Positions 1 through 41,494 of a stretch of 41,494 nucleotides of DNA are shown here, in pieces. The notes under the pieces were generated by a model that was not told where the DNA came from, did not search any database, and saw only the letters and a program-made list of their open reading frames with translations. Positions within the stretch are counted from its first letter, which is position 1, and each line of letters starts with the position of its first letter. The translations under genes were made by a program, and so were the position numbers. This DNA is from Bacillota bacterium (lineage in GTDB: Bacteria > Bacillota > Desulfitobacteriia > Desulfitobacteriales > JAJXUE01), in the NCBI GenBank assembly GCA_021783135.1, contig JAJXUE010000025.1, positions 1 through 41,494 on the forward strand, written 5' to 3'.

Positions 1-215
1 GACAGAGTATTCTTGCGGTTGGAGCCGGGGGTGCTTCCAAGCTGGTCAAACCTGGGGAGTGGAGCCTGTGCAACTTTCAGCATCCGAAACAACCTGAGGC
101 GTATTACGCGCGCTGGCGGCAAGATCGCACCCTGGTATTGACAATGTTAGACGAGTTTACCCTTGCGCCAATTGACAAAACAGCGTATAATGCATACAAT
201 TACGATGAAACTTAA
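1..215 (+). CDS. hemZ: Coproporphyrinogen III oxidase-like radical SAM protein HemZ, C-terminal end (partial)
   Basis: An open frame enters from the left edge (codons in phase with base 3) and stops with TAA at 213-215, giving about 70 residues. The stretch ILAVGAGGASKLVKPGEW followed by an N-x(3)-P-K-x-P-E-x-Y motif resembles the C-terminal region of the HemZ branch of oxygen-independent coproporphyrinogen III oxidases, which make porphyrin precursors anaerobically with a radical-SAM [4Fe-4S] centre. The catalytic part lies outside the window, so the family call rests on the tail only. In many Clostridia hemZ sits directly before hisS-aspS, which fits. The promoter of the next operon is embedded in its last 15 codons. 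Confidence 0.55.
   Translation, partial: QSILAVGAGGASKLVKPGEWSLCNFQHPKQPEAYYARWRQDRTLVLTMLDEFTLAPIDKTAYNAYNYDET
172..200 (+). promoter_or_regulatory. Sigma-A type promoter for the hisS-aspS leader
   Basis: TTGACA at 172-177 and TACAAT at 195-200 are separated by 17 bases. The predicted start is near 207, just upstream of the T-box leader. The promoter overlaps the last codons of the upstream gene. Confidence 0.7.
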
Positions 216-460
216 AATTAGTGATGAAGAGAGTGTCCGGGGTCTAGGGCTTGTAGGGAGAGACTGTTGTGACTGAAAGCAGTCTTAAGCAATTATCCGG
301 ACTAACAACTCTGAGCTGCCGGTAGAACAGCAGAAATGCTTAGTAGAGCCGGACGCCTGACCGCGTTACAGGTCGTTTGGAGTTAAGCGGCAGTGCTTTG
401 AATTAGGGTGGTACCACGGGAGTTGCCTCTCGTCCCTTGCGGATGGGGGGTTTTTGTATG
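216..460 (+). promoter_or_regulatory. T-box leader of hisS-aspS
   Basis: This leader has the conserved T-box core AGGGTGGTACCACGGG at 405-420. The antiterminator bulge in it pairs with the CCA end of uncharged tRNA. It is followed by a terminator with a 10-bp stem (426-435 with 441-450) and a T run at 451-455. Stem I is visible as AGAGT/GTCCGG (230-240) pairing with CCGGAC and ACTCT (297-302, 308-312). The unpaired 3' bases between these helices read TAACA. They contain AAC (304-306, followed by A) but no CAC or CAT, so an Asn specifier is more likely than His. Uncharged tRNA should favour read-through into hisS-aspS. Confidence 0.9.
426..455 (+). terminator. T-box regulated intrinsic terminator
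   Basis: CCTCTCGTCC (426-435) pairs with GGATGGGGGG (441-450), allowing G-U pairs, and is followed by five T. Its left arm overlaps the sequence used by the alternative antiterminator. Confidence 0.85.
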
Positions 461-482
461 TTCAATTGTAAGGAGGTAAAAT

Positions 483-1742
483 ATGCTGATTCAGAGGCCT
501 AAAGGTACTAGTGACATTTTGCCGGATCAAGTGGAAAAATGGCATTACATCGAAAATGTTTTGCGGCAGATTTGTCGCGAGTACGGCTACGACGAAATCC
601 GGACACCGATTTTCGAGCATACGGAGCTGTTTCAACGCGGCGTAGGCGAAACTACGGATATTGTCGAGAAGGAAATGTACACGTTTCGCGATAAAGCGGA
701 GCGGAGTATCACGCTGCGACCGGAAGGTACTGCCTCGGTCTGTAGGGCCTATGCGGAAAACAAACTGTATGCCAACCCACTACCGGTAAAATTATACTAT
801 CTCGGCCCGATGTTTCGCTATGAAAAGCCTCAAGCTGGGCGCTTTCGACAGTTCAATCAATTCGGGATTGAGGTTTTCGGTTCGACCAACCCTGCGGTGG
901 ATGCTGAGGTAATCACTCTAGCTATGGATTTTTACGAACGACTGGGGTTAAATGGCCTGGAAGTTCACCTTAACAGTGTGGGGTGCCCTAAGTGTCGGCC
1001 TGTGCACAAACGTAAATTGCAGGAATTTCTGCAACCGCACTTGGACAAGTTCTGTCCCAACTGTCAAGGACGCTTTGAGCGCAATCCTTTGCGCATGCTG
1101 GATTGTAAGAACCCAACGTGTCAAGAACTGAGTGACGGTGCACCGACAACGACGCAGTGCTTGTGTGACGAATGTGAGGAACATTTTGCCGCAGTAAAAA
1201 GTTATTTAGATGCAGTTGGAGTGCGCTATTTTGTGGATGAACGCTTGGTGCGCGGTCTGGATTATTATACCAAAACGGCATTTGAAATAATGGTCGAAGA
1301 AATCGGGGCCCAAAGCGCCATCTGTGGTGGGGGGAGATATGACGGATTAATTGAGGAGATTGGCGGTCCCGCTACCCCCGGCATTGGTTTTGCCCTTGGT
1401 ATGGAACGCATCTTTGCCGCTTTGGCCGTGCAAGGTATTGATATACCGCTTGTTACTCGCAAAGATGTCTATATTGCCGTGTTGGGTCAAGCAGCAGCTG
1501 TAGAAGGCTTCCGCCTCCAAGCGATATTGCGCAAACTCAATCTCAAAGTAGAAACAGACTATCTCGGTCGCGGGCTTAAAGCTCAACTTAAAGCTGCGGA
1601 TCGGGTTAGGGCTCGCTTTGCGGTCATCATCGGGGATGATGAGCTGGCCCGTGGCGTAGTAGTGGTACGCCAGATGGACAGCGGAGATCAGGTCGAGATC
1701 GGCCTGATTGACCTAGAGGATTACCTTTTGGCGAACAGCTAA
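483..1742 (+). CDS. hisS: Histidyl-tRNA synthetase
   Basis: Class II aminoacyl-tRNA synthetase that charges tRNA-His in the cytoplasm. The 419-residue length is normal for bacterial HisRS. Near residues 10-60 is the motif 1 region. Motif 2 is seen as [14 protein letters not shown], and the histidine-binding motifs are [12 protein letters not shown] and [14 protein letters not shown]. Motif 3 is [11 protein letters not shown], and the C-terminal anticodon-binding domain follows from about residue 325. A paired-cysteine insertion around CPKCR and CPNC suggests a metal knuckle in the insertion domain. The start is ATG 483 with AAGGAGG seven bases upstream. It is the first gene after the T-box leader and is co-transcribed with aspS. 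Confidence 0.97.
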
Positions 1743-1789
1743 TTCGCCGGGATAAATATTTGGACAAATATTTAAGGAGGCAAATAAAC

Positions 1790-3568
1790 GTGACAGATAC
1801 TTTAAAACGCACGCATACTTGCGGCGAATTGGGAATTAACGCTACAGGTAATACTGTAAATCTTACCGGCTGGGTACAACGTCGCCGCGACCATGGTGGT
1901 TTGATTTTTGTCGATTTACGCGATCGTTCCGGCTTAGTCCAAGTAGTATTTAGCCCGGGTGAATATCAGGCAGCGTTTGAACTGGCGGAAGGTGTGCGCA
2001 ACGAGTATGTTTTGGCTCTGCAGGGTAAAGTGGAAGCCAGACCGGAAGGAACGCGTAACCCCAATTTGGCCACAGGGGATATTGAAGTATATGCTACCCG
2101 GCTGCAGGTGCTCAACCAAGCTAAAAACCCGCCCTTTTACATTACCGATGGAGTAGATGTGGATGAAAATGTCCGCTTGAAATACCGCTATCTTGATTTG
2201 CGTCGACCGGAAATGCAACAAACGTTGATTATGAGGCACAAAGTCACCATGATCATGCGTGAGTTTTTGGATCAACGGGGTTTTCTGGAAATTGAAACTC
2301 CGATGTTGACCAAGAGTTCACCGGAGGGAGCACGCGATTATCTGGTACCTAGCCGCGTTCACCCGGGTGAGTTTTACGCTTTACCCCAATCACCACAGAT
2401 TTTTAAACAGCTGCTGATGGTCGCCGGCATGGAAAAATACTTTCAAATAGTCCGCTGCTTCCGTGATGAAGATTTGCGTGCCGATCGCCAACCGGAATTT
2501 ACGCAATTAGACTTGGAAATGTCTTTTGCCGAACCACAGGATATTCAAAGCATGATGGAAGAGATGATGGTTCGCATTTTCCGGGAAACGAAGGGTATCG
2601 AAGTCGCTTTGCCGCTACAGCAGCTAACCTATCGCGAGGCGATGGAGCGTTATGGCTCGGACAAACCGGATACCCGATTTGATTTAGAATTAGTTGATAT
2701 CTCAGACATTGTCGCGGACAGTGATTTTAAAGTTTTTGCGGATGTCGTGCACAAGGGTGGTCAGGTCAAAGGGATTAATGCTAAGGGCAGTGCTGATATG
2801 CCGCGGCGTCAAATTGACGAACTAACTAAATATGCTGCAATCTATGGCGCCAAAGGTCTAGCTTATATTGTGCTGTCAGCAGAAGGTGTCAAATCACCCA
2901 TCGCCAAGTTCCTCAGTGAGGCCAAACTGGCGGAAGTAATCCAACGGCTGCAGGGTGAGACCGGCGACATCCTATTTTTTGTCGCCGATAAGCCGCAGGT
3001 TGTGGCGGATGCCCTGGGTCATCTGCGTGGGGAACTGGCTCGCCGCTTAGACTTAATTGATTCGGATGTCTATAAATTTGTTTGGGTTACGGAGTTTCCG
3101 TTGCTGGAATTTGACGAGGAGGAAAAGCGTTGGGTTGCGAAGCACCACCCTTTTACTGCGCCAATGGATGAAGACCTGCCGTTGCTGGCAACTGACCCGG
3201 CTAACATCAGGGCTAAAGCCTATGACTTGGTGCTAAATGGGTATGAAATCGGTGGTGGCAGTATTAGAATTCACAGGCGTGAGGTGCAGGAAAAAATGTT
3301 TGCCCTGTTGGGACTGCCTCAAGCAGAGAGCGAAGATAAGTTCGGTTACTTGTTGGAAGCTTTCGAGTATGGCACACCACCACACGGCGGTATTGCCTTT
3401 GGCCTGGATCGCATCATGATGCTGCTCAGCCGGCGCGACAACATCCGCGATGTGATAGCTTTTCCGAAGACCCAATCTGCTTCAGATGTAATGAGTAATG
3501 CCCCGTCACCGGTATCCGAAAAACAACTCAAAGAGCTTTCGGTGCGTATCAATATATTAAAGAAATAA
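1790..3568 (+). CDS. aspS: Aspartyl-tRNA synthetase, probably non-discriminating (Asp/Asn)
   Basis: Class II synthetase of the bacterial AspRS type, 592 residues. It has an N-terminal OB-fold anticodon domain (residues ~10-110), a catalytic core with [14 protein letters not shown]-like motif 2 neighbourhood ([14 protein letters not shown]), [16 protein letters not shown], a GAD insertion, and motif 3 [13 protein letters not shown]. The open frame extends back to a TTG at 1760, but AAGGAGG at 1774-1780 lies 9 bases before GTG 1790, so GTG is chosen. Seen: residue 35 is His in [10 protein letters not shown], where E. coli has Leu, and residue 87 is Gly in ARPEG, where E. coli has Lys. From the literature on Pseudomonas AspRS, His and Gly at these places go with charging both tRNA-Asp and tRNA-Asn. 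The amidotransferase GatCAB would then be needed; it is not in the window. Confidence 0.95.
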
Positions 3569-3668
3569 TACACAAAAATCGCGGCCAATATTTACCATAA
3601 TTTATGGGCAGAATAAGACTATGAAGTTAATGATTAACACTTGTCGGCTATGTTGAAGTGTGCTACCA

Positions 3669-3697
3669 TTGAAACATAAAGTAGCACATAATAATGC
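3669..3697 (+). promoter_or_regulatory. Promoter of 6S RNA
   Basis: TTGAAA at 3669-3674 and TAATGC at 3692-3697 are 17 bases apart. A start near 3703 would place the 5' end at the outer stem of the 6S-like RNA. Confidence 0.5.
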
Positions 3698-3700
3698 TAA

Positions 3701-3881
3701 GCCCTACTGTGTGCGTGAGTCTGCCGGAGTTTTGAGCCAACACTTTAACATTGGGAACCTTGAGCTCTAAACGTGGCATGAAGGCCCCTTGCGCAGGGGA
3801 ATCAAGAAGCGTTTAGGAGGGTACCCACCTGCTTAGGCAGGTTCAAAACCCGGTTCCACGGCATAGGTGGGGTTTGTTTTT
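3701..3881 (+). ncRNA. ssrS: 6S RNA (SsrS/BsrA-type)
   Basis: The intergenic stretch after aspS folds as one long irregular hairpin. CCCTAC near the 5' end pairs with GTGGGG near the 3' end, then TGTGC with GCATA and CGTG with CACG. Inside are purine-rich open regions, GGGAACCTTGAGCTC on the 5' side, and a short inner hairpin ACCTGC/GCAGGT near 3827-3842. The RNA ends in GGTTTGTTTTT. This layout (closed ends, central bubble) and the position beside aspS match Firmicute 6S RNA, which mimics an open promoter and sequesters housekeeping RNA polymerase. The exact ends are inferred from the pairing. Confidence 0.8.
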
Positions 3882-3892
3882 CGGTAACATGA

Positions 3893-3918
3893 GCAGCACT
3901 CTTAAGGGTGCTGCACTT
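3893..3918 (+). terminator. Hairpin between 6S RNA and tcdA, possible terminator
   Basis: GCAGCAC (3893-3899) pairs with GTGCTGC (3908-3914) and is followed by ACTTTT. The T run is short. It could be a second terminator for 6S RNA or a leader hairpin for tcdA. Confidence 0.4.
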
Positions 3919-3949
3919 TTGATATGGCAAACATGTAAAGAGGTGTCGC

Positions 3950-4699
3950 ATGCAGCATAAGTTTACCCGTACAGAATTGATTATTGGGCCGCAAGGGCTG
4001 GCTAAGTTGACTGCAGCCAAGGTTATTGTTTTTGGCGTTGGCGGCGTTGGGTCGTTCGTGGTTGAAGCTTTGGCTCGAGCCGGAATTGGTGAGTTGATTT
4101 TGGTGGACTATGATGACATATGTCTCACTAATATCAATCGTCAACTGCATGCGCTGCACTCTACCGTCGGACAGGCCAAAGTAGAGGTAATGCGGCAACG
4201 TCTGCATGATATTAACCCTGACTTGAAAGTAACTGCAATCAAGGAGTTCTATGGTCCGGAGCAAGCAGACCGCCTGCTTACGTCTGATTTGACTTATGTG
4301 GTGGATGCTATCGACTCGGTGAGTAGCAAGGTAAGCTTGGTGGTCGAGTGTAAAGCACGCGGCATCCCGATAATTGCGAGCATGGGAGCAGGCAACAAGC
4401 TCCATCCGATAGCTTTTCGAGTTGCCGATATTGCAGATACTACTATTTGTCCGCTGGCCAAGGCTGTGCGCAAGTTGCTACGTAAACAAGGCATCGAGCG
4501 GGGGCTTAAAGTGGTATATTCCACCGAGCCACCGATTACTCCCTGCGAGGTAGAATTTGACTGCAAAACAGACTGTGTGTGTCCCAATCAAGACGGTCAC
4601 TGCGCTAAAAAAAGACAAATTCCCGGGAGCATATCCTTTGTACCGTCTGTAGTCGGATTGATTATTGCCGGGGAGGTAGTCAACGATATCCTTGCCTGA
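3950..4699 (+). CDS. tcdA: tRNA threonylcarbamoyladenosine dehydratase (ThiF/MoeB-like)
   Basis: E1-like ATP-dependent enzyme expected to adenylate t6A37 of ANN-decoding tRNAs and close it to cyclic t6A. The 249-residue protein has the Rossmann motif VFGVGGVGSFVVEAL at about residues 26-40. The E1 superfamily segment LVDYDDICLTNINRQ follows, with aspartate and arginine residues for the nucleotide. The C-terminal PGSISFVPSVVGLI segment is typical of the TcdA/CsdL subgroup. A cysteine-rich stretch (DCKTDCVCPNQDGHC) precedes that end. The length matches the family. The start is ATG with AAGAGGTG eight bases upstream. In B. subtilis the orthologue yrvM also lies beside aspS and 6S RNA. Confidence 0.9.
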   Translation: MQHKFTRTELIIGPQGLAKLTAAKVIVFGVGGVGSFVVEALARAGIGELILVDYDDICLTNINRQLHALHSTVGQAKVEVMRQRLHDINPDLKVTAIKEFYGPEQADRLLTSDLTYVVDAIDSVSSKVSLVVECKARGIPIIASMGAGNKLHPIAFRVADIADTTICPLAKAVRKLLRKQGIERGLKVVYSTEPPITPCEVEFDCKTDCVCPNQDGHCAKKRQIPGSISFVPSVVGLIIAGEVVNDILA

Positions 4700-4740
4700 T
4701 AGTGAACCTTCAGCCTGTGGGGGATATTGGTTCATAGAAT

Positions 4741-4769
4741 TTGACACGCAGTACTATAGTTACTATAAT
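4741..4769 (+). promoter_or_regulatory. Consensus sigma-A promoter of csoR
   Basis: TTGACA (4741-4746) and TATAAT (4764-4769), both perfect matches, are separated by 17 bases. The start should fall near 4776, immediately before the csoR operator. Confidence 0.88.
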
Positions 4770-4780
4770 ATTGGCATAGA

Positions 4781-4799
4781 CTACCCCATGGGGGTATAG
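4781..4799. promoter_or_regulatory. Probable CsoR operator
   Basis: The near-palindrome CTACCCCATGGGGGTATAG carries TACCCC and GGGGTA half-sites with a G/C-rich centre, the form described for CsoR family operators. It sits just downstream of the predicted transcription start and upstream of the csoR ribosome binding site, so binding would block transcription. Autoregulation is inferred. Confidence 0.7.
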
Positions 4800-4814
4800 C
4801 CGGAGGGGTTGCTT

Positions 4815-5087
4815 ATGCTTTCGTATTCGCCTGCTAAGGACGACTTGATGCGCCGCCTAAGGAAGATTGAAGGCCAGGTTAAGGGCATTCAACGCATGGT
4901 GGACGATGAAAAGTACTGTATGGATATTTTAGTGCAAATCGCCGCCGTCAGGGCAGCTATAACTAAGGTGGGCACCATTATGCTGGAACAGCATACACGC
5001 GGGTGTGTCAAAGCTGCAATTGAAGGCAATAAAGGTGACGAAATGATGGAAGAACTCGTTGGCATTATCGGCAAATTTATGCGGTAA
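4815..5087 (+). CDS. csoR: CsoR-family metal-sensing (DUF156) repressor
   Basis: Small all-helical repressor of 90 residues. The Cys-His-Cys set used by copper-sensing CsoR is present: Cys35 (EKYCMDIL), His60 and Cys64 (EQHTRGC). This favours Cu(I) sensing over the Ni/Co or sulfur-responsive relatives. The basic N-terminal helix RRLRKIEGQVKGIQRM is the family DNA-contact region. A TTG six bases upstream is in frame, but it is too close to the GGAGGGG at 4802-4807; ATG 4815 is spaced correctly. It has its own strong promoter, operator and terminator. No copper ATPase or chaperone gene is adjacent, so its targets besides itself must lie elsewhere. Confidence 0.88.
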   Translation: MLSYSPAKDDLMRRLRKIEGQVKGIQRMVDDEKYCMDILVQIAAVRAAITKVGTIMLEQHTRGCVKAAIEGNKGDEMMEELVGIIGKFMR

Positions 5088-5105
5088 AATCCAAATATAC
5101 TCGGT

Positions 5106-5134
5106 GGGATGACTAATATCATCCCATTTTTTTT
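5106..5134 (+). terminator. Intrinsic terminator of csoR
   Basis: GGGATGA (5106-5112) pairs with TCATCCC (5119-5125) around a 6-base loop and is followed by ATTTTTTTT. Confidence 0.85.
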
Positions 5135-5144
5135 AGGGGGAGAT

Positions 5145-6380
5145 ATGAATTCTGCCAAGATTTTCAAGACGGGACAACTTATAAGTATTAGTTTATTAGT
5201 GGCCTTGACACCGTTGACCTACTGGCCGATGCAAAACTGGCTGAATCTGCCGGTTTATGAACTGAGCTTTGGCCTCTGTGTAAGCTTGTTTCTGGTGAAT
5301 CTCATTTTTCCTAAGCTTAACTTACCGCAGCTCGCAGTGCGGGATGGGATATTACTGCTGTTTTTTCTGTGGTTGGGCTATAATGCGTTGACAATTGGCG
5401 TATCTGGCGCTGCGGCCCCGTTGCTGCAGATGGCAGTATTGCTTTTCGTACTGGCGCACACAGATTTTAGTACTAAACAGGTTGAGCTAATCGTAGTCTC
5501 GATGTTGGTAGGTGGTACGGCGCTGGCATTGACTGGTATTTACCAGCACTTGTATGAGCCTTGGCATCGCCTGATTCCCGCAACATTGGGTAATGCCAAT
5601 CTGGTTTCAGGGTTTCTTACCTTGCTTATCCCGCTTAGTTTCAGCTTCTGGTTGCATGAGGGTAAGAACTACCGCGTCTTTGGGGTGATTACTACTACAA
5701 TTTTAACTTTGGCGATGGCGTTTACTTATACCAGAGCCGGTTGGCTGACTGCCTTTGTAGCCATGGTCGGCTTCGCACTGACAAAAAATAAAAAACTGCT
5801 GATCTTTGTCGTCTTATATTTATTAATTTTTGGTTTAACCGTGCAAGGAGTGGGTAGTAGGCTGGCTCAATTTTCACAGGCTAAGGCCTTTTTGCCGGTG
5901 GCTCAGAACCAAACTAAGCAAGCTAATGAGGTTAATTCAGTCCAAAGCCGGGTGAATTTATGGCGCTTTGCCCTGCACGATTTTTCGCGCTACCCATTAA
6001 CAGGCATCGGCATCGGCAACTACCGCACGCGCCTTACGGCTTATATGCAGCAAAATTCAGGGGCTGCCAAAAAGTTTTTATTCGGCGCGGAAGATGTCCA
6101 TAATGCCTACCTGGATATCTTGGTAGAAGCAGGCTTACCCGGCTTGCTCCTCTTGCTGGGTGTATTGTTGCTATGGCTTGTTCCGGGTGCATGCGAGATA
6201 CTTACGCAGCGCGGTTCCCCCCTTCAATTAGGCTTGCTTTGGGGGATGCTGGCTTATCTTGCCCACAATTTTACCAATATCCTATTACTGTGGGTGCCGA
6301 CAAGCTGCGATTTTTGGGTTGTTCTAGCGCTGCTTAGTGTGCTTAGATTAGAAATTAAGTCGGGAGGAGTTTTGTCATGA
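5145..6380 (+). CDS. O-antigen ligase (Wzy_C) family membrane protein
   Basis: Polytopic membrane protein of 411 residues with about ten hydrophobic segments. The family hallmarks are visible: ANLVSGFLTLLIPL, the arginine in YTRAGWLTAF (about residue 195), the extracellular loop segment YPLTGIGIGNYRT, and DVHNAYLDILVEAGLPG (about residue 316). Members polymerise or ligate polysaccharide at the membrane; in monoderm bacteria the substrate is usually unknown. The frame runs back to 5109, but that start lies inside the csoR terminator hairpin. ATG 5145 is preceded by AGGGGGAG. Its stop overlaps the next start (ATGA at 6377-6380), so it is coupled to the aldolase gene, an unexpected partner. No other polysaccharide genes are nearby. 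Confidence 0.82.
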   Translation: MNSAKIFKTGQLISISLLVALTPLTYWPMQNWLNLPVYELSFGLCVSLFLVNLIFPKLNLPQLAVRDGILLLFFLWLGYNALTIGVSGAAAPLLQMAVLLFVLAHTDFSTKQVELIVVSMLVGGTALALTGIYQHLYEPWHRLIPATLGNANLVSGFLTLLIPLSFSFWLHEGKNYRVFGVITTTILTLAMAFTYTRAGWLTAFVAMVGFALTKNKKLLIFVVLYLLIFGLTVQGVGSRLAQFSQAKAFLPVAQNQTKQANEVNSVQSRVNLWRFALHDFSRYPLTGIGIGNYRTRLTAYMQQNSGAAKKFLFGAEDVHNAYLDILVEAGLPGLLLLLGVLLLWLVPGACEILTQRGSPLQLGLLWGMLAYLAHNFTNILLLWVPTSCDFWVVLALLSVLRLEIKSGGVLS

Positions 6381-7405
6381 ATGTAATTGATTTGCGGAGT
6401 GACACTGTAACCAAACCCACTGCAGTCATGCTCAAGGCGATGAGTAGTGCGGAGGTGGGGGATGATGTGTATGGGGAGGATCCCACTGTCAGAAATTTGG
6501 AAGCAATGGCAGCCCAGATAATGGGTAAACAGGCAGGACTGTTGGTGACCAGCGGTACTATGGGCAACCTCGTAGCTGCCTTGACCCATACCAACAAAGG
6601 TAATGAGGTGCTACTGGAAGCGGACTCTCACATCTATTATTATGAAGTGGGCGGACTTGCGGCAGTTGGAGGCTTAATGCCGCGTCCAATCCAAGGAGAT
6701 AAGGGCAGCATCAGTGTGCGGGTGCTGCGCGACGCTTTGCGTCCGGCGAATATCCACTTCCCGCGACCAAGCCTGCTGTGCTTAGAAAATACCCACAACC
6801 GAGCTGGTGGCACAGTTATGCCGCCCCAGGCGGTAGCAGAGGTGGCGAGCTACGCCAGAGAACAAGGCCTTAAGGTACACTTAGACGGCGCGCGAATTTT
6901 TAATGCGGCCATCGCCCTTGGAGTTGAGGCGCCAGAGTTGGCGGATAAGTGTGACTCTGTCATGTTTTGCTTATCCAAAGGGCTGGGAGCGCCTGTAGGC
7001 TCACTTTTGGTGGGCGACAGCGATTTTATCGCCCAAGCACGTAAGTGGCGTAAAATGCTGGGCGGAGGTATGCGTCAGGCAGGGGTAATTGCAGCGGCAG
7101 GCTTAATAGCGCTTGAGCAGATGCGGGAACGCTTGGCTGAGGATCATGACCACGCCAAATTATTGGCGGCAGGCTTGGCTGCCATACCCAAATTAACCTT
7201 GGATTTGGCAAATGTGCAGACTAATATCGTGGTAGTAAAACTTGACCCGTCCTTGTCCACGCCGGCTATCTTGGCTGAGTTGGCCCAAAATGGAGTCTTA
7301 GCCAGTGACTTTGGTCCGGATTTGTTGCGCTTTGTAACTCACAAAGATGTTTCACGCCAAGACATTGAGGATGCTCTTGCCATCATAGCGCGTGTAAGTA
7401 GGTAA
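6377..7405 (+). CDS. ltaE: Low-specificity L-threonine aldolase (PLP enzyme)
   Basis: Fold type I pyridoxal-phosphate enzyme splitting L-threonine (and L-allo-threonine) into glycine and acetaldehyde. The 342-residue protein begins with the family signature IDLRSDTVTKPT. It has the PLP-phosphate region VTSGTMGNL (58-65), the cofactor-facing HLDGARIFNA (168-177) and the Schiff-base Lys201 in CLSKGLGAPVGS. Length is typical. The start ATG overlaps the stop of the preceding gene, and GGGAGG lies about ten bases upstream. rarA follows after only five bases, so the three genes are probably one transcript. Confidence 0.92.
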   Translation: MNVIDLRSDTVTKPTAVMLKAMSSAEVGDDVYGEDPTVRNLEAMAAQIMGKQAGLLVTSGTMGNLVAALTHTNKGNEVLLEADSHIYYYEVGGLAAVGGLMPRPIQGDKGSISVRVLRDALRPANIHFPRPSLLCLENTHNRAGGTVMPPQAVAEVASYAREQGLKVHLDGARIFNAAIALGVEAPELADKCDSVMFCLSKGLGAPVGSLLVGDSDFIAQARKWRKMLGGGMRQAGVIAAAGLIALEQMRERLAEDHDHAKLLAAGLAAIPKLTLDLANVQTNIVVVKLDPSLSTPAILAELAQNGVLASDFGPDLLRFVTHKDVSRQDIEDALAIIARVSR

Positions 7406-7410
7406 AAAAC

Positions 7411-8670
7411 ATGGATTTGTTTGATGTGGCTAGGGAAAATATTTTGCAGAGAGAGAGTCCATTGGCTACCCGTATGCGCCCCCAGACTTTGGCTGAGTTT
7501 GTGGGCCAAACCGATTGCGTGGGTCCGGGTAAGCTCCTGCGTCGTGCCATTGAGGCTGACCAACTAAGTTCGGTTATTTTTTACGGTCCGCCCGGAACTG
7601 GCAAGACGACTTTGGCCCAAGTGATAGCTAATACGACTAAGGCTTATTTTGTGCAATTAAACGCAGTGAGCACAGGGGTCGGCGAACTAAAACAAATTGC
7701 GGCTCAAGCTAAAGACAGACTTGGTCAGTATGCGCAACGCACAATTTTGTTTGTGGATGAGATTCACCGTTTTAATAAAAGTCAGCAGGACGTATTATTG
7801 CCGGCGGTCGAGGACGGCACACTTATTTTGGTAGGGGCAACGACGGAAAATCCATTTTTTGAGGTTAACAGTGCGTTGCTTTCCCGTTCACGTTTATTTG
7901 AATTGCGGCCCTTAAGTGAGGCGGATATTATAGAATTACTCCGGCGTGCTTTACAAGACCGGGATCGCGGACTTGGTCAATATCGAGTTGAAATCGAGCC
8001 CGCTGCCCTTGTCCACTTGGCCAACACCGCGGGCGGTGACGCGCGTGTTGCGCTAAATGCCCTAGAGTTGGCTGTGAAGACAACATCGCCGGGACCGGAA
8101 GGCAGACGCAGCATCACCCTGCAGATTGCGGAAGATTCAATTCAAAATAAGGCCGTGCTATATGACCGGCAGGGCGACAAACACTATGATGTGATCTCGG
8201 CTTTTATTAAAAGCTTGCGAGGCAGCGACCCGGATGCGGCGCTGTTTTGGCTGGCCTATATGCTTAAGGCAGGGGAGGATCCTAAATTTATTGCCCGACG
8301 GATGATCATCCATGCCAGTGAGGATATTGGTTTGGCTGACCCGCGTGCCTTGGAGCAGGCGGTGGCAGCGTTCCGTGCGCTGGAGGTAGTCGGCTTGCCG
8401 GAGGCAAGGTTGGCTTTGGCTCAAGCTGCAATCTATATTGCCTTGGCGCCGAAAAGCAACGCCGTGGTACGAGCCATCGACCTCGCTATGGCTGATGCTG
8501 CCACAGTTGATGTGCCTAAGCACCTGCAAGACTCACATTACCCCGGTGCTAAACAGACCGGGCGTGGTCAAGGTTACCTTTATCCGCATGACTTCCCGGG
8601 CAACTATGTTGACCAACAGTATTTGCCCGACAAGTTTAAGCTGAAAAAATATTATGACCCCCGAGAATAA
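7411..8670 (+). CDS. rarA: Replication-associated recombination protein A (AAA+ ATPase)
   Basis: RarA/MgsA clamp-loader-like ATPase that acts at stalled replication forks. The 419-residue protein has Walker A GPPGTGKTT (59-67), Walker B ILFVDEIHRF (112-121), sensor 1 GATTENPFFEVN, the arginine finger region SALLSRSRLF and a C-terminal tetramerisation domain with HYDVISAFIKSLRGSDPDAA. This is the full length of the family. It corresponds to B. subtilis yrvN, which also lies between tcdA and the Rrf2 gene. There is no terminator between it and the aldolase gene upstream. Confidence 0.95.
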   Translation: MDLFDVARENILQRESPLATRMRPQTLAEFVGQTDCVGPGKLLRRAIEADQLSSVIFYGPPGTGKTTLAQVIANTTKAYFVQLNAVSTGVGELKQIAAQAKDRLGQYAQRTILFVDEIHRFNKSQQDVLLPAVEDGTLILVGATTENPFFEVNSALLSRSRLFELRPLSEADIIELLRRALQDRDRGLGQYRVEIEPAALVHLANTAGGDARVALNALELAVKTTSPGPEGRRSITLQIAEDSIQNKAVLYDRQGDKHYDVISAFIKSLRGSDPDAALFWLAYMLKAGEDPKFIARRMIIHASEDIGLADPRALEQAVAAFRALEVVGLPEARLALAQAAIYIALAPKSNAVVRAIDLAMADAATVDVPKHLQDSHYPGAKQTGRGQGYLYPHDFPGNYVDQQYLPDKFKLKKYYDPRE

Positions 8671-8745
8671 CCAGGTGTTGGATGCTAACACTAGCAACAA
8701 GACTTGGCTGCACGCCTTGTAACGCTGTGAGATAAATCACACTAT

Positions 8746-8782
8746 ATTACTCGGCTTTAGGAATTGACAAATCCCGAGTAAT
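8746..8782. promoter_or_regulatory. 9-bp inverted repeat across the Rrf2 promoter
   Basis: ATTACTCGG (8746-8754) and CCGAGTAAT (8774-8782) are exact inverted copies with a 19-base gap. They flank the -35 element, so the right arm lies in the promoter spacer. It could be an operator or a hairpin of a read-through transcript from rarA. No known IscR or CymR consensus is recognised in it. Confidence 0.5.
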
Positions 8783-8792
8783 TTAATATGCT
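8764..8792 (+). promoter_or_regulatory. Promoter of the Rrf2-iscS-iscU-mnmA operon
   Basis: TTGACA (8764-8769) and TATGCT (8787-8792) are 17 bases apart. They lie 45 bases upstream of the TTG start codon of the Rrf2 gene. Confidence 0.7.
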
Positions 8793-8836
8793 ATACATAG
8801 AATTTAAGTCTAAGGTGAGAAACGGGGGAGTGGCCT

Positions 8837-9289
8837 TTGCGTTTGTCTACAAAAGGCAGATATGGTCTGAAAGCTATGTTCGATTTAGCCCAACATATTG
8901 GTGAAGGGCCCGTATCCTTAAAAAACGTAGCTGAACGCCAAGGCATTTCCGAGCATTATCTGGAGCAATTGATTTCCGGGTTGCGCAAAGCGAGTTTGGT
9001 TAAGAGCGTACGTGGCGCGCAGGGTGGTTACACTCTAGCCCGGGATGCCAGTAAAATTACAGTAGGGGATATCATTCGTGTGCTGGAAGGACCGATAGCT
9101 CCGGTTGAATGCGTAGCAGAGGAAGATCCCGAAATCTGTGACAAGGCAGATTGCTGTGTAACACGACGTATCTGGGAAAGGGTCAGAGACAGCATTGCCG
9201 ATGTGCTTGACTCCGTGACCTTAGAAGATATGGTTAAGGATGCAGAACGTTTACAAAGGGATGAAAATTTTTACATGTATTATATTTAA
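8837..9289 (+). CDS. iscR: Rrf2-family transcriptional regulator, IscR-like
   Basis: Winged-helix Rrf2 protein of 150 residues starting MRLSTKGRYGLKAMFDLA, the family signature. The DNA-binding helix region is ISEHYLEQLISGLRKASLV (37-55) and the wing is GAQGGYTLAR. Cysteines 92, 101, 106 and 107 sit where IscR binds a [2Fe-2S] cluster. B. subtilis CymR at the same locus lacks this cysteine set, so an Fe-S sensor is the better reading here. The start is TTG 8837 with GGGGGA upstream. It heads an operon with iscS, iscU and mnmA, so it probably tunes Fe-S assembly and sulfur supply. Cysteine-dependent CymR-like control remains possible. Confidence 0.88.
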   Translation: MRLSTKGRYGLKAMFDLAQHIGEGPVSLKNVAERQGISEHYLEQLISGLRKASLVKSVRGAQGGYTLARDASKITVGDIIRVLEGPIAPVECVAEEDPEICDKADCCVTRRIWERVRDSIADVLDSVTLEDMVKDAERLQRDENFYMYYI

Positions 9290-9316
9290 CTTGTAGCGGA
9301 AAGTGAGGAACCAATT

Positions 9317-10510
9317 GTGAGAAGAGTGTATCTGGACAATAGTGCCACAACACCGGTTGACCCGGAAGTGGCCGAACTAATTTTAACTTATTACACCACT
9401 AAATATGGTAATCCCTCAAGTATTCATTCTTTCGGCCGGGAGGCTAAAAAAGCGCTTGAGGATGCAAGACAGCAGGTTGCCGACTTTATTGGAGCAAAAT
9501 CCGCCCAAATCGTCTTTACCAGCGGTGGCACAGAAGCTGATAATATGGCTGTTTTAGGCACAGCCTACGCCAATAAGCATAAAGGAAACCATATTATCAC
9601 CTCAGCGATTGAACACCATGCCATTTTAGACACCTGTCTTTATTTGGAAAAACAAGGCTTTAAGCTGACAATTTTACCGGTAGACGAAGACGGTTTACTC
9701 CACGTTGAAGATGTCGAGAAGGCGCTGACACCGGAAACTATTCTAGTTTCGGTGATGCATGCTAATAATGAAGTAGGCACAGTACAGCCAATTGCGGAAA
9801 TTGGTAAATTACTTAAGGGCAAGGGTATTGTTTTTCACACGGACGCTGTGCAATCACTCGGAAAAATTCCGGTTAATGTCGATGATTTGGGTGTTGACTT
9901 GCTTACGGCGTCGGCCCATAAAATATATGGCCCTAAAGGCGTTGGCTGCTTGTATATCAGAAAAGGTACCCGGATTGAAGCCTTGGTACACGGTGGCGGA
10001 CAAGAACGCAAACGCCGCTCGGGAACTGAGAATACACCGGGAATAATCGGTTTTGGTAAGGCTTGTGAACTTGCTGGACAAAGGTTAGAGGCCGATGCTG
10101 CGCACCTGAAGAATTTGCGTGAGCTCATGATTAAGGGAATTATGGAGACTATTCCCGATGTGAAATTAAACGGGCACCCGACTGAGCGTATCCCCAACAA
10201 TGTCAATGTCAGCATTCGTTACGTTGAGGGAGAATCTCTGCTGTTAAGTTTGGACATGAATGGGATTGCTGCATCTAGCGGCTCGGCCTGCACCTCAGGT
10301 TCGCTTGATCCGTCACATGTGCTTTTAGCCATGGGTATTTGCCACGAAATTGCGCATGGGTCGCTGCGTTTCAGCCTCGGCAGAGCAAACACAGTGGAAG
10401 ATATTGATTATGTGTTAGAAAAGTTGCCTGGTATTGTAGAAAGGCTGCGCGCCATGTCGCCATTATATGATAATGAGAGGGGATGTAATTCATGTACTCT
10501 GAAAAAGTAA
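9317..10510 (+). CDS. iscS: Cysteine desulfurase
   Basis: PLP enzyme that removes sulfur from cysteine as a persulfide and hands it to IscU and MnmA. The 397-residue protein has YLDNSATTPVDPEV at the start, the HHAILD region, the PLP-binding Lys202 in SAHKIYGPKG and the catalytic Cys325 in the loop SSGSACTSGSLDPSHVL. That loop matches the long-loop IscS/NifS group rather than SufS. The start is GTG 9317 with GAGGA seven bases upstream. Its last 19 bases overlap iscU, indicating translational coupling. A C-terminal CNSC pair is an extra not needed for catalysis. Confidence 0.95.
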   Translation: MRRVYLDNSATTPVDPEVAELILTYYTTKYGNPSSIHSFGREAKKALEDARQQVADFIGAKSAQIVFTSGGTEADNMAVLGTAYANKHKGNHIITSAIEHHAILDTCLYLEKQGFKLTILPVDEDGLLHVEDVEKALTPETILVSVMHANNEVGTVQPIAEIGKLLKGKGIVFHTDAVQSLGKIPVNVDDLGVDLLTASAHKIYGPKGVGCLYIRKGTRIEALVHGGGQERKRRSGTENTPGIIGFGKACELAGQRLEADAAHLKNLRELMIKGIMETIPDVKLNGHPTERIPNNVNVSIRYVEGESLLLSLDMNGIAASSGSACTSGSLDPSHVLLAMGICHEIAHGSLRFSLGRANTVEDIDYVLEKLPGIVERLRAMSPLYDNERGCNSCTLKK

Positions 10511-10869
10511 TGGACCATTTCACTAACCCCCGTAATGTCGGGGAGATTGCGGAAGCTAGCGGTGTCGGTGAGGTAGGTAACCCTACTTGTGGCGATATTA
10601 TGCGTATTTATCTGGACATTGAGGACAACATTATTAAAGATGTGAAATTTAAAACTTTTGGCTGTGGCGCAGCTGTCGCCACGAGCAGTATGGTTACGGA
10701 AATGGTCAAGGGAAAAACGATTGAGGAAGCCCTGCAAATAAGCAATAAAGCGGTAGCTGAGGCTTTAGACGGACTGCCCCCGGCCAAGATGCATTGTTCT
10801 AACCTTGCTGCGGATGCATTGCATGAAGCAATCAAGGACTATGTAGCCAAGCAACAGTCCGGAAAATAG
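10492..10869 (+). CDS. iscU: Fe-S cluster assembly scaffold IscU/NifU N-terminal type
   Basis: Scaffold on which Fe-S clusters are assembled with sulfur from IscS. The 125-residue protein keeps the three ligand cysteines Cys33 (NPTCGD), Cys58 (FGCGAA) and Cys102 (MHCSNLA), with Asp35 beside the first. There is no SufU-type insertion. The start lies inside iscS, with GAGAGGGG upstream. It is followed after eight bases by mnmA. No hscAB or ferredoxin genes accompany it, which is usual for Clostridia. Confidence 0.94.
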   Translation: MYSEKVMDHFTNPRNVGEIAEASGVGEVGNPTCGDIMRIYLDIEDNIIKDVKFKTFGCGAAVATSSMVTEMVKGKTIEEALQISNKAVAEALDGLPPAKMHCSNLAADALHEAIKDYVAKQQSGK

Positions 10870-10877
10870 GTGAGGAT

Positions 10878-11966
10878 ATGACCAAAGCCAAAGTGGTGGT
10901 GGCGATGAGCGGCGGCGTGGATAGTTCCATTGCCGCCGCTTTGCTTAAACAACAGGATTATGACGTTATTGGAGTTACAATGCAAATTTGGCAGCCTGGT
11001 TCCCCGGAGGTCGAGGGGGGCTGTTGCTCGCTGTCTGCAGTCGAGGATGCTCGGCGGGTTTGTCACAAGCTGGACATTCCCCATTATGTGATGAATTTTC
11101 GCGCGATGTTTGAAGCGAAGGTCATCGACTATTTTGTGCAGGAATACGTCGAGGGGAAGACACCTAACCCGTGTATTGCCTGCAATCGGCACATAAAATT
11201 TCAAGGTTTGCTGGACAAAGCCAGGGGTCTTGGTGCGGACTACATCGCAACGGGTCACTATGCACGAGTCAAGTATGATGCGACACGCGAGCGTTATCTC
11301 TTGGCTAAGGCCAGCGACAGCGCGAAAGATCAGACCTACGCGCTGTATACCTTCACCCAAGCGCAGCTGGCCCATACCCTATTTCCCTTGGCTGATTTCA
11401 ATAAGCAGGCCGACACCCGCACCTTGGCGCAGGAACTAGGGCTTAGAGTGGCCAATAAACCTGACAGTCAGGAAATATGTTTTGTCAACGATGAAACATA
11501 CCAAGAATTTATTACTACCAGAGCGGGGAAGGATATCCGACCGGGCGATTTCCTTGATCTGGCCGGTAATGTTTTGGGACGCCACAAAGGTCTGGCGTAC
11601 TACACTGTGGGCCAGCGCAAGGGTCTGGGCATAACCTTTGGTAAACCCATGTATGTCGTGCGACTGGACCGGGAGCGTAATGCCGTAATTCTCGGCGACA
11701 ATGAAGCTGTTTTTGCCACTGGTTTAAACGCGGAAGATCTCAACTTTATCCTAATCCCGGAGCTTAAGGTGCCGCTGGAAGTAGAAGTTAAGATCAGGTA
11801 CAGTGCCCCGCCGGCTAAGGCTTTACTTATACCGGAGGGTGCTGATAGGGTTAGGGTTGAATTTGCTCAGCCACAGCGAGCTGTCACGCCAGGGCAAGCG
11901 GCGGTATTTTATCACGGGGATGTTGTGGTTGGCGGAGGGACAATCGTCCAAGCATTGCAAAGTTAA
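10878..11966 (+). CDS. mnmA: tRNA-specific 2-thiouridylase
   Basis: Transfers sulfur to C2 of U34 in tRNA-Lys, -Glu and -Gln using ATP. The 362-residue protein has the PP-loop AMSGGVDSSIAA at residues 9-20, catalytic Cys102 in NPCIACN and partner Cys201 in SQEICFVND. The tRNA-binding and C-terminal beta-barrel regions are of full length. A second cysteine pair (Cys49-Cys50) lies near the N terminus. The start is ATG with TAGGTGAGG upstream. It ends the iscR-iscS-iscU operon, so the sulfur donor and acceptor are co-expressed. Confidence 0.96.
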   Translation: MTKAKVVVAMSGGVDSSIAAALLKQQDYDVIGVTMQIWQPGSPEVEGGCCSLSAVEDARRVCHKLDIPHYVMNFRAMFEAKVIDYFVQEYVEGKTPNPCIACNRHIKFQGLLDKARGLGADYIATGHYARVKYDATRERYLLAKASDSAKDQTYALYTFTQAQLAHTLFPLADFNKQADTRTLAQELGLRVANKPDSQEICFVNDETYQEFITTRAGKDIRPGDFLDLAGNVLGRHKGLAYYTVGQRKGLGITFGKPMYVVRLDRERNAVILGDNEAVFATGLNAEDLNFILIPELKVPLEVEVKIRYSAPPAKALLIPEGADRVRVEFAQPQRAVTPGQAAVFYHGDVVVGGGTIVQALQS

Positions 11967-11992
11967 AAATGCGCGTTAAGCGCATTTTTTTT
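11966..11992 (+). terminator. Terminator after mnmA
   Basis: AAAATGCGC (11966-11974) pairs with GCGCATTTT (11980-11988) around a 5-base loop with further T. The left arm begins in the mnmA stop codon. Confidence 0.88.
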
Positions 11993-12031
11993 ATTTGGTT
12001 AGGCAATACTAAAGAAAAAGGGGGATACCCA

Positions 12032-12514
12032 ATGCGTAAAGCACGCGACCTAATGGGAATTCCCATCTTGGTATCCGGCTCGGGGGAGCGGTTAGGTGAA
12101 ATTCAGGATTTGTCATTTGACCCTGTAGGTATGGTTGTCACCGGCTTTTTGCTGGCAAAAGGCAACTGGTTGCATCCGGCCAAACAAGTGAGTATGGGTG
12201 CGCTAGAAAAGGTAGAAACAGATGCGGTCAAAGTTCACAAGTCGATAGACGCATGTGCCCCCGGGTTACATTATGTTTCCGAATTAACCGGAAAAAAAGT
12301 AATAACCCTACAAGGTAAGGAATTGGGCAGTGTGCAAGATGTTGTCTTAGATGATTGTTGCCGTCAAGTCATCGGGTACGAAATATCCGATGGCTTTATC
12401 AATGATTTGGTGAGTGGCAGGGCAATCGTGCATCGTCCCAGTGTACTTAGCCAAACTGATTATTGCCTGGTTGTTGAGGATAAGCTGGAGAACATATGGG
12501 AAATCAGAACCTAA
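12032..12514 (+). CDS. PRC-barrel domain protein (YrrD-like)
   Basis: A 160-residue protein with two PRC-barrel units. The first is residues ~1-70 (ARDLMGIPILVSGSGERLGEIQD), the second ~80-155 (SELTGKKVITLQGKELGSVQDVV). Such barrels bind RNA or protein partners in RimM and photosynthetic reaction centres; the function of this YrrD-like group is unknown. The frame is open from 11969, inside the mnmA terminator. ATG 12032, preceded by AAAGGGGG, is the likely start. It sits between mnmA and alaS as in B. subtilis. Confidence 0.85.
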   Translation: MRKARDLMGIPILVSGSGERLGEIQDLSFDPVGMVVTGFLLAKGNWLHPAKQVSMGALEKVETDAVKVHKSIDACAPGLHYVSELTGKKVITLQGKELGSVQDVVLDDCCRQVIGYEISDGFINDLVSGRAIVHRPSVLSQTDYCLVVEDKLENIWEIRT

Positions 12515-12531
12515 AGAAGGAGGTTCAGGTC

Positions 12532-12729
12532 ATGAATTGCCCGGTGTGTAACGGTAATGCTGTCGGTAAGGTGGGAGTGGAGCAATATTACTGTTGGAAT
12601 TGCTTTATCGAATTTAACACCTTAAAGGAAGATGTACAAATTTTTAATGTTGAGGAAGACGGCAGTTTAGTTTCAGTCGCGGAAACAGATGCCCAATCTG
12701 AGCAAGTTGTTGACAATGTTGTCAACTAA
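12532..12729 (+). CDS. Small zinc-ribbon protein of unknown function
   Basis: A 65-residue protein opening with MNCPVCNGNAVGKVG and YYCWNCFIEF. Two CxxC pairs 18 residues apart should bind one zinc. The rest is an acidic tail. The start is ATG 12532, eight bases after a perfect AAGGAGG (12517-12523); an in-frame ATG at 12496 would overlap the previous gene and has no such site. Its end overlaps the permease gene. Function unknown; nucleic-acid or protein binding is usual for such ribbons. Confidence 0.8.
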   Translation: MNCPVCNGNAVGKVGVEQYYCWNCFIEFNTLKEDVQIFNVEEDGSLVSVAETDAQSEQVVDNVVN

Positions 12730-13762
12730 AGCGGCCGCTGGGTGGAAAAACCCTAAACTGTGGCGCATTGGCTTATTCGGGCTTTGCGGGCTAGGTCTGT
12801 TAGGCCTGATTTGGCAAGTTCGCTCCGTGCTGATGCCGTTTTACTTAGCGTTCTTTTTGGCCTACATATTTAGTCCTGCGGTAGGGTTCCTGCATCGACA
12901 GCATCTACCACGGGGTGTGGCGATTGTAATTGTGTACTGTGGCTTTGCAGCAGCCGTAACGATTCTGGTCGTCTTTGGCTTACCGGAGGTATTTAAAGAA
13001 ACGAATAAATTCGCCGAAAGTTTGCCGCGTTATGCCGTTGAAGCGCAGACAACCGTGGAACATCTTAACCAGCATTATCGGCGAGGTCTGCCACCTGCAG
13101 TACTCAAAGCCATCGATACCAATCTAGGCGCGGGCGAAGCCTGGTTATCCGGTACCTTGCAAGACGTCATAGCCTGGTTTATTTCGTTGGTAGCCGCGTT
13201 GCCCTTGCTGGTCTTAGCGCCAATCCTTTCCATCTATTTATTGCTGGACTGGGAGAGGCTGAAAAGCGGCTTAAAGCAAGCTGTGCCGCGCCGCGTAAGG
13301 GGTAATTTAATTCACCTTGCCCAGGAAATCAACTTTGTGTTGCGTAAGTTTATCCGCGGTCATTTAACTGTCGCAACTATTGTGGGGGGCTTGATCGGGG
13401 TTGGTATGCAACTCATCGGGATGGATTACGCCTTGTTAATCGGCATTATCTCTGGGCTGTTTGACTTAATACCTTATTTTGGCCCGATAATCGGCGCAAT
13501 ACCGGCAGTGGGATTAGCTATACTAAAGTCGCCGGCGATGGCCTTGCGCGTGGCGTTGGTTATTTTTGTAGTACAGCAAGTGGAAAGTAATTTAATTCAT
13601 CCGAAAATTGTCGGTGAAAGTGTTGGGCTGCATCCTTTTTTGGTGGTGTTCGTGTTGTTGGCGGGAGCTAAGTTGTGTGGCTTTTGGGGTATGCTCCTGG
13701 CTGTGCCGGTTGCCGGTGTCATCCGGGTGGGATTATCCTACATTTACCTCAAATTGGTGTGA
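12689..13762 (+). CDS. AI-2E family transporter (YrrI-like permease)
   Basis: Polytopic membrane protein of 357 residues. It has paired N-terminal hydrophobic segments, a soluble stretch at about 85-150, and further membrane spans with the family motif GLFDLIPYFGPIIGAIPA near residue 255. The VVQQVESNLIHPKIVG motif follows. AI-2E family proteins are secondary exporters or Na+/H+ antiporters; the name does not show a role in quorum sensing. Start choice is uncertain: ATG 12689 overlaps the zinc-ribbon gene by 41 bases, ATG 12716 lies within an 18-bp palindrome, and neither has a strong ribosome site. B. subtilis yrrI holds the same place before alaS. Confidence 0.85.
   Translation: MPNLSKLLTMLSTKAAAGWKNPKLWRIGLFGLCGLGLLGLIWQVRSVLMPFYLAFFLAYIFSPAVGFLHRQHLPRGVAIVIVYCGFAAAVTILVVFGLPEVFKETNKFAESLPRYAVEAQTTVEHLNQHYRRGLPPAVLKAIDTNLGAGEAWLSGTLQDVIAWFISLVAALPLLVLAPILSIYLLLDWERLKSGLKQAVPRRVRGNLIHLAQEINFVLRKFIRGHLTVATIVGGLIGVGMQLIGMDYALLIGIISGLFDLIPYFGPIIGAIPAVGLAILKSPAMALRVALVIFVVQQVESNLIHPKIVGESVGLHPFLVVFVLLAGAKLCGFWGMLLAVPVAGVIRVGLSYIYLKLV
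12709..12726. repeat. 18-bp perfect palindrome at a gene overlap
   Basis: GTTGACAA-TG-TTGTCAAC is exactly symmetric. It spans the last codons of the zinc-ribbon gene and the beginning of the permease gene. There is no T run, so a terminator is unlikely. It may be a protein-binding site or an mRNA hairpin that controls the permease start. Confidence 0.6.
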
Positions 13763-13790
13763 ACTTCCGCCAAACTTGGCATAAACCAAG

Positions 13791-13820
13791 TTGACAGGTA
13801 GGAGGACCAGTAGCTATACT
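13791..13820 (+). promoter_or_regulatory. Promoter of the alaS leader
   Basis: TTGACA (13791-13796) and TATACT (13815-13820) have an 18-base spacer. The start would be near 13827, just before stem I of the T-box. Confidence 0.7.
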
Positions 13821-13823
13821 AGA

Positions 13824-14072
13824 GGGTGATAAACCGTTGATGGGAAATAGTATGTCGGCATGATTCACCGCCAGAGAGGAACCCCTTGGCTGAAATGGTT
13901 CTGGTAAGCAACCGGCTGAAGCCGTCCCTGAGGGAGGAACGTAGTAAGTTCCTACGCGTAGCGCCCGTTAATGCGCCAAGGCGAATGCCGGAGTGACCGA
14001 TAAAAACGGTAATCAGGGTGGTACCGCGAGTTAAGCTCGTCCCTGCTGGAAACAGTAGGGACGGGTTTTTTA
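13824..14072 (+). promoter_or_regulatory. T-box leader of alaS (Ala specifier GCC)
   Basis: The conserved core AGGGTGGTACCGCG is at 14015-14028, followed by the terminator. In stem I the lower helix GGGA pairs with TCCC and the upper helix GTCGG with CCGGC. The 5' side of the loop carries AGTA and the 3' side reads GAA-GCC-G, the usual form of a specifier loop. GCC at 13921-13923 is an alanine codon, so uncharged tRNA-Ala should switch on alaS. Confidence 0.92.
14038..14069 (+). terminator. T-box regulated terminator before alaS
   Basis: CGTCCCTGCTG (14038-14048) pairs with CAGTAGGGACG (14053-14063) around a GAAA loop, followed by GGTTTTTT. Confidence 0.88.
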
Positions 14073-14121
14073 TTTTATCTCAAGCAAGGACAAACAGGAG
14101 AAACAAGGAGGACTTTTTTAG

Positions 14122-16746
14122 ATGTATTCGGGTAATGAATTGCGGCAAATGTTTTTGGATTTTTATGCTTCTAAGGGTCACATCATCGTGCCGAGCGCTT
14201 CGTTGATTCCGAAGGATGATCCTACTTTACTTTTGACCGTAGCCGGCATGGTGCCTTTTAAGCCATATTTCCTGCGCAAGGTGGAGCCGCCTTTCCCCCG
14301 GGCAACAACGGCGCAAAAATGTGTGCGTACGCCGGACTTGGAACAAGTAGGTCGTACTGCGCGTCATCATACGTTCTTTGAGATGTTAGGCAACTTTTCC
14401 TTTGGCGATTATTTTAAAGAAGGTGCAATTACTTGGGCTTGGGAGTTTCTTGCGGAAGTACTAAAGTTGTCGCGTGACCGACTCTGGATCACCATCTATC
14501 CCGGTGACGAAGAGGCTTTGGCGCTGTGGGTGAACAAAGCCGGAGTGGCACGCGAACGCATTATCTTAGATGAGTCGAACTTTTGGGCAGCGGGACCCAC
14601 AGGACCCTGTGGGCCATGCTCTGAAATCTACTACGATCAAGGTGAAGAGCGCAGCTGCGGACCCGAGTGCGCTATGGGCTGCGAATGTGATCGCTTCCTG
14701 GAAATTTGGAATTTAGTGTTTATGCAATACAATCGCGATGAAGCCGGGACCCTTTCACCCTTACCGTACAAAAATATTGATACAGGCATGGGGCTGGAAC
14801 GAATTGCGTCTGTGCTTCAAGGGGTGGAATCTAATTTTGATACGGATTTACTGATGCCGCTGATTCGCCGTACGGCAGCGTTAGCAGGCGTGACATATAA
14901 GAGTTCACCAAAGCACGATGTTTCCTTGAAAGTAGTAGCTGACCATGTTCGAGCTGTAACCTTTATGTTAGCGGACGGCATCAGGCCGGATAATGAGGGA
15001 CGGGGCTATGTGCTAAGACGTATTTTGCGTAGGGCTGTGCGCCACGGCAAGTTACTTGGGATTAAGGACGCCTTCCTAACTAACGTTGTGGATGTAGTCA
15101 TAAATGACTATGGTCAAGCATACCCGGAGCTTAAGGAAAACCACGAGTTTATTATGAACCATCTCCAACTTGAGGAACGCAACTTTCAATCTACTTTGGA
15201 TCAGGGCCTGAACATTCTTAATCAGTTCGTGGAGCGTCTCGGTGCCACCAAGATGCTTGCCGGTCAAGAGGCGTTTGAATTATTTGCAACCTACGGTTTT
15301 CCCCTGGAAATGACGGAGGAAATATTGGCGGAACAAGGCCTAAGCGTAGACAAAGCCGCTTTTGATCTGGCCATGGCAGAGCACCGCGAGAAAGCCAAGC
15401 AAACCTTCGCACACGGTGCAGGAGTGGATAAAGTTGCTCAGGCCACCCTAACGGAACTTGCCAAACGCTTCGGCACAACTAAGTTTCTCGGCTATGACGA
15501 GTTGCGTGCCGAAGGCAAGGTCTTGGCACTCGTAGCAGACGGACAGGAGGTGGCCCAGGCCCAAGCCGGACAACAGGTCAGCGTAATTTTGGATGCGACA
15601 CCGTTTTATGCGGAAAGCGGTGGTCAAGCCGGTGATCCGGGACGGATCATTTGGAGTGGTGGGGAGGTAATGGTTAATGACACCCACAAAATTAGCGGGT
15701 CACTGTTTGTGCATAAGGGTAAGCTGATCACGGGCAGTATCAGCGGAGGCCAAGCTGTTACCGCTTTGGTTGACGCTGAGCAACGCCTGGCTTCGGCTCG
15801 TAATCATAGCGCAACCCATCTGCTGCATCAAGCCCTCAAACATGTGCTGGGGCGGCACGTTAACCAGGCTGGTTCTCTGGTGGAACCGGAACGTTTGCGC
15901 TTTGATTTTTCCCATTTCAGTGCACTCACGCCGGAGCAACTCGATGAAGTTGAAACTATCGTTAATCGTGAAATTCTAGCTAACATGCCGGTCCAGAGTG
16001 TCGAAACCAGCATGGATCAGGCGAAAGTATTAGGTGCGACAGCTCTATTTGGGGAAAAATACGGCGATGTGGTGCGCATGGTAAGTATGGGTGACTTTAG
16101 TCGCGAATTATGCGGCGGTACGCATGTCCATAGCACCGGTGAAATTGGCCTGTTCCGAATTATAGCGGAGGGTGGTATTGGCGCTGGACTACGGCGTATC
16201 GAAGCAGTTACCGGCATGGTCGCAGTCAAACTTATCAAAGCAGAAAGTTTGTACCTGGCGGAAATTGGCGGCTTGTTGAAGGTTAGCAAGCTGCAAGCAA
16301 GCGCAAAAGTTGAGCAATTACTCAACAGCCTCAAAGAGAAAGACAGAGAAATTCAACAGTTACAGCAAAAAATGGCTCGCAACGAAGTTGGCGCGCTCTT
16401 GGAGACGGTGCGTGAAGTAGCCGGTGTCAAAGTATTAAGTGCTCGCGTGCAGGCACCTGATATGGACGCTTTACGCAGTATGTGCGACTTTTTACGGGAC
16501 AAACTGGGTTCAGGTGTAATTGTGCTCGGCAGTGCGCCAGAAGGCAAAGTAAACTTGGTTGCTTCGGTGAGTAAAGACTTGATTGGCAAACTGCATGCCG
16601 GTAATATCATTAAAGAGGTAGCCAAAATCACCGGTGGCGGTGGTGGCGGGCGACCGGATATGGCTCAGGCCGGCGGTAAAGACCCTGCTAAACTTGACGC
16701 GGCCTTACAAGAAGTTGTTGCACTTGTGAATTTTTCTTTACAATAA
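14122..16746 (+). CDS. alaS: Alanyl-tRNA synthetase
   Basis: Class II synthetase with editing, 874 residues, full length. Order of domains: catalytic core from the N terminus (YSGNELRQMFLDFYASKGH, FFEMLGNFSFGDYF, NIDTGMGLERIASVLQG), tRNA recognition helices, a linker beta-barrel (FYAESGGQAGDPG), and the editing domain with zinc ligands in NHSATHLLHQAL and CGGTHVHSTGEIG. A coiled segment (about 715-745) and a glycine-rich C-Ala domain (GGGGGGRPDMAQAGGK) complete it. A cysteine-rich insertion (CGPECAMGCECD) after the catalytic loop is also present in other Clostridial AlaRS. ATG 14122 has AAGGAGG nine bases upstream. It is controlled by the T-box leader and is followed by ireB. Confidence 0.97.
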   Translation: MYSGNELRQMFLDFYASKGHIIVPSASLIPKDDPTLLLTVAGMVPFKPYFLRKVEPPFPRATTAQKCVRTPDLEQVGRTARHHTFFEMLGNFSFGDYFKEGAITWAWEFLAEVLKLSRDRLWITIYPGDEEALALWVNKAGVARERIILDESNFWAAGPTGPCGPCSEIYYDQGEERSCGPECAMGCECDRFLEIWNLVFMQYNRDEAGTLSPLPYKNIDTGMGLERIASVLQGVESNFDTDLLMPLIRRTAALAGVTYKSSPKHDVSLKVVADHVRAVTFMLADGIRPDNEGRGYVLRRILRRAVRHGKLLGIKDAFLTNVVDVVINDYGQAYPELKENHEFIMNHLQLEERNFQSTLDQGLNILNQFVERLGATKMLAGQEAFELFATYGFPLEMTEEILAEQGLSVDKAAFDLAMAEHREKAKQTFAHGAGVDKVAQATLTELAKRFGTTKFLGYDELRAEGKVLALVADGQEVAQAQAGQQVSVILDATPFYAESGGQAGDPGRIIWSGGEVMVNDTHKISGSLFVHKGKLITGSISGGQAVTALVDAEQRLASARNHSATHLLHQALKHVLGRHVNQAGSLVEPERLRFDFSHFSALTPEQLDEVETIVNREILANMPVQSVETSMDQAKVLGATALFGEKYGDVVRMVSMGDFSRELCGGTHVHSTGEIGLFRIIAEGGIGAGLRRIEAVTGMVAVKLIKAESLYLAEIGGLLKVSKLQASAKVEQLLNSLKEKDREIQQLQQKMARNEVGALLETVREVAGVKVLSARVQAPDMDALRSMCDFLRDKLGSGVIVLGSAPEGKVNLVASVSKDLIGKLHAGNIIKEVAKITGGGGGGRPDMAQAGGKDPAKLDAALQEVVALVNFSLQ

Positions 16747-16796
16747 AGGGAAAGCTAGTGCTTATGGAGAATAAAGTGTAAGGAAGTAAAATTGGG

Positions 16797-17069
16797 ATGG
16801 TGAGTGTCTTGAGCAACGAATCATTTGAAGAAACCATGATGTTCAAGGCCAAGCAGGAAGGCCCACCGGCGCAAGAAATTTTGGCGCAAGTATATACCGC
16901 GCTCAAACAAAAAGGTTACGACCCGATTAATCAACTGGTGGGATATTTGCTTTCAGGTGATCCAGTGTATATAACCAGCCACAATAATGCGCGGACATTG
17001 ATTCGTCGGCTTGAGCGCTACGAGCTGCTGGAGGAACTGGTTAAAAGCTATCTCACCCAGTTAAGTTAA
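16797..17069 (+). CDS. ireB: IreB-family regulatory phosphoprotein (DUF965, YrzL-like)
   Basis: A 90-residue cytoplasmic protein matching the IreB/YrzL family along its length, with the core [20 protein letters not shown], then [29 protein letters not shown]. In Enterococcus IreB is phosphorylated on N-terminal threonines by the Ser/Thr kinase IreK and affects cephalosporin resistance. Here a threonine lies in EETMMF. ATG 16797 has AAGGAAG ten bases upstream; GTG 16800 or TTG 16809 are possible. The order alaS-ireB-ruvX-DUF1292 is common in Firmicutes, but here an aldo/keto reductase gene is inserted. Confidence 0.92.
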
Positions 17070-17075
17070 ATTATT

Positions 17076-17104
17076 AACCTCATGTCTGCGGGCATGAGGT
17101 TTTT
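17076..17104 (+). terminator. Terminator after ireB
   Basis: ACCTCATG (17077-17084) pairs with CATGAGGT (17093-17100), followed by TTTT. It separates alaS-ireB from the aldo/keto reductase gene. Confidence 0.8.
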
Positions 17105-17129
17105 CATGACATTGCGGGAGGAAACAAAC

Positions 17130-18095
17130 GTGCCTGTTTTAGGCCAAAGCGGTATCACGGTAGAACCTTTGTGTTTTGGCACCCTGGCCTTAAGTCCCTT
17201 ACAGGGCTACAATAACCAGCGACAAGGCGTCGATGTGTTGCGTTATGGGCTGGAACAGGGGATAAATTTCTTGGACACGGCAGAAATTTATCAAAATTAC
17301 CATATAATCAGACAAGCCCTCCAAGGATTCAACCCCCCTGTTGTAATTGCAACTAAATGCTACGCTTATACTAAAGAGCAGATGGAACTCAGCCTGGAAC
17401 GCGCCCGCCGCGAGCTCAACCGCGATGTAATCGATATTTTTTTGCTGCATGAGCAAGAAAGTATGTATACCCTGCAAGGACACCGCGCTGCCTTAGACTA
17501 CCTGCTTGATGCCAAACAACGCGGTTGGGTCAGAGCAGTGGGTATTTCGACTCACGCGGTGGCAGGAGTGCGCGCCGGGACTGCCCTACCGGAAGTAGAT
17601 GTGATCCATCCTATTCTTAACATGCGTGGTATCGGAATTATTGACGATACGTTGGCAGCCATGCTGGCGGCCGTAGAATTGGCTGCCCAAATGGGCAAAG
17701 GCATCTATGCGATGAAGGCTTTAGGCGGAGGGCATTTGACCCAAGATCCGGTGGCTGCCTTAAACTTTGTGCGCGGGGTGCCCGGTGTGAGCGCGGTGGC
17801 GGTCGGCATGGCCACGCGTTTAGAAATCGACACAGATTTGGCAATTTTTAGCGACAAACAAGTGCCGGAAAACTGGCTCGACGAGCTGCACCAGGCACAG
17901 CGTCTGTTGTATGTCGCAGATTGGTGTGAGGGGTGTGGCCAATGTGTAGCCTGTTGCACCAAAGGGGCCCTTTACCTTAGCGAGGGACAAGTACGAGTTG
18001 AGCACGCTAAATGTGTTTTGTGCGGTTATTGTGGGGCAGCTTGCCCGCATTTTTGCTTAAAAATCGTGCGTCAGGGGGAAGAAAGTTGCGGTTGA
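17130..18095 (+). CDS. Aldo/keto reductase fused to a two-cluster ferredoxin domain
   Basis: A 321-residue protein. Residues 1-~255 are an aldo/keto reductase barrel with the tetrad residues in FLDTAEIY (Asp, Tyr), IATKCY (Lys) and LLHEQ (His). The C terminus is a ferredoxin-like tail with two [4Fe-4S] motifs, [11 protein letters not shown] and [12 protein letters not shown]. Such fusions occur in anaerobes; the physiological substrate is not known. The tail suggests electron exchange with an Fe-S partner. The frame is open from 17082, inside the ireB terminator, but GGGAGG precedes GTG 17130. The stop overlaps the ruvX start region (18086-18095), so the two are coupled. Confidence 0.87.
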
Positions 18096-18493
18096 TGGGC
18101 CTGGATTTGGGCGATAAGACGATAGGGGTAGCAGTTAGCGATTTAATGGGTTGGACCGCGCAGGGCGTCGAAACTATTCGCCGTTCTAAGGATGACTTAA
18201 GCCGGCTGAAACAATTGGTGCAGCAATACGAAGTGGAAAAGATTGTGCTTGGTCTACCCAAGAATATGGATGGCTCGCTGGGGCCGCGCGCGCAAAAATC
18301 ACTGCAGTATGCGGCAATGCTGGAACAAAAATTGGGCTTGCCGGTAGTTACTTGGGACGAAAGACTAACTACGGTGGCCGCGACACGCACCCTGTTGCAG
18401 GCTGATGTTTCCCGCCAAAAACGCAAACAAGTTATTGACAAGCTAGCCGCAGTATGGATACTCCAAGGTTATCTTGACCGACAGCAAAGTTAG
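18086..18493 (+). CDS. ruvX: Putative pre-16S rRNA nuclease / Holliday junction resolvase-like (YqgF)
   Basis: RNase H-like fold protein of 135 residues that trims the 5' end of 16S rRNA precursor in E. coli. The start [19 protein letters not shown] has the first catalytic aspartate. [16 protein letters not shown] holds the central motif, and [11 protein letters not shown] has Asp and Glu, with a final acidic residue in [19 protein letters not shown] 18086 is chosen because it gives the standard family N terminus and lies eight bases after AGGGGG; the open frame upstream to 18011 belongs to the reductase gene region. It corresponds to B. subtilis yrrK. Confidence 0.93.
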
Positions 18494-18529
18494 TATATTT
18501 ACAACTTCGGATCTGCATAATAACATTGA

Positions 18530-18558
18530 TTGACATTAGTTACCTGTAGAGGTAAAAT
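18530..18558 (+). promoter_or_regulatory. Promoter of the DUF1292 gene
   Basis: TTGACA (18530-18535) and TAAAAT (18553-18558) are 17 bases apart, 30 bases before the start codon. Confidence 0.8.
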
Positions 18559-18587
18559 ACACTTATCTTGTATTCGAGGTGAAAAAA

Positions 18588-18890
18588 TTGAGCGATCATG
18601 AACACGACAACGATTGCGGCTGCGGGCCCGATGAGGAAGAATTTGATACAGTAGTTTTAACTGACGAAAATGGCGAGGAACATGAGTTTGTTCACTTAGA
18701 GACCATTGAATTGGACGAAAGTACGTACTTTGTTCTCATGCCTGTTTCCGAAGACGAAGAAGAAGCGGATGAAGCAATCATCTTAAAGCTGGGCAAAGAC
18801 GAAGACGGCAATGAAATTCTGCTCGATATTGAAGACGATGCCGAATGGGAAAAAGTAGCCGATGCCTGGGAAACACTAGCAGACGAATAA
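18588..18890 (+). CDS. DUF1292 domain protein (YrzB-like)
   Basis: A very acidic 100-residue protein with the DUF1292 pattern: FDTVVLTDENGEEHEF, then ESTYFVLMPVSEDEEEADEAIILK and a closing W-x(3)-A-D-A-W segment. The N terminus holds His and Cys residues (HEHDNDCGCG) that could bind metal. Function is unknown. TTG 18588 follows CGAGGTG with six bases spacing; the GTG at 18579 lies inside that ribosome site. It has its own promoter and terminator. The place after ruvX is conserved in Firmicutes. Confidence 0.9.
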   Translation: MSDHEHDNDCGCGPDEEEFDTVVLTDENGEEHEFVHLETIELDESTYFVLMPVSEDEEEADEAIILKLGKDEDGNEILLDIEDDAEWEKVADAWETLADE

Positions 18891-18899
18891 TCGTGCAGC

Positions 18900-18931
18900 A
18901 AAAAGTTGTGGGTATAGCCCGCAACTTTTTT
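18900..18931 (+). terminator. Terminator after the DUF1292 gene
   Basis: AAAAAGTTGTGGG (18900-18912) pairs with CCCGCAACTTTTT (18918-18930) around TATAG; the G-T pair is the only non-Watson-Crick step. Confidence 0.9.
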
Positions 18932-18949
18932 CACTATAGGAAAGTATAA

Positions 18950-19025
18950 CCTCGCCAACTAGGCGAGGACAGCGGAAGATAGTACGAGGAAAAGCGCGCG
19001 CAGAGGAAATCGATGCGCTTTTTTT
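18950..19025 (+). other. Tandem hairpins, possible small RNA or leader
   Basis: CCTCGCC (18950-18956) pairs with GGCGAGG (18962-18968). A second stem, AAAGCGC (18991-18997) with GCGCTTT (19015-19021), is followed by a T run to 19025, like a terminator. No convincing separate promoter is seen between 18932 and 18949. This may be an attenuator in front of the VanW gene or a short non-coding RNA. Confidence 0.4.
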
Positions 19026-19074
19026 AATGCTTTAGCGTGTCACAGGGTATCCTAAAGCTTGAGGAGGGATACTT

Positions 19075-20391
19075 ATGCAACGCACTTTTTATGCCTTACT
19101 TTTATTATTGCTGCTGCTGAGCGGTTGTGCCCCTAGTCTGCAGGCACCTGAGAATGGCTCGTCAACAGGGAAGCCAGACCCACAGCAGAAATCTGACATT
19201 GCCGGTATAGACTTTACGCAACTTTCCCGTAGTGAAGTGGAACGCCAATTAGCCGAGCTTGAGGCCCAAACCTTTGCTAAACCAATCTCCTTAAATTATG
19301 GGGCCCAACGCTTCACATGCAAGTGGAGCGATTTGGGCGTGAGCAGCAACAAGGCTCAGGTTCTGGACAGCGCCTATGCCACGTACCCAAATCCAACCCA
19401 CCCGCAGCTAGAACTGGAGTTTAAGCTCAATACAGCGAAAGCAGCCAAAGTTGTGGCTCGACTTACTGCAGCACTCAATACGCCTAGCAAGGATGCAGCA
19501 TTAAAGGCAATGACCGACAAGACCACTCAAGTGATTCCGCATCAGCTTGGCAAAAAAGTCGATCTGCAACAAACAGTGACGAATTTGCAACAGGCGCTCA
19601 AAACAGGGGCGGGCGAAGTTGATTTAAGGGTGCGAGACTTGTACCCTAAAATTACCACGGCGGATTTAGCTGCGATATCTTTTACGCAGCCCAGCGCGAC
19701 CTTTTCTACCCCATTTGCGCCTAGTGACAAAAACCGGACGGAAAACCTGCGTCGCTCGGCGCAAGCCTTAAATAATAGCATCATTAATCCTGGTGAAGTA
19801 TTTTCTTTTAATAAGGTTGTTGGATCACGTAGTGAAGAAAATGGCTACAAAGAGGCACTCGTGATTGAGGAAAATGAACTGGTGCCAGGCATTGGCGGCG
19901 GAGTGTGCCAAGTGTCGTCTACCCTTTACAATTTGGCGTTATTAGCGGATTTGCCGATCGTGGAGCGGCATCCGCATGAATTTGCTGTTAGGTACGTACC
20001 GCCTGGCAGAGATGCGACCGTGGTTTATGATCAAGCTGACTTGCGGTTTAAAAACAATACCGCAGGACCCCTTGTGTTGCGAGCGCAAGCGCAAGACGCC
20101 AAACTAACCTTAAATTTATTCGGCAAGAGTAGCGGCAAAAAAGTTGAAATAAAAACTACAGTGCTTGCTACGCAACCTTTTGCTACTGAACGTCGTTTTG
20201 ACCCGACCTTACCACCGGGCACTGTTGACAAAAGTAAGGCCGGCATGCCGGGTTATGTGGTAAAAACCTGGCGCATAGTTAAGCTAGGCCAGAAAGTGGT
20301 GCGGGAGGATGTCTTAGGTAAGGATGTGTACAAACCGGCTACCCGCATTATTCGCGTGGGACCTGCTAAAGGCAAGGAGGGGACGCGTTAA
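19075..20391 (+). CDS. VanW family lipoprotein
   Basis: A 438-residue lipoprotein. The signal peptide ends in the lipobox LLSGC with lipidated Cys18. Residues ~50-200 look like the peptidoglycan-binding-4 type region often found before VanW. The VanW domain spans ~220-350 with GEVFSFNKVVG, NGYKEALVI and GIGGGVCQVSSTLYN. A G5-like tail follows (about 360-435). VanW occurs in some vancomycin-resistance clusters but its role is unknown; an exported cell-wall role is inferred. The start is ATG with GAGGAGGG upstream. It lies in the conserved cluster just ahead of mltG, another wall enzyme. Confidence 0.88.
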   Translation: MQRTFYALLLLLLLLSGCAPSLQAPENGSSTGKPDPQQKSDIAGIDFTQLSRSEVERQLAELEAQTFAKPISLNYGAQRFTCKWSDLGVSSNKAQVLDSAYATYPNPTHPQLELEFKLNTAKAAKVVARLTAALNTPSKDAALKAMTDKTTQVIPHQLGKKVDLQQTVTNLQQALKTGAGEVDLRVRDLYPKITTADLAAISFTQPSATFSTPFAPSDKNRTENLRRSAQALNNSIINPGEVFSFNKVVGSRSEENGYKEALVIEENELVPGIGGGVCQVSSTLYNLALLADLPIVERHPHEFAVRYVPPGRDATVVYDQADLRFKNNTAGPLVLRAQAQDAKLTLNLFGKSSGKKVEIKTTVLATQPFATERRFDPTLPPGTVDKSKAGMPGYVVKTWRIVKLGQKVVREDVLGKDVYKPATRIIRVGPAKGKEGTR

Positions 20392-20408
20392 GCCTTCAGT
20401 TCACCATG

Positions 20409-20437
20409 TTGCTCCTGTTGCCAACGGGTAGTATAAT
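20409..20437 (+). promoter_or_regulatory. Promoter of mltG
   Basis: TTGCTC (20409-20414) and TATAAT (20432-20437) have a 17-base spacer. It lies inside the upstream extension of the mltG frame, which supports the downstream start. Confidence 0.6.
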
Positions 20438-20486
20438 AAATAAGTATGAAATTGAGTTCCAACCTGTTTTGGCGAGGATGAATAAT

Positions 20487-21554
20487 TTGGCAGAACTTGT
20501 ACAAAGGTGTAAAGCTGTCAAGGCAGTTTTTAGGAATCAAAACAAGCGAAAATTTATTTGGGGCATGGCGCTTGTCGTAGTTGTATTTATTGTGGCCGTT
20601 ATAGCAATAAATGCTTATATGTCACTAAATTTGGCTCCGCTTTCCGACAAGGCAAATGCTAAGCAAGTTCGCGTAGATATTGCCCAAGGTGATTCAACCA
20701 GCGAGATTGGGGGAACCCTGGTCAAGGCGGGTTTAATTAGAAACCAGCGATTTTTTGCCTGGTATGTCAGCTACCGTCATGCGGCTGGTCTGTTACGTAG
20801 CGGTGAATATTTGTTGAGTCCGGCACAAAATATGCAAAGTATTATCGAAGATTTACGGCAGGGTCCGCCGGTGGTCAAGGTAACCATACCGGAGGGTTTT
20901 ACTACCCAGCAAATTGTGGACTTACTGACTGAACGGCATTTGATAAATCCAACCAAATTTTACGATTTGGTTCAAAACTATGACTTTAACTATGCGTTTT
21001 TGACTGGAATACCGCCATCACACGCACGGCTGGATGGATTTTTGTTTCCGGCAACCTATGATATTAAGCTTGGCACGTCCGAAAAACAAATTATTGAGCT
21101 GATGCTGAACCGTTTCCAACAGGAATTGACACCGCAGATACGCCAAGCTGCAGCCGCCAAAGGCTGGAGTATTAGACAGCTAGTGACAATGGCATCTTTA
21201 ATTGAGCGAGAAGCGAAAGAAGCGCAAGATCGCGCGATAATTTCTCAGGTGTTTGCCACACGCCTGCACGTCGGCATGCCGCTTCAGTCTTGTGCTAGCA
21301 TCGAGTATTTGTTGGGGCATCGTAAGCCAATCTTGTCGCTTGAAGATCTGAAAATAGCGTCGCCCTATAATACCTACTTGCATCGTGGGCTGCCGCCCGG
21401 GCCGATAGCCAACCCGGGAGATGCTTCCATTCAGGCGGCGGCTTTTCCTGCCCAGACCGATTACCTCTATTTTGTGGCAAAACCGGACGGATATCATGCC
21501 TTTGCTAAGACGTATAGTGAACACTTGGTCAATGTACACAAATATGAACACTAG
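20487..21554 (+). CDS. mltG: Endolytic murein transglycosylase MltG (YceG-like)
   Basis: Inner-membrane enzyme that cuts nascent glycan strands and sets their length. The 355-residue protein has one N-terminal membrane segment (GMALVVVVFIVAVIAINAY), a LysM-like part (VRVDIAQGDSTSEIGGTLV), and the YceG catalytic domain with the presumed catalytic Glu240 in ASLIEREAKE. SPYNTYLHRGLPPGPIANPG is the conserved end motif. The frame is open from 20406, but the promoter lies inside that stretch. TTG 20487 is nine bases after GGCGAGG; ATG 20478 directly abuts this site and is less likely. It corresponds to B. subtilis yrrL, also before trmR. Confidence 0.93.
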   Translation: MAELVQRCKAVKAVFRNQNKRKFIWGMALVVVVFIVAVIAINAYMSLNLAPLSDKANAKQVRVDIAQGDSTSEIGGTLVKAGLIRNQRFFAWYVSYRHAAGLLRSGEYLLSPAQNMQSIIEDLRQGPPVVKVTIPEGFTTQQIVDLLTERHLINPTKFYDLVQNYDFNYAFLTGIPPSHARLDGFLFPATYDIKLGTSEKQIIELMLNRFQQELTPQIRQAAAAKGWSIRQLVTMASLIEREAKEAQDRAIISQVFATRLHVGMPLQSCASIEYLLGHRKPILSLEDLKIASPYNTYLHRGLPPGPIANPGDASIQAAAFPAQTDYLYFVAKPDGYHAFAKTYSEHLVNVHKYEH

Positions 21555-21566
21555 AGGAGTGCCGCT

Positions 21567-22211
21567 TTGTTTTATCCTTTTGCCCTAGAACAATACTTAG
21601 AAGAACTCGTGCCGCAGCGTGACCCCCTGTTGCTGGAGATGGAGGCACGATCCTTGGCCGAAACTATTCCTATCATCACCCCCGCGGTAGGTAATTTTTT
21701 GGCTTGGTTGGTACAAGTAAGTTCTGCCCATAATATGTTGGAAATAGGTACCGCTATCGGCTATTCCACGTTGTGGTTGGCAAGGCCCGCTCAAGCGTGG
21801 GGTGGTCATGTTACGACAATTGATCTGAATGTAGATCGACAACAACGCGCCGTTGCCTACTTTAGCCGGGCCGGGTTAACCAATACCATTACCTCGCTTG
21901 CCGGGGATGCCCGCAAACTTTTACCAAGCTTAGATGGGGCCTACGATCTGGTATTCATTGATGCGGCTAAAGGGGAGTATTTGGAGTACCTGGATTTAGT
22001 AACACCATTAATGGCCTCTAATGGAATTTTAGTGGTGGACAATGTGCTGTTTCGCGGTTGGGTGGTGCCAGGCAGTACGTTTGACCCTAAATATGAGCGT
22101 ATGGTCGCCAAGCTGCGCGAGTTTCTCGCACGCTTGAACCAAAACCCGGACTTTGCCACGAGCGTTTTGCCTCTGGGTGATGGTTTGGCAATTAGCAGAC
22201 GGAGGTCTTAA
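21567..22211 (+). CDS. trmR: O-methyltransferase, probable tRNA 5-hydroxyuridine methyltransferase TrmR
   Basis: Class I SAM-dependent methyltransferase of 214 residues. The SAM site is MLEIGTAIGYSTLWLA; then ITSLAGDARKLLP, the metal-binding acidic motif DLVFIDAAKGEYLEYLD and VVDNVLFRGWV, as in the catechol-O-methyltransferase-like family. B. subtilis TrmR (YrrM) methylates ho5U34 to mo5U34 and lies in the same order mltG-trmR-trhP, which drives the specific call. TTG 21567 follows GAGGAG. It overlaps no neighbour; its last bases include the ribosome site of trhP. Confidence 0.88.
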   Translation: MFYPFALEQYLEELVPQRDPLLLEMEARSLAETIPIITPAVGNFLAWLVQVSSAHNMLEIGTAIGYSTLWLARPAQAWGGHVTTIDLNVDRQQRAVAYFSRAGLTNTITSLAGDARKLLPSLDGAYDLVFIDAAKGEYLEYLDLVTPLMASNGILVVDNVLFRGWVVPGSTFDPKYERMVAKLREFLARLNQNPDFATSVLPLGDGLAISRRRS

Positions 22212-22212
22212 T

Positions 22213-23433
22213 TTGAAGCGACCAGAGTTATTAGCACCGGCCGGTGACCCGGAAAAATTACAAATGGCAGTGCGCTATGGCGCTGATGCCGTATATCTGG
22301 CAGGCCCATCCTTTGGCTTACGGGCATTTGCCAGCAACTTTACGTTGGCGGAAATTAAAGCAGGTGTGGAGTTTGCCCATCAGCGGCGAGTCAAGGTTTA
22401 CGTTACGGTTAACATTTTCGCCCATAACCCTGATGTGAGGGAGCTGCCGGCTTATTTGGCCAGCTTGGCGGAAAGCAACGTGGACGGTATAATTGCCGCA
22501 GACCCCGGCGTTGTAGATCTTATTTTACAAAAGTTCCCTAGCCTGCCGGTACATTTGAGCACACAGGCCAATACTACTAATTACGCTAGCGCCAACTTTT
22601 GGTTTAGGCAGGGCGTCAAGCGGATTGTGTTGGCCCGGGAACTTAGCATAGCCGAAATTAGCGAGATGCGGGCCCAGACCCAGGGTGAATTAGAAATTTT
22701 TGTCCACGGGGCCATGTGTATGTCGTATTCCGGGCGTTGCTTGCTGAGCAACTATATGACAGGTCGCGATGCCAACCGGGGCGAATGCGCCCAACCCTGT
22801 CGCTGGGGCTATGCCTTGGTGGAGGAGAAGAGACCTGGACAGTACTTTGCCATTGAGGAAGATGCCAGGGGTACGTATGTTTTTAATTCTTATGACCTTA
22901 GCCTGCTCGAGCACTTGCCGCAAGTTGCAGCCCTAAATGTTGATAGCTTTAAAATTGAAGGCAGAATGAAGGGTATCAACTATGTAGCGACGGTAGTTAA
23001 GGCTTATAGGCAAGCCCTTGATCGTTATTTTGCCAACCCCCAGACATATATGTTTGACCAGGAGTGGGCCGCTGAAATCGGCAAGGTAAGCCACCGCGAA
23101 TATTCAACCGGCTTTTTGTTTGGCCGCCCAGGGGCTGAGGCGCAGAACTTATTGACATCAGGTTATCGGCGTGACTTTGATTTTGTCGGCTTGGTGTTGG
23201 CGTATGATCAAGCCCGAGGCATGGCACTAGTGGAACAGCGCAACAAAATTAGCGCCGGGGATGTATTGGAATTAACCGGACCGACGCAAGCCTCATTTGC
23301 CGTTACAGCCCATCAGCTATATGACGCAACAATGCAGGCTATTGACACCGCGCCACACGCCCAACAAAAGATTTGGCTTCCGCTGGAAAGGGCGGCCGAG
23401 GTATATAGTTTAGTGCGACGAGAAAAGAGATGA
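22213..23433 (+). CDS. trhP: U32 family protein, probable tRNA uridine 34 hydroxylase TrhP
   Basis: Peptidase-U32-like protein of 406 residues. The U32 signature is seen as EIFVHGAMCMSYSGRC. Cysteines 169, 176, 192 and 196 match the four that bind an Fe-S cluster in tRNA and rRNA hydroxylating members such as TrhP and RlhA. The N-terminal part opens with RPELLAPAGDPEKLQMAVRYG. In B. subtilis yrrN and yrrO encode a pair of such proteins; here there is one. TTG 22213 is used because GGAGG lies seven bases before it; the longer frame from 22153 only overlaps trmR. Prephenate would be the expected hydroxyl-group source in the known pathway. Confidence 0.87.
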   Translation: MKRPELLAPAGDPEKLQMAVRYGADAVYLAGPSFGLRAFASNFTLAEIKAGVEFAHQRRVKVYVTVNIFAHNPDVRELPAYLASLAESNVDGIIAADPGVVDLILQKFPSLPVHLSTQANTTNYASANFWFRQGVKRIVLARELSIAEISEMRAQTQGELEIFVHGAMCMSYSGRCLLSNYMTGRDANRGECAQPCRWGYALVEEKRPGQYFAIEEDARGTYVFNSYDLSLLEHLPQVAALNVDSFKIEGRMKGINYVATVVKAYRQALDRYFANPQTYMFDQEWAAEIGKVSHREYSTGFLFGRPGAEAQNLLTSGYRRDFDFVGLVLAYDQARGMALVEQRNKISAGDVLELTGPTQASFAVTAHQLYDATMQAIDTAPHAQQKIWLPLERAAEVYSLVRREKR

Positions 23434-23437
23434 GCTA

Positions 23438-23656
23438 ATGGTCAAGTCTCAGAGCATAATCCGGCTTAAAGTCAAGCCGAAAGATATAGCTTTTCTGGTT
23501 CAGGTCATAGAAGGTTATGGTCATATTGGCGTTGTAACCACCAGTGATCCCAAACTGGGAGAGGTGGTCATTCAGGTTACGCCGGATACGTACCTGGAAG
23601 CCCAGGGAATTGTGGCCAATTTACCGCTGGAGTATACGGTGCTAGACTGTAATTAA
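23438..23656 (+). CDS. DUF4911 domain protein
   Basis: A 72-residue protein with the pattern IIRLKVKPKDIAFLVQVIEGY and then IGVVTTSDPKLGEVVIQVTPDT. This looks like a small alpha/beta fold of the DUF4911 type. Function is unknown. It begins four bases after the trhP stop and ends the conserved cluster. No strong ribosome site is present beyond GAGATGAG, so translational coupling is likely. Confidence 0.75.
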   Translation: MVKSQSIIRLKVKPKDIAFLVQVIEGYGHIGVVTTSDPKLGEVVIQVTPDTYLEAQGIVANLPLEYTVLDCN

Positions 23657-23665
23657 AAATCGCTC

Positions 23666-23713
23666 AACGTAAAGCAAACCGCATGGTACTTACTGTGCGG
23701 TTTGCTTTACGTT
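23666..23713 (+). terminator. 18-bp perfect hairpin closing the housekeeping operon
   Basis: AACGTAAAGCAAACCGCA (23666-23683) is exactly complementary to 23696-23713 across a 12-base loop. There is no T run after it, so it may stop transcription inefficiently or act as a 3' stabiliser. Confidence 0.6.
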
Positions 23714-23784
23714 ACGAAATCTAAGCAAGAGTATCCACTTCCTAGGCAGCCAGCTGCAGATGTGCTATACTTAAATTCTATCTA

Positions 23785-23816
23785 GGTAATTTAAGTAAAC
23801 TTGGTAATTCAAGTAA
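23785..23816. promoter_or_regulatory. Tandem 14-bp repeats before the GntR gene
   Basis: GGTAATTTAAGTAA (23785-23798) and GGTAATTCAAGTAA (23803-23816) differ at one base and repeat with an 18-base period. The second lies in the inverted repeat ACTTG-x6-CAAGT (23799-23814). They lie between a possible -10 (TATACT, 23766-23771) and the start codon. Autoregulatory operator sites are suggested. Confidence 0.5.
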
Positions 23817-23851
23817 TTTAGTTAGTAGACCGGGAGTTGAGATGATTAGTA

Positions 23852-24571
23852 ATGGACATTCAACCAATCAAAAGTAAACGCATGACTGAGATTATCTTGG
23901 AACAAATAAAAAACCTGATTGTTGATGGTCAAGTCGCCCCCGGCGATAAACTGCTTACTGAAAAGGAATTATGCGAACGGCTGCAAGTCAGTCGTACTTC
24001 TGTACGTGAAGCGCTCTCCGCTCTGAACTTAACAGGAATTCTAGATATTCGTCAAGGTGAAGGTATTTATATCAAAGAGCCAGCCTCTAATTCTATTATT
24101 GAACCTCTGGCGTTTATTCTATTGTTGGAAAAAGATAAGCTACAGAGTATCCTAGAAGTGCGTAAAGCGCTGGAAGTGGAAGCGGTTGGCTTGGCGGCCG
24201 AACGCAGGGATGAGAGTGACTTGGCGCAACTCAAAGAGCTCGTTGAGAAGATGGCCGCTTCATCTGCTGCTGATATTAGTGAGAAGCTGGATTTGGAATT
24301 TCACTTGGCCTTGGCCCAGGCGAGCAAGAACCCTTTGATCAACCGTTTAATGAATACTGTCCAGGAGATCATGGGACAGACACTTAAAGTTACGCGCGCC
24401 CTATGGATTTCGGCCACCGCTGGCACCACGCAACGCTTGTATGAAGAACATCGTGATATTTATTTGGCGATTGCATCCGGCGACAGAGAGCAAGCCCGGG
24501 CCATAATGTATGATCACCTACGCAAAGTAGGGACTGAATTGGAGCGCTATTACACAACCCATAAAATCTAG
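23852..24571 (+). CDS. GntR-family regulator, FadR/LldR subfamily
   Basis: A 239-residue regulator. The N-terminal winged helix is ~8-75 with PGDKLLTEKELCERLQVSRT and SVREALSALNLTGIL. The C-terminal FCD domain is ~95-225 with the metal-ligand pattern DLEFHLALAQASKNPL (Asp, His) and later histidines in EEHRDIYLAI and YDHL. FCD regulators answer to carboxylic acids, and the neighbour is an L-lactate permease, so lactate response is the likely role. ATG 23852 follows GGGAGTTGAGATG. A FadR-like palindrome lies between it and the permease gene. Confidence 0.9.
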   Translation: MDIQPIKSKRMTEIILEQIKNLIVDGQVAPGDKLLTEKELCERLQVSRTSVREALSALNLTGILDIRQGEGIYIKEPASNSIIEPLAFILLLEKDKLQSILEVRKALEVEAVGLAAERRDESDLAQLKELVEKMAASSAADISEKLDLEFHLALAQASKNPLINRLMNTVQEIMGQTLKVTRALWISATAGTTQRLYEEHRDIYLAIASGDREQARAIMYDHLRKVGTELERYYTTHKI

Positions 24572-24596
24572 CTGACTTAAGCTGTTGTCACTGCTT

Positions 24597-24631
24597 AAAC
24601 TTCCTCCCTCAATTGGGTGAGAAGTTTTTTT
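24597..24631 (+). terminator. Terminator after the GntR gene
   Basis: AACTTC-CTC near 24598 pairs with GAGAAGTT with one bulged C, and an inner CCC/GGG pair; seven T follow at 24625-24631. Confidence 0.75.
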
Positions 24632-24914
24632 ATTGTGCCCAAGTTTAATAGTGCACTAATAATCCTCACCATGGATGGAAATAAATAAAGTGGACGAAAA
24701 TTTTAAAATTTTTTTACAGATAAGCAGGAATATACAGAAAATTGACGAAACATATAGCGTAGTACAACAGTTGACCGATACACCTGATGGTCAGACCAGA
24801 ATTGAGTCAGAGAGGAGGCTTACCTGAGACTAGAGTGGATTATAAAGAGCAAGGGGTTTATAAGGACTTATAATTAAAAAAATTTGGCTCAAAATACGGA
24901 GGAGGTTTTCACTT
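24632..24914 (+). promoter_or_regulatory. Leader region of the lactate permease with a FadR-like operator
   Basis: This 283-base stretch has no gene. It holds the exact palindrome TGGTCAGACCA at 24788-24798, which matches the core known for FadR-type GntR operators. There is also a 7-bp inverted repeat TTATAAG-GA-CTTATAA at 24858-24873. TTGACG (24742-24747) is a possible -35, but no good -10 is found at the right distance. GGAGGAGG at 24899-24906 is the ribosome site. Confidence 0.6.
24788..24798. promoter_or_regulatory. Putative GntR (FadR-type) operator
   Basis: TGGTC-A-GACCA is an 11-bp perfect inverted repeat 117 bases upstream of the permease start. It is the expected binding form for the adjacent FCD-type regulator, inferred from the family. 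Confidence 0.6.
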
Positions 24915-26555
24915 ATGCCATGGAATCAAGTATACGCCCCAGTGGGCGGTAGCCTAGTTGCCTCGGCGCTAGTTGCAGCGATACCCATCATTCTCTACCT
25001 CGTGTTGTTGGCTGTAGTGCGTATGAAGGGACATACTGCCGGTATTATTACGTTGTTAGTCGCCATAGCCATTGCTGTAGCTGCGTACGGCATGCCGCTT
25101 GGTACCGCAGTGTCTGCCAGTTTATTTGGCGGATTCACGGGACTTTGGCCAATCGCCTGGATTGTTGTGACTGCAGTTTTCCTGTACAAGATAACGGTGA
25201 AAACAGGGCACTTTGATTTGGTTAAAGATTCTATCGCCGGTTTGACCAATGACCGTCGACTGCAAATGTTACTGGTTGCTTTTTCCTTCGGTGCGTTCTT
25301 AGAAGGTGTTGCCGGCTTTGGTGCGCCTGTAGCTATCGCGGCTGCAGTTTTGGTAGGACTGGGCTTTGACCCACTCTATGCTGCAGGTCTTTGCTTGATC
25401 GCAGACACAGCGCCTGTTGCTTTTGGCGCTATCGGTGTACCAATTACCGCCGTAGCCGGTGTGCTGCATATGAATGCTAACACCATAGGGGCTATGGTCG
25501 GGCGCCAATTGCCTTTCGTTTCATTTCTTCTACCGTTTTATTTAGTGTTTGTAATGGCGGGGTGGAAGCGGATGGTAGAAGTTCTTCCCGCGCTTTTTGT
25601 CAGCGGTGGTTCTTTCGCCTTAACTCAATTTTTAGTTTCTAACTATATGGGACCGCAATTACCTGACGTATTATCTGCTTTAATCAGTCTTGTTTGTTTA
25701 ACTTTACTGCTTAAAGTTTGGCAGCCTAAAACAGAATTTCACTTTGCGGATGAGTCACCAGAAGTAAGGGAAAAACATAAGAAACATTCTAGTAACGAGG
25801 GTGTGTTTGTTGCCTGGCTTCCCTATCTCGTTCTCACAGTGACCATTGTGCTTTGGACATTAGCCCCAGTCAAAAAGATTTTGTCTAAAGCTACCATCGC
25901 AATTCACTGGCCTGGGTTAGACAAAATGGTGTATAAAGTAGCTCCGGTTGTGGCAAAGCCAGCGGCCATTGCTGCAGGCTATAACTGGGACATTTTGGCG
26001 GCTACTGGAACAGCTATTTTGCTGGCTGCGTTTATCAGTATGTTTATTATTAAAATGTCGTTTGGTACCTGGCTCAAGACATTTGGTGAAACTCTCCATG
26101 AATTACGCTTTGCGCTTTTAACGATTGCTATCGTTGTGGCCTTCGGCCAATTAGCTAACTTTTCCGGTATGAGCGCATCAATGGGTCTCGCGTTCGCTAA
26201 GTTAGGGCACTTCTTCCCGTTCGTGGCTCCGATATTAGGCTGGATTGGCGTATTCCTGACAGGCAGCGATACTTCTTCTAACTTACTGTTTGGTGGCTTA
26301 CAACAAGTAACTGCGCAACAAATTGGTATCAACCCGGTATTGACTGTTGCAGCTAACTCCTCTGGTGGCGTAATGGGCAAAATGATTTCGCCGCAATCCA
26401 TCGCCGTAGGTACTTCTGCGACCGGATTGGTCGGACAAGAAGGAGCGCTTTATCGCTTTACGATTAAACACAGCGTATTTTTCCTGTTGATTGTCTGTGT
26501 AATCGTCTTCTTGCAAGCGTACGTGGTTCCTTGGATGATTCCTGCTGTGAAATAA
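24915..26555 (+). CDS. lctP: L-lactate permease (LctP/LldP family)
   Basis: Integral membrane carrier of 546 residues with about 13 hydrophobic segments, the usual size of the family. Motifs include the start MPWNQVYAPVGGS, SFGAFLEGVAGFGAPVAIAA, IADTAPVAFGAIGVPI and, near the end, GSDTSSNLLFGGLQQVTA and NSSGGVMGKMISPQSIAVG. It should take up lactate (or glycolate) with protons. ATG 24915 lies after GGAGGAGG. It is a single gene between two terminators; no lactate dehydrogenase genes are in the window. Confidence 0.95.
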   Translation: MPWNQVYAPVGGSLVASALVAAIPIILYLVLLAVVRMKGHTAGIITLLVAIAIAVAAYGMPLGTAVSASLFGGFTGLWPIAWIVVTAVFLYKITVKTGHFDLVKDSIAGLTNDRRLQMLLVAFSFGAFLEGVAGFGAPVAIAAAVLVGLGFDPLYAAGLCLIADTAPVAFGAIGVPITAVAGVLHMNANTIGAMVGRQLPFVSFLLPFYLVFVMAGWKRMVEVLPALFVSGGSFALTQFLVSNYMGPQLPDVLSALISLVCLTLLLKVWQPKTEFHFADESPEVREKHKKHSSNEGVFVAWLPYLVLTVTIVLWTLAPVKKILSKATIAIHWPGLDKMVYKVAPVVAKPAAIAAGYNWDILAATGTAILLAAFISMFIIKMSFGTWLKTFGETLHELRFALLTIAIVVAFGQLANFSGMSASMGLAFAKLGHFFPFVAPILGWIGVFLTGSDTSSNLLFGGLQQVTAQQIGINPVLTVAANSSGGVMGKMISPQSIAVGTSATGLVGQEGALYRFTIKHSVFFLLIVCVIVFLQAYVVPWMIPAVK

Positions 26556-26590
26556 GGCTTCAGCAAGGCCGCTAATTAGATGATGCAACA

Positions 26591-26625
26591 AAAAGGCACG
26601 GATTGTTTTTCAATCCGTGCCTTTT
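26591..26625 (+). terminator. Terminator after lctP
   Basis: AAAAGGCACGGATTG (26591-26605) is fully complementary to 26611-26625 around TTTTT; the stem ends in TTTT. The symmetric A and T ends would allow function on both strands. Confidence 0.9.
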
Positions 26626-26761
26626 CAGTGCGTTACGCCTGGTAGCAGGGATTCGGTATGGGCGCCGCAATTATGCCCATGAGAAGGAATTCGTCGAAAT
26701 TTGTGGAATTCGAGAAGAAGTTAGCAACTTGAGTTTTTGCAACAAAAGATAAATGTAATCA

Positions 26762-29700
26762 GTGGCGGTGAAGAATTTGAAGTTCAAGAAATACATACTG
26801 CTTTTTTTAGGTATATTGACTGTCGCGCTTGTACTTTGTGGTGCCACTTACGCATTAAACAAGCAACATTACGCACAAACCGCAGTGTACAATGGTACGC
26901 TGGATTTGAGCGCTTGGAATCCGAACACTCAAGCTGTGCTAAATCTTAATGGTCAATGGGAGTTTTACTGGCACAAGCTCCTCACCTATCGTGATTTTAA
27001 AGATAGCCACCCCAAGCCGGACTTATTAGCTGAAGTGCCCGCAGTATGGAATTATTATCAGCTTAAAGGGAGGAATTTGCCCGGGTTTGGCACAGCAACC
27101 TATCGGTTGAAGGTCAGTCATGCCCCAGTAGGGCAAGCCTTGGCCTTAAGAATGTCCACCGTTGCAACTGCATACCGGTTGTTTTTGAATGGAAAACTGC
27201 TGGCCTCTAACGGTAAAGTTGGGCCGGACAAGCAGTCTTATAAGCCGGAATACCGCCCGATGACGGTTGAATTTACCCCGCCGACTAGGAACTTTGAGCT
27301 TATCCTCCAAGTGGCCAATTTTTCTTACGCTCGCGGTGGGGCCTGGTATTCCATCTATTTTGGTTCTGTCCAAGGTGTCAGAGGGCTTGAGCGGTTAATC
27401 ATCTACAAAGATATGGTTTTAATCGGAGCTTTCTTAATTATGGCGCTTTATTATCTCAGTATTTACTTGATGCGCCGTGAGGAGAAAAGCAACCTGTATT
27501 TTGTGCTTCTGTGTCTTATCGCTAGCGTGCGAGTCATGATCTACGGCGACTATTCCATCAACTGGATATTTCCCTGGATAGGCTATCACTTCGGCGTAGT
27601 GCTCGATTACATCACGTTATATTGGTTCCCGGTCGTGTTTGCCTTGCTAATCGGTGAGCTGTTTCCCGAACAAACCTCACAAAAAATCTTGAAAATCTTC
27701 GTGGTTTATGCCTCTGTCATGTCCTTGATCACTGCGTTTGCACCAGTAATCCTATTTACCAGTCTAAGTTACCTCATCGAAGCCCTGCTGCTGGTCATTG
27801 TCTTTTATACACTGCTCTGCACGGTAAAAGCTTATCCCAAAGCTAAATGGGATGCTACACTAACGCTGTCCGGTGCTTTGGTAGCCGGGTTGGTCGGCGT
27901 GCATGATGTGCTTTATCAGAACAACCTTATATCCTCCAGATTCGGAGAATTTTCCTCCTTGGGTTTGCTGATTATTCTTTTCTTACAGGCCTTTATCCTA
28001 GCCAAACGTTCTTCTGAAGCTTTTAAGGAGGCCAAGTCGTTGGCTGAAAAGCTGATGAAGCTGGATAAATTGAAGGATGAATTTCTCGCTAATACTTCCC
28101 ACGAATTGAGAACTCCGCTTAATGCCATGATTGCCATTGCAGACGGAATATCCAGAGGAACAGAAGGAGAAATGAACGAAGGGCAGATTGCGAGCCTGAA
28201 CCTGGTCGTTGCCAGTGGGCAACGCCTTGCCAATCTTATTAATGATATTTTGGATTATGCAACACTCAAAAATTCGGATTTGAACATGGACTTTGAGGCT
28301 GTGAACCTTAAACCTGCGGTCGATAATGTATTTAATCTGCTCCGCCGCTCTAATCATATAGAGGAAGTACAGCTGTTGACTAAGCTTCCGGCTGACCTTC
28401 CGGCTCTTTATGCGGACCAAAAAAGATTGCTGCAGATTCTGTACAATCTAATCGGCAATGCCATCAAATTTACGGAAATAGGCTATATCAAAGTTTCGGC
28501 GGTGCGAGTGAGTGCCGGTGTGGAAATTTGTGTCGAGGATACGGGCAGAGGCATACCGCAAGACCAACTTGACAGTGTATTTGAATCCTTTCACCGCCTC
28601 GAAACGGCTCTTACCCGCAAAAGCCAAGGAACAGGTCTGGGGCTTGCCATTACAAAATATCTAGTCGAAGCGCACGGGGGCAAAATCAGGCTTGAGTCTG
28701 AAGCCGGGATGGGCGTAAAAGTTTATTTTACCCTGCCTGTAGCGAAGGAAACGGCTAAAGAAAAAGCATGGTACGCTGACTCGTTTGAGACAAAAATCGC
28801 CGCGACCGCAACCGAGGCAAAGTATAAGGAAAATTTTTGTTACAAGCATAAGGCTGACGGACCGCAGATCATCCTGGTTGATGACAATGAAACGAATCTC
28901 ATGGCTCTAGCCGGTATTTTGCAGCTGCAAGGGTACGCCATTACAGCAGTTACCTCGCGGGAGACGTTTTTTGCGGAATTTAAAGCCACAAGCGATATAG
29001 CGCTTGTCATTTTGGATGTCATGCTCTCAGGACAGTCCGGCTATGAGCTTTGCCGGGAAATCAGAACGAGATACTCTCTGGCTGAGCTGCCGGTGTTATT
29101 GCTGACTGCCAGGACTACAACAGCGGATCTTGTGCTCGGTATGGAATCCGGTGCCAATGATTACCTGGGCAAACCCTTTGATACTGAGGAACTATTAGCC
29201 AGAGTAAGGACGCTGGTTCAGCTCAAAGTAACGGGAGATCAGGTCAAGGTCTCTGAGTTAGCGTTTTTACAGGCGCAGATCAAACCGCACTTTTTATATA
29301 ATACCTTAAATACCATTGTGTCAATTTCACTCTATGACATGGACAAAGCCAGAAATTTAATCATGGAGTTGGGAAATTACTTGCGCAGGAGCTTTGACTT
29401 TCGGGATTTGAGTCAGCTTGCGCCCTTGAAAAATGAATTAGAGATTGTCAAAGCGTACCTAGAGATCGAAAAGGCCCGTTTTGAAGAAAGAATAGAAGTT
29501 ACTTATAGTTTGACTGAGGATCGGGAGGCCTTGGTTCCGGTTCTGGTACTGCAGCCGATTGTTGAAAATGCTGTCATTCACGGCATACTGCCTAAGACTG
29601 AAGGTGGCTGGGTTAAAATCACAATTGCTAAAGATGCAACTGCTTTTCATTTTATGGTGGAGGATAATGGCGTCGGCATCGAAGCCGCTAGCGAAATGAG

Positions 29701-29863
29701 TGTGCTTAACCGTAAAACAGACAGTGGGGTCGGGCTGGCGAACATTGGTAAACGCTTAAAGAAACTTTTTGGAGCTGGATTGCAGATAACCAGCCAACCC
29801 GGGAAAGGAACTACGGTTACCTGGAGTGTTCCCATCATACGGAGGGAGAGTGAACTGTCATGA
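26762..29863 (+). CDS. Hybrid sensor with 7TMR-DISM input, HisKA kinase, receiver and LytS-type kinase
   Basis: A 1,033-residue membrane sensor. Order: signal-anchor helix (~8-30); extracellular galactose-binding-like DISM sensor (~45-215, LNGQWEFYW, TAYRLFLNGKLL); seven membrane spans (~220-420); HisKA with phosphorylatable His447 in NTSHELRTPLN; a first ATPase domain with LYNLIGNAIKF, DTGRGIP and GTGLGLAI; a receiver with Asp752 in VILDVMLSG; then a LytS-type kinase with His843 in QIKPHFLYNTLN and a second ATPase domain (PIVENAVIHGI, EDNGVGI, GVGLANIGKRL). Both kinases keep their ATP motifs. The start is uncertain: GTG 26762, GTG 26768 or TTG 26777, none with a strong ribosome site. The stop overlaps the regulator start (ATGA). 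A sugar or glycan signal is suggested by the DISM fold only. Confidence 0.9.
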   Translation: MAVKNLKFKKYILLFLGILTVALVLCGATYALNKQHYAQTAVYNGTLDLSAWNPNTQAVLNLNGQWEFYWHKLLTYRDFKDSHPKPDLLAEVPAVWNYYQLKGRNLPGFGTATYRLKVSHAPVGQALALRMSTVATAYRLFLNGKLLASNGKVGPDKQSYKPEYRPMTVEFTPPTRNFELILQVANFSYARGGAWYSIYFGSVQGVRGLERLIIYKDMVLIGAFLIMALYYLSIYLMRREEKSNLYFVLLCLIASVRVMIYGDYSINWIFPWIGYHFGVVLDYITLYWFPVVFALLIGELFPEQTSQKILKIFVVYASVMSLITAFAPVILFTSLSYLIEALLLVIVFYTLLCTVKAYPKAKWDATLTLSGALVAGLVGVHDVLYQNNLISSRFGEFSSLGLLIILFLQAFILAKRSSEAFKEAKSLAEKLMKLDKLKDEFLANTSHELRTPLNAMIAIADGISRGTEGEMNEGQIASLNLVVASGQRLANLINDILDYATLKNSDLNMDFEAVNLKPAVDNVFNLLRRSNHIEEVQLLTKLPADLPALYADQKRLLQILYNLIGNAIKFTEIGYIKVSAVRVSAGVEICVEDTGRGIPQDQLDSVFESFHRLETALTRKSQGTGLGLAITKYLVEAHGGKIRLESEAGMGVKVYFTLPVAKETAKEKAWYADSFETKIAATATEAKYKENFCYKHKADGPQIILVDDNETNLMALAGILQLQGYAITAVTSRETFFAEFKATSDIALVILDVMLSGQSGYELCREIRTRYSLAELPVLLLTARTTTADLVLGMESGANDYLGKPFDTEELLARVRTLVQLKVTGDQVKVSELAFLQAQIKPHFLYNTLNTIVSISLYDMDKARNLIMELGNYLRRSFDFRDLSQLAPLKNELEIVKAYLEIEKARFEERIEVTYSLTEDREALVPVLVLQPIVENAVIHGILPKTEGGWVKITIAKDATAFHFMVEDNGVGIEAASEMSVLNRKTDSGVGLANIGKRLKKLFGAGLQITSQPGKGTTVTWSVPIIRRESELS

Positions 29864-30954
29864 TCAAGGCCGTGCTGATTGATGACGAAAGACCTGCACT
29901 GCACGTTTTAGAGTATTTTTTAAAAGACTATCCGGAAATCGAGATTAGTGGGATCTACACAAATCCGTTAGAGGCAATTGACGCAATCAAGCGTTTGCAA
30001 CCGCACGTGGCTTTTATCGATATCAATATGCCGCAACTGCAGGGGATTGATGCGGCAGCGAGAATTCTTGATGCCAGTGCGGGAACCGATATAGTATTTG
30101 TAACGGCGTTTGATCAATATGCCATTGAAGCCTTTGAACTCTATGCGCTGGATTATATGTTAAAGCCTGTCAACAAGGAACGGCTGGAGCGCACCGTGGA
30201 ACGCTTGAAAAAGAAAAAACAGCCCTTGCTGCAGGCAGTTGCAAGTAGTTCCTTAAAACTGCAAATACGCAGCTTTGGGAGGTTTCGGATCAGTTGGGAA
30301 AACCGGGAGCCGATCAAGTGGCGGGCGGGTAAGACCAAGGAGTTGTTTGTGTTTTTACTGCACAATCATAACCGGCCTATTTCCAAGGATGTGTTGCTGG
30401 ACACGTTATGGCCGGAAGAAAATACGGAAAAATCGATCAAGCAGTTGTATAACGGCATTTATTATATTCGGAAGGCTTTGGAAGCCTATGGAGTGAAAAG
30501 AACGCTGCTTAGCATCGATAGTGACTACAATATGACGTTGGGGGATGTCGAATGGGATGTCCAACGCTTTGATGAACTGGCTCAAAGCAGTCATTTTTTA
30601 CAACTGGCAGACCTGAAGAAAATTGAAGAAATTTATACGCACGATTATCTGGCAGGTGAGTTCTATGCCTGGTCAGATCTTGAACGAGAACGGTTAGCGC
30701 GAACCTATGAAAAATGTATTCTGAGGCTTGCCCAAATACTGCTCGAAGCAAAGGAATATGATCAGACGGAGGAACTGTTACGCAAGGCCTTTCGTAAAAA
30801 TCCATATAATGAAAATGTAACTGAGCTTTTGCTGAAGCTTTTCCGGCAAACCCATAATCAAGGCGAGGCTCTAAAGCATTTTAAAACCTATGCTGAAATA
30901 TTAATGAAGGATTTGGGTGTTCTGCCTGTCGAAGGGCTTAAGGAATATTTGTAG
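29860..30954 (+). CDS. Response regulator with receiver and SARP-like (winged helix plus BTAD) output
   Basis: A 364-residue regulator. The receiver (1-~120) has acidic Asp8-Asp9, phosphoacceptor Asp54 in FIDINMPQL, T/A in VTAFDQYAIEAF and Lys in YMLKPVNKER. The next part (~135-225) is an OmpR-type winged helix (IKWRAGKTKELFVFLL, SIKQLYNGIYYIRKAL), and ~240-360 is a helical bacterial transcriptional activator domain. This layout is that of SARP-like regulators fused to a receiver. It overlaps the sensor gene by four bases, so the two form a cognate pair. The likely phosphodonor is the LytS-type kinase. The target is unknown; the next gene, the giant surface protein, is the obvious candidate. 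Confidence 0.92.
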   Translation: MIKAVLIDDERPALHVLEYFLKDYPEIEISGIYTNPLEAIDAIKRLQPHVAFIDINMPQLQGIDAAARILDASAGTDIVFVTAFDQYAIEAFELYALDYMLKPVNKERLERTVERLKKKKQPLLQAVASSSLKLQIRSFGRFRISWENREPIKWRAGKTKELFVFLLHNHNRPISKDVLLDTLWPEENTEKSIKQLYNGIYYIRKALEAYGVKRTLLSIDSDYNMTLGDVEWDVQRFDELAQSSHFLQLADLKKIEEIYTHDYLAGEFYAWSDLERERLARTYEKCILRLAQILLEAKEYDQTEELLRKAFRKNPYNENVTELLLKLFRQTHNQGEALKHFKTYAEILMKDLGVLPVEGLKEYL

Positions 30955-31006
30955 CCGGATACTTTCTGGGCCATTCCCTTGCTACCAAAGAGAACATCGA
31001 ACAAAG

Positions 31007-31044
31007 TACACAAACCATAAATTGACGGATTTATGGTTTGTGTG
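31007..31044 (+). terminator. Hairpin after the regulator gene
   Basis: CACAAACCATAAAT (31009-31022) is fully complementary to 31029-31042, with two more weak pairs. Only GTTAGTTTTGG follows, so the T run is poor; partial read-through into the surface-protein gene is possible. Confidence 0.65.
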
Positions 31045-31179
31045 TTAGTTTTGGTGAAATTTTGATGAAAATAATTTTATATACTTAATTGGGGTCTTAT
31101 AATTTAGCATAACTGTCAAAATGAAAAAGGAAAAACTCCGGGAGATTTAACAAATTATTACGGGAATGGAGTGGGTTTT

Positions 31180-34100
31180 ATGGATTTTAAGCAAAGACGT
31201 TGGGGCCTATTGATAATCTTAGTTATATTGTTTCAGGTGACCATGCTGGCCAGCGGCGTTAAAACGACGTATGCTGATGTCGGAACCGGCCCGGTAGGTA
31301 CTTCCACCAGTTCGCCGTTTATGACTTTTAGTGTCATCCAATATGGGGTTGGTCCATTGTCTCCGGTAAGTGGAGCATACACATATGCAGTTACAGATGG
31401 CACGAAACTTGACATTCATGCTAGCTTAACCCTAGCCTCAAACGAAACAGGTTGGTCTTTTTCTATAAATGGTCAACCAGTTACTCCCGTTATTAGTGAC
31501 AATGGTGGACTGTATACTGCAGCCTGGGATGACGTTATATATATTAGTTCAACAACTGAAGGATTCTATAAACTTCAATGGGTTCCCCCGGGTGGCGGCG
31601 GTGAATGGGTAAATATATATATAGGTGACATTCCAGCTTATACCCAGGCCACTGTGCAGACCAATGTAGCATCAAATATCACTGCCAATTCAGCCATCTT
31701 AAATGGCTATATCTCAAGCGATGGGGGGGCAACTGTAACAGACCGGGGCTTTAACCAGACCGGCAGCGTCGGCTCCGGGGGGACAGGTGCATTTTCCTCA
31801 GTATGGTCGGGCTTAAGTCCTAATCAGAACTATTCATATCAGGCCTATGCAACCAATGCCGCAGGAACCGCTTATGGCGGAACCAATAGCTTCTGGACTA
31901 TGGCCGCTACTCCTGGTTTGACCTCGGCAGCATTGCAGCCGGACCGAAGTGTGGTATTGACCTTGAACAAAAACGGCAACCCCACGAACACGAACTATAT
32001 GGTGCAAATGGCAACAGATGCAAATTTTACCCAAAACGTGGCGACTGTAGTTAGCTGGACAAGCCCTGGGGCTGGAACGACCTTGGCCGTGCCCAGCTCC
32101 AAAATGAATCCTGGTACTACCTATTATTTCCGCTTACAGGCCGAAAATGGGGCAAGTGTCGCTTCCGGTTATGGGGCGCAAACGGTAAGTGCCAGTCAAC
32201 TGCCGCCTATTGCCCTAACTCCAGGGATTGCCTCTTTTAACGCTAATGCGGATGGCTCTATGCCGGCAAGCCAGACTGAGGTGTTCACGCTGGCCAACGG
32301 TACATTTAGCGGAACCACCGGTCAAACTTTAGCGGGTGTCAGCGTGAATAATCTTCCGGCAGGGCTGACAGCAATGGCGACACTAGACAGTACCACTCAA
32401 ATGACACTCAGTTTCAGCGGTACCGCGACAAATCACAGCAACGCCAATAATGTGCCCAATGTCAGTGTCGGCGTGCCTCAAGTAGATGTTGTCGGCGCCA
32501 GTGCAACTGTAACCAGTGGCAGCTTCGCCATCGATTTCCTGCTGCCGCCTTCGGCGACTTTAAGCATTACTTCTCCGGCCACTACAGCTTTAGATGAAGG
32601 CCAACTTAAAAGTAATGCCGCTCTATATTCTCTGACCATGACCCTCGGCAACGAAACTTGGGCCTCCACGTCGCTGGTACCCGCCGGTTTCACCTTAAAC
32701 AACCCTCCTCCCGGATTAAGCATTGCAGGAGTAACTTATGTCGACCCCACCCATGCTACTTTGACCTTGGCTGATAATGGCACCAATTTCGACACCCCTT
32801 ACAATAACTTAAGTGTTACCATCTCCAGCAGCCAATTACCGTCCTCCTATGCCTTGACCAGCAATACCCTGCCGGTAACTTGCGAAACAAAGCCGGTAGT
32901 AAGCACAAACACTCCGGCAACTAAAGTAGCGGCAACGGAATATACCTCGGGCGGAAATGTGACTTCAGACGGAGGCTATCCGGTCACCGCTCGTGGGGTA
33001 GTCTATTCAACCCAGCAAAATCCGTCTATAGGTAGCGGTTCGGCTACCGAGGTCGATGCAGGTAGCGGTACAGGTAGCTTCACCGCTGATCTTACAGGGC
33101 TTTCCCCCGGCAACACCTATTTTGTGCGCGCTTTTGCCACGAATGCGGAAGGTACAGCGTATGGCGGTCAGGATAGCATTATTACCCCTGCCAATAATGC
33201 TATCCTTGCCGAACTTGCCCTAAGTAACGGCCTATTAACCCCCGCATTCAGCACCTCAAGTACAGCTTATGCAGCGAGCGTGGCTAACAGTGTCAGTAGC
33301 ATCACAGTAACTCCGACGTTAGCTGATAGTACAGCCAGCCTGACTGTAAACGGCAAAACAGCAGCAAACGGTCAAGCCTCGGCTGCTATCCCGCTGAACG
33401 TAGGGGTAAACACCATCACCATAACGGTTACGGCGGCAGACGGCACTACCCAAAAGACCTATACAGTAACGGTGACCCGCAAAGGTTCCGCTGACGCCAA
33501 TTTAAGCAGCTTAGGGATTAGTCCCGGCAGCCTTAGTCCGGCCTTGTCCGAGAATGTCACAGATTACACCGTTACCGTGCCGGACAGTACGTCCAGCGTC
33601 CAGGTGACAGCCTCAGCTGAGGATGCTAACGCAACTATAAAGGTGAATGGGACCCAGCTAACCAGCGGCAATAAGCTTAGTGTCAGTATTGCCAGTAACA
33701 ACTTAATCAGTGTAGTGGTCACGGCCCAAGACGGCACGCCAAAGACTTACAGCGTACGGGTACTTAAAAGCAATTATCTCAGCTTCAAGTATCCTGACTT
33801 CGCCAGTAACACCAACTTGCTGCAGATTAACCGTAACGCTGCGCTTATTAATGGCAATACCTTAGAACTGACCCCGAACAAAACCAATCAGGCAGGTAGT
33901 GTCTTTTACAAAAAAGAATATTCCCTGGTTAATGACCGCTCTTTCAGTACTTACTTTAGCTTCAAGTTAAGCGGGCGGGGCGGCATCGGCCAGGCGGACG
34001 GCATTGTCTTTGCCCTGCAGACTGTTTCCAATACAGCCGGCTCATTGGGTGGAGGATTGGGCTTTGCCGGACTAAATCCCGCGGTCGGTGTAGAGTTTGA

Positions 34101-37100
34101 CACCTGGCACAATGGCGAAAACAATGATCCGACGGCACCGCACATAGGCCTCGATATCAACGGCTCGGTCAAGTCAGCTGCCACTGCGCTAACTCCCTGG
34201 GATATCCGGGATGGCAACGTCTATTATGCCTGGATTGACTATAACGGCCCAGATAAAACGATCGAGGTACGCTTAAACACTACCCCGACCCGACCGGCAA
34301 GTCCGGTATTGACCTACAACAAGCTGGATTTGGAAAGTATCTTAAACCAAAGTGAAGTTTATGTCGGCTTCACCGGGGCTACCGGCGGCGCCAGCCAGGA
34401 ACAGGATATCTTAAGCTGGTATTTCAACAATGATGACACCCACATCGACACCCAGACCTATAGCTACACCCAAACTCCTACCACGGTCACTACGACCTTA
34501 AATCCAACTGACAATGCCTCGCAAACCACAGTGCAGGCCACTGCCCTAAATCTTGACGGAACTGCGGCTACTAACATTCCGCTTACTTTCAGCACGACCT
34601 TGGGCAGCTTTACCACCTCCGGCACAATAAGCAGCATATCAGTGCTCACAAATGCCAGTGGGCAGGCTTCCGCAACTTTGTATGCAGCGCAATCCTCGGG
34701 AGCTGCGACAGTCAAGGCGGTAGCCGAAGGTGGAGCCTGGGGGAGCCAAACTATCAATAACCTAGATCTGACTGATCCTGAGGCCGTAGCTGCTGACAAA
34801 GCGAATCTGGCTATCGGCTATGCACCGGGTGATTCCGTAAGCAGCGTGACCCAAAACTTGACCCTGCCGGCAACAGGTGCCAACGGCACAGCCATTGTTT
34901 GGGGTTCCAGCGATACCTCTGTTATCAACCCATCCGGCACAACCGGAAGTGTGACGCGGCCGGGCTATTTTAATGGCGATGACCAAGTCACCCTGACCGC
35001 AACGATCAGCAAAGGAAGCGCGACTGATACTCAAACCTTTACGGTTAATGTTAAAGCGCAACCATATGTTGCGCCGGTTGTCACCGCGACTCCGAGCGTG
35101 GGCGGCATTAAAGAAACAGCAGCCAATGACGGTAGTGTAAGCGGCACGATTAATGTCAGCATCAGCGGCGGCACATTTGCCTCTGATATTGCGGCGGCGG
35201 ACATTGTGGTCAATGACCTGCCGAGCGGTCTTACCCCTACAGTTACGTACAACACCAACACCAGTATTACGCTTGGCTTTAGCGGCAATGCCAGCAACAA
35301 TGCTGCCGACTACAGTGTAAATAATGCTTCAATAACTATTAGCAAAGAAGCACTAATCGGGTCACTGTCAGACCTCACTACGGGTTCATTCTCAATCACC
35401 TTTATGGATCCCACCCAGATTAGCTTGGTGAACAGTGAGGTGGATGAATCCCCGGCTAGCAGCTATACCACGGGTCAAATTGACGGCAGTATCGAGGTGG
35501 CCTTAGCTAACGGTACTTTTAAAACCGGCGGTTTCACATCTGGCACGGACTTTTCCGTCAGCGATTTGCCGTCCGGCTTGACGCCGCAAATGACCTATGT
35601 TGATCCCACCCATGTCAGCGTAAACTTTAACGGCAGTGCGACTAATAATGATGTTAGCAATGATGTCAATGATGCTACTATCGTTATCCAGCCCAGCGCT
35701 CTAATCGGAATGCCGACGACCGCGGCAACTTTGACGTCTAACACGTTCCGGTTTGTCTTCAATGAGCCGCAACCGACCTTAAATGTAGCTACCCCTGTAC
35801 TTAGCGAGTCTGCAGCCAATGACGGTAGTATCACCCAGACCCTGACCTTAAATCTCGATCACGGGATGATCGCTGCCGGAACTACACTGACTACAAGCGA
35901 TTTAACGGCTTTGAACCTGCCCACTGGTCTTTACATTGCTAATGTAAGCCAAAGTAACACTATTGGCAGTACCGGTTCGACGCTGACGGTTACCCTTGGC
36001 GGTAAGGCGGTACACAATCTGGCCTCGGACAGCGTGTCTAATGTGCAAATTGTCTTAGACGGCAGTGTGGTTACCCCGAACGGTACAACCTGGCCGAATC
36101 CCTATGGTCAGTCCATTCCCTCTAACACCTTTGCCATCCACTTTATGAACCCGCCGCCGAGTATCACGGTGGGCAGCCCGGTGATTCAGGCAGATGCTAC
36201 CAAAAAAGACGGCAGCATTACGGAAACCCAGACTGTTTCAATTCAAAATGGTACGTTCGTGCCGGATATGTCAGGCGGGGTATTTGTCACCAACCTGCCG
36301 CAAGGTATTACGGCAAGTGTGACAACTTCAAGCTCAACCCAGCTAATTATTCAGTTTAATGGGAATGCCTTAAGCCAAAATCCTAATTCGGCTGATGCTG
36401 GCGTTGTTATATCCGGCAGCAAAATTATTCCCACAACGGGCGCTACGGTATCGGATATGGTGGCTTCCAACAACTTCAGCATTGATGACCCTACAGGCAA
36501 CCTCTTAGCCGATTGGGACAGCCAGCATGTGCAAATCGTTTATGCTCCGGGGGACTCTGCTACAAGTATTACTCAGAATGTAGGGCTGCCAACTCAGGGC
36601 GCGAATGGGTCCAGTATCACCTGGAGTTCCAGTAACCCTGCGGTAATCAGTCCAGCCGGCACTGTTACCCGGCCCGATTATCTGACGGGAGACGCCACGG
36701 TCAACTTGACTGCCAATGTCAGTTACCCAGGCACTACCGGAAGTACTGTTGTCGTGAATTATAACAACCTCGTCGTCAAAGCCCAGCCGCTGACCGCGGC
36801 CGATTCAGTCACCCAGGATACGCAGAACCTGGCAATCGGGTATAACCCCGGTGAAAGCAGCACTGGACTAAGACAGAATATTTACCTTGCTACGGCCGGT
36901 CAGGATGGCAGTGTGATTAATTGGAGTTCCAGCGACCCGGCAGTTGTCAGCACGGACGGCACAGTTACCCAACTGCCCTACGGTACGTCAGATGCCACGG
37001 TCACGCTAATCGCGACTATTAGCAAAGACGGTGTGACTACAACCCAGACCATGACACTAACGGTCTTGCCGAGTGAAGAAAGCGGCATAAGTCTTAATCC

Positions 37101-39093
37101 CACGGCACTTACTCTGACCTCTGGGATAGGAAACGCGGCTATCACCGCGACGGTAAGCCCGTCAAGCGCTACCTCAGCAACCATCAATTGGGTAAGCAGC
37201 AATCCAGGTGTGGCAACGGTAAGCCCGGACAGTACTGTCGGATCAACCAGCACGGTGATTATAACGCCTATACTAGCAGGTAGTGCGACGATTACTGCAT
37301 ATGCGGCAGACAATGTTAATATTCTGGCCAGTTGTACTGTCACGGTAGTTCAGGCTAAACATCACTCCGGAAACAGCAGCGGCAACATGCCAACGGGCGG
37401 TACTGCTCCAACAACGGGAGGTACTACCCCAACAACCGGAGGCAGCACTCCCACAAGTGGTGGAGTGCCAACGATCACGTCAACGGTTGTAGACCAAAAT
37501 AACAATCAGACAGTAGCTCAGAATACCGCTACTTTAAGCACCGGTACGAGTGGGACGGATACCGTCACATTTAATCAGGCCAAGACCATTGTGCTACAGC
37601 AACCTGACGGCAGCCAAACGCCGTACCAGGATTACGGCAATATCAGTTATGTTGCACCATCGGACGCACCGGTTACTGTTAATTCAGAAGGAAATGTGCA
37701 AGTAAGTAATCTGGTCAAAGGTAACAGTTATGCCATACCGGTTACCTACAGCTTTGGCAACGGCCAAACCATAACTATCGGCACAATCCATATTGCTGTA
37801 GATCAAAACGGCAGTGTCAGCATGACTACCAGTTTGATTGACCCGTATGGTACCTTGACTGACGCCCTCACCGGCGCGGTTATCCCGGGGGCCCAGGTGA
37901 CTTTGTACTACGCTGATACGGCCCGCAACAAGCTAAATGGCAAAGCGCCGGGAACAGTCGCGCAATTGCCTGCCATTAACGGCTTTAAGCCCAACAACAA
38001 CCAAAACCCTCAAGTAACGGACAGTAATGGCAACTATGGTTTTATGGTCTTTCCCAATACCGATTACTATGTGGTGGTAACCAAGCCGGGCTATGACACC
38101 TATACCAGCCCGACAATTGCCGTCGGGACGCAGTTGGTAGAGTTCTCGATTAAGCTGAACCATCCTTTAAACGGAGTGACCCGTATCGCCGGAGCAACGC
38201 GGGTAGATACAGCCATAGCGTTGGCCAAAGCAGAACATACAGGCAAAGTTAACGCAGTGATTTTGGCCACAGCGAATAACTACCCGGATGCCTTGACCGG
38301 AAGTGTCTTGGCCTATCAGCAAAACGCACCGATTCTCCTGGTAGGTACGTCCCAAGCTGACCGGGCCAAAGTAATTTCCTACATTCAAGCCAATGCCACA
38401 ACTGACCCGACAATCATTGTCCTAGGTGGGACAGGCGCGGTTAGTAACGCTGTTATTCTGCAAGTCGAAGCAGCCGGGTACACTAATATCGTAAGATTAG
38501 GTGGAACTGACCGCTATGAAACCTCAGTTAAGATTGCGCAGTACCTCAATGCAGCGCCGGGTACGCCGGTGGTGATTGCCTCAGGTGAGAACTATCCCGA
38601 TGCGTTGTCAGTGAGCAGTTCTGCAGCAGTAAATCGGGACCCAATTCTGTTGGTGAGCCAAAACGGTATTTCGGCTGCAGTCCAGACGGAATTAAATACG
38701 CTTAAGCCCAGTAAGGTTTATGTCATTGGCGGCACAGGAGTAGTCAGTGAGGCAGTCGTCAAGCAAATTGCTGACTTAACGTCACTGCAAAGCAGCAATA
38801 TTGTGCGTATAGGCGGTACGGACCGGTACGCCACTTCCTTGGAGGTAGCCAAGTACTTTGACTTATCCGGGAAGAGTGTGTGTATCGCCACCGGAGAGAA
38901 CTTCCCGGATGCCTTGGCCGGCAGCCTGTATGCGGCCAATTACAATGCGCCAATTCTGTTGGCCGACGGTAGTCTGACCACGGGTGAACAGCAGTATCTG
39001 CAAAATGCTGCGCTTACGGGGGCCACACTTTTCGGCGGTACAGGAGCTGTAAACGGCAATATTCAAAATGAGGTTGCAGGCTTAATTAAGTAG
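31180..39093 (+). CDS. Giant secreted surface protein with L-type lectin domain and cell-wall-binding repeats
   Basis: A 2,637-residue exported protein. The signal peptide (1-32) is cut after TTYA. Then: fibronectin-III-like units (~156-342, ~568-670), two beta-sandwich modules (~346-570), two cadherin-like beta-sandwich units (~674-862), an L-type (legume-like) lectin (~866-1087) with ADGIVFALQ and the metal-site motif GVEFDTWHN (Glu972, Asp974), an invasin-type Ig unit (~1094-1194), one atrophied Ig unit, four more ~115-residue modules (~1296-1771), two more atrophied Ig units, a Big_2 unit (~1967-2058), a Thr/Gly/Pro linker (~2061-2098), a carboxypeptidase-regulatory-like unit (~2219-2328) and three wall-binding-2 repeats (~2328-2637, RIAGATRVDTAIALA, GENYPDALS). 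ATG 31180 has TGGAG eight bases upstream; GTG 31171 is the alternative. Adhesion to glycans is inferred. A possible -10 TATAAT is at 31098-31103. Confidence 0.9.
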   Translation: MDFKQRRWGLLIILVILFQVTMLASGVKTTYADVGTGPVGTSTSSPFMTFSVIQYGVGPLSPVSGAYTYAVTDGTKLDIHASLTLASNETGWSFSINGQPVTPVISDNGGLYTAAWDDVIYISSTTEGFYKLQWVPPGGGGEWVNIYIGDIPAYTQATVQTNVASNITANSAILNGYISSDGGATVTDRGFNQTGSVGSGGTGAFSSVWSGLSPNQNYSYQAYATNAAGTAYGGTNSFWTMAATPGLTSAALQPDRSVVLTLNKNGNPTNTNYMVQMATDANFTQNVATVVSWTSPGAGTTLAVPSSKMNPGTTYYFRLQAENGASVASGYGAQTVSASQLPPIALTPGIASFNANADGSMPASQTEVFTLANGTFSGTTGQTLAGVSVNNLPAGLTAMATLDSTTQMTLSFSGTATNHSNANNVPNVSVGVPQVDVVGASATVTSGSFAIDFLLPPSATLSITSPATTALDEGQLKSNAALYSLTMTLGNETWASTSLVPAGFTLNNPPPGLSIAGVTYVDPTHATLTLADNGTNFDTPYNNLSVTISSSQLPSSYALTSNTLPVTCETKPVVSTNTPATKVAATEYTSGGNVTSDGGYPVTARGVVYSTQQNPSIGSGSATEVDAGSGTGSFTADLTGLSPGNTYFVRAFATNAEGTAYGGQDSIITPANNAILAELALSNGLLTPAFSTSSTAYAASVANSVSSITVTPTLADSTASLTVNGKTAANGQASAAIPLNVGVNTITITVTAADGTTQKTYTVTVTRKGSADANLSSLGISPGSLSPALSENVTDYTVTVPDSTSSVQVTASAEDANATIKVNGTQLTSGNKLSVSIASNNLISVVVTAQDGTPKTYSVRVLKSNYLSFKYPDFASNTNLLQINRNAALINGNTLELTPNKTNQAGSVFYKKEYSLVNDRSFSTYFSFKLSGRGGIGQADGIVFALQTVSNTAGSLGGGLGFAGLNPAVGVEFDTWHNGENNDPTAPHIGLDINGSVKSAATALTPWDIRDGNVYYAWIDYNGPDKTIEVRLNTTPTRPASPVLTYNKLDLESILNQSEVYVGFTGATGGASQEQDILSWYFNNDDTHIDTQTYSYTQTPTTVTTTLNPTDNASQTTVQATALNLDGTAATNIPLTFSTTLGSFTTSGTISSISVLTNASGQASATLYAAQSSGAATVKAVAEGGAWGSQTINNLDLTDPEAVAADKANLAIGYAPGDSVSSVTQNLTLPATGANGTAIVWGSSDTSVINPSGTTGSVTRPGYFNGDDQVTLTATISKGSATDTQTFTVNVKAQPYVAPVVTATPSVGGIKETAANDGSVSGTINVSISGGTFASDIAAADIVVNDLPSGLTPTVTYNTNTSITLGFSGNASNNAADYSVNNASITISKEALIGSLSDLTTGSFSITFMDPTQISLVNSEVDESPASSYTTGQIDGSIEVALANGTFKTGGFTSGTDFSVSDLPSGLTPQMTYVDPTHVSVNFNGSATNNDVSNDVNDATIVIQPSALIGMPTTAATLTSNTFRFVFNEPQPTLNVATPVLSESAANDGSITQTLTLNLDHGMIAAGTTLTTSDLTALNLPTGLYIANVSQSNTIGSTGSTLTVTLGGKAVHNLASDSVSNVQIVLDGSVVTPNGTTWPNPYGQSIPSNTFAIHFMNPPPSITVGSPVIQADATKKDGSITETQTVSIQNGTFVPDMSGGVFVTNLPQGITASVTTSSSTQLIIQFNGNALSQNPNSADAGVVISGSKIIPTTGATVSDMVASNNFSIDDPTGNLLADWDSQHVQIVYAPGDSATSITQNVGLPTQGANGSSITWSSSNPAVISPAGTVTRPDYLTGDATVNLTANVSYPGTTGSTVVVNYNNLVVKAQPLTAADSVTQDTQNLAIGYNPGESSTGLRQNIYLATAGQDGSVINWSSSDPAVVSTDGTVTQLPYGTSDATVTLIATISKDGVTTTQTMTLTVLPSEESGISLNPTALTLTSGIGNAAITATVSPSSATSATINWVSSNPGVATVSPDSTVGSTSTVIITPILAGSATITAYAADNVNILASCTVTVVQAKHHSGNSSGNMPTGGTAPTTGGTTPTTGGSTPTSGGVPTITSTVVDQNNNQTVAQNTATLSTGTSGTDTVTFNQAKTIVLQQPDGSQTPYQDYGNISYVAPSDAPVTVNSEGNVQVSNLVKGNSYAIPVTYSFGNGQTITIGTIHIAVDQNGSVSMTTSLIDPYGTLTDALTGAVIPGAQVTLYYADTARNKLNGKAPGTVAQLPAINGFKPNNNQNPQVTDSNGNYGFMVFPNTDYYVVVTKPGYDTYTSPTIAVGTQLVEFSIKLNHPLNGVTRIAGATRVDTAIALAKAEHTGKVNAVILATANNYPDALTGSVLAYQQNAPILLVGTSQADRAKVISYIQANATTDPTIIVLGGTGAVSNAVILQVEAAGYTNIVRLGGTDRYETSVKIAQYLNAAPGTPVVIASGENYPDALSVSSSAAVNRDPILLVSQNGISAAVQTELNTLKPSKVYVIGGTGVVSEAVVKQIADLTSLQSSNIVRIGGTDRYATSLEVAKYFDLSGKSVCIATGENFPDALAGSLYAANYNAPILLADGSLTTGEQQYLQNAALTGATLFGGTGAVNGNIQNEVAGLIK
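33775..34440 (+). other. L-type lectin domain within the surface protein
   Basis: The segment opens FKYPDFASNTNLLQINRNA and contains a beta-sandwich pattern of bacterial legume-like lectins. In that fold an Asp (here in ADGIVFAL), a Glu-x-Asp pair (EFDTW), Asn and a later His/Asp (HIGLDING) bind Ca2+/Mn2+ and sugar. All of these are present, so sugar binding is plausible; the sugar is not predictable. Confidence 0.8.
38160..39090 (+). repeat. Three cell-wall-binding repeat 2 units
   Basis: Three ~100-residue units share R-I/L-x-G-x-T/A-R-Y/V-x-T-S/A starts, A-x-G-E-N-F/Y-P-D-A-L and V-I-G-G-T-G-x-V-S. This matches the PF04122 family, which binds the anionic wall polymer of Clostridium difficile. 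They form the C-terminal anchor of the protein. Confidence 0.88.
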
Positions 39094-39149
39094 ACAAAAC
39101 AACAAATAACACTATTTACCAAAACTGAGGAATGTAACAGCACCTGCCA

Positions 39150-39193
39150 GATAAGAATCGCCTAGAACCGATGGTTTTAGGCGATTCTTTATC
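39150..39193 (+). terminator. Terminator after the surface-protein gene
   Basis: GATAAGAATCGCCTA (39150-39164) pairs with TAGGCGATTCTTTATC (39178-39193) with one bulged base. Confidence 0.75.
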
Positions 39194-39249
39194 ATTTACG
39201 GCGAGAAAACCCCACCTCGATAGGTGGTGGGACACATTGACCGCGATTG

Positions 39250-39379
39250 CTAAAACATTATTTCCATAGCCAAAGCTTTTTGCCAGGAGTGCAGCAATTC
39301 CAGCTGCGTTTGAATCCTGGTAGCCAGTTCGCTTATCACAAAGGGTTTGGTGATAACCGCATTGGCGCAAGCAAATGGT
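39250..39379 (-). pseudogene. Remnant of a receiver-domain C-terminus (minus strand)
   Basis: Read on the minus strand from 39379 to the TAG at 39250-39252, the frame gives ACANAVITKPF followed by VISELATRIQTQLELL. This is the last beta-strand, conserved Lys-Pro-Phe and last helix of a response-regulator receiver, as in the intact sensor (GANDYLGKPF, ELLARVRTLVQ). The frame is broken upstream: a related stretch continues only in another phase. No start or output domain remains. It is the tail of a decayed two-component protein in the opposite orientation. Confidence 0.6.
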
Positions 39380-39446
39380 ACTCGTTTGTTGCGAAAAATT
39401 CTCTTCAAACAAGCAGATCGGACGGCTCAGCGTATGTTAAATTGTC

Positions 39447-39545
39447 GAAGGACTGCCTACAGAGTATAAAGCTAACAGTTTAAAAATTGCTGCAATTAAT
39501 GCGATGTATTATGCTGAAATCAACAAGTATGATGTAGCACGGTAA
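39447..39545 (+). pseudogene. Unassigned decayed coding fragment
   Basis: A 32-codon open stretch in one frame reads EGLPTEYKANSLKIAAINAM and ends in TAA at 39543-39545, with a stop just before it. The pattern is faintly like the SpoIID/LytB motif (P-x-E-x(4)-L-K-x-x-A-x-A-A). Such domains occur together with wall-binding repeats, whose remnant follows in another frame. The assignment is weak. Confidence 0.3.
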
Positions 39546-39556
39546 TGGGCGGCTAG

Positions 39557-39691
39557 GACGGCAACAGTTTGTCGCCTGATGGACTAAATTGGCTGCAAAG
39601 CAGCAAACCGATCGGTGCGACCATATTTGGCGGCCCGGGTGCGGTAAACCAGAATGTAGAGCAGCAGTTGAGCCAGGCAATCGGTCAGTAG
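39557..39691 (+). pseudogene. C-terminal remnant of a second cell-wall-binding-repeat protein
   Basis: From the codon after a TAG (39554-39556) to TAG 39689-39691, 44 codons read DGNSLSPDGLNWLQSS, then PIGATIFGGPGAVNQNVEQQ. This is clearly related to the end of the giant protein (ADGSLTTGEQQYLQ, TGATLFGGTGAVNGNIQNE). Only the last half unit survives, with stops in front. It suggests a former tandem duplicate of the surface-protein gene. Confidence 0.75.
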
Positions 39692-39746
39692 ACTATTGAG
39701 AGATGACTGGACAGAACCGATTTGAGCCTTCAAAACATATTAATCT

Positions 39747-39788
39747 AAAAGGCATCCTCGTTAGGCTTAGCCAAAGAGGATGCCTTTT
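39747..39788 (+). terminator. Terminator after the decayed surface-protein remnant
   Basis: AAAAGGCATCCTC (39747-39759) pairs exactly with GAGGATGCCTTTT (39776-39788). It probably belonged to the lost gene. Confidence 0.85.
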
Positions 39789-39938
39789 GTGTGGGGTTAT
39801 AGCAGGGCTATAGCGAACATCTATTGAGCAAACAGTGACGGATCGCTTGGAAATATTGCACAACTTTAGCCTGACATGCACTATTCGACTCCTCCCACCA
39901 TATTATGTACAGCATTTTATAATGGGGGAGGGGTTTTA

Positions 39939-40360
39939 ATGCTACTTGAGATGCTGGGAATTGTGGTCAAAGGTGGACTGCCAGTCCTTAAACTCCTGTC
40001 AGTATTAGTGGCGCAAGGGGTGCCTTTAGCGAAATGCCTTCCCATTCTGGTCGGATATATTAATAACAATGCCTTTCCGCAGCCTTTAAATGAACGTGAA
40101 GAAGCACTATGTATCGGCAACCTTTGTGCCGATGGTAAAGCTAAGGATGAAGCTAAAGATAAGCTGATTGAGCACAATTTAAGGCTTGTAGCGCATATAA
40201 CGAAGGAGTTATGCACGAGAATCAATGTAAAACTAGAATTATTTTCCAGACCGGTTTTGTGCTGATTAAGGCGAAAAATATGTACGATATACCAGCGTTG
40301 ATTGACTTGCCAGGTAAACGACTGTTGACGGTTATCCAGATAACTGACACAACTAGATAA
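39939..40360 (+). pseudogene. sigK: Degenerate sporulation sigma factor sigK (5' half intact, 3' part frameshifted)
   Basis: ATG 39939 follows GGGGGAGGGG by five bases and opens a hydrophobic pro-sequence-like N terminus. It is followed by INNNAFPQPLNEREE and LIEHNLRLVAHI, which are hallmarks of sigma-K (residues ~45-95). The frame stops at 40265 after a poorly matching tail. In another frame the DNA at about 40230-40290 reads FVLIKAKNMYD, resembling the sigma-70 region-2 sequence IGLIKAINTYD, and later GKRLLTV resembles KGTRLATY. This is what a frameshifted, mutating copy would look like. Nothing after 40360 continues it. The alternative is a sigK split by a skin-like element with the 3' half elsewhere. 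Confidence 0.7.
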
Positions 40361-40366
40361 TTGTAA

Positions 40367-40408
40367 AAAATCCCATTCGCCGGTCTTGTGCTAGACGAAT
40401 GGGATTTT
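40367..40408. terminator. Bidirectional terminator between sigK remnant and topoisomerase gene
   Basis: AAAATCCCATTCG (40367-40379) is fully complementary to CGAATGGGATTTT (40396-40408). With A and T runs at each end it can serve the convergent genes on both strands. Confidence 0.88.
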
Positions 40409-40421
40409 AAGCGTTTAATCT

Positions 40422-41494
40422 CTATTTAATACATTGACCAATTTTTGTTCTGCCCTCTACGGGTATTTTTTTATGTTTTCCCGTCCCATCTGAGATTACA
40501 GCACTTATAATCAAACCAGTTTTTTCAGGGATAACTTTAGTGACCGCCAAGCCTTTGCCACCACGACCTTGTACTGGATACTCAGTTAATAAGGTTTGCT
40601 TTGCATAGCCATTCTCAGAATAGGTAACAAGACGTTTATCGATATCCGCCGGTGCAATATACAACGCTGCGACCACTTCGTCAGTTATCATCCCACGTAC
40701 ACCCTGAGATTTTCGTCCCTGAACGCTAATCTGGTTGATATTAAATCTGATACCTTGTCCGATGGGGGACACCAACATTATGTCGCCGGAGTCCTTAACG
40801 ATGAATACGTGAAGGAGCTTATCATCATTTTTTAGATTGATCGCTTCATTGGTTCGTGCTTTCAAAAATTCATCAACTGGGCTTCGCATTACCTGCCCGA
40901 GTTTTGTAGCAAATAAAAAATACAATTCATCTGCTTCATCGGGAATGGCCAGTGTTTCAATACATCCTTTTGATTGGGTCCACTGAAAATTGCCATCAGC
41001 AGAGAAATGGATTAGCTTATTTTCTTTTACGAGATCACCCTGGTCATCACTTTCTAATATTGTGGTTTTGCGTGGATCACCATACCTGTTTTTGAATGAT
41101 AATAAATCGTTTTTAATTATGGTGTCCACCCTGCTGCGGTTTTCCAAAATATTTTCCAAATCTGCAATAGATGCGAGTAGCCCTTGATGTTCTGCTCGGA
41201 TTGAGTCCAACTCTAAACCAGTTAAATTTTGCAACTTCAACTCAAGAATGGCCTGAGCTTGAACATCATCAAAACCGAAATCAACCATAAGTTGCCCTTT
41301 AGCGGATGAAGGGGTTTTTGCACTCCGAATAATCACAATCACTTTATCCATGTGGTTTATTGCTGTGACCATAGCCTCCAAGATATGAGCTCGCGCTTTC
41401 GCATTTGAAAGTTCGTATGTTGTTCGCCGACGAATGACTGTTTGACGATGTTTGATGTAAGCAGCGTTAATTTCCCTCAGTGTCATAACCGCCG
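40422..41494 (-). CDS. Type II DNA topoisomerase subunit A (GyrA/ParC-like), C-terminal part (partial)
   Basis: The minus-strand gene continues past the right edge; the frame is open through the last codons before the ATG at 41486, so that ATG is internal. About 357 residues are visible. The first ~150 contain the breakage-rejoining core end (LREINAAYIKHRQTVIRRRT, then FDDVQAQAILELKLQNLTGLE and a coiled tail). Then come beta-pinwheel blades with QGRKSQGVRGM and a QGRGGKG motif near the end. In E. coli GyrA the QRRGGKG box is in the first blade; here that place reads as a degenerate WTQSKGCIETL, and the last blade looks cut short. It may therefore be ParC-like or a divergent paralogue. The stop is TAG at 40422-40424. 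The gene is more A/T-rich than its neighbours. Confidence 0.85.
   Translation of the reverse strand, partial: AVMTLREINAAYIKHRQTVIRRRTTYELSNAKARAHILEAMVTAINHMDKVIVIIRSAKTPSSAKGQLMVDFGFDDVQAQAILELKLQNLTGLELDSIRAEHQGLLASIADLENILENRSRVDTIIKNDLLSFKNRYGDPRKTTILESDDQGDLVKENKLIHFSADGNFQWTQSKGCIETLAIPDEADELYFLFATKLGQVMRSPVDEFLKARTNEAINLKNDDKLLHVFIVKDSGDIMLVSPIGQGIRFNINQISVQGRKSQGVRGMITDEVVAALYIAPADIDKRLVTYSENGYAKQTLLTEYPVQGRGGKGLAVTKVIPEKTGLIISAVISDGTGKHKKIPVEGRTKIGQCIK

Follow-up and report, generated by a model that had tools for sequence, protein, structure and literature searches.

A sigK gene probably split into three exons by two independent skin-type elements in a member of the Bacillota

We report that positions 39939-40205 of the window, the 41,494 nucleotides of DNA analysed here, which make up the whole of contig C59, are most probably the first exon of a sigK gene that is split in three by two independent skin-type elements. 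The probability that we attach to this reading is about 0.88. The genome searched for the remainder of the gene comprises 2.71 Mb in 67 contigs. Element 1 would extend from window position 40206 to position 2298 of a second contig, C40, and would be inserted after codon 89, with element 2 following 46 codons farther on; each ends in its own large serine recombinase gene, directed at the following exon (Table 1).

In bacteria, the textbook example of a programmed DNA rearrangement is the excision of skin. Both skin of Bacillus subtilis and skinCd of Clostridioides difficile are the single sigK element of their hosts (PMC5025042, PMC6957869).

Results

The initial annotation had taken the 5′ half of this gene for sigma-K, and a profile search bears this out: the frame at 39939-40265 matches SigK over residues 28-92 and nowhere after them (NF004471, 58 bits; TIGR02846, 51 bits, profile positions 13-67 of 227). 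Codon-level comparison was made with the intact SigK of G001 (L021), the nearest relative that has one, which belongs to the same family. The last base shared with the G001 gene is 40205, in the sequence ...CTT GTA GCG CAT ATA ACG AAG; because identity stops there, the break falls just after region 2.1, as had been claimed. A frameshift or sequencing error in an intact gene has a negligible chance of being the explanation, and nothing speaks for it except the annotation's impression of a shifted frame. When the reading frames of the window were examined, none restored SigK after 40205, and regions 2.2 to 4 are located elsewhere in the genome.

A SigK profile search of the whole assembly found two more pieces, both on C40: one at C40:2278-2448, matching profile positions 60-116, and one at C40:25720-26073, matching positions 109-226. 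The annotation had proposed looking for a 3′ half accompanied by a recombinase gene, and these are two such pieces, each preceded by a different recombinase gene. When the three exons are joined at the cores AAG and ATCGAAAACGAG, one in-frame SigK of 253 aa results, which scores 329.2 bits against TIGR02846 (cut-off 298.65) and aligns with the intact SigK of G001 with zero gaps at both junctions. Across all contigs the same search detected no other SigK, neither an intact copy nor a full-length second one. The idea that a true sigK lies elsewhere fails because the sole full-length match, on C33, is SigE (432 bits). SpoIIID is also encoded in the genome.

Relative to G001, pN/pS is 0.28 for exon 1, 0.07 for exon 2 and 0.15 for exon 3; these values, only rough because synonymous sites are saturated, speak for constraint on all three exons. 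Counting against the three-piece reading, exon 1 is the least conserved of the three (64% identity to G001), and its score in the SigK profile is below that of exon 1 in other genomes.

Table 1. Features of the divided sigK gene and of the two elements
Feature	Location	Strand	Remarks
sigK exon 1	window 39939..40205	+	89 codons; N-terminal extension and start of region 2; ends ...NLRLVAHITK
Shared core AAG, site 1	window 40203..40205	+	Identical bases precede exon 2 at C40:2296-2298; from codon-level comparison of both junctions
attL1 element arm	window 40206..40229	+	GAGTTATGCACGAGAATCAATGTA; from profile of foreign attL1 arms and match to C40 attR1 arm
Element 1, left end	window 40206..41494	.	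Truncated by contig end; right end is C40:1-2298, with recombinase 1
Small frame	window 40211..40360	+	49 aa, holding FVLIKAKNMYD; weak similarity to element peptide and to sigK exon 2
GyrA/ParC-like fragment	window 40422..41492	-	Runs off contig end; profile positions 336 onward
Recombinase 1	C40:660-2306		548 aa; Resolvase, Recombinase and zinc-ribbon domains; overlaps start of exon 2
sigK exon 2	C40:2299-2436		Directly after the 548-aa large serine recombinase
Element 2	C40:2425-25719		23,295 bp; core ATCGAAAACGAG; inserted 46 codons after site 1
Recombinase 2	C40:24188-25705		505 aa; Resolvase, Recombinase and zinc-ribbon domains; directly before exon 3
sigK exon 3	C40:25732-26088		Directly after the different, 505-aa large serine recombinase; 23.3 kb beyond exon 2

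To examine the attachment sites of element 1, we took the 24 bases lying after the corresponding break in each of eight other genomes, made an attL1-arm profile from these sequences alone, and searched both strands of the window with it. The highest-scoring position in the whole window is 40206 on the + strand (15.7 bits; next 11.3); on C40 the profile peaks at 2271 on the minus strand, at the arm that precedes exon 2 (24.1 bits). In turn, the attR1 arm from C40 has its best window match at 40205 (19/24; next 15/24). Together the arms make up an imperfect inverted repeat, and each carries the element's own GATTCTCGT variant, which indicates that the C59 end and the C40 start belong to one element. 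We infer that the two contigs are neighbours through element 1, the interior of which is not assembled; direct comparison of the C59 end with the C40 start found no DNA similarity bridging them. Element 1 is at least 3.6 kb in size and has its ends on these two contigs, whereas its counterparts in G460 and G469, which are complete at about 4.4-4.6 kb, each lie on one contig.

Element 1 has the properties of a skin-type element: it interrupts sigK and its flanks join in frame to a full SigK, it contains a large serine recombinase gene that adjoins one att site, and its attL and attR match and share a short core. An element of this type had been suspected from the window, and the adjoining of the 3′ part to a recombinase gene confirms the suspicion; what could not be seen there is that two elements and three exons are involved, so the initial interpretation stands in part. 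Its further suggestion of a scar left by excision or insertion does not hold, since attL still has its arm, attR matches it and the recombinase gene is intact. Directly before recombinase 1 is a frame of 45 aa (C40:425-562) that is similar to an equally placed frame in Shimazuella elements (0/2000 shuffles) and is a candidate recombination directionality factor. In B. subtilis this function belongs to Skr, a protein of 64 aa located before spoIVCA (PMC5025042, PMC6957869).

The small frame that follows the break is weakly similar to the first frame of other site-1 elements (4-13/2000 shuffles, in three of four comparisons), and at the DNA level it also resembles sigK exon 2 over a short, collinear stretch (banded score 16; 0/1000 shuffles, chosen post hoc). 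The two similarities point to different origins, and the frame may be either an element peptide or a sigK fossil. As for the faded FVLIKAKNMYD of the initial annotation, a weak likeness to exon 2 is indeed found, but it does not restore sigK. This exon 2-like stretch after the attL1 arm counts against the three-piece reading. Since bases 40255-40288 resemble exon 2 at the collinear position (0/1000 shuffles), and since the exons are on different contigs, the window copy might instead be a degenerate sigK duplicate and C40 might hold the remains of another copy, the pieces never having formed one gene. We regard this as very improbable. The pieces overlap only at the cores and jointly make up exactly one SigK, and the profile search of the assembly found no further 5′ piece to which the C40 exons could belong. 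Moreover, decay would not create the attachment arm of this element family at the break, and at least eight other genomes have sigK broken at this very codon.

The assembled left end of element 1 also holds a GyrA-like fragment with matches to TIGR01063 (247 bits), PF00521 and PF03989. It is ~31% identical to the two full-length paralogues of the genome, and a search of the assembly for the N-terminal part of the gene found it absent. A phage origin was considered and rejected, since neither of the two recombinases nor the GyrA-like fragment has a close relative in IMG/VR; phages and plasmids hold only distant relatives. The assembled part of element 1 showed no phage genes.

Element 2 lies on one continuous piece of DNA, where it interrupts sigK, has a recombinase gene beside an att site and has a short core. 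Recombinase 2 is 47-50% identical to the site-2 recombinases of G017, G463, G464 and G469, and only 28-31% identical to site-1 recombinases. In these comparisons the recombinases follow the insertion site, with the exception of G461, whose site-2 recombinase is only 32% identical to recombinase 2. The target, site 2 (...CIENE), presumably resembles the skin site of B. subtilis. Among the other contents of element 2 are a Type II CRISPR system (Cas9 of 1098 aa, Cas1 and Cas2) and its CRISPR array of at least 36 repeats with a 66-base period (L017:15000-19521 and C40 about 19500-22100). For 28 of the 35 extracted spacers, comparison with phage records gave no match. Two proteins of the element, of 870 and 850 aa (L017:3003-5615 and L017:8866-11418), have no Pfam or NCBIfam match.

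If the elements were stuck and excised no longer, sigK would stay broken and late mother-cell sporulation would be lost, an outcome that the initial annotation had also raised. The gyrA-like gene of element 1, lacking its N-terminal part in the assembly, and the greater divergence of exon 1 compared with exons 2 and 3 would be in keeping with such a state. However, each recombinase gene is complete and encodes the three domains, and the cores and arms are intact. Loss of late sporulation is also unlikely because the exons join in frame, have pN/pS values (0.07-0.28) that suggest constraint, and are accompanied in the genome by SigE and SpoIIID. We therefore give little credence to stuck elements and continue to favour two elements that can be excised.

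The same arrangement is found in other genomes. Relatives of recombinase 1 turned up in ten records and in four other genomes among 398 sampled from the phylum, some of them belonging to the same species. In other Clostridia, known as MAGs, and in Bacilli of the genera Shimazuella, Thermoactinomyces, Croceifilum and Paenibacillus, such relatives (47-55%) sit in sigK at the position that element 1 occupies. In Paenibacillus terrae and P. farraposensis, the recombinase of the site-1 insertion adjoins the 5′ exon. Site 2 is used in the source genome, in G017 and in several Thermoactinomycetales, and a third site (...DKEGNE) is used in Thermoactinomycetales. Four sigK pieces, corresponding to three elements, are present in Croceifilum oryzae (G463), Thermoactinomyces sp. 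DSM 45892 (G464), Shimazuella soli (G469), G493 and G499, and three pieces in G465, G482, G501, G477, G488 and G496. In several of the three-piece genomes the pieces are in order on a single contig, and the multi-piece sigK is therefore not an assembly artefact.

A census was made of one order, recognised as Thermoactinomycetales by its named members. Among its 42 genomes, sigK is uninterrupted in 20 and carries one element in 5, two in 6 and three in 5; the remaining 6 were uncallable. The source organism's own order is represented by 74 genomes in the collection.

Two arrangements seen in other genomes are noted separately. In Shimazuella soli (L106:1-6000, C1:368000-374000), the final sigK exon lies on the other strand, which places the two ends of the third element in an inverted arrangement. 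Unless this contig is misassembled, recombination there would rebuild sigK through an inversion rather than an excision. G287 (L122, C3:400000-419000, and C3:321661, 327665, 380984) has a sigK 5′ piece and a site-1 element that contains a complete sigK, with several extra sigK 3′ halves downstream; this looks like repeated insertion at one site.

Discussion

The mechanism by which the gene would be reassembled can be sketched from the known systems. As in B. subtilis and C. difficile, SigE and SpoIIID would switch on the directionality factors in the mother cell (PMC5025042, PMC6957869). Each recombinase, together with its directionality factor, would then join its own attL and attR, releasing the element as a circle and leaving attB, and the two excisions would rebuild sigK in the mother cell. 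The forespore, and with it the spore lineage, would retain both elements, which would consequently be inherited. By this analogy, excision is expected to be confined to the mother cell of sporulating cells. Because sigK holds two elements, the cell probably must cut out both before a spore can be completed. For the several lineages with a multi-exon sigK, we lean toward the proposal that the two or three rearrangements, carried out by different recombinases, could form an AND gate on late mother-cell development.

The likeness to skin and skinCd consists of an element inside sigK, a large serine recombinase at one end, a short core and an in-frame gene after excision. The difference is that those hosts have one element each, whereas the source genome has two, with two recombinase groups. 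In the Bacillus cereus group, sigK insertions have been described at nt 195 (Island IV) and at nt 423 (AH820-type), with one per strain, and the Island IV recombinase is a protein of 545 aa whose gene adjoins the 5′ exon (PMC10745906). Matched by the published positions, nt 195 falls in the region where LVAH is followed by I, which is site 1 in the source genome, and nt 423 fits site 3 of the Thermoactinomycetales. The Island IV recombinase is located beside the 5′ exon, whereas recombinase 1 is beside the following exon. A 105-kb infectious phage of Alicyclobacillus, MMB025, is also integrated in sigK (PMC13141910). Among phage proteins, the MMB025 integrase is the one that best matches recombinase 1 (35% over 411 residues); however, MMB025 is an infectious phage, and phage genes were not observed in the assembled part of element 1.

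Multiple interruption is known from heterocyst-forming cyanobacteria, where 10 of 87 interrupted genes are multiply cut, with up to four elements in nifD of Rivularia (PMC4874684). There, as here, a gene that only a terminal cell type requires holds several elements at once, although the phylum and the genes are different and excision takes place in heterocysts. XisF of the cyanobacterial fdxN element is a distant relative of recombinases 1 and 2.

A full-text search of open-licence papers, in which a subscription paper could be missed, found no account of a sigK gene with two or more elements. Skin elements occurring singly at sigK are published, but two or three in one sigK seem to be undescribed. 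With a sigK that carries two or three unrelated elements, each at a fixed site, recurring in distant spore-formers, one can ask whether the elements are parasites that the host tolerates or timers that it keeps, and whether they are excised in a set order. As groups with fixed targets, the recombinases would in addition be candidate integration tools.

Other features of the window

Upstream of sigK, the window encodes a surface protein of 2640 aa (31171-39093) with a legume-lectin domain, Ig-like repeats, cadherin-like domains and three CWB2 repeats. Between this gene and sigK, at 39585-39690, there is a short in-frame remnant that by eye resembles the end of a CWB2 repeat. Near the start of the window, at about 200-460 and before the gene at 483, a putative T-box leader was recognised by eye (GGTGGTACCACGG...).
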